35,203 nt of DNA from Gammaproteobacteria bacterium (GTDB taxonomy: Bacteria > Pseudomonadota > Gammaproteobacteria > SURF-13): the NCBI GenBank assembly GCA_030655395.1, contig JAURVQ010000113.1, positions 1 to 35,203 of the forward strand. Direction: 5' to 3'. The number at the start of each line of letters is the position of its first letter. Position 1 is the first letter of the stretch. The position numbers and the translations under genes are program-made. Shown here piece after piece: positions 1 to 35,203 of the stretch. The notes beneath the pieces were generated by a model. It made no database searches. It was not told the origin of the DNA and saw nothing but the letters and a program-made list of their open reading frames with translations.

Positions 1-1
1 G

Positions 2-82
2 ACCTACATCGTGGATCGCACGCGCGGCATCCTGCCCGGCAGCCCGCGCCTGATCCAGGCCGGTATCAAGTACGCGTTTTGA
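2..82 (+). CDS. TonB-dependent outer-membrane receptor, C-terminal end (partial)
   Basis: Only the last 26 codons are in the window, ending in TGA at 80-82. The frame reads TYIVDRTRGILPGSPR followed by LIQAGIKYAF and stop. A final amphipathic beta-strand that closes on a terminal Phe, preceded by a Gly-Ser-Pro-Arg turn, is typical of the last strand of TonB-dependent receptor barrels and is recognised by the BAM machinery. The substrate cannot be read from this fragment. A bacterioferritin-like gene follows about 100 bp downstream, so an iron compound is plausible, but that is inference. Another outer-membrane barrel with the same end signal remains possible. Confidence 0.6.
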   Translation, partial: TYIVDRTRGILPGSPRLIQAGIKYAF

Positions 83-178
83 GGTTGTAGGATAAGACTG
101 AACAACGCCGCCGGGGATGGCCGTTTCAACATTCGCCGGTGGTTGCATCTGACTAACACGCAAGAGAAGGAGCACATT

Positions 179-634
179 ATGGAACTCGACAAGAAGGCGG
201 CAGCGGAAGTTTTGAATCGCATCCTCGAACTGGAGCTGGCCGGCGTGGTGCGCTACACGCACTATGCGCTGATGGTGTACGGCTATAACCGTATTCCCAT
301 CGTCAGTTGGCTGCGCGAGCAGGCGAACGAAAGCTTGTCCCATGCCCAGCAGGCGGGCGAGATGATCACCCAGCTCGGGGCGCATCCCTCGCTGGCCCTT
401 GGCCCGCTGCTGGAAACCCATAAACACGACATCGGCGACATCCTGCGCGAATCGCTGGAGCACGAACGCGACGCCCTCAAGTCGTACCATGACCTGTTGA
501 ATCTGGTGAGGGACCGTTCGGTGTGGCTGGAGGAATACGCCCGCGACATGATTTACAAAGAGGAACAGCATCAGGGCGATGTAGACAAGATGCTGCGTAA
601 GCCGGGCGATATTGGTGCCTTTGCCGGGCGCTAG
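179..634 (+). CDS. Bacterioferritin-like ferritin-fold protein
   Basis: A 151-residue four-helix-bundle protein of the ferritin-like superfamily, close to the length of bacterioferritins (about 155-160). Candidate metal ligands are Glu19 in helix A (LELELAGVVRY), Glu51 and His55 in helix B, Glu94/Glu96 in helix C (LEHERD), and Glu128 with His131 in helix D (KEEQH). The helix-B motif here is Glu-x3-His rather than the usual Glu-x2-His, so the di-iron site may differ from canonical bacterioferritin. The start at 179 is fixed by AAGGAG at 167-172, six bases upstream; an in-frame ATG at 143 has no such site. The likely role is cytoplasmic iron storage or detoxification. Confidence 0.75.
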   Translation: MELDKKAAAEVLNRILELELAGVVRYTHYALMVYGYNRIPIVSWLREQANESLSHAQQAGEMITQLGAHPSLALGPLLETHKHDIGDILRESLEHERDALKSYHDLLNLVRDRSVWLEEYARDMIYKEEQHQGDVDKMLRKPGDIGAFAGR

Positions 635-733
635 GGCGGCGGATTCAACTTCGGGACAGATTATGAGCTTTAAAACCCCGCCAAAAAAGACGACTTGTGC
701 AGAGCCACTTGATTACAGCATCACTCTCCCTTG

Positions 734-757
734 GGGGCGCTGTGCGCCCCGTTCTTT
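734..757 (+). terminator. Probable rho-independent terminator after the bacterioferritin-like gene
   Basis: A seven-base-pair GC stem (GGGGCGC 734-740, GCGCCCC 744-750) with a three-base loop is followed by GTTCTTT. It lies about 100 bp after the bacterioferritin-like stop and 20 bp before the cupredoxin start, so the two genes are probably separate transcription units. Confidence 0.5.
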
Positions 758-777
758 ATAGTTATTGAGGAAGCCCT

Positions 778-1254
778 ATGAGACACAGCAACACAACCAG
801 TTTATTGCTCTGCGGATTTATGGCCTGCGCGCCCATTGCGGCAGTGAGCGCGGAGGTGTTACCGCCCAGCGACGAAAAAGGCGCAGCGGCATATCGCGAA
901 ATACCGCACACGAACGCAGTTCAGCAGGCAACGATCTATCTGCAAGAGTATCGCTTTGAGCCCGCGCTAACCACGCTCAAGGCAGGCCAGCCCGCGCGCC
1001 TTATTTTGATAAACAAGGGAACCACGGTGCATGAATTTGTGACCGATGCCCTGCATGGCGTGGCGGTGAACATGGAGGCGCAAGGCACGCTGGCCGAGAT
1101 GCAGGGCTTGATCGAGCTGGAGATTCCTCCGGGCGGCAAGGTCGTGCTGCGTTTCACGCCGGAGCAGACAGGCGAGTTTGCCATCGCCTGTCACGCCAGC
1201 AAGCCCAAAGACCACTTTAAGCAGGGCATGGTTGGCAAACTGGTGATTCGGTAA
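778..1254 (+). CDS. Exported cupredoxin-domain protein
   Basis: 158 residues. An N-terminal signal peptide (hydrophobic stretch about residues 8-24) probably ends at AVSA/EV around residue 25. The rest is a single plastocyanin/azurin-type beta-sandwich. Candidate type-1 copper ligands are His85 (TTVHEF), Cys138 (FAIACH), His146 and Met151 (HFKQGMVG), with an unusually long Cys-x7-His spacing compared with Cys-x4-His in related small cupredoxins. It is likely a periplasmic electron carrier or copper-binding protein. The start is supported by GAGGAA at 767-772, five bases before the ATG. It converges on the protease gene at 1290. Confidence 0.8.
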   Translation: MRHSNTTSLLLCGFMACAPIAAVSAEVLPPSDEKGAAAYREIPHTNAVQQATIYLQEYRFEPALTTLKAGQPARLILINKGTTVHEFVTDALHGVAVNMEAQGTLAEMQGLIELEIPPGGKVVLRFTPEQTGEFAIACHASKPKDHFKQGMVGKLVIR

Positions 1255-1255
1255 T

Positions 1256-1276
1256 CCGCGCGCCAGACGCGCGCGG
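1256..1276. terminator. GC-rich hairpin between convergent genes
   Basis: CCGCGCGC and GCGCGCGG form a perfect eight-base-pair stem with a five-base loop in the 35-bp gap between the convergent cupredoxin and protease stops. It may end transcription from either side, although neither flank has a strong T tract. Confidence 0.4.
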
Positions 1277-1289
1277 TTGATCAAACCGT

Positions 1290-2693
1290 TTACTGTATCG
1301 AGATGAACAGCGCGCTGTCGCCGCGCCGCACGTTGAACAGCAGCGAGCCCTTGCGCTGCGTCGCGCGCACCAGATCATCCGGCGTGCGCACCGGCTGGCG
1401 GTTGATCGAAAGCACCATGTCGCCCGGGCGCAGGCCGGCCTGTGCGGCGCGGCTGTCGGGATCGACATCCACCACCGGTATGCCGTCGACCTTGCCGAAC
1501 AAGGGCGAACTCTCGTTGATGGCGCCGAACACCACACCGGCGAGACGCGGGTCGTCGTGCTTGGCTCCAACACGTGCCTCTTGCGGGCTTTCTTTCACAG
1601 CGACTTCGATGGCGCGCGATTTTCCGTCGCGCAGAACATCGAGCCGCACCTTGTCACCGACACGCAGCAGCCCGATGGCATTGCGCAGCATGCCGCCATC
1701 GCGCACCGGCTGGCCGTTCACCGCAGTAACTATGTCACCGGCCTTGATGCCGGCCTTGTCCGCAGGCGAGCCCTGCGCCACCTGCGCTATAACGGCGCCT
1801 TGCAGGGCAGCGCCCGGCGTGAGATTGAAGGCCTGTGCCAGCTCCGGCGTAAGATCCTGCACCTGTATGCCGAGGCGCCCGCGCCGCACTTTGCCGGTCT
1901 CGATCAACTGCGCCATGATGCTGCGCGTCATGTTGATCGGTATCGCGAAGCCGATGCCGATGTTGCCGCCGCCCGGCGCGAGTATCGCGGTGTTGATGCC
2001 GACCAGCTCGCCGCGCAGATTCACCAGCGCACCGCCGGAGTTGCCGGGATTGATCGAGGCATCGGTTTGAATGAAGTCTTCGTAGCCCTCGATGCCGAGG
2101 CCGCTGCGCCCAAGCGCGCTCACGATACCGGAGGTGACGGTCTGGCCGAGGCCGAAGGGATTGCCTATCGCCACCACAAAATCGCCCACGCGCAACTTGC
2201 CGGAATCGGCCAGCGGCAGGGCCGTCAGATTTTCCGCCGGGATCTGGATCACCGCCACGTCGGCCTCGGGGTCGGAGCCGATCACCTTGGCCTTGAGGCT
2301 GCGCCGGTCACGCAGCGTCACCGTGATCTCGTCGGCGTTGGCAATCACGTGATGGTTGGTGAGCACGTAACCGCGCTTCGCATCCACAATCACGCCGGAG
2401 CCCAAACTCTGCGACTCGCGTTCGCGCGGCTGGTCGGGGCGATCAAAAAAACGCCGGAAAAAGGGATCGTTCAGGAGCGGATTGTTTTGTATCGCCACCC
2501 GTCCGCGCGTAGCGATGTTCACCACCGCGGGCGTCGCCTGCTCGATCATGGGCGCGAGCGTGGGTAACGGACTCTGCTGACTGTCGGTGGCGGGCAGCGC
2601 GGCGTAGGCGCCGCCAGATACGGCGGCAAGGGGCAGTGCGCTCACCAAAAGCGCAAGCAGAGTAGTCCGGAGCGGGCGGGGTAATACGGTCAT
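1290..2693 (-). CDS. Periplasmic Do-family serine protease (DegP/DegQ/MucD type)
   Basis: 467 residues from the ATG at 2693; the reading frame is open further upstream, but the chosen start gives a clean signal peptide (residues 1-31, ending GGAYA) and has AGGAA eight bases upstream. A trypsin-like HtrA domain carries the triad His115 (LTNHHV), Asp145 (DPEADVAVIQ) and Ser219 (NPGNSGGAL). Two PDZ domains follow, about residues 270-360 and 375-465, for substrate binding and oligomer assembly. Length and order match DegQ/MucD. It should degrade or refold misfolded envelope proteins. It sits 107 bp downstream of hsp20 on the same strand, with a palindrome between, suggesting a stress-protein neighbourhood. 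DegP and DegQ cannot be separated from sequence alone. Confidence 0.93.
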   Translation of the reverse strand: MTVLPRPLRTTLLALLVSALPLAAVSGGAYAALPATDSQQSPLPTLAPMIEQATPAVVNIATRGRVAIQNNPLLNDPFFRRFFDRPDQPRERESQSLGSGVIVDAKRGYVLTNHHVIANADEITVTLRDRRSLKAKVIGSDPEADVAVIQIPAENLTALPLADSGKLRVGDFVVAIGNPFGLGQTVTSGIVSALGRSGLGIEGYEDFIQTDASINPGNSGGALVNLRGELVGINTAILAPGGGNIGIGFAIPINMTRSIMAQLIETGKVRRGRLGIQVQDLTPELAQAFNLTPGAALQGAVIAQVAQGSPADKAGIKAGDIVTAVNGQPVRDGGMLRNAIGLLRVGDKVRLDVLRDGKSRAIEVAVKESPQEARVGAKHDDPRLAGVVFGAINESSPLFGKVDGIPVVDVDPDSRAAQAGLRPGDMVLSINRQPVRTPDDLVRATQRKGSLLFNVRRGDSALFISIQ

Positions 2694-2764
2694 GTGGATT
2701 CCTGGGGAGAGGGCGTTCCGTAATAAGAGTGTCGCAGGCGACGAGAGTTCCGGGCGCAAGACGC

Positions 2765-2788
2765 AAAGGGCGGGAATTCCCGCCCTTT
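2765..2788 (-). terminator. 24-bp perfect palindrome downstream of hsp20
   Basis: AAAGGGCGGG, AATT and CCCGCCCTTT form a perfect palindrome 12 bp after the hsp20 stop and 70 bp before the protease start. It looks like a transcription terminator or attenuator, but no long T tract follows on the minus strand, so partial read-through into the protease gene is possible. Confidence 0.5.
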
Positions 2789-2800
2789 GGACATAGGACG

Positions 2801-3250
2801 TCAGTCGTTGACCTTCACGCTGATCTTGCGCGGTTGCAGGCGCTCGTGCTTGGGGATAACGATTTCCAGCACGCCGTTTTTGCCGTGGGCGCTGATCTTC
2901 TCGGCATCCGCAGTATCCGGCATGCTGAAGCGGCGGTAAAAGCTGCCGCGTGACCGCTCGATGCGCTTGTAACCCTCGCGCTCCTCGGTGCTCTCACTCG
3001 CGCGCGCGCCCTTGATGGTGAGCAGGCCATTTTCCATCGTGACTTCGATATCCTTGGGATCCACGCCGGGGATATCGGCCAGAATCACGAAGCGCTTGTC
3101 CTCTTCCTTGATATCCACCTTCGGTATCCAGTCGCTGGTGACGACGTTGCCGTTGTCCTCGCCGCGCGGGAGGCGGTCGTCAAACAGACGGTTCATTTCA
3201 TTTTGCAGCCGGGTCAGCATATTCAACGGCTCATAACGTATCAGGGCCAT
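2801..3250 (-). CDS. Hsp20/alpha-crystallin small heat-shock protein
   Basis: 149 residues. A short N-terminal arm (1-40) is followed by an alpha-crystallin domain (about 41-135) containing the conserved GVLEIVIPK strand at 126-134 and a C-terminal Ile-Ser-Val (143-145) of the I-x-I type that mediates oligomer contacts. Small heat-shock proteins are ATP-independent holdases that keep unfolding proteins soluble for the Hsp70/Hsp100 systems. GAGGAG lies about eight bases upstream of the ATG at 3250. A candidate promoter is at 3304-3332. Length and motifs are normal for the family. Confidence 0.93.
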   Translation of the reverse strand: MALIRYEPLNMLTRLQNEMNRLFDDRLPRGEDNGNVVTSDWIPKVDIKEEDKRFVILADIPGVDPKDIEVTMENGLLTIKGARASESTEEREGYKRIERSRGSFYRRFSMPDTADAEKISAHGKNGVLEIVIPKHERLQPRKISVKVND

Positions 3251-3303
3251 AATTCAATCTCCTCTCTTTAAGGCTACCCGTCAGTCAATGACGGCATGTT
3301 ATG

Positions 3304-3332
3304 GATGTAAGTGCGCGGCAGCAGATTTTCAA
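3304..3332 (-). promoter_or_regulatory. Candidate promoter of hsp20
   Basis: On the minus strand, TTGAAA (3332-3327) is separated by 17 bp from TACATC (3309-3304). The -35 part reads CCCTTGAAAA, which also fits the heat-shock sigma-32 element (CTTGAA), while the -10 is a poor match to either the housekeeping or heat-shock consensus. It lies 54 bp upstream of the start codon. Confidence 0.4.
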
Positions 3333-3435
3333 GGGCCAGGCATGGTAATAAACGGGGGATTTGCTACTATGGCGGTGCTATCAAACGCACGCGGCACGTG
3401 CACCGGTTCCCAACTCACATGAAGGAGCTCGCACC

Positions 3436-3831
3436 ATGACATGCAACATGCTGAAGCAATACGGCCCGCTGATCGGGCGCATCTTTCTGGCACTGATTTT
3501 CATCATCGCAGGCTATGGCAAGATCACCGGCTGGGACGGCTCGCTGGGCTTCATGGCCAGCAAGGGCCTGCCAATGCCCGAAGTACTGCTCGCGCTGACT
3601 ATTCTCATCGAGCTGGGCGCCGGGCTGTTGCTGCTGGTGGGTTTCCAGGCGCGCTGGGCGGCGCTCGCCATCTTCCTGTTTTTAATCCCCGTGACGCTAA
3701 TCTTTCATCCGTTTTGGGCGGATCCCGACCAGTACAATGCCTTCATGAAAAATCTCGCCATTATGGGCGGCATGCTTTACGTCATGACCTACGGCAGCGG
3801 GCCTTACAGTCTCCAGCAAGAGAAGTGCTAG
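3436..3831 (+). CDS. DoxX-family integral membrane protein
   Basis: 131 residues with four predicted membrane helices (about 9-29, 45-65, 72-90 and 98-116). The family signature GRIFLALIFIIAGYGKITG is at the first helix, and the ELGAGLLLLVGF segment is in the second. DoxX/YphA-like proteins lie in the inner membrane; members have been linked to thiosulfate:quinone oxidoreductase or to redox and osmotic homeostasis, but this protein's role is unknown. The start at 3436 has GAAGGAG at 3421-3427. The next gene begins 16 bp after the stop, suggesting co-transcription. Confidence 0.85.
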   Translation: MTCNMLKQYGPLIGRIFLALIFIIAGYGKITGWDGSLGFMASKGLPMPEVLLALTILIELGAGLLLLVGFQARWAALAIFLFLIPVTLIFHPFWADPDQYNAFMKNLAIMGGMLYVMTYGSGPYSLQQEKC

Positions 3832-3847
3832 ACGTAGCGCGCATAGC

Positions 3848-4441
3848 ATGACGCAAGATGCGCGCTTCCGCGCGGCTATTGAACGCATGGACGCGTTCAA
3901 CCGCGCAGACCCCAACCACGAAATCGTCGCGGGCAAGGAATGTCCCAAGGAGCTGCTCTACGCCGAGCGCATGACGGCATGGCTTGCGCGCCTCGCGCCG
4001 GATGCGTCCGAGGCGCTGCGCCTCGCGGCGCGCAGCCAGCACATCGGGCGCTGGACGATACCGCGCAGCCACTATCCGATGGACCGGCGCGGCTATCACC
4101 AGTGGCGCACCGAGCTCGCCCGCTTCCACGCCCAAACCGCGCGCGGGATCATGCAGGACACAGGCTACGATGAGCCAACCATCGCCCGCGTTGAAAATTT
4201 ACTGAAAAAGACCAACCTCAAAAACGACCCCGAGGCGCAACTGCTGGAAGACACCGCCTGCCTCGTCTTTCTCGAACACTATTTTTCCGCCTTCGCGCAA
4301 AAACACGACGAGCAAAAACTCATCGAGATTCTGCAAAAGACGTGGAAAAAAATGTCCGCGCAAGCGCAGCAGACGGCGCTGACGTTGACGCTTACGGATG
4401 CCGACCGGGCATTGATTGAAAAGGCGCTATCAGCTATTTGA
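3848..4441 (+). CDS. DUF4202 family protein
   Basis: 197 residues resembling the DUF4202 family, which is often mislabelled glutamyl-tRNA synthetase in databases. Visible features are His24 near the N terminus (DPNHEI), LRLAARSQHIGRW around residues 57-69, and a C-terminal LLEDTACLVFLEHYF segment around 135-149. The spaced His, Arg-x2-His and Glu-Asp positions recall an HD-domain-like metal fold, but no catalytic function is established. It follows the DoxX gene by 16 bp on the same strand. Length is normal for the family. Confidence 0.75.
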   Translation: MTQDARFRAAIERMDAFNRADPNHEIVAGKECPKELLYAERMTAWLARLAPDASEALRLAARSQHIGRWTIPRSHYPMDRRGYHQWRTELARFHAQTARGIMQDTGYDEPTIARVENLLKKTNLKNDPEAQLLEDTACLVFLEHYFSAFAQKHDEQKLIEILQKTWKKMSAQAQQTALTLTLTDADRALIEKALSAI

Positions 4442-4501
4442 CCAATAGGCTGTATACGTCGGCTCAAGGCAAGGCCGGGATCAATCTGCTGGGCAAGAGG
4501 T

Positions 4502-4550
4502 GCCTGACGTTAAAGCTCAGGGGCGCGCCCCTTGGAGCGAAGTGTTAGCT
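4502..4550 (-). repeat. Degenerate attC-like recombination site (integron cassette end)
   Basis: Read on the minus strand, the segment starts with AGCTAAC (R'' box RYYYAAC, one deviation), continues TTCGCTCCAAG, has the central palindrome GGGGCGCGCCCC (4519-4530), then TGAGCTTTAAC and ends with GTCAGGC (R' box GTTRRRY, one deviation). GCTC and GAGC pair outside the central palindrome, leaving unpaired bases on one arm as in folded attC sites. The 49-bp length is slightly short for attC. The stop codon of the adjacent gene falls inside it, as is usual for cassette genes. A simple terminator is the alternative. Confidence 0.55.
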
Positions 4551-5183
4551 GTGTACTTTCGTCCATGAAAACATGCATCCCTTAACTTGTGTGCCAGCGG
4601 TGCAACTTCGTAGTAGAGCTTACCTATCTCATCGAATGTCTGGCCGGCGACAAGTCGTGTGAGCCCAGAAGCGACTAGGTATTGCATCCAGGGTTCTTCT
4701 GACTTGTCCGGGGGGTTTTGAGAGGTAAGCAGCTTGTGAAGATCATCGCCAAATGCCGAGTCGACCGCTTGGGAAAGGCGACGAAGCTCTTCGCTAGAAA
4801 TAACGCCGTCGACATAGGCAAGGAACAGATGGGACAGCAATATCGGTTTGTCCAAGTCGGTTACTCGTTCCAAGACAAACAGCAAAGTCTCTCCAACCTT
4901 TTGTGCCTCGTTATCTCCCCCACTCATTTTTTTCTTGAGCTTTTGCTTTTGTTCCTCAGTAATGTCTTCAAGGTTCTGTACGAACCGCATGAGCTTGATA
5001 GCAAATGCACGGTCGCGAATGGCATCTGCGGCCTTACAAATTTTTATTGCGGTTCCGATAAGAGGAACTTCGGCAAGAACGTCACCGTGCATTAATGCAT
5101 CAGCAATAACTTCGCTGCTCTCTAGCGCGGCTTCGACAATGGGGCGATCTTTTGGAGTGGGCATATCATTGACTCGGTTTTAA
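4508..5183 (-). mobile_element. Putative solitary integron gene cassette
   Basis: Inferred limits run from the G/TT crossover in GTTAAAAC (minus strand, 5184/5183) just after the htpG stop to the crossover within GTCAGGC at 4508. The unit holds one gene read toward its attC-like end, with a 19-bp leader. No integrase or second attC site is in the window, so this would be a cassette inserted at a secondary site rather than part of an array. Confidence 0.45.
4517..5164 (-). CDS. Unknown cassette-borne protein
   Basis: 215 residues, not assignable to a named family by eye. It is mostly helical and soluble: a moderately hydrophobic segment (LAEVPLIGTAIKICKAADAIRD, about residues 30-51), a charged Lys/Glu-rich helix (about 70-82), then FVLERVTDLDKPILLSHLFLAYVDG (about 96-120) and a C-terminal alpha-helical region. 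Similar IPLIGTIVK-type proteins turn up as accessory hypothetical genes in bacteria, but no function is claimed. Base composition is visibly more AT-rich than neighbouring genes. The ATG has no clear Shine-Dalgarno sequence and lies about 20 bp from the inferred cassette boundary; the stop lies inside the attC-like site. These points suggest lateral acquisition. Confidence 0.8.
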   Translation of the reverse strand: MPTPKDRPIVEAALESSEVIADALMHGDVLAEVPLIGTAIKICKAADAIRDRAFAIKLMRFVQNLEDITEEQKQKLKKKMSGGDNEAQKVGETLLFVLERVTDLDKPILLSHLFLAYVDGVISSEELRRLSQAVDSAFGDDLHKLLTSQNPPDKSEEPWMQYLVASGLTRLVAGQTFDEIGKLYYEVAPLAHKLRDACFHGRKYTANTSLQGARP

Positions 5184-5189
5184 CTAAAA

Positions 5190-7076
5190 CTATACACCAA
5201 GTTCTACCAGGCGCTGGTTCAGCCGGCGCACAAAGGCCGCCGGGTCTTCGAGCTGGGCGCCTTCGGAGAGTTGGGCTTGGTCAAACAGGATGTGCGCCCA
5301 GTCGGTGAAGCGCTCGTTGTCGGCTTCTTTGGTGATGCGTGCGACGAGCGGGTGCTCTACATTGATTTCCAGAATCGGTTTGCTGCCCGGTATTGCCTGC
5401 CCGGCGGCCTTGAGCAGGCGCTCAAGGTGCGCGCCCATGTCGTGCGCCTCGCTGACCAGGCACGCGGGCGAGGTGGTGAGGCGGCTGCTGACGCGCACCT
5501 CTTTCACCCGGTCGCCGAGCGCGGTCTTGATGCGTTCGATCAGGCCCTGGAATTCATCTGCGGGCTTTTTCTGTTGCTCGGTGTCGCTTGCGCCTTCCAG
5601 CTTGCCGAGATCGAGTTCGCCCTTGGCGACGGACTGAAGCTGTTTGCCTTCGAACTCGGAAAGGTGTGAGGCCAGCCATTCGTCTACGCGGTCGTACATC
5701 AGCAATACCTCGACGCCGTTCTTGCGCAGCAGCTCGAGGTGCGGGCTGTGTTTTGCGGCGGCGAAGGTGTCGGCGGTGATGTAATAAATCTTGTCCTGGC
5801 CCGGCTTCATGCGCGCGACATAATCGGCGAGCGTCACATCCTGCGCGTCGGTGTCCTTGTGCGTGGAGGCGAAGCGCAACAGTTTTGCGATACGTTCACG
5901 GTTGGCGTGATCCTCCACCACACCTTCCTTGAGCACCAGCCCGAACTCCTTCCAGAATTTGGCGTATTTCTCCGCGTCACTCGCCGCGACATCTTCCAGC
6001 AGCGCCAGCACCTTCTTGACCGACGCTGCACGCATCGTTTCGACCACCTTGCTGCCCTGTAAAATCTCGCGCGATACATTGAGCGGCAAGTCGTTGGAGT
6101 CGATCACGCCGCGCACGAAGCGCAGGTAGTGCGGCATGAGCTGCTGCGCGTCCTCCATGATGAACACGCGCCGCACATACAGCTTCACGCCGTGGCGGCT
6201 GTCGCGATCCCACAGGTCGAACGGCGCGTGCGCCGGGACATACAGCAGCAGCGTGTATTCCTGCTTGCCCTCGACGCGGCTGTGCACGTGCGCGAGCGGC
6301 GGCTCGAAGTCGTGTGCCACGTGCTTGTAAAATTCCGTGTATTCGTCCGCGCTGATGTCGGCCTTGGGGCGCGTCCACAGGGCCGAGGCACGGTTGACGG
6401 TTTCGTAGGCCTCTTTTTTCTCTTTGTCCTCCGACGGCAGCAGGATGGGAACGCTGATGTGGTCGGAGTAGGTGCGGATGATATTGCGCAGGCGGAAGCC
6501 GTCGAGGAATTCGTCCTCGCCCGCGCGCAGGTGCAACGTGACCTCGGTGCCGCGCGCTTCTTTTTCGACGGTTTCGATGCTGTAGTCGCCCTCGCCGCCC
6601 GACTCCCAGCGCACGCCGTGTTCCGCAGTGAGCCCGGCGCGCCGCGTCGTGAGCGTGACCTTGTCGGCGACGATGAAGGCGGAATAAAATCCGACGCCGA
6701 ACTGGCCGATGAGGTGTGCGTCCTTCGCCTGGTCGCCGGTGAGTTTTTCGAAGAACGCGCGCGTGCCGGATTTGGCGATGGTGCCGATGTTGTCCACCAC
6801 CTCGGCGCGGGTCATGCCGATGCCGTTGTCGGTGAGGGTGACGGTGCGCTGCTTTTTGTCGTAGTGCACATGGATGTTGAGTTCGCTGATGCCTTCGTAG
6901 AGGGCGTCGTCCGTGAGCGCCTCGAAGCGCAGCTTGTCGATGGCGTCGGAGGCGTTGGAAATCAGCTCGCGCAGGAATATTTCCTTGTTGCTGTAGAGCG
7001 AGTGAATCATGAGGCCGAGCAACTGCTTCACCTCGGCCTGGAACCCCAGCGTTTCCTTGTGCGTCGCGACCGTCAT
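5190..7076 (-). CDS. htpG: Hsp90-family chaperone HtpG
   Basis: 628 residues, close to the E. coli protein (624). The N-terminal GHKL ATPase domain is intact: [14 protein letters not shown] at 37-50 (catalytic Glu37, Mg-binding Asn41), DNGIGM at 83-88, [12 protein letters not shown] at 123-134, and GTEVTLHL further on. The middle domain and C-terminal dimerisation domain follow without breaks. It is a cytosolic ATP-dependent chaperone that remodels client proteins with DnaK. GAAGGAAGG precedes the ATG at 7076. The unknown cassette gene begins 25 bp after its stop. Confidence 0.98.
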
Positions 7077-7115
7077 GCAATACCTTCCTTCGTTAAGTGA
7101 AAATCCGACCAGACC

Positions 7116-7148
7116 ATTATACTTGGGATCACAGCCCGCGACTTCAAG
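7116..7148 (-). promoter_or_regulatory. Candidate heat-shock promoter of htpG
   Basis: On the minus strand CCCTTGAAG (CTTGAA at 7148-7143) is followed 15 bp later by CCCAAGTA and by TATAAT at 7121-7116. The first pair resembles the sigma-32 pattern CTTGAA-N13-17-CCCCAT; TATAAT is a perfect housekeeping -10, but its distance from TTGAAG (20 bp) is long. It lies about 40 bp upstream of the start codon. Confidence 0.4.
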
Positions 7149-7207
7149 GGTGATGGCTATAGATCGGCAAAGTAGGTTAAGCTTTCCAAAAAATCAGGAG
7201 CATCAAC

Positions 7208-8020
7208 ATGCAGCCCTTACTCCCTCTCGTGGTCGAGCCCGCACAACTGGCGGAGCAGCTCGGCGCACAAAAGCTTTTGATTGTTGATCTGTGCAAGCCG
7301 GAGATCTACGCCAGCCAGCATATTCCCGGCGCCGTGCACCTGGAGTACACGCAACTCGTCACGGCGCAGCCGCCGGTGATGGGCCTGCTGCCTGATGACG
7401 CGCGCCTCGGCGAGGTATTTTCGGCGCTCGGCCTTGCCCCCGACATGCACGTGGTAGCTTACGACGACGAGGGCGGCGCCAAGGCCTGCCGTCTGCTGTG
7501 GACGCTGGACGTGATCGGCCATGCGCATTTTTCACTGCTGAACGGTGGACTGCGCGCGTGGCTCGCGGGGCGGCATCCGGTGAGCAATGCGCCAGATCAG
7601 CCCAGCGCAAGCCGCTATCAGGTGGCGCGCTCAGACCGTGCGCTGGCGGACAAGGATTACATCCTCGCGCACTTGCAGGATGCGCAGGTGAAGCTACTCG
7701 ACGCGCGCACGCCGGGCGAGTACCGCGGCACCGACAAACGTGCCCAGCGCGGCGGCCACATCCCCGGCGCGGTTAATATGGACTGGACCGAGGCGCTCGA
7801 CATGCAAAACAGCGGACGCCTCAAGCCCGCCAATGCGCTGCGCGCGCGACTGGATGCGCTCGGGGTAACGCCGGACAAGGAGGTCATCGTGTACTGCCAG
7901 ACCCATCACCGCTCGTCGCACACCTATATCGTGCTCAAGTCGCTCGGCTACCCGCGCCTCAAGGGCTATCCGGGTGCATGGTCGGAGTGGGGCAACAGCC
8001 ACGATACGCCGGTAGAGTAA
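7208..8020 (+). CDS. Tandem-rhodanese sulfurtransferase (thiosulfate/3-mercaptopyruvate type)
   Basis: 270 residues forming two rhodanese domains (about 10-125 and 145-265). The C-terminal domain has the catalytic Cys230 in CQTHHRS, the CX5 loop that carries the persulfide; the matching loop of the first domain (YDDEGGAKA, about 85-93) lacks Cys, as in other tandem rhodaneses. The loop sequence favours thiosulfate:cyanide sulfurtransferase over the CGSGVTA loop of mercaptopyruvate enzymes, but the substrate is not certain. AGGAG at 7196-7200 sits seven bases before the ATG. The gene is divergent from htpG. Confidence 0.9.
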   Translation: MQPLLPLVVEPAQLAEQLGAQKLLIVDLCKPEIYASQHIPGAVHLEYTQLVTAQPPVMGLLPDDARLGEVFSALGLAPDMHVVAYDDEGGAKACRLLWTLDVIGHAHFSLLNGGLRAWLAGRHPVSNAPDQPSASRYQVARSDRALADKDYILAHLQDAQVKLLDARTPGEYRGTDKRAQRGGHIPGAVNMDWTEALDMQNSGRLKPANALRARLDALGVTPDKEVIVYCQTHHRSSHTYIVLKSLGYPRLKGYPGAWSEWGNSHDTPVE

Positions 8021-8033
8021 CGGGCACCTCTAA

Positions 8034-8185
8034 CAGGTTGTTGAAAAAGCCCATCCCTGGGCTTTTTCAACTCACAAAGCAAAAAGTGCGATTTTTGCTT
8101 TGTTCCATTTTTCAAGCACCTACACCGTGCTTGAAAAATGGCGGCCCGTCCGTGGGCCGCACGCAGGCTGTTTTTCAACAGCCTG
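8034..8185. mobile_element. 152-bp MITE-like element with nested hairpins, flanked by CTAA
   Basis: Imperfect terminal inverted repeats CAGGTTGTTGAAAAA (8034-8048) and TTTTTCAACAGCCTG (8171-8185) differ at one of 15 positions, and CTAA is present directly outside both ends (8030-8033, 8186-8189). Inside are strong hairpins: GTTGAAAAAGCCCA with its complement (about 8039-8071), ACAAAGCAAAAA (about 8074-8102), CCATTTTTCAAGCAC (about 8105-8141), GCGGCCC (8141-8160) and GCAGGCTGTT with AACAGCCTGC (8163-8186). There is no coding capacity. It fills the gap between two convergent genes and could also stop transcription from both sides. The transposase family is unknown. Confidence 0.6.
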
Positions 8186-8193
8186 CTAACGGC

Positions 8194-8754
8194 TCAACGG
8201 GCGGCTGGAAGCGGCCACGTCGTGAGCACGCGGTAACGCGCGCCGTCACTGATGGGCTGTGACTCCGCCAGCACAAAACTGCTCACCGGCCACTCAATGG
8301 GCTCACTCAACGCGGGCAGTGCGGCTGCCGTCTGCACCTTGCGCGCGAAGGTAAGATGCGGCTGATACGGACGCTCATCCCGCTTTATCTTGCAGGGCTG
8401 TAATGCCTGGCCCAGTTTGCTTACCAAATCCAGCAATACGTCAGGACAGTGCGCCGCCCCGAGCCACAAGATGCGCGGGCGTTGCCAGTAACCGAGCTTG
8501 TCCAGCGTCAGGGTGAAGGGCTCGGCCGACACCAGCGCCGGCACCAGCGCTGCGGCCTGTTCGGCGCAGTGTTGAGTGGATGCATCCAGGCTGCCGAGGA
8601 ATATCAGCGTGAGGTGCAGATCGTCGCTGTGTGTGGCACGCGCCTGTGCGGGTACGATTTCGCGCAGCGCCTGCGTCAAGTGCTCGCGCGTGGCGGCATC
8701 CGGCCAGAGCGCGAAAAATAGACGCCGCGTGCGTGCGGGATCCGTCTCATCCAT
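8194..8754 (-). CDS. thpR: RNA 2',3'-cyclic phosphodiesterase (2'-5' RNA ligase family)
   Basis: 186 residues of the 2H phosphoesterase superfamily, with the two catalytic His-x-Thr motifs HLTL at 47-50 and HLTF at 133-136 in symmetrical halves. The family hydrolyses 2',3'-cyclic phosphate RNA ends and can ligate tRNA halves in vitro. The start at 8754 is chosen because it overlaps the pncC stop (ATGGATGA), a sign of translational coupling, and matches family length; the longer open frame to 8817 lies inside pncC. The stop is nine bases from the MITE-like element. Confidence 0.9.
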   Translation of the reverse strand: MDETDPARTRRLFFALWPDAATREHLTQALREIVPAQARATHSDDLHLTLIFLGSLDASTQHCAEQAAALVPALVSAEPFTLTLDKLGYWQRPRILWLGAAHCPDVLLDLVSKLGQALQPCKIKRDERPYQPHLTFARKVQTAAALPALSEPIEWPVSSFVLAESQPISDGARYRVLTTWPLPAAR

Positions 8755-9283
8755 CGTGCAGGAAGTCCAGCACGCCCTGCAAGGCGGCAAACACGGCCTG
8801 GCGCCGCACCGCCTCACGATCGCCGGAGAAATGCTCGGTGCGGCTGCGCGTTTCGCGTCCGCATCCGGCCCAGGCCAGACATACGGTGCCGAGCGGTTTG
8901 GTCTTGGTGGCGCCGCCCGGCCCGGCGATACCGCTCACCGCAAGGCTTATCTGGGCATGACTATGGCGCAGCGCACCCGCGGCCATGCTGCATACGGCAG
9001 GCTCGCTCACCGCGCCGTGCGCACGCAGCGTGGCCGCCGGCACGTCCAGCATCTCGTGTTTGGCGATGTTGGTGTAGGTGATGAATCCGCGCTCAAACCA
9101 CGCCGAGCTCCCGGGCACCGCCGTGATGGCCTGGGCTACCCAGCCGCCGGTGCATGATTCCGCAGTGACGAGCATGATGCTGTGCCGCTTGAGCACTTTG
9201 CCCACACGCGCGGCCAAGGTTGCGAGCGCCGCTGGGCGCAGGCGGTCTGCTACAGGTTTGGGAGAAACATTTGAGGCAGACAT
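8747..9283 (-). CDS. pncC: Nicotinamide-nucleotide amidase (CinA C-terminal domain)
   Basis: 178 residues, a stand-alone CinA-C/PncC protein that deamidates NMN to NaMN in the pyridine-nucleotide salvage cycle. Diagnostic segments are TAESCTGGWVAQAIT (about 40-54, with the catalytic Ser), the GFITYTNIAKHEML segment (about 66-79) and SGIAGPGGATKTKPLGTV (about 116-133). The first 20 residues are a non-conserved extension. In many gammaproteobacteria this gene precedes recA; here thpR follows by a short overlap. The ribosome-binding site is weak (CGGGAA). Confidence 0.9.
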   Translation of the reverse strand: MSASNVSPKPVADRLRPAALATLAARVGKVLKRHSIMLVTAESCTGGWVAQAITAVPGSSAWFERGFITYTNIAKHEMLDVPAATLRAHGAVSEPAVCSMAAGALRHSHAQISLAVSGIAGPGGATKTKPLGTVCLAWAGCGRETRSRTEHFSGDREAVRRQAVFAALQGVLDFLHDG

Positions 9284-9386
9284 TTCCCGAGACTAACGGT
9301 GGTAATCAAGGAAACGCAGCAGGATATTGGGAGTTGACCGCGCAGCGTATCGGCGCAGACATATTAAAGAGGGGGAAATAAAAACA

Positions 9387-9420
9387 ATGATGGTTGGCAG
9401 AAAAACCTGCCAACCATCAT
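9387..9420 (-). terminator. Rho-independent terminator of the lipoprotein gene
   Basis: A perfect 14-base-pair stem ATGATGGTTGGCAG with its complement and a six-base loop is followed on the minus strand by TTGTTTTTATTT. It starts about a dozen bases after the lipoprotein stop and is the clearest intrinsic terminator in the window. Confidence 0.85.
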
Positions 9421-9431
9421 CAGGACCAATG

Positions 9432-9644
9432 TTACGGAGCGGCGCCTTCAGCAGGTGCTGCCGGTGCCGGCTCAGCTGCCGGTGCGGCAGGTGCTGCTGC
9501 TGCCGGTTCAGCGGCCGGTGCTGCCGCAGGTGCCTCAGCAGCGGGTGCCGCCGGTGCTTCGGTGGCCTCTTCAGCCTTGTTGCAAGCGGCAAGACCTAAC
9601 GCAAACAGCGCGGCGCCAAGCAATACGAGAATTTTCTTTGTCAT
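9432..9644 (-). CDS. Small Ala/Pro-rich lipoprotein
   Basis: 70 residues. A signal peptide with lipobox LAAC (Cys21) is followed by NKAEEATE and then a low-complexity tail of Ala, Pro and Glu repeats to the C terminus. It should be lipidated and membrane-anchored; Asn after the Cys does not force inner-membrane retention, so the outer membrane is likely. No enzymatic domain is present; such tails act as flexible spacers or are simply of unknown role. GAGGGG lies seven bases before the ATG. It has its own terminator, so it is probably a single-gene transcript. Confidence 0.8.
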   Translation of the reverse strand: MTKKILVLLGAALFALGLAACNKAEEATEAPAAPAAEAPAAAPAAEPAAAAPAAPAAEPAPAAPAEGAAP

Positions 9645-10039
9645 TTACTTACCCCTCAAAAAAATAATAATCGAACCAGCAAATTAACACGATTCATCTG
9701 TAGTGATCAAGTGCCATCCGGCAATAAAGCGTGGCGGGCGGTGGTTGGCACAATAGACGCAGCAAACTTCGTCTCCGCACTTGGAGCCACCGGAGTTCAG
9801 GTATATGCTGAAAATCATGGCGTCCGAGTCCGCCGTGGCAGGGGTATAGGGCACATACTTGGGCCGCCGGCGGAGAAAGCGGCAAAACTACGGCAAATGG
9901 GGCGGCAGGTTGTTGGCGGTTGCTGCCAAAGTCGCAGGAGGTAGATATAACTTGATGTATCTGCTAGTAATTATAGCAATCAATGGTTGGCATGATTCTA
10001 GCTAGATATATGCCGGACAGGTTACTTTGAGGTTTGAGC
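9645..10039. other. Intergenic region without a convincing gene
   Basis: A 395-bp gap between the divergent lipoprotein and diguanylate cyclase genes. It must hold both promoters. A 63-codon minus-strand frame (9694-9885) lacks a ribosome-binding site and recognisable features. No clear riboswitch or repeat was seen. Confidence 0.5.
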
Positions 10040-10975
10040 ATGGCTACGCCACAAGCGTCTCACTCACATTCGGCGGATGTTAAGCAGGCGCGTTATCCCC
10101 TTCGGGCGCGCGAAGAGCCGGCTATCGTCCAGGCAGATGACGGGCGGCAAGGGCTGGACCGCGCGCTGCAGATCGCCGCACGCCTGCAGACCACGCTTGA
10201 GGTGGACAAGCTGATCGCGATCTTCGCCCAGGAGATCAAGAGCAGCGTTGCGTACCACAGCATGTCCTACCAGCACCCCGAACAGAGCCTGGAGATCACG
10301 CTGGGCGAGGTCGCGCGTCACACCTGCAGCTACCGGCTGGTAGTCAACGCGCAGTTTCTCGGGCAGGTGGTTTTTACCCGCAAGCGCAAATTCACCCACA
10401 ACGAGAGCCAGACCCTGGAGGGCCTGCTGTGCAGCCTGGTTTATCCGCTGCGTAACGCCCTGCTTTACCGCGAGGCGCAGAAGGCGGCGTTCCGCGATCC
10501 GCTCACCGGCATCAACAACCGTAGCACCATGAGCGTCACGCTCAGGCGCGAAGTCGATCTCGCGCGCCGCCACGATATGCCGCTGTCGGTGATCATGCTG
10601 GACATAGACCGCTTCAAGTCGATCAATGACAACTACGGTCACGCTGCGGGCGATAGCGTGATCTGCGCGGTGGCGGAGGCGGTAGGTACATGTATCCGCA
10701 GCAGCGACATGCTGTTCCGCTACGGTGGCGAGGAGTTTGCCATCATTCTGAACAACACCGGCCCCGGTGGCGCGGTGCTGCTGGCCGAGCGCATACGTCA
10801 GGCGGTGGAGAGTGCCGGGTGTGCATACAATGACGCTGTCATCCATTTCACCGCGAGCGTGGGCGTGGCGTTTCTCGACAGCAAGGACGACGACGAACTG
10901 TTGTTTAAAAGGGCCGACGACGCGCTCTATCAGGCCAAGGCCGAGGGCCGCAACTGCGTCCGCCTCGCCGCCTGA
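10040..10975 (+). CDS. Diguanylate cyclase with GAF-like N-terminal domain
   Basis: 311 residues. The N-terminal half (about 40-145) resembles a GAF-type sensor fold ending in a helical linker; the GGDEF domain covers about 150-311. The active-site motif is GGEEF (229-233), expected to be catalytic, and the allosteric I-site RSSD (220-223) sits five residues before it, so product inhibition by c-di-GMP is expected. Asp188 and Asp190 region (MLDIDRFK) supplies metal-binding residues. The ATG at 10040 has GAGG at 10029-10032; a TTG two codons upstream is less likely. No membrane segment is visible, so it is cytoplasmic. Confidence 0.9.
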   Translation: MATPQASHSHSADVKQARYPLRAREEPAIVQADDGRQGLDRALQIAARLQTTLEVDKLIAIFAQEIKSSVAYHSMSYQHPEQSLEITLGEVARHTCSYRLVVNAQFLGQVVFTRKRKFTHNESQTLEGLLCSLVYPLRNALLYREAQKAAFRDPLTGINNRSTMSVTLRREVDLARRHDMPLSVIMLDIDRFKSINDNYGHAAGDSVICAVAEAVGTCIRSSDMLFRYGGEEFAIILNNTGPGGAVLLAERIRQAVESAGCAYNDAVIHFTASVGVAFLDSKDDDELLFKRADDALYQAKAEGRNCVRLAA

Positions 10976-10987
10976 TCCAGGCGGGAT

Positions 10988-11042
10988 TTACTCAGGAGTC
11001 ACAAAGTAAGGTGCGCTGCTTTGTAGTGTGACTCCTGAGTAA
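10988..11042. repeat. Perfect 16-bp inverted repeat
   Basis: TTACTCAGGAGTCACA (10988-11003) and TGTGACTCCTGAGTAA (11027-11042) are exact complements with a 23-base spacer. It begins 12 bases after the diguanylate cyclase stop. No T tract follows, so it may be a processing hairpin, a protein-binding palindrome or a small mobile repeat rather than a simple terminator. Confidence 0.7.
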
Positions 11043-11059
11043 CAACCCTGTTAACTCTA

Positions 11060-11185
11060 CCCCCACCCTGTCCCCTTTTGCGCTGCGCTGTCCATGCTCT
11101 GCGCAAAAGTCCAGCCACGCCGTCCTGGCTTGGCGTTCGGCCGTCTTTACGGCCTCACCCCTAAACAGGGGGCGGGGACGTAGCG
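11060..11185. repeat. Palindrome-rich intergenic segment
   Basis: Between the diguanylate cyclase and cfa stops lie further inverted repeats: CTTTTGCGC with GCGCAAAAG (about 11075-11108) and GGCCGT-CTTT-ACGGCC (11139-11154), plus a C-rich stretch at about 11057-11074 facing a G-rich stretch at about 11166-11177. It has no coding capacity and looks like a decayed repeat element or terminator cluster. Confidence 0.4.
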
Positions 11186-11224
11186 GAAAGTGTAGCCTTA
11201 CCTGCTGACTTAGTGAGTACTCTC

Positions 11225-12463
11225 TCAGTCTGCTTGCCAGGCGCGCGCCGTTTCGGGTGCGGGCACGCCTGTTTTGTCGCCTTCGCGGTAGAGGTAGGCG
11301 CGCGTGATCGGTGCAGCGTCCAGGCGGTGCGTGAGCTGTACCTGAAACACCACCAGATCACGCCAGCGGAACGCCGCCTCGCATGAAGCGAGATAAAACT
11401 CCCACATGCGGCAAAAACGCTCACCCATGCGCCGCTCGACCTCGGCTCGATGCGCGCGGAAACGCTGGTGCCATACGGCCAGCGTCTTGGCGTAGTGCAG
11501 TCGCAATACCTCGATATCGCAACTCACCAGCCCGGAGTTCTCAATCGCACGGCTCACCTCCGACAGCGCCGGGTTGTAGCCGCCGGGGAAGATGTATTTT
11601 TCGATCCAGGGATTGGTCGCACCCGGCGGGCCGGAGCGCCCGATGGTATGCAGCAGCGCGATGCCGTCGTGCGCGAGCAGGCGCCGCACCTGATCGAAAT
11701 AGTCGCGGTAATGGCGCACGCCCACGTGTTCGAACATGCCCACGCTCGCAATGCGGTCGTAATTGCCGTGATGCTCGCGGTAATCCTGCAGCCGGAATTC
11801 CACCTGCCCCTCCAGACCGCGCTCACGCGCGCGTGACTCCGCCACACGCAACTGCTCACGCGAGAGCGTGAGCCCCGTCACCTTCACGCCCGCGTGCTCG
11901 GCGAGGTAAAGCGCAAGCCCGCCCCAGCCGCAGCCGATATCGAGCACGCGCTGGCCGGGCTGCAGGCGCAGCTTGTTCATGACGTGGCGGCACTTGGCGC
12001 GCTGCGCCTCCTCGAGTGAAATGTTCGGCTCATAAAAATAGCCGCAGGAATACTGCATGTCCTCGTCCAGAAAGCGGCGGAACAGCCACTCATCCAGGTC
12101 GTAGTGATGCGCAACATTGCGGTAGCTGTGCGCGATGCGATTGCCGCGCGCGATGAGTTTTTGCAGAAGATAAGCGAAGCGGTTGCGCTGTTCTGGCCGC
12201 TGCTCCGGAAAGTTCAGCATCGACACCTCGAACAGAGCAAGCAGGTTGCCGTCCACCGCATCCCACGTGCCGTCCATGTAGGTTTCGCCCAGCATCATCT
12301 CGGGGTCGCGCAGGATGCGCCCGAGCACGCCGTCATCGTGCAGCACAATGCCCGCACGCGGGCCGTCAGCGCCGAAGCTGTGCGTCTGGCCATCGGCAAG
12401 GGTGACGTCCAAGCGCCCGTGCCGGATATTTTTTTGCAACTGACGGAGATAAATATCGTTCAT
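11225..12463 (-). CDS. cfa: Cyclopropane-fatty-acyl-phospholipid synthase
   Basis: 412 residues, slightly longer than E. coli Cfa (382). It transfers a methylene group from S-adenosylmethionine to unsaturated acyl chains in membrane phospholipids. A substrate-binding N-terminal domain is followed by the family marker QYSCGYF (137-143, catalytic Cys140), the SAM-binding VLDIGCGWGG (173-182), the SVGMFEHVG segment with the active-site Glu and His, and a C-terminal region ending in SCEAAFRWRDLVVFQVQLTH. The enzyme acts at the inner membrane. It is often stress- or stationary-phase-induced in the family; no promoter was assigned here. Confidence 0.95.
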   Translation of the reverse strand: MNDIYLRQLQKNIRHGRLDVTLADGQTHSFGADGPRAGIVLHDDGVLGRILRDPEMMLGETYMDGTWDAVDGNLLALFEVSMLNFPEQRPEQRNRFAYLLQKLIARGNRIAHSYRNVAHHYDLDEWLFRRFLDEDMQYSCGYFYEPNISLEEAQRAKCRHVMNKLRLQPGQRVLDIGCGWGGLALYLAEHAGVKVTGLTLSREQLRVAESRARERGLEGQVEFRLQDYREHHGNYDRIASVGMFEHVGVRHYRDYFDQVRRLLAHDGIALLHTIGRSGPPGATNPWIEKYIFPGGYNPALSEVSRAIENSGLVSCDIEVLRLHYAKTLAVWHQRFRAHRAEVERRMGERFCRMWEFYLASCEAAFRWRDLVVFQVQLTHRLDAAPITRAYLYREGDKTGVPAPETARAWQAD

Positions 12464-12528
12464 GGCACCCCCCGTCCTCTTGAGTCATGACTTTACCAGC
12501 ACACGCACGGCGTGGGCAATGGGCGCGC

Positions 12529-12804
12529 CTATTTACTCTCCGGCGGCACATAACCGGAGGGCGTTGCCGAGCCTTCGCCGAAAAAGAATTTTTCCATTTC
12601 ATGCGCGAGGAATTCGCGTGCCTTGGGGTCGATCATGCTCAGCCGGTTTTCGTTGATGAGCATGGTCTGATGAGCGATCCACATTTTCCACCCCTCGGCG
12701 GAGACGGTTTCAAAAATCCGTTTGCCGAGCGCGCCCGGATACGGCGGGAGCTTGAGGGCTTCGGCCTCGCGGCCCAGTTTTACGCAGTTCACCATTCGCG
12801 TCAT
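12529..12804 (-). CDS. yggX: Iron-trafficking / oxidative-damage protection protein
   Basis: 91 residues, the normal YggX length. The start [17 protein letters not shown] contains the conserved redox-active Cys7, and the middle has the family segment [19 protein letters not shown]. YggX helps protect Fe-S clusters and manages labile iron; in E. coli it is adjacent to mutY, as here. AAGGAAAA lies six bases before the ATG at 12804. The mutY reading frame runs 95 bp into this gene, so the two overlap in different frames, which is unusual. Confidence 0.95.
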
Positions 12805-13897
12805 GAATTTTCCTTGCAGGGTGTTTTGCCAATTCGAGCAATAAACGTTTAACCGGTGCGGCGAGACCGCGCGCATCGGGCTGAGTAATGTTATACCAGA
12901 CGGCAGGGCATGTTTCCATGACCGCAGGCCGCCGACCCGTCACCTCCGCGACCACAGGCAGGATGTCGAGATGAAAATGGCTGAAGGTGTGGCGCAACGG
13001 ATCATGGCGCTCGACCTGCGCGACGATAAAGCCGAGCTCACTTTCACACCAGCGTTGAATTTTCCGTTCGGTGCGATGAGTGCATTCCGGAAAACTCCAC
13101 AGCCTGCCCCATATACCTGCGGGCGGGCGTTGCATGAGCCGCACCGCGCCTGCCCTGTTGCGCAGCAGCACAAACGTGATTTTGCGCACCGGTTTTGCCG
13201 CGCGCGGCTGGGGCGCGGGAAAATTCATCACGCGCCCCGCAGCGTGCGCCGCGCAGTCGCCCGTTAGTGGACAGCGTGAACACGCAGGCTGAGTGCGCGT
13301 GCACAGGGTGGCGCCCAAATCCATGAACGCCTGCGTATAGTCGCGCAGGCGTGTTGCAGGCAGATGCGTTTCGGCCAGCGCCCACAATTTTTTTTCCATC
13401 AAGGGCGCGCCCGGCCAGCCCTCGATGGCGTGAAAACGCGCCAGCACACGCTTCACGTTGCCGTCGAGTATGGCGTGGCGTTCGCCGTGCGCAAGCGCGA
13501 GCAGCGCGCCCGCCGTCGAGCGCCCGATGCCGGGCAACTGCATGAGCAGGTTGATGTCACGCGGCAACTCGCTGTGGTAATGCTCGCACACGATGCGCGC
13601 GGCGCGGTGCAGGTTGCGCGCGCGCGCGTAGTAGCCCAAACCCGTCCACAGGTGCAGCACCTCATCCAGCGTGGCGCACGCAAGCGCGTCCACGTCCGGG
13701 AAGCGCTCGATGAAGCGCAGGTAATAAGGGATGACGGTCGCCACCTGCGTCTGTTGCAGCATGATCTCGGACACCCAGACGCGATAGGGCGTGGGGTTCG
13801 TCTGCCAGGGCAGGTCTTTGCGGCCAAAGCGGTCGAACCACGCCAGCAGCCGTGCATGCAGCGCGGGCGGCGAGGAAGAGGAGCGTGCGCGCGTCAT
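12710..13897 (-). CDS. mutY: Adenine DNA glycosylase
   Basis: 395 residues. MutY excises adenine mispaired with 8-oxoguanine. The helix-hairpin-helix domain has the catalytic Glu44 (VSEIMLQQT), [11 protein letters not shown] (121-131) and Asp145 (ILDGNVKRV). The [4Fe-4S] loop is complete: Cys199-x6-Cys206-x2-Cys209-x5-Cys215. A NUDIX-like C-terminal domain that reads 8-oxoG follows (FPAPQPR to KRLLLEL). The start forms an ATGA overlap with the asmA stop. The last ~31 residues are encoded inside yggX and are not expected in the family, suggesting loss of the original stop codon. Confidence 0.95.
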
Positions 13898-15981
13898 CGG
13901 CGGAGCAGGTCTTTAAGTTTCTCTTGCAGCCGCTCGCGCAGCTCTTGTTTCTTTTCCTCCAGCTTTTGCTGCACCTTGGCCTTGGCGGTGTCGCTGATCA
14001 TGGCGTTGACGTCAGGGCGGTAGGAAAGATCGGAAAACGGCCCCCTCACGCGTACGGGAATGGTGAGCCCTTTGAGTTCGGTCAGCGCCTTGCCGCCCTG
14101 TCCTTCGAGCGTGCCTACCACCGCGACACTTATCAGATAATCCATCTGTTCCCGCACGAGATCGGCCTGCCCCTTGCCGGTGACGCGCAGTAACGACGAT
14201 TTCGCCGCGAGATCGTCGTTGCGTGCGACGCCGTTGACGAGCGTGAGCGTGCCGCCCAGTTCGCTGAAGTCGGTCTGGGTGGGCGCACTGTCCGGCGCAG
14301 CCGCGCCGCCCTTCAGCTTGGCCTGTGCCTCGCGCAGCAGTTGCGCAATGTTGACGCCCTTCACGGCGCCGTCGGTGAAGGAAAACGCGGCGTTGCCCGA
14401 GAGCGTGCGCTTCAGCGCCTCCGGCGTTGCGCCACGGGCGGTGAGTTTGGCGCTGAGCGTGGCGCGGCCTTCGAGGCGATCCTTGCCATATAAATCTTTG
14501 AGCAGCGGTCCGATCTGTACGCCGGACAGCGATTCGTCCAGCGCAAGCTGCGGGACTTTACCGCGCACATCGAGACGCGCGCCGCCGCTGTATTTGCCTT
14601 GATAGAGATTCGCGCTCAGCGGTTTCAACGCGATGTCGCCACTGTGTGCAACAAGCACGACCAGCGCATCGGCCAAGCGCAGATTTTTCACCTTGAGCGC
14701 GGTGATGCGCAGCGTCGCGTCGAGATTCAGCTTGCGCAGAAACTCGACCGGCAGCGCGCTTGCCGCTGCCGCTGTGGCACTCGCCGGTGTGGCGGCGGAT
14801 TTTTTACCTTGCTGCGCCGGTGACAGCGCCGGCGGCAGATAGCGGTCGAGATCGAGCCTGTCCAGCGCAAGCGCCAACACCGGCTGCGGGTTGGAAAGAT
14901 TGCTGACGCTGAGGCTGCCCGTTGCCGTGGTGTCATCCAGGCGCAGGCGCAGGTTGCTCAAGCGCAGTTGCTGCGCGCTCGCGGCCACCTGCGTCTCGAG
15001 GGCGGCCCTGGTGAGCGCGGCGGGGTCGGCGGTTGCGGGCGGCTTGATGCCGAACAGCGGCATCACCGCGCGCGGGTTGAGTTCCGTCACCTTGAGGTTG
15101 CCGCTGAAGGCAGGCGCGTCGAAAATCTGGCTTCCCTTGAAGCCGCCGCTGGCCGTTACGCCAAGGCCGCTCAGCTTCACGTCGCTGAGCGTGAGCGTCT
15201 GCTGTGGCCACGCCACGTTGAGCCGCGCGGACAGGTTGAGCGCCGATTTTTCGCCAGTATTTTCGCCATGCACCACGGTTTTGAGCAGCACGCCCTGAAG
15301 CTGATAGTGCTGCTGCGCTATGTCGAGTTTCCCCTTGCCCTTGGCGGAAAACTGCGCATTCAGCGCGGGCTGTTTGCTTTCGAGCGCAAACTCGAGCGCG
15401 ATATCAAACGGCGTATTGTCGGCGAGCGCGCCGGTGCGCAGATTTATGTTGTCGAGCGCATAATGCGCGCCTTTCGTTTTATCATCCCAGACCATGGTGG
15501 CATTGCTGATATCCACGCCGCCGATAGCAAGCGCCGCGAGATTGGCGAGCGGATTCTTGACCTCCGTCTTTTCATTTCTGGAAATGAGATCGGCCCAATT
15601 CGTCTTGCCGGATTTGTCCTTGGAAAGATTGAGCACCAGCCCGCGCAGCGACACCGTGTCCAGCCGCACCTCTTTGCGCAGCAGCGGCAGCAGCTTCACG
15701 CGCACCTCGGCAGCCTCGGCGCTGACAAAAGGTTGTTTGCCGAAGCCCGGCGCGTTGCCGAGCGCGAGCGCGCCGGTCTTCACGCCGAGCCACGGAAATA
15801 CGGACAGCGTGATGTTGCCCTGCAGGGTGAGTTCACGCCCGGTCTTTTCCTTCACCAGTTGCGCGATCTGCGGCTTGAAATCGTTCGGGTTGAAAAACAA
15901 CGGCAGCGCGATGGAAGCGGCGACGATCACCAGCAGCACAATACCGGCGAGCCAGGCGAGAATTTTCAGCCCTTTGAGCAT
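13894..15981 (-). CDS. AsmA-family envelope protein
   Basis: 695 residues. A single N-terminal membrane anchor (about 5-29, ILAWLAGIVLLVIVAASIALPLFF) is followed by NPNDFKPQIAQLVKEKTGREL, the AsmA N-terminal signature, a long beta-rich periplasmic region, and an AsmA_2 C-terminal domain (about 470-680, including the GNAAFSFTDGAVKGVN segment). AsmA-like proteins belong to the repeating-beta-groove family implicated in phospholipid transport between membranes. The start at 15981 is chosen over one 17 codons upstream because it begins MLKGLKI directly before the anchor and has AGGG nearby. The stop overlaps the mutY start. Confidence 0.9.
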   Translation of the reverse strand: MLKGLKILAWLAGIVLLVIVAASIALPLFFNPNDFKPQIAQLVKEKTGRELTLQGNITLSVFPWLGVKTGALALGNAPGFGKQPFVSAEAAEVRVKLLPLLRKEVRLDTVSLRGLVLNLSKDKSGKTNWADLISRNEKTEVKNPLANLAALAIGGVDISNATMVWDDKTKGAHYALDNINLRTGALADNTPFDIALEFALESKQPALNAQFSAKGKGKLDIAQQHYQLQGVLLKTVVHGENTGEKSALNLSARLNVAWPQQTLTLSDVKLSGLGVTASGGFKGSQIFDAPAFSGNLKVTELNPRAVMPLFGIKPPATADPAALTRAALETQVAASAQQLRLSNLRLRLDDTTATGSLSVSNLSNPQPVLALALDRLDLDRYLPPALSPAQQGKKSAATPASATAAAASALPVEFLRKLNLDATLRITALKVKNLRLADALVVLVAHSGDIALKPLSANLYQGKYSGGARLDVRGKVPQLALDESLSGVQIGPLLKDLYGKDRLEGRATLSAKLTARGATPEALKRTLSGNAAFSFTDGAVKGVNIAQLLREAQAKLKGGAAAPDSAPTQTDFSELGGTLTLVNGVARNDDLAAKSSLLRVTGKGQADLVREQMDYLISVAVVGTLEGQGGKALTELKGLTIPVRVRGPFSDLSYRPDVNAMISDTAKAKVQQKLEEKKQELRERLQEKLKDLLRR

Positions 15982-16047
15982 GCGGAAACCCTGATGGTGG
16001 CGTGTTGAATTACTGGGCAGAAACAGGCCCATGATACACTAAGCCGC

Positions 16048-16446
16048 ATGCCACAAATCGACTGGCAACCTATCGTAATCAAAGACAATGAGGGCGGTAC
16101 GCAACCCGGCACTCTGCATGTCACCGTGTACAGTCCGCGCGAGCGAATAGTGCGCGCGGCGAAGGCGTGGGCCGTGTGCTGGGTGCTGGCGCTGCTCGCG
16201 CTGCCCATCATCGGCCTGCACTGGATTCTGGTGCCCGCCCTCACCTTTGCGGGCGTGTTGCTGGGCTACCAGCGTTACCGCACCGCTTCCTCCAGCAACA
16301 AGGTGGAAGGCCGGTGCCCCGTGTGCCATGGCACTATCGAGATCACACTGGAGTCGGCAGAACACCCGCCGCTGTGGAAATATTGCCCAGCGTGCAACGC
16401 GCCGTTTTCCATCGAAACTTCCACCCAAGAAATGGCGGCAATCTAA
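16048..16446 (+). CDS. Two-TM membrane protein with C-terminal zinc ribbon
   Basis: 132 residues of unknown function. A soluble N-terminal segment (1-38) precedes two membrane helices (about 41-57 and 59-75). The C-terminal part has a zinc-ribbon pattern: Cys90-x2-Cys93 (CPVCHG) and Cys113-x2-Cys116 (CPACNA). Zinc ribbons of this kind bind nucleic acid or protein, but no partner can be named. The stop overlaps the start of the next small gene by one base (TAATG), showing coupling. It is divergent from asmA, with 66 bp between start codons. Confidence 0.65.
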   Translation: MPQIDWQPIVIKDNEGGTQPGTLHVTVYSPRERIVRAAKAWAVCWVLALLALPIIGLHWILVPALTFAGVLLGYQRYRTASSSNKVEGRCPVCHGTIEITLESAEHPPLWKYCPACNAPFSIETSTQEMAAI

Positions 16447-16553
16447 TGGGACGTGGAATCTACGCGCTGTTTCTGCTGCTGATAATCGCCATCTGCGGCG
16501 CAGTGGCGCTTTATATTCTGGTGTACAACCTGATCGTGATGTTTGTGAATTAG
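16446..16553 (+). CDS. 35-residue single-TM membrane peptide
   Basis: A short frame starting in the TAATG overlap with the zinc-ribbon gene: MGRGIYALFLLLIIAIC, then AVALYILVYNLIVMFVN. Almost the whole peptide is one hydrophobic helix. The stop-start coupling and clean hydrophobic composition favour a real small gene, possibly a partner of the upstream membrane protein. It is too short for family assignment. Confidence 0.45.
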   Translation: MGRGIYALFLLLIIAICGAVALYILVYNLIVMFVN

Positions 16554-16568
16554 CGCTGTAGTTTTATA

Positions 16569-16710
16569 CATAGCGCCATAAATCGTAGCGAGCGGCTTTC
16601 AGGCGGGGGCGGTGGAGCGCAGGAACCGGAGTGTACATTAAGAGTACATGAGGATTCCGAGCACCGCACGCACCCGCATCAAAGACGCGTAGTAGATTTA
16701 TGACGCTATG
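16569..16710. mobile_element. MITE-like repeat, copy A (TA-flanked, 142 bp)
   Basis: Terminal inverted repeats CATAGCGCCATAAATC (16569-16584) and GATTTATGACGCTATG (16695-16710) match at 15 of 16 positions, with TA on each outer side. The inside holds GGCGGGGGCGGTGGAGCG, the short inverted pair TGTAC/GTACA around 16632-16649, and GAGGATTCCGAGCACCGC. A second, inverted copy is at 34019-34159 and is closely similar along its whole length. No coding capacity. The TA flanks would fit movement by an IS630/mariner-type transposase. It ends next to the yqjK-like stop. Confidence 0.75.
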
Positions 16711-16713
16711 TAT

Positions 16714-17004
16714 TTACAAGCCAGACAGGCCTCGCTTTACCGCAAGCACCGCGCCCCACGTCACCCAGCCGCGCTGCAGCCATCGCGCCACACGCTTGGG
16801 ACGCAGCACCGCCACCAAGGCCACCACACCCACCAGCAGCGCAGGATGGTTCCTGATGTAACGCACCGCCACCAAGCCTTGGTCCACTATCGCCAAAGGT
16901 CCGCGCCAAGGCGCATATGCCTGTGCCAGCACCGCGCGCTGGGTTGCGGCCCGGGCTACCAGGACTGCCCGGCGGTTGGCCAATTCGGTCAGCTTCGCGT
17001 TCAC
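16714..17004 (-). CDS. YqjK-like small membrane-associated protein
   Basis: 96 residues, third gene of a YqjD-YqjE-YqjK type operon. It has an Ala/Arg-rich helical N terminus (LTELANRRAVLVARAATQRA), an APWRGPLAIVDQG segment, and a C-terminal hydrophobic stretch (about 60-72) followed by basic residues. The GTG start overlaps the preceding stop as GTGA. Function is unknown. Its TAA stop lies three bases from copy A of the MITE-like element, so the element inserted almost exactly at the gene's end. Confidence 0.75.
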   Translation of the reverse strand: MNAKLTELANRRAVLVARAATQRAVLAQAYAPWRGPLAIVDQGLVAVRYIRNHPALLVGVVALVAVLRPKRVARWLQRGWVTWGAVLAVKRGLSGL

Positions 17005-17405
17005 GAGCGGGAGGTCAATCGCTCGTGATCTTTGGACAACTCCGCGAGGCTTGCCGCAAACGGGCGCGGCTTGGCTCTGCCCTTGCCGATCACTACCGCG
17101 CACGCCAGCGCTGCCACGAAGAGAAACAGGAGCGCCGGAATGCCCAACGCCAGCAGGCGATGGGTGTCCCAGAAAAAGACCACCACGAACAGCGTGGCAA
17201 GCATAACGCCAAGACCGGTGCAAAACAGCGCGACCAGCGTCCATACCAGCATGGAACTGATCCGCAACCGCTCCTCTTCGATCTCGGTGGAGAGCAGCTC
17301 CAGCCGCGTGCGGCCGATGGCGAGCAGGGTGGCCGCCAGCGCCTTCACGGAATTGAACAAACCTCCGTGGTGGCCTGTATCCGGATCCCGCACTTCAGAG
17401 GCCAT
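17001..17405 (-). CDS. Phage-holin-family / YqjE-like inner-membrane protein
   Basis: 134 residues. An N-terminal amphipathic helix (LFNSVKALAATLLAIGRTRLELLSTEIEEE) is followed by two membrane helices (about 53-75 and 82-102) and a polar tail. This is the YqjE (holin superfamily III) pattern; despite the family name these are housekeeping membrane proteins found with YqjD and YqjK. The start at 17405, eight bases after the YqjD-like stop, is preferred to the longer frame that overlaps it. The stop overlaps the next GTG start. Confidence 0.85.
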   Translation of the reverse strand: MASEVRDPDTGHHGGLFNSVKALAATLLAIGRTRLELLSTEIEEERLRISSMLVWTLVALFCTGLGVMLATLFVVVFFWDTHRLLALGIPALLFLFVAALACAVVIGKGRAKPRPFAASLAELSKDHERLTSRS

Positions 17406-17413
17406 GTGTCGGG

Positions 17414-17743
17414 TCAGCGGCGCGCGATCAACATGCCGATCACGAGGCCAACCGCTGCGGCGACCCCCACCGACTCCCACGGGTTGGCCCGCACGTACTC
17501 GTCGGTAGCCAAGGCGGCCTCCTTGGTTTTTGCCACCACCGCTGCCTGTGCCTCAGCGAGCCCAGCCCTGGCAGACTTCAGCGACTCCTCCGCCTTGGCG
17601 CGCACCGCTGCGATCCGCTCGCCGGTCTGGCTGGCGGTGGCCTTCAGCAATTCTTCGGCATCGCCCACGACCGTCCGCAGGTCATCCATCAGCTTTTCCG
17701 TAGTGACATGCTCCGCACCTGCTACTGTTTTTGACATACGCAT
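17414..17743 (-). CDS. YqjD/ElaB-family (DUF883) membrane protein
   Basis: 109 residues. A long charged amphipathic helix (about 15-80) with many Glu, Lys and Ala residues leads to a conserved YVRANPWESVGVAAAVG motif and a C-terminal Gly-rich membrane helix (GLVIGMLIARR). Family members anchor in the inner membrane by the C terminus; E. coli YqjD and ElaB bind ribosomes in stationary phase, which may or may not apply here. AAGGAG sits six bases before the ATG at 17743. First gene of a three-gene operon with tight junctions. Confidence 0.9.
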   Translation of the reverse strand: MRMSKTVAGAEHVTTEKLMDDLRTVVGDAEELLKATASQTGERIAAVRAKAEESLKSARAGLAEAQAAVVAKTKEAALATDEYVRANPWESVGVAAAVGLVIGMLIARR

Positions 17744-17858
17744 ATGAAACTCCTTTTGTTATCACTAAATGTGACACACATCAATTTCACTCTAGCAGCC
17801 CAGTTTGTGTAAAGCAAACCGGGGTGGTGCGGCGCATAACCCCATTTACACATCGCAT

Positions 17859-19376
17859 CTACCCCAGAAATAAATCATACGCCGGATTGCCGCTTTCCTC
17901 GCGGCAGGTGTAGCCCACCTCGTCGAGAAAGGCCTGGAACGCCGTGCGCTCCGCGGGCGGTACCTGGACGCCGACCAGCACGCGTCCGTAGGCGGCGCCG
18001 TGGTTGCGGTAGTGAAATAAACTGATGTTCCAGCGTTGTCCGATGCGGTTGAGGAAATGCAGCAGCGCGCCGGGGCGTTCCGGAAACTCGAAGCGGTAGA
18101 GGATTTCATTCGCGACGCGCGGGCGCGTGTGGCCGCCGACCATGTAGCGGATGTGGAGCTTGGCCATTTCGTTGTCGCTCAGGTCGAGCACCGGATAGCC
18201 GCGCGCGCGCAGGCGCTCGATGAGCGCGAGTTTTTCCGCCGGGCCGTCGTGCATCTGTATGCCGGCGAATACGTGCGCCTCGGCGGGGTCGTGATAGCGG
18301 TAATTGAATTCGGTGATCGAGCGGCTGCCGAGCGCGTCGCAAAATTCGCGGAAGCTGCCGGGGCGCTCCGGAATGGTGACTGCGAACAGCGCCTCGCGTT
18401 GTTCGCCGAGCTCGGCGCGCTCCGCGACGTGGCGCAGGCGGTCGAAGTTCATGTTGGCGCCGCTGTCGATGGCGACCAGCGTTTTGTCTTTGCAGCCTTC
18501 GCGCGCGACGTATTTTTTCAGGCCCGCTACGCTAAGCGCACCGGCGGGCTCGGCGATGGAGCGCGTGTCGTCGAAGATGTCCTTGATCGCGGCGCAGATT
18601 TCATCGGTGCTGACCAGGATCACTTCATCGACGCAGGTTTGCGCGATGCGAAACGGCTCGGCGCCGACTTGGCGTACCGCGACGCCATCGGCGAAAATGC
18701 CGACCTGATCGAGCACCACGCGCTGGCCTGCGCGCAGCGCTTCGTATAAACAGGCGGCGTCGTCCGGCTCAACGCCGATCACCTTGATCTCCGGGCGCAG
18801 GTGTTTCACATAGGCCGCTACGCCCGCGATCAGCCCGCCGCCGCCCACGGGCACGAAGATCGCGTGCAGCGCGTTGTTGTGCTGGCGCAGGATTTCCATC
18901 GCCACCGTGCCCTGCCCCGCGATCACGTCCGGGTCGTCATAGGGGTGCACAAACGTCATGCCGTGTTGCGTGGCGAGCTTGAGTGCGTGTTCATAGGCGT
19001 CGTCATAGCTGTTGCCGTGCAGCACAATCTCCGCGCCGAGGTTGCGCACCGAGTCCACCTTGATCTCGGGCGTGGTCTTGGGCATCACGATCAGCGCGCG
19101 GGCGCCCAGTTTCTGCGCGGCGAGCGCCACGCCCTGCGCATGATTGCCCGCCGAGGCGGTGATGACGCCACGCTGAAGGGCTTCCGGCGCAAGCTGGACG
19201 ATCTTGTTGTATGCCCCGCGCAGCTTGAAGGAAAACACCGGCTGCAGATCCTCGCGCTTGATGAGCACACGGTTGCCGAGGCGGCGCGACAAGGTTGGAG
19301 CGAGGTCGAGCGGGGTTTCGCTCGCCACGTCATACACGCGCGCCTTGAGGATTTTTTCAACGTAACGTTCAGGCAT
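17859..19376 (-). CDS. ilvA: Threonine ammonia-lyase, biosynthetic
   Basis: 505 residues, similar to E. coli IlvA (514). It converts threonine to 2-oxobutanoate, the first step of isoleucine synthesis, using pyridoxal phosphate on Lys51 in SFKLRGAYNK. The phosphate-binding glycine loop VGGGGLIAG is in the catalytic domain, along with the SAGNHAQGVA substrate loop. The C terminus carries two ACT-like regulatory domains (about 330-410 and 415-505), so allosteric control by isoleucine and valine is expected. The gene is single and divergent from rpiA. Confidence 0.96.
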   Translation of the reverse strand: MPERYVEKILKARVYDVASETPLDLAPTLSRRLGNRVLIKREDLQPVFSFKLRGAYNKIVQLAPEALQRGVITASAGNHAQGVALAAQKLGARALIVMPKTTPEIKVDSVRNLGAEIVLHGNSYDDAYEHALKLATQHGMTFVHPYDDPDVIAGQGTVAMEILRQHNNALHAIFVPVGGGGLIAGVAAYVKHLRPEIKVIGVEPDDAACLYEALRAGQRVVLDQVGIFADGVAVRQVGAEPFRIAQTCVDEVILVSTDEICAAIKDIFDDTRSIAEPAGALSVAGLKKYVAREGCKDKTLVAIDSGANMNFDRLRHVAERAELGEQREALFAVTIPERPGSFREFCDALGSRSITEFNYRYHDPAEAHVFAGIQMHDGPAEKLALIERLRARGYPVLDLSDNEMAKLHIRYMVGGHTRPRVANEILYRFEFPERPGALLHFLNRIGQRWNISLFHYRNHGAAYGRVLVGVQVPPAERTAFQAFLDEVGYTCREESGNPAYDLFLG

Positions 19377-19480
19377 GGCCTAACTTAGCAGAAACCGGGC
19401 TGCGGCGTAAAACATAACCTTTATTTTGGGAGCGGTAAGCGGGTATTCTTACGGGTGAAACCAATAATCGGGATGTTGGC

Positions 19481-20149
19481 ATGACAAACGGGATGACAAA
19501 AGACGAAATGAAGCGGGCGGTGGCCGAGGCCGCCCTCGAATACGTGCAGGCGGGCGAGGTGATCGGCATCGGCACCGGCTCCACCGCCAACGCCTTTATC
19601 GACGCACTCGCCACCATCAAGCACAAAATCGAAGGCGCGGTGGCCAGCTCCGAGGCAACCGCCAAGCGGCTGAAAGAGCGCGGCATTCAGGTGCTGGAGC
19701 TGAACGAGACCGGCGACCTGTCGCTCTACGTCGATGGCGCGGACGAGGCTACTAAGCACCTGCACCTTGTTAAAGGCGGCGGCGGCGCGCTCACGCGCGA
19801 GAAGATCGTGGCGGGCGCCAGCCGTAAATTCATCTGCATCGCCGACGAATCCAAACTGGTAGACGTGCTGGGTGCCTTCCCCTTGCCGATTGAAGTCATC
19901 CCCATGGCGCGCAGCTTCGTGGCGCGCGCCATCGTCAGGCTCGGCGGCGAGCCGGTGCTGCGCGAAGGGCTTGTCACCGACAACGGCAACGTGATCCTCG
20001 ACGTGCATGGACTGAAAATAATGGAACCGGCGAAGCTCGAAGCCGAACTCAACAACATCCCCGGCGTGGTGACGAACGGATTGTTCGCGCTACGCCCGGC
20101 GGACGTGCTGCTGCTCGGCACGCCCACCGGCGTGCGCAAGCTCACCTAA
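19481..20149 (+). CDS. rpiA: Ribose-5-phosphate isomerase A
   Basis: 222 residues (E. coli 219). It interconverts ribose-5-phosphate and ribulose-5-phosphate in the pentose phosphate pathway. Motifs are GTGST (31-35, phosphate binding), DGADE (85-89) and [11 protein letters not shown] (98-108, with the catalytic Glu107). The first ATG at 19481 is taken; a second in-frame ATG four codons later is possible. It is divergent from ilvA, with 104 bp between. Confidence 0.97.
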
Positions 20150-20199
20150 AGACACCTCATTTCCATCGTGCTTTTGATACTACGCAAACAGGAGCCCAC

Positions 20200-20550
20200 A
20201 TGACCAAGAAACCCGAAGTCAAAAAAGATCCCATGTATATGCTGCTGCGCGAAGGCAAAATGGCCGATTTCAACTCGCGCAGATCGCACGGCGAAAAATG
20301 CGATCTCACGTGCTGCGACTTCCGCGGCCTGGATCTGCGCGGCCTCGATGCCAGCGGCATTGATTTCAGCCACGGCTATTTCCGCCAGACCGACCTGCGC
20401 GGCGTGGACATGTCAACCTGCAAACTGGAGGGCGCCAGCATCAACGGCGCGCGCATCTCCGGCACCTACTTGCCCAAAGAATTGAGCGCCGATGAAATCA
20501 CGCTCTCCCTCCTGCACGGCACACGCCTGCGCTATTCTTCCAAGAGCTAG
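20200..20550 (+). CDS. Pentapeptide-repeat protein
   Basis: 116 residues. A basic N terminus and a Cys-containing segment (GEKCDLTCCDF) are followed by about eight A(D/N)Lxx-type repeats from residue 35 to 90 (DFRGL DLRGL DASGI DFSHG, then FRQTD LRGVD and so on), expected to form a short right-handed beta-helix. The rest is a helical C terminus. Function is unknown; other pentapeptide proteins range from gyrase protection to structural roles, and nothing here chooses among them. AGGAG is seven bases before the ATG. It is followed closely by purT on the same strand. Confidence 0.8.
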   Translation: MTKKPEVKKDPMYMLLREGKMADFNSRRSHGEKCDLTCCDFRGLDLRGLDASGIDFSHGYFRQTDLRGVDMSTCKLEGASINGARISGTYLPKELSADEITLSLLHGTRLRYSSKS

Positions 20551-20583
20551 CAACCCGACGCCAGCATTGGCCGCAACGTGAAG

Positions 20584-21777
20584 ATGGGCACACCGTTAAG
20601 CCCCTCCGCCACGCGCGTCATGCTGCTCGGCAGCGGTGAGCTGGGTAAGGAAGTCATCATCGCCTTGCAGCGTTTGGGCGTGGAAGTGATTGCGGTGGAT
20701 CGCTACGCGAACGCGCCGGGGCATCAGGTCGCGCATCGAGCGCATGTGATCAACATGGCCGACGGCGCGGCATTGCGTGAGCTGATAAAGAAAGAAAGGC
20801 CGCATCTCATCGTGCCGGAGATTGAGGCGATTGCGACTGACGCGCTGGTCGAGATCGAGCGCGGGGGTCTTGCCGAGGTCATTCCCACCGCGCGCGCCGC
20901 GCAGCTCACCATGAACCGCGAGGGCATACGCCGCCTTGCCGCGGAAGAATTGGCTTTGCCTACCTCGCCCTATGCCTTTGCCGAAAGCCTGGCCGAGTTG
21001 CGCGCGGCGATTGATAAAAAAATCGGTTATCCGTGCATCGTCAAGCCGGTGATGTCATCGTCCGGCAAGGGCCAGTCGCTGATAAAAACGCCACACGAAG
21101 TTGAGGCCGCATGGAACTACGCGCAAAGCGGCGGGCGCGTGGGCTTGGGTAAGGTGATCGTCGAGGGCGTGATCGAGTTTGATTACGAGATCACGCAGCT
21201 CACGGTGCGCGCAGTCGGCGACTCAGGCAAGGTCGAGACATTTTTCTGCGAGCCCATCGGCCACGTGCAGGTGCAGGGCGATTATGTAGAAAGCTGGCAG
21301 CCGCAGCCGATGAATAAAGCGGCGCTCGCCAAGGCGCGCGAGATCGCCAAAAAAGTCACTGATAATCTGGGTGGGCGCGGCATCTTCGGCGTGGAGTTGT
21401 TTGTGAAAGGCGATCAGGTGTGGTTTTCCGAAGTCAGTCCGCGTCCGCACGATACCGGCATGGTTACCATGGTCTCGCAGCTGCAAAGCGAATTTGAAAT
21501 TCATGCGCGCGCGATCTTGGGCTTGCCGATTTCCGTGGAAATGCGCGGCCCTGGCGCCAGCGCCGTGATCTATGGCGGTGTGGAGGCCAAAGGCATCGCG
21601 TTTGAGGGCGTGGACGAGGCGTTGCGTGTGCCGGGTGCTGATATTCGTTTATTCGGCAAACCGGAATCGTTTATCAAGCGCCGCATGGGCGTGGCGCTCG
21701 CAAGTGGTAAAGATATTGACGAAGCACGGCAACGCGCGAAGCTCGCGGCGAGCAAGGTCAGACCGGTTGCGGTGTAA
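20584..21777 (+). CDS. purT: Formate-dependent GAR transformylase
   Basis: 397 residues from the ATG at 20584. PurT makes formylglycinamide ribonucleotide from GAR, formate and ATP in purine synthesis without folate. It is an ATP-grasp enzyme: [13 protein letters not shown] near the N terminus, [36 protein letters not shown] and [11 protein letters not shown] for nucleotide binding, and [15 protein letters not shown] near the metal site. It aligns along its length with E. coli PurT (392). A GTG two codons upstream is an alternative start; no strong ribosome-binding site is seen for either. Its 3' end overlaps the convergent HIT gene by 20 bp. Confidence 0.96.
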
Positions 21778-22177
21778 TGCGGGCGTTAAGCAGTTGACTC
21801 AGCACGCGAGGCTCGGGCGCAGCACGTGGTGCTGATTCACGCAGTCGAGAGGACCAGATGGGATTCGGAAAGTGCGCATCATCCGTGTAACGCGGAATCA
21901 CATGCCAGTGCAGGTGCGGTGTCTGGTTGCCGAGTGAGGCGAGGTTGATTTTGTCGGGCTGCAGCAGTTCGCGCAGCACGGACTCGGCGGCAAACACCAC
22001 GCGCATGAAATGCGCGCGGTCAGGTTCGGAGAGGTCAGTCATTTCCTTTATGTGCGCGCTCCAGATCACGCGGCAGTAGCCGGGATAATCGGGATCACTG
22101 ACGAGTATCACGCGGCAGCGTGCGTCTTGCCACAGCAGGGTCTCGTCCTCTATGGCGCAGAGCGGGCAGTTGTTCAT
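21758..22177 (-). CDS. HIT-family nucleotide hydrolase
   Basis: 139 residues. The histidine triad HLHWH (88-92) followed by VIPR is diagnostic, with Cys4 and Cys7 (CPLC) at the N terminus as in a HIT subgroup that may bind zinc. Family members hydrolyse dinucleoside polyphosphates or nucleotidyl conjugates; the exact substrate is open. The start overlaps the GIY-YIG stop (ATGA), so the two are co-translated, and the 3' end overlaps purT on the other strand. Confidence 0.9.
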
Positions 22178-22434
22178 GGTGCGGTGCGAATGAGGGTGAG
22201 TTTAAGTGGACGCGGCAGCGTTCTGATTTCGTGCTCACGCCGCAGCGCCTGCGCGTGGCTGCGCGCGGGTTCGCAATACACCATTTTTACCGGCCTGCGC
22301 CCGCGGGTATACTTGGCGCCCGAGCCATCATTGTGCTGGCGTTCGCGGCGCGGCGGCTCGGTGGTGATGCCGGTATAAAGGCTGCCGTCGGCGCACTTCA
22401 AGATATAACAAAACCACGTTTGTTCACTCGTCAC
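22174..22434 (-). CDS. GIY-YIG nuclease-superfamily protein (UPF0213/YhbQ type)
   Basis: 86 residues, one GIY-YIG domain. The two tyrosine motifs are CYILKC (9-14) and LYTGIT (19-24), followed by the conserved Arg in RR(E)RQHN and a Glu at position 68 region (RREHEIRTL). Stand-alone proteins of this size are common in bacteria; DNA end-repair roles have been proposed but the function is not settled. The start is GTG. Only 11 bp separate its start from the alternative ATG of the divergent esterase. Confidence 0.88.
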   Translation of the reverse strand: MTSEQTWFCYILKCADGSLYTGITTEPPRRERQHNDGSGAKYTRGRRPVKMVYCEPARSHAQALRREHEIRTLPRPLKLTLIRTAP

Positions 22435-22466
22435 GTAATCTGCCCATGCAATCTACCGGAGTCGCC

Positions 22467-23132
22467 GTGCCATCAGAGTTACTGCCCGCTGTTGAGATTA
22501 ACCCATCCGCGCCGGTGACGGCCAGTGTGATTTTTCTGCACGGCCTCGGCGCGGACGGCCATGATCTGGCGCCGCTTGCCGCAGAGATGAATCTGGGCGG
22601 CGTGCGCTTCGTGTTTCCGCATGCGCCGATCAGGCCGGTGACGATCAACGGCGGTTATCGCATGCGCGCATGGTATGACATTGCGAGTCTTGATATCCCG
22701 CAGGGCGAAGACGAGGCGGGCATACGCGAATCAGAACAGCAGGTGTGCGCCCTGATCCAGCGCGAACTGGATCAGGGCGTGGCGGCAGACCGCATTGTGC
22801 TTGCGGGATTTTCGCAAGGTGGCGCCATCGCGCTGCATACCGGTTTGCGCTACCCGCAGCGGCTGGCGGGCATGCTTGCGCTGTCGTGCTATTTGCCGCT
22901 CGCCGCCAGCGTCAAGGCCGAGGCGCAGCGCGCGAACGCAGCGACGCCGGTCATGATGGCGCATGGCACAGAGGATGACATTGTGCCGTTCGCCGCAGGT
23001 GAAAAGGCGCAACGGTTGCTGGCCGGCCTGGGCCACACCGTGGTCTGGCGCGCCTATCCCATGCCGCACACGCTGTGTGCGCAGGAGATTCAGGATGTTT
23101 CGGCGTGGTTGAAGAGTGTGCTGCAGGTGTAG
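22467..23132 (+). CDS. Alpha/beta-hydrolase carboxylesterase (phospholipase/carboxylesterase family)
   Basis: 221 residues from the GTG at 22467, preferred because GGAG lies five bases upstream and the protein then starts MPSELLPAVEI as is usual for the family; an in-frame ATG at 22446 would add seven residues. Catalytic residues are Ser116 in GFSQGG, Asp170 in HGTEDDIVP and His201 in PMPHTL. LHGLGADGHD forms the oxyanion-hole loop. Cytosolic esterases of this kind hydrolyse short acyl esters or lysophospholipids; the natural substrate is unknown. Confidence 0.92.
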   Translation: MPSELLPAVEINPSAPVTASVIFLHGLGADGHDLAPLAAEMNLGGVRFVFPHAPIRPVTINGGYRMRAWYDIASLDIPQGEDEAGIRESEQQVCALIQRELDQGVAADRIVLAGFSQGGAIALHTGLRYPQRLAGMLALSCYLPLAASVKAEAQRANAATPVMMAHGTEDDIVPFAAGEKAQRLLAGLGHTVVWRAYPMPHTLCAQEIQDVSAWLKSVLQV

Positions 23133-23140
23133 AAAAAGAA

Positions 23141-23161
23141 GCGCCCCTCACTGAGGGGCGC
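23141..23161 (-). terminator. Terminator between esterase and glycine-zipper gene
   Basis: GCGCCCCTC and GAGGGGCGC form a nine-base-pair stem with a three-base loop. On the minus strand it is followed by TTCTTTTTC, so it best serves the lipoprotein gene, whose stop is 17 bp away; it may also stop the esterase transcript. Confidence 0.75.
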
Positions 23162-23177
23162 GCTGACTTGGTTCTAT

Positions 23178-23639
23178 TTACTCAGTAATCTTCCAGCTAC
23201 CGTCGGCCTGGCGGCAAGCGGTGCCGTGAGCGGTCTGCTTCTTGCCGTCGATGGTGACTGCGGTGGTGTACTCGCGGCAGTTCTGGCCCGATGCGCTCGT
23301 ATATGTGCGCGTCGGCGTGACGGCGACATCGCGTCCGGTGTCCGGGTTATGCCAGGAGGCTGCTTGATTGGTTTTGTTGTTCTCCAGAGCCTGTTGCGCC
23401 TTCAACTGGTCGGTCTGGTCCATGTACTTGCCGACTTCGCCGCCAATCACCGCACCGATCAGGACGCCCGCGATGGTGGCCGCCGTCTGCCCGCGGCCTT
23501 CGCCGACATTGGAGCCCAGCACGCCGCCCAGCACGCCGCCGACTACGGCGCCGGTCTGCTGTTTGTCCGGCGGGGTCTGACAGCCGGCTACGGTCAGCGT
23601 CAACAGGCCGGCCACCAAAGTAATAATAATCTTGTTCAT
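23178..23639 (-). CDS. Glycine-zipper outer-membrane lipoprotein (SlyB/surface-antigen type)
   Basis: 153 residues. A signal peptide with lipobox TVAGC (Cys20) is followed by a glycine-zipper two-helix segment (about 30-70: GAVVGGVLGGVLGSNVG and GVLIGAVIGGEVG) that inserts in the membrane. The C-terminal domain (about 90-153) has two Cys residues (NCREY, TACRQ) and a WKITE end, as in rickettsial 17-kDa-antigen-like proteins. A likely role is outer-membrane integrity. AGGAG is ten bases upstream of the ATG. Confidence 0.87.
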   Translation of the reverse strand: MNKIIITLVAGLLTLTVAGCQTPPDKQQTGAVVGGVLGGVLGSNVGEGRGQTAATIAGVLIGAVIGGEVGKYMDQTDQLKAQQALENNKTNQAASWHNPDTGRDVAVTPTRTYTSASGQNCREYTTAVTIDGKKQTAHGTACRQADGSWKITE

Positions 23640-23758
23640 GAGCGGGAGTCTCCTAAGGGTTAGTACAAAGTGCTGCGCCTTGCGTTATTTTAACGTATGA
23701 GCAGACAAAGCGTTGACAAGTTCCCCGGCCGGCCTTAATAAAGACAGCCGCTGTTCCC

Positions 23759-24637
23759 CTATCCTCCTCCTATCGCATAGTGCAGCACAATACCGGCGAA
23801 GACTGCCGCGCCGAGCAAGTTGTTGTTGAGAAAGGCCTTGAAGCACTGTGCCGGCGCGCGGTCTTTGATCAGATACTGCTGATACGCGGCAAAACCTGCA
23901 GCGGCGAGCAGGCCGGAATAATAGAGCACGCCGAGCTTGGCCTGTTCGCCCGCCAGCCACAGGCTGACGAAGAACGTGAGCTGGAGGGCGCCGATAATCA
24001 CGCGGTCGGCCTCGCCGAACAGGATGGCGGTGGATTTCACGCCGATGCGCAGATCATCGTCGCGGTCGACCATGGCGTACATCGTGTCGTATATCGTGGC
24101 CCACAGCACGGTAGCGACGAACAGCAGCCAGGCAATCTGCGGCACGCTGTTGGTCTGTGCGGCAAACACCATCGGCACGGCCCAGCCGAACGCAGCGCCG
24201 AGATGCACCTGCGGCAGGTAGGTGTAGCGCTTGGCGAAGGGATAACTCACGGCGAGCAACAGCGCGACCACCGCGAGCATGAGCGTGAGCGTGTTCATCA
24301 TCAGCACCAAGCCGAAGGCAAGCAGGCACAGCACGCCGAATAAAATCAACGCCTCGCGTGGCGCAACGGCACCCGTGGCGATGGGCCGGTCGCGCGTGCG
24401 CTGCACCTGCGGGTCGATGTCGCGGTCGGCGTAGTCGTTGATGACGCAGCCCGCCGAGCGCATCAGCACCACGCCCAGCACAAACACCGTGAGCACGAGC
24501 CAGTCCGGCCTGCCCGCGGAGGCGATCCACAGCGCCCACAGCATCGGCCACAGCAGCAGAAAAATCCCGATCGGACGGTGCAGGCGTGTGAGCAGGTAAT
24601 ACTGGCGAAGGCGCTGTTTTATGTAGTCGAGTTGCAT
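23759..24637 (-). CDS. ubiA: 4-hydroxybenzoate polyprenyltransferase
   Basis: 292 residues with about nine membrane helices. It attaches the polyprenyl tail to 4-hydroxybenzoate in ubiquinone synthesis at the inner membrane. Both Mg/diphosphate-binding Asp motifs are intact: NDYADRDID at 67-75 and [13 protein letters not shown] at 183-195. The gene overlaps the end of ubiC by 19 bp, so the two consecutive pathway steps are translated together. Confidence 0.97.
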
Positions 24638-25167
24638 GAACCCATATCATGCAGAAATATCTCGCTCAATAACAGTGGCCGGCCACGCAGATAAAACAGC
24701 GAGCGCCGCCCCCAGAGGCCGGGCGGTTTGCGCGCGAGTCTTTGCGCAGCACGCGTATAAAGCGTGTGCGCGGGCGCAAGGTGCGCCACATGCACTTCAC
24801 CGCGTCGCATGGTTTGGTCGGAGAACAATACGGCGCCGAGCGAACGGCTGCCAAGGTGCGTGAGGCGGCGGTATTTTCCGCTCAAGGTCTCGCGCGGGAT
24901 GACGGTGCGCGCGAACACCCACGGCTTTCCGTCGCACAACAGATAGACCTCGCGCACCAGGGCGCGCTGATCCGCGCGCAGGCCCAGCGCACAGCGTTCG
25001 TCATGCGCCGGGCGCAGCCATGCGCTCTGCAACACCTCCACCCGGAATTCGCCGCACACCGCTTGCAGCCGCCGGGTGAGCGAGGCTGGGTCGAGCAGCC
25101 AGCGCCACAGCACAGCGGGCCGAGCGGCCCGCGGCACAGAGCGGGATGGACGCCAGATTGCGCTCAT
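24619..25167 (-). CDS. ubiC: Chorismate pyruvate-lyase
   Basis: 182 residues (E. coli 165). It removes pyruvate from chorismate to give 4-hydroxybenzoate, the substrate of UbiA. Visible family features are the [21 protein letters not shown] strand pair with active-site Arg, the SLGAVLF segment, and the C-terminal LLLSEIFL with the conserved Glu. Sequence divergence is high in this family, but the position directly before ubiA supports the assignment. Confidence 0.9.
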
Positions 25168-25509
25168 GTTCAGTTACTGGAGATCATTGCTCAAGCCAAT
25201 GCACATTTGCGTTGCAGACACCGCCATGGCAGCGGCAGTGCCGTTGGAGTGCGCAATGAAGGAATAAACATTGCATGACATTGACAACTCATTGAATGAA
25301 ATTATTATTTATTTTATTACCCGCCGTGCGCACGTTGCACTCCACCCGTTAAATCTGCGTTAAATGCATGGGTTGTGCGCATGCGCTTGCGTTTATGGCC
25401 GAGGAGAATGCTATCATGCCACCCATACCCTGGTGAATGTCGGCAACAAGAAAGCTTCCCGCCCGCAGTAGTTTCAAAGGCAGCGTCGGGACACTAAGAG
25501 TGATGCCCC
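25168..25509. other. Intergenic region upstream of the GGDEF-EAL gene
   Basis: A 342-bp gap between divergent ubiC and the c-di-GMP gene. It contains an AT-rich patch (about 25280-25320) with a strong promoter match, then the direct repeats CGTTAAATCTGC/CGTTAAATGC (about 25348-25370). The transcript would have a leader near 190 bases; no known riboswitch pattern was recognised. Confidence 0.5.
25281..25308 (+). promoter_or_regulatory. Strong housekeeping-type promoter match
   Basis: TTGACA (25281-25286) is a perfect -35, followed after 16 bp by TATTAT (25303-25308), five of six matches to the -10. The surrounding AT-rich patch supports it. It points toward the PAS-GGDEF-EAL gene about 200 bp downstream. 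Confidence 0.6.
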
Positions 25510-27678
25510 GTGAAATTGCCCCACAGCGTTTTCAAGCAGCGTTTCCTGAGCCTGTGCAGCAGCATGGCGCGCTGTTTTGCGCGCATGGCGGATACCGAAC
25601 AGGCGCTGCATGAAGCCGAGCGGCATTATCGTGAGGTGGTGGAAAATGCGGCCGAAATTATTTATACCACCGATATCGGCGGCAACTTCATCTATGCCAA
25701 TCCTGCGGCGCTCAGGTGCTGCGGCCTCAGCCTCGATCAACTGCGTAAACTGAATTGTCTCGACCTGGTGCCGGAGAGCCACCGTGCACGCATCTCACGC
25801 ATCTATATGCGCCAGTATCTCGCCCGGCTGGAGGCCACGTACGCAGAGTTTCCGTGTGCATTACGCTCAGGTGAGCAGCGCTGGTTTGCACAGAACGCAT
25901 CACTCGTCATGGACGGCGATCGCATCATGGGATTTCACCTGATTGCGCGCGATATTACCGAGCGCAAACAGATGGAGGAGTCGCTACGCGTAAGCGAGGA
26001 GCGCTACATGCTTGCGGTGCGCGGCGCAAATGACGGCTTGTGGGACTGGAACCTGAAGACGGGTGAGATTTATTTTTCGCCACGCTGGAAGGCAATGCTC
26101 GGTTACGCCGAGAGCGATGTTCGCAACAGCCCCGAGGAATGGTTCGGCCTCATTCATCCGGAGGATAGTGAGTGCGTGCAAGCGGAGATTGATGCGCACC
26201 TGCAGGGCCGCTTCAATGATTTTGAAAGCGAGTACCGCATGCGTGATCGGGACGGCACCTACCGCTGGATGCTGAGCCGTGGCGCTGCCATCCGTGATGG
26301 CACAGGCAAGGCGACGCGCGTGGCCGGCTCGCAGGTGGACATCACCGAGCGCAAGGCCACCGAGCAGTTGCTGCTGCGTAACGCGCTGCACGATACGCTG
26401 ACCAATCTTCCCAATCGCGCACTGTTCATGGACCGTCTCGGCCTCGCCATCCACCGCGCGAAGCGGCGCGACGATTATAAATTCGCCGTGCTGTTTCTTG
26501 ATCTTGACCGCTTCAAAAGCGTGAATGACAGTCTCGGCCATATCATCGGCGATCAATTGCTCATCAACGTCGGCCAACGCCTTGCGGCGTGTCTGCGCCC
26601 CGGCGACACAGTGGCGCGCCTCGGTGGCGATGAGTTCGCAATCCTGCTTGAGGATATTCGCAGCGTGAGCGATGCCACGGACGTCACCGCCCGCATTCGG
26701 GAAGAGATGAAGCAGCCCATCCAGCTTGGCGGGCAGCAACTCTTCATCAGCGTAAGCACAGGCATCGCACTGAGTGGCGACGACCACAACCAGCCGGAAG
26801 AGCTGCTGCGTAACGCCGATATTGCAATGTACCGCGCCAAGGCGCGGGGCAAGGGACGCGCCCAGGTGTTCGATGCAGGCATGCACACGCACACCCAGTC
26901 GCTGCGGCAGCTTGAGGCCGAACTCAGCCAGGCGGTGGAGCGCGAAGAGCTGTGCCTGCACTATCAGCCGGTAATATCCATGCACGATGGCGCGGTGGTA
27001 GGGTTTGAGGCGCTGTTGCGATGGCAACATCCGGAACGCGGACTGCTCCCGCCGGAGGCATTCGTCCCGGTGGCGGAGGAAAGCGGGCTGATTACGGCGA
27101 TAGACCGCTGGGCGCTGCGTGAGGCGTGCCAGCAGTTGAGCCAGTGGCAGGTGTGGCATCCCTCCCTGACGGTGAGCGTGAATGTCTCAGGCAAACAGTT
27201 CGGCCAGGCCGATCTCGCCGGGCAAGTTGCCGCGGCGCTGAAAGAAAGCGGCATCAATCCACCCAACCTGTGTCTCGAAATCACCGAAGCCGTCACCATG
27301 CACGACCCTCAGGAGGCCGGGGCAACGTTTGCGCAACTGAGGGCGCTCGGTGTTCAACTCCACATGGATGATTTTGGCACCGGCTATTCGTCGCTCAGCT
27401 ACCTGCACCGGTTTCGCTTCGACGCATTCAAGATCGACAGCTCCTTTATCCATGGCATGAGCGCGGACAAGGAAAACACAGAGCTGGTGCGCGCGCTCAT
27501 CACGCTGGCCACCAGTCTGGGGGTGAGGGTTATTGCCGAAGGTGTGGAAACAGCGGAACAGTCCGAGCAACTCAAGACGCTGCGCTGTGCGCAGGCACAA
27601 GGCTACTATTTTTCGCCCGCGCTGGAGCCGGAGGCCGCAGAGCGGCTGGTGGGAATTTGCCGGGCCGAGTACGCCTGA
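25510..27678 (+). CDS. PAS-PAS-GGDEF-EAL cyclic-di-GMP protein
   Basis: 722 residues. Two PAS domains with PAC ends (about 35-153 and 164-283) precede a GGDEF domain (about 290-455) and an EAL domain (about 465-715). The cyclase motif is intact GGDEF (372-376), with an RxxD I-site (RPGD, 363-366). The phosphodiesterase motifs are also intact: EAL at 500-502, NVSGKQF, ITE and DDFGTGYSS (620-628). Either or both activities are possible, so net effect on c-di-GMP cannot be predicted. No membrane segment is visible. The start is GTG at 25510, the first in-frame start after a stop; ATG codons at 25564 or 25585 are alternatives. Confidence 0.93.
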   Translation: MKLPHSVFKQRFLSLCSSMARCFARMADTEQALHEAERHYREVVENAAEIIYTTDIGGNFIYANPAALRCCGLSLDQLRKLNCLDLVPESHRARISRIYMRQYLARLEATYAEFPCALRSGEQRWFAQNASLVMDGDRIMGFHLIARDITERKQMEESLRVSEERYMLAVRGANDGLWDWNLKTGEIYFSPRWKAMLGYAESDVRNSPEEWFGLIHPEDSECVQAEIDAHLQGRFNDFESEYRMRDRDGTYRWMLSRGAAIRDGTGKATRVAGSQVDITERKATEQLLLRNALHDTLTNLPNRALFMDRLGLAIHRAKRRDDYKFAVLFLDLDRFKSVNDSLGHIIGDQLLINVGQRLAACLRPGDTVARLGGDEFAILLEDIRSVSDATDVTARIREEMKQPIQLGGQQLFISVSTGIALSGDDHNQPEELLRNADIAMYRAKARGKGRAQVFDAGMHTHTQSLRQLEAELSQAVEREELCLHYQPVISMHDGAVVGFEALLRWQHPERGLLPPEAFVPVAEESGLITAIDRWALREACQQLSQWQVWHPSLTVSVNVSGKQFGQADLAGQVAAALKESGINPPNLCLEITEAVTMHDPQEAGATFAQLRALGVQLHMDDFGTGYSSLSYLHRFRFDAFKIDSSFIHGMSADKENTELVRALITLATSLGVRVIAEGVETAEQSEQLKTLRCAQAQGYYFSPALEPEAAERLVGICRAEYA

Positions 27679-27686
27679 CGACGGTC

Positions 27687-28049
27687 TTATTTGCCTTGCT
27701 GTAGCTCGATCAGATTCCCGTCCGGGTCACGCACGAATAACTGTGGAAAACCGCGCCGCCCCTCGCGGAACGGAATGCCGAGCTTTGTAAGCCGCGCCTT
27801 CGCCGCCTCATAGTCATCAATCAAAAAAGCCACATGATAATCGCGCCGTGGACGCTGTTCGGCAGGCGGCAAGGTATCGGCCACCACCATCAGGTGCAGT
27901 TCGTTTTCACCCAGGTCATACCACACGCCGTCAAAATCAAAACCGTGCCGCAGCTTTTCCTTCAGCCCCAGCACACCTGCGTAAAATTGTTTCGCGCGCT
28001 CAAGATCACTCACCAGCAGCGCCGCGTGCAGCAGTTTCGAGATTTTCAT
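27687..28049 (-). CDS. Glyoxalase/bleomycin-resistance (VOC) family protein
   Basis: 120 residues, one vicinal-oxygen-chelate fold with two beta-alpha-beta-beta-beta halves. His8 (LLHAALLVSDLERA), Glu50 region (GENELHLMVV), His75 region (DYHVAFLIDD) and the final Glu in DPDGNLIELQQ are the usual metal-ligand positions. The family covers lyases, dioxygenases and resistance proteins, and the substrate here is unknown. A start three codons upstream (28058) is possible. It converges on the GGDEF-EAL gene with only eight bases between stops. Confidence 0.88.
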   Translation of the reverse strand: MKISKLLHAALLVSDLERAKQFYAGVLGLKEKLRHGFDFDGVWYDLGENELHLMVVADTLPPAEQRPRRDYHVAFLIDDYEAAKARLTKLGIPFREGRRGFPQLFVRDPDGNLIELQQGK

Positions 28050-28063
28050 ATGCACCATGGTAA

Positions 28064-28273
28064 ACCGCGGAAAAAGGTGAGAAGGTTGATATCCAAATCG
28101 CCGGAGAGCGAATATATGTACCTGTTCGCGCCAAGCTCAATATTGAGCACGAGCGGGAGGGAAGCGAAGAGGAGGTTGAGTTTCAGATCAAATGGACCAA
28201 CGAGCAGTTACTTCGTCGTGCCAGCACGTCTTCAATTACGCGGCAAGCGCCCGGTAAAGATTGTAGAGACTGA
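28064..28273 (+). pseudogene. 5'-truncated amphi-Trp domain gene remnant
   Basis: A frame open from 28064 to the TGA at 28271 encodes GEKVDIQIAGERIYVPVRAK, then LNIEHEREGSEEEVEFQIKW. Alternating hydrophobic and charged residues, the VPV turn and the closing EFQIKW match the C-terminal half of amphi-Trp domain proteins. There is no ATG, GTG or TTG start, the upstream frame is closed by TAA at 28061, and the glyoxalase gene occupies the place where the N terminus would be. The final ~20 codons run into the TauE/SafE gene and are not family-like. Confidence 0.5.
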
Positions 28274-29213
28274 GAACGCTGATCAACGTCCCCACCAGAA
28301 TCAGCAGCGTCTTCGCATGGAGTTTCTTGCACAGCAATGCCGCGAACGGCGCGGCGAACAGGCCGCCGAACACCAGACCGGCGATGATGGGCCAGGTGTT
28401 GGTTTCCATCAGCAGCGCGAAAACCGCGGCGCTGGCAAATGCCAGGAAGAACTCCGCGAAATTGACCGAGCCGATGGTGGTGCGCGGGTCGTTGCCCGAA
28501 CTCACCAGCGTCGTCGTGACGACCGGTCCCCAGCCGCCGCCGCCTGCCGCATCAACGAATCCGCCAAACAGGGCGAGCTTGCCAACGTGTTTGGGCGCCC
28601 GTGTGCGCAGGCGCAGTTGGCGGAACGCCTTGCTGAGGATGTAGATACCCAACAGCAACAGGTAGGCGGACACGAACGGCTTGAACAGGGCGCCATCGAC
28701 CTGTGTCACCAGCACCGCGCCCAACACCGCGCCCAGAATACCCGGTACCAGCAAACGCACGAACAACTGTTTATTCACGTTGCCGAATTTGGCGTGGGAG
28801 ATACCCGAAACGCCGGTGGTGAAAATCTCCGCAATATGGACGCTCGCGCTCGCCGCTGCGGGGCTGGCGCCTGCCGCCAGCAGAAACGTGGTCGCCGTGA
28901 CGCCGTAAGCCATGCCCAGGGCGCCATCCACCACCTGCGCGAAAAACCCGACCGCCACCGCGCTCCAGAAGACGCCGCCGTTGAGTGTCTCGCCGATAAT
29001 CTTCAAGCCGCCGACCCAGTTATTGGGAAGGAAAAGGCGTCCCATCAAAAACAAGGTCAACGCAATCAACACCAGAGCGGTAAACCACACCGCGGCGCGC
29101 AGCAGCGGGTGCGTGCCGGGATGAGAGACGGGTTCCTCGACGGGCGGAAGCCCGAGTTGCCGGTGTTCCTCATTGATCGGATTGCGCGTCAGATCCAGGT
29201 TGCGAATCTTCAT
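28236..29213 (-). CDS. TauE/SafE-family sulfite/sulfonate exporter
   Basis: 325 residues. A cytosolic N-terminal tail (1-37) is followed by eight to nine membrane helices. Two related repeats are visible: VGFFAQVVDGALGMAYGVT with SASVHIAEIFTTG (about 87-135), and FGGFVDAAGGGGWGPVVTTTLV with SVNFAEFFLAFASA (about 215-265), the paired Gly/Asp-rich signatures of the family. Members export sulfite, sulfoacetate or other small organosulfur anions, or import them; direction and substrate are not known here. A rhodanese is encoded elsewhere in the window, so sulfur metabolism is plausible. Confidence 0.9.
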   Translation of the reverse strand: MKIRNLDLTRNPINEEHRQLGLPPVEEPVSHPGTHPLLRAAVWFTALVLIALTLFLMGRLFLPNNWVGGLKIIGETLNGGVFWSAVAVGFFAQVVDGALGMAYGVTATTFLLAAGASPAAASASVHIAEIFTTGVSGISHAKFGNVNKQLFVRLLVPGILGAVLGAVLVTQVDGALFKPFVSAYLLLLGIYILSKAFRQLRLRTRAPKHVGKLALFGGFVDAAGGGGWGPVVTTTLVSSGNDPRTTIGSVNFAEFFLAFASAAVFALLMETNTWPIIAGLVFGGLFAAPFAALLCKKLHAKTLLILVGTLISVLSLYNLYRALAA

Positions 29214-29331
29214 AAGCTCGGTTCCATGTCCCTCTTAACTGCGGGACACTATACCGATGCGCGCATATAACTAAAAATAACCTAATAGAAAATGTTTATA
29301 CCTTTTAGCGAGCATGGCGCCCGATGGAATG

Positions 29332-31491
<2,160 letters not shown>

Positions 31492-31502
31492 GGGCGCTAG
31501 TC

Positions 31503-31889
31503 CTAGCCGCCGAGATCCATGACGCCGTCCATCTCGACGCGCGCGCCTCGCGGCAGCGCGGCGACGCCGACCGCCGCGCGCGCCGGGTAAGGCTCCGGGA
31601 AATAGCGCGCCATGATCTCGTTCACCAGCGGGAAGTGCGCGAGGTCGGTGAGATAGACATTGAGTTTGACGATGTGGCCGAGATTGCCGCCCGCCGCCTC
31701 GGCCACGGCTTTCAAGTTCTCGAACACCTGCGTGATCTCCGCGCTCATGTCGCCCTGCACCAGCTCCATGCTGTGCGGCACCAGCGGAATCTGGCCGGAG
31801 AGATACACGGTGTCGCCCACGCGCACCGCCTGCGAATAGGTGCCGATGGCCTTGGGGGCGCTCGCGGTGGTAATAATGGTTTTTTTCAT
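31503..31889 (-). CDS. ridA: RidA-family reactive-intermediate deaminase
   Basis: 128 residues, the standard RidA length. It hydrolyses reactive enamine/imine products of PLP enzymes such as IlvA (also encoded in this window) and so protects other enzymes. Key residues are Arg104 (PARAAVGV) and Glu119 (ARVEMD), with SGQIPLVP and [10 protein letters not shown] as family markers. GAGG lies just before the ATG; the start is two bases after the spoT stop, and recG follows. Confidence 0.96.
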
Positions 31890-31891
31890 GG

Positions 31892-34015
31892 CTATCCTCT
31901 TACGCGCGCAATGCGCACCACTATCGGCACGGCGCGCAGGCGGCGCATGATGCGCGCGAGGTGGGCGCGGTCGTGCACCGCGATGGTGAAGTTGATGGCG
32001 GTGTACATGCCGTCGTGCTCCTCGATACCGACATTTTCAATGTTCGCGCCGCGCTCCGCAATGGCCGCCGCCAGTGTGGCGAGCGCACCGCGCTGATTCG
32101 CCACCTCGACGCGGATGTCCACCGCGAATTCGCCCACCACGCCCGGCGCCCACTCCACCTCGATCCACTTCTCCGGATGCTTGCGGAAAATTGTCACGTT
32201 CTTGCACGTCTCGGCGTGGATGACGATGCCGCGCCCCGCGCTCACGTAACCGAGAATGCGGTCGCCGGGGATCGGGCGGCAACACTTGGCGTAGGCCACC
32301 ACCATGCCTTCGGTGCCCTTGATGGCAAGCGGCTGGCCCTCCGCCGCTGCCACCGGCTCCACCCCGGCGCCGCTCTCCGCGGGCGGCACGAGATGGCGCG
32401 CGACCAGCAGCGCGGGGCGATTGCCGAGCCCGATATCACCCAGCAGGTCGTCCAGCGATTTGAGCTTGAGTTCGCGCAGCAGGGTTTTGGTGCGTGCCGG
32501 AGGTACGTCCGCCAGCTTGCGCGCAAACGTTGCCAGCGCCTGATTCAGCAGGCGGCGGCCAAGATCGACGGACTCGTCGTGTTTGAGATTTTTGAGAAAA
32601 TGGCGGATGGTGCTGCGCGCCTTCGCGGTGACGACGAAATTGAGCCATGCCGGATTGGGCCGTGCCTGTTTGGCGGTGACGATCTCCACGTACTGGCCGT
32701 TCGCCAGCGGCGTGGAGAGCGGCGCCAGGCGGCGGTCGATCTTGACCGCGACGCAGGTGTTGCCGACGTCGGTGTGCACCGCGTAGGCGAAGTCCACCGC
32801 CGTCGCGCCGCGCGGCAGCTCCATGATTTTGCCCTTGGGCGTGAACACATAGACCTCGTCCGGGAACAGGTCGATCTTCACGCTCTCCAGGAATTCGAGC
32901 GAGTTGCCCGCGTTCATCTGCATTTCGAGCAGGCCGCGCAGCCAGTCGTGCGCGCGCTGCTGCGCGCTGCCGCCCGCGCTGTCGCCGGCCTTGTACAACC
33001 AGTGCGCGGCGATGCCGGCCTCGGAGATGCGGTCCATGTCCTGGGTGCGGATCTGCGCCTCAATCGGCACGCCGAACGGCCCGAACAGCGCGGTGTGCAG
33101 CGACTGGTAGCCGTTGGCCTTGGGGATGGCGATGTAATCCTTGAACTTGCCCGGCAGCGGCTTGTAGAGATTGTGCATTGCGCCCAGCACGCGGTAGCAG
33201 GCGTCCACCGAGTCCACAATGATGCGGAAGGCATAGACATCGGTGACCTCGGAAAAGGACAGATGCTTTTGCAGCATCTTGCGGTACACGCTGTAGATGT
33301 GTTTTTCGCGCCCCAGCACCTCGCCGGGGAGTTTTTCCTCGCGCAGCCGCCGCTTGATCGCGTTTTCGATCTTGCGCACGACCTCCTTGCGGTTGCCGCG
33401 CGCCTTTTTCACCGCTTCGACAAGGATGCGGTGACGCATCGGATAGAGCGTGGCGAAACCCAGGTCTTCGAGCTCCACGCGCAACTGGTTCATGCCGAGG
33501 CGGTTGGCGATGGGCGCGTAGATATCCAGCGTTTCACGCGCGATGCGGCGGCGCTTCTCCGGCGGCATCGCGCCCAGCGTGCGCATGTTGTGCAGGCGGT
33601 CGGCGAGCTTCACCAGAATGACGCGGATGTCGCGCACCATGGCGAGCAGCATCTTGCGGAAATTTTCCGCCTGCTCCTCGGCGCGGCTTTCAAACTGGAT
33701 CTGGGTGAGCTTGCTCACGCCGTCCACCAGCTCCGCGACCTCGGTGCCGAATTCGTGCGCGATCTGTTCCTTGGCGGTGGCGGTGTCCTCGATCACGTCG
33801 TGCAGCAGCGCGGCGAGGATGCTGTGGTGGTCCATGCGCATCTCGGCCAGGATGCGCGCGACGGCGAGCGGATGATAAATGTAGGGTTCGCCCGAGAGGC
33901 GTTTCTGGCCCTCGTGGGCCTGGGCGCCGAACTCGTAGGCGCGACGGATCTCGGCCACCTGCTTGGGCTTGAGGTAGGTCTCGAGCAGTGCGGTCAGGTC
34001 GTCGATGAGGTACAT
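31892..34015 (-). CDS. spoT: Bifunctional (p)ppGpp synthase/hydrolase
   Basis: 707 residues (E. coli SpoT 702). The hydrolase HD domain has HDVIEDT (72-78); the synthetase domain includes the [13 protein letters not shown] substrate loop and the [22 protein letters not shown] and GYQSLHT motifs; a TGS domain ([20 protein letters not shown]), a helical/CC segment ([11 protein letters not shown]) and a C-terminal ACT domain (about 630-705) follow. It controls the stringent-response alarmone. The start [15 protein letters not shown] aligns with E. coli MYLFESLNQLIQTYL, so it is firm. Directly upstream lies copy B of the MITE-like repeat; only AGG at the repeat's end could act as a ribosome-binding site. 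Confidence 0.97.
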
Positions 34016-34018
34016 ATA

Positions 34019-34159
34019 CCTAGCGCCATAAATCTACTGCGCGGGTTTGATGCGGGTGCGTGCGGTGCTCGGAATCCTCATGTACTTCTACGTACACTCC
34101 GGCTCCTCCGCTCCACCGCCCCCGCCTGAAACCCGCTCGCTACGATTTCTGTCACTAGG
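34019..34159. mobile_element. MITE-like repeat, copy B (TA-flanked, 141 bp)
   Basis: Inverted relative to copy A at 16569-16710. Ends are CCTAGCGCCATAAATC (34019-34034) and GATTTCTGTCACTAGG (34144-34159), matching at 13 of 16 positions as inverted repeats, with TA outside both. The interior matches copy A closely, for example CTCGGAATCCTCATGTAC and CCACCGCCCCCGCCTGAA. It lies between rpoZ and spoT and ends three bases from the spoT start codon. Confidence 0.75.
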
Positions 34160-34188
34160 TAGCCACACTCCGAAGTGGTGCGGACGGT

Positions 34189-34467
34189 TTAAGCCTCGGG
34201 GGTTGGCTCTTCAGGCGCCGCATCGGCGGCGACTGCGGCGACGGGTTCAGCGGGCGGCAGGGGTGCGGGTTCCCGGTCCAGGATGCTGCGGTCGATATGG
34301 CCGAGGGCGATCTCGCGCAGCGCCACCACCGTGGCCTTGTCGTTTTCCCACGCCACATGCGCCTGCGCGCCGGTGGCGAGCTGGCGCGCGCGTTTGCTCG
34401 CTACCAGCACCAGTTGAAAGCGGTTATCCACATTTTCCAGACAATCTTCTACGGTGACACGTGCCAT
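34189..34467 (-). CDS. rpoZ: RNA polymerase omega subunit
   Basis: 92 residues. The start [20 protein letters not shown] is the canonical omega N terminus, followed by [10 protein letters not shown] and the [12 protein letters not shown] helix; the C-terminal third is an Ala/Pro/Glu-rich variable tail. Omega chaperones the beta-prime subunit and forms part of a ppGpp-binding site on RNA polymerase, which fits its place next to spoT. It follows gmk by 36 bp; AAAGAG precedes the ATG. Confidence 0.97.
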
Positions 34468-34503
34468 GGGCGTACTCTTTATAATAGTGAGGTCAATTCA
34501 ATT

Positions 34504-35160
34504 TTACTCAACGCGCGGCCCCGGCGCCAGCAAATCCTCAAGTAAATGCTTCAGCCGCACGGCCTGGGTCTCGCGCCGCAGCCGGTATGCATGGACAATC
34601 GCCCGCACATCGGCGAGTGCGGTGGTGAAGTCGTCGTTCAACACCAGATAGTCGAATTCGTCGCAGTGGCTGATCTGCTCCACCGCCTCGCGCATGCGCC
34701 GGGCGATGACCTCGGCGCTGTCCTGATCGCGCGCGCGCAGGCGCTCTTCGAGCGCGTCATGCGAGGGCGGCAGCAGGAAAATATGCACTGACTCCGGCAA
34801 CAGGCGACGCATTGCGCGCGCGCCCTGCCAGTCAATGACGAGGACGACATCGATGCCCTGGCTCAAGCGCTCCTCCACCCATCCGCGTCCGGTGCCATAG
34901 CGGTTGCCGAACACCGTGGCGTGTTCGAGAAATTCACCTGCGGCGCACATCTCTTCAAACCGCGCCGGACTGATGAAATGGTAGTCCACGCCCTCCCGTT
35001 CGCCATGGCGGCGCGCCCGCGTGGTGTAGGAAACCGACATCTGCACGCCGGGCATGGACTCCAGCAGCGCCTGCGCCAGGCTCGATTTGCCGCCGCCGGA
35101 GGGCGCGGCGATGATGTAGAGCGTGCCGCGCGCGATGTTGAGTGGTTGCCGGGTCTTCAT
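34504..35160 (-). CDS. gmk: Guanylate kinase
   Basis: 218 residues (E. coli 207). It phosphorylates GMP to GDP with ATP. The P-loop APSGGGKSSL (about 19-28), SYTTRARRHGEREGVDYHFI for GMP binding, and the VVLVIDWQGARAMRR segment are all present. It is itself a target of ppGpp inhibition in some bacteria, consistent with the gmk-rpoZ-spoT grouping. The ATG overlaps the yicC stop (ATGA). Confidence 0.97.
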   Translation of the reverse strand: MKTRQPLNIARGTLYIIAAPSGGGKSSLAQALLESMPGVQMSVSYTTRARRHGEREGVDYHFISPARFEEMCAAGEFLEHATVFGNRYGTGRGWVEERLSQGIDVVLVIDWQGARAMRRLLPESVHIFLLPPSHDALEERLRARDQDSAEVIARRMREAVEQISHCDEFDYLVLNDDFTTALADVRAIVHAYRLRRETQAVRLKHLLEDLLAPGPRVE

Positions 35161-35203
35161 TCGATATTCTGGATTTGCTCGCGTACCTGTTCGATCAGCA
35201 CCT
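35157..35203 (-). CDS. YicC/YloC-family endoribonuclease, C-terminal end (partial)
   Basis: The last 14 complete codons plus stop are present and read VLIEQVREQIQNIE. This matches the very conserved C terminus of YicC-like proteins, and yicC commonly precedes gmk. The stop overlaps the gmk start. The rest lies beyond the window. Confidence 0.85.
   Translation of the reverse strand, partial: VLIEQVREQIQNIE

Follow-up and report, generated by a model that had tools for sequence, protein, structure and literature searches.

The locus considered here raises the question of how a 215-aa gene came to lie directly behind the stop codon of htpG, and whether it arrived there as an integron cassette. 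The window, that is, the whole 35,203-nt stretch of DNA that was analysed, belongs to genome G000 and supplies the numbering used throughout. In it, the gene (5164..4517, minus strand) is bordered on one side by the stop codon of htpG, its host gene, which encodes the Hsp90 chaperone (5190..7076, minus strand; Pfam HSP90, 1.6e-132), and on the other by a convergent DUF4202 gene (3848..4441, plus strand; Pfam DUF4202, 3.2e-78). The original prediction took it for the cargo of a solitary integron-like cassette, and the sequence features on which that prediction relied were found in place. The stop codon of the open reading frame falls inside the attC hairpin, and GTTAAAAC starts at 5184, 20 bases ahead of the ATG. 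The gene is more AT-rich than its surroundings (50.0% GC, compared with 61.8% for htpG, 60.3% for the DUF4202 gene and 61.4% for the window) and has no strong Shine-Dalgarno sequence, the nearest purine run being GAG. The proposed attC-like boxes, R'' AGCTAAC (4550..4544) and R' GTCAGGC (4508..4502), are both present.

The attC-type site and the cassette boundaries

In order to judge the putative recombination site, we built a covariance model (R1) from 16 attC sites of arrays located beside integron integrases in related genomes, leaving out the sites of the htpG locus. The underlying alignment carried the R''/R' and L''/L' pairings, with 84% paired cells in its structure and 21-44% when slid. 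With filters off, R1 matched 4550..4502 on the minus strand at 32.0 bits (E 1.2e-5), as the cassette reading had anticipated; this was the sole match above 10 bits in the 35-kb window, the second-best reaching 9.4 bits. When the model was run on 12 class-mates lacking intI, 10 gave no match at E<=10 and the remaining 2 contained clustered attC sites (CALINs), and at six more distant htpG loci no score exceeded about 11 bits. Small attC clusters devoid of intI were seen in two class-mates lacking intI, G007 (contig C2:79568-80417) and G018 (contig C40:16119-17152). Rfam offered neither an attC match nor a fitting family, a scan of 1.1 kb giving chance matches only. The matched site comprises 49 nt in the R''/L''/L'/R' layout, with spacers of 6 and 7 nt as in array sites and almost no central part, and its closest look-alike occurs in G026 (GGCTAACACGTCGCTCAAGGGGACGCGCC...GGCGCGCCCCTTAGCTTTGCGTTATGC). 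A terminator hairpin was also considered at this position and rejected, no run of T standing behind the hairpin.

The exact limits of the insert become apparent upon comparison with two relatives of the same genus (G001 and G002) and three of other genera (G003, G004 and G005), htpG itself being 77-95% identical across five family members. In the left flank, the 60 bases leading up to TAA or TAG followed by TTTTAG/ (the slash marks the crossover point) are 73-92% identical, and the next 60 bases 15-32%, no better than chance; in G002 this flank ends in GCTTAG in place of TTTTAG. The left break, as set by comparison with G001, G002 and G004, is thus TTTTAG/TTAAAAC. In the right flank, G000 and G001 agree at 80% of positions in the first 40 bases beyond G/ and at 45% in the last 40 ahead of it, which places the right break at G/T; the base after the G is T and the next one in G000 is C, part of the host flank, and the flank of G001 reads G/TTAGAT, a perfect R' core. 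Both boundaries therefore coincide with the positions that a G/TT crossover predicts. Since the cut falls behind the G of each core, the cassette proper extends from 5183 to 4508 (minus strand) between two G/ crossover points, a unit of 676 bp that holds one co-oriented ORF of 648 bp, stop included, and little non-coding DNA.

These limits also bear on whether the site is still active. Each core box had been noted to deviate by one base, and the site to be perhaps dead on that account; inactivity is indeed likely, but on other grounds. The deviation in R'' (G at position 2) is harmless, because this base is frequent in arrays, where GGCTAAC is present in intact sites. That in R' (GTC, T-to-C) is chromosomal, because only the first G of the quoted box belongs to the cassette and its last six bases are chromosomal flank; the cassette's own junction core is G/TTAAAA. 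What points to reduced attC activity is the combination of a short 49-nt site, a predicted bottom-strand fold that does not take the attC hairpin form (z about 0) and the missing integrase. Taken together, this suggests that the attC of the htpG locus is probably inactive and the cassette immobile now.

Recurrent occupation of the htpG locus in relatives

The original prediction described a single insertion, a view that the relatives contradict: the htpG locus is a recurrent docking site. The interval between htpG and the DUF4202 gene is filled by unrelated ORFs in four genomes: one of 215 aa in G000, one of 233 aa in G001, one of 286 aa in G002, and a number of short ORFs in G004. The insert of G001 ends in an attC of 20.7 bits; no attC could be recognised at the end of that of G002, and the sites of G004 are decayed. 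In G005, of another genus, two 40.8-bit attC sites and cassettes follow htpG, with other genes between htpG and DoxX, and the contig of G003 stops about 170 bases past htpG, inside G005-like sequence. The two attC sites of G005 (C128:5863-5930 and 6547-6614) have equal scores and lie in a repeated segment, which may represent a tandem duplication or an assembly artefact. An empty site, in which TTTTAG would be joined to TCAGGC or to TTAGAT plus CCTCTTGCCC, was found in none of the relatives, all of the intervals that could be read in them being occupied. As four relatives have unrelated inserts in this position or close to it, the end of htpG looks like a natural second parking place for cassettes.

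The integrase that would have served this place is found elsewhere in the family. Four relatives, G002, G003, G004 and G005, have an intI that scores above the family cut-off, always adjoining mnmG-rsmG-parA-parB (gene names from reading of the translations); in G002, this mnmG integron is located on the same contig as htpG, about 37 kb away. The G000 assembly contains XerC and XerD only and no IntI, an absence that is not absolute in a draft assembly, but the mnmG locus is assembled: on contig C102 (L189, 7912-13735) it holds an attC array with at least 6 matches, the best of 56 bits, together with an attI-like remnant, GTCTACTTCCAG, and no intI. In G001, the nearest relative, the mnmG locus retains an intI pseudogene, namely an 84-residue C-terminal piece with an in-frame stop (contig C34, L212, 155-406). 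Thus, the predicted lack of an integrase or an array near the single cassette holds for the htpG locus, but not for a genome with an attC array at mnmG and scattered attC sites. Isolated or short attC groups of G000 were observed at C32:9314-9383, C38:1066-1537, C49:18956-19805 and C62:34701-34764, with panD also among the scattered positions; some of the scattered groups may be secondary insertions and others broken array contigs. As htpG is separate from the mnmG integron and intI is lost, the cassette in the window is orphaned in an integrase-less lineage.

The left side of the docking site was compared with the attI ends of the family integrons, which read GTCTACTTTACG/ (G002), GTCTATTTCTAG/ (G003 and G004), GGCTACTTTACG/ (G005) and GTCTACTTCCAG/ (G000). 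The attI left arm of these integrons is GTCTAYTTYTAG/, and the left arm of the target site at htpG, GTATAGTTTTAG/ (5184..5195, minus strand, including the htpG stop codon), resembles it. Using a consensus drawn post hoc from four attI sites, 10 of 12 positions fit at the htpG 3' end of G000, a value equalled at 0.08% of background positions; the fit is 9 of 12 in G001 and G004 and 7 in G002, and in G005 GTCTAATTCTAG, downstream of the htpG stop codon, reaches 11. Given such a consensus, and considering that the htpG sequences compared are related, the likeness to attI is suggestive only.

Competing histories of the insertion

The reading favoured by our results, which we regard as very likely, is that an integron integrase inserted a gene cassette, with the 215-aa gene as its cargo, at a secondary site outside any integron, the htpG stop codon (TAG TTTTAG/). 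The attC model match, a homologue of the cargo inside an array (see below) and junctions where insertion predicts them all bear out the cassette interpretation. That the gene should instead be an ordinary horizontal acquisition, beside an attC-like hairpin arisen by chance or as a terminator structure, is highly improbable: although the hairpin consists of a simple GC palindrome and the cargo family occurs outside attC contexts too, the model score is far above background, the breakpoints are exact to the crossover and the relatives carry different inserts. We also consider it unlikely, if less so, that the htpG dock goes back to a second complete integron, with intI and attI beside htpG in an ancestor, which lost the integrase and kept a short array with cassette turnover. 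The attI-like left arm, and inserts in each of the five family members whose interval could be read, would fit such a remnant; however, a tblastn search detected no trace of intI near htpG in G000, G001, G002, G004 and G005, whereas intI or a remnant of it persists on the mnmG platform in 5 of 6 genomes, and the htpG stop codon lies within the attI-like arm.

Within the preferred reading of insertion at a secondary site, the number of captures is a separate matter. One ancient insertion may have left an attC at htpG through which later cassettes were exchanged, a variant to which we give even odds: the perfect R' core G/TTAGAT in the right flank of G001 and the presence of more than one cassette in G005 speak for it, while an attI-like left arm in several genomes would allow repeated independent capture. 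Of lesser plausibility, and put forward tentatively, is the idea that the htpG stop region acts as a second attI mimic, fixed in place and remote from the integrase gene, at which the integrase of the family repeatedly swaps cassettes, the cargo coming under the htpG heat-shock promoter. As for the mechanism of insertion at the secondary site, a circular cassette would have recombined through its own attC with the htpG site and its attI-like left arm, the integrase being supplied in the lineage's past by the mnmG integron; the cassette would have become fixed once intI was lost and would be transcribed by read-through from htpG. Altogether, the gene is an orphan cassette at an attG-like secondary site, probably frozen by integrase loss.

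With regard to transcription, the cassette is co-oriented with htpG, the ORF starts 25 bases past the htpG stop codon, and no terminator-like signal was found between the two; read-through expression from the htpG promoter is therefore plausible, as far as sequence can tell. The best match to a promoter upstream of htpG is a putative sigma-32 type element, CTTGAAG-N13-TCCCAAGT (7121..7148, minus strand). Similar elements precede htpG in G000, G001 and G002, where 7, 8 and 2 of 200 mononucleotide shuffles, respectively, score as well; that of G004 is matched by 58 of 200 shuffles and is not significant.

Cargo and relation to known systems

The cargo protein belongs to no Pfam, PHROG or PADLOC family, and scans with it of genome contigs and viral contigs returned no relatives. 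It was expected to be novel, which is only partly the case, as it is a member of a sparse, uncharacterised family: homologues with 24-33% identity are scattered over G019, G231 and G277, out of 369 class genomes, and over plasmids from bacteria such as Anabaena, Klebsiella and Empedobacter. As a cassette origin would predict, the G019 homologue (L006) lies inside an attC array, since two attC sites (23.4 and 29.6 bits) and a further cassette gene stand directly upstream of it; at the other homologue loci examined, no attC was found nearby. On the Klebsiella plasmid pINF192.5 (IncFIB), the homologue (L205, 2920-3567) adjoins a gene for an FRG-domain protein. Single-sequence structure prediction yielded an all-helical model of low confidence, with a pLDDT of 52. 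In G002, the cargo of the htpG dock (L010, 560-1420) has an AbiJ_NTD4 domain at its N-terminus and is a match to PDC-S32, a defence candidate; likely phage-defence genes can thus be carried by the dock. By analogy, an accessory stress or phage-defence role might be proposed for the 215-aa protein, with low confidence.

Insertion of cassettes outside integrons has been demonstrated in laboratory work, and CALINs have led to the same inference. Loot and colleagues are said to have mapped attG insertions experimentally over a broad landscape. To our knowledge, base-exact natural cassette insertions that recur in several genera at the stop codon of one core gene have not been described, and among the papers searched none joins htpG with integron cassettes. 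In this regard, the htpG locus provides a natural test of secondary-site choice by integron integrases and of attI mimicry by such sites, as well as of a possible gain in cassette expression from the stress promoter of a core gene, and it shows how cassettes can become fixed after integrase loss.

In the terms of IntegronFinder, single and clustered attC sites without an integron integrase are called SALIN and CALIN, respectively (PMC9024848, PMC12690207). With a single attC and an intI-free neighbourhood, the htpG locus has the make-up of a SALIN; the cluster of two or more attC sites lacking intI that defines a CALIN occurs in G000 at mnmG (C102) and not at htpG. A complete integron would have intI and attI beside the cassette, and neither intI nor a fragment of it was found near htpG in the loci searched. 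Like SALINs and CALINs, it is chromosomal and carries an attC cassette with no integrase nearby, but it differs from them in using the stop codon of a core gene, htpG, and in being reused for different cargo by more than one genus. Loot et al. 2024, as cited in PMC12901181, are credited with showing integration at attG sites, outside integrons, and the htpG insertion lies likewise outside attI/attC arrays, where an integrase would have put the cassette; here, in contrast, the site is natural and recurrent, and its left arm is attI-like. In Xanthomonas, CALINs occupy conserved positions apart from the ilvD platform, among them sites close to secF and lamG (PMC12444791), and thus share with htpG the use of fixed loci distant from the intI platform in several species, whereas lineage and locus are different and the htpG site is characterised by single cassettes and base-exact breakpoints. 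The sedentary chromosomal integron at mnmG, the presumed integrase source, has the same attC layout, but the htpG site lacks intI and holds one cassette only in the window. Together, these comparisons indicate that orphan insertion of a cassette at a secondary site is a known kind of event, and that the recurrent, base-exact use of the htpG stop codon for this purpose appears to be new.
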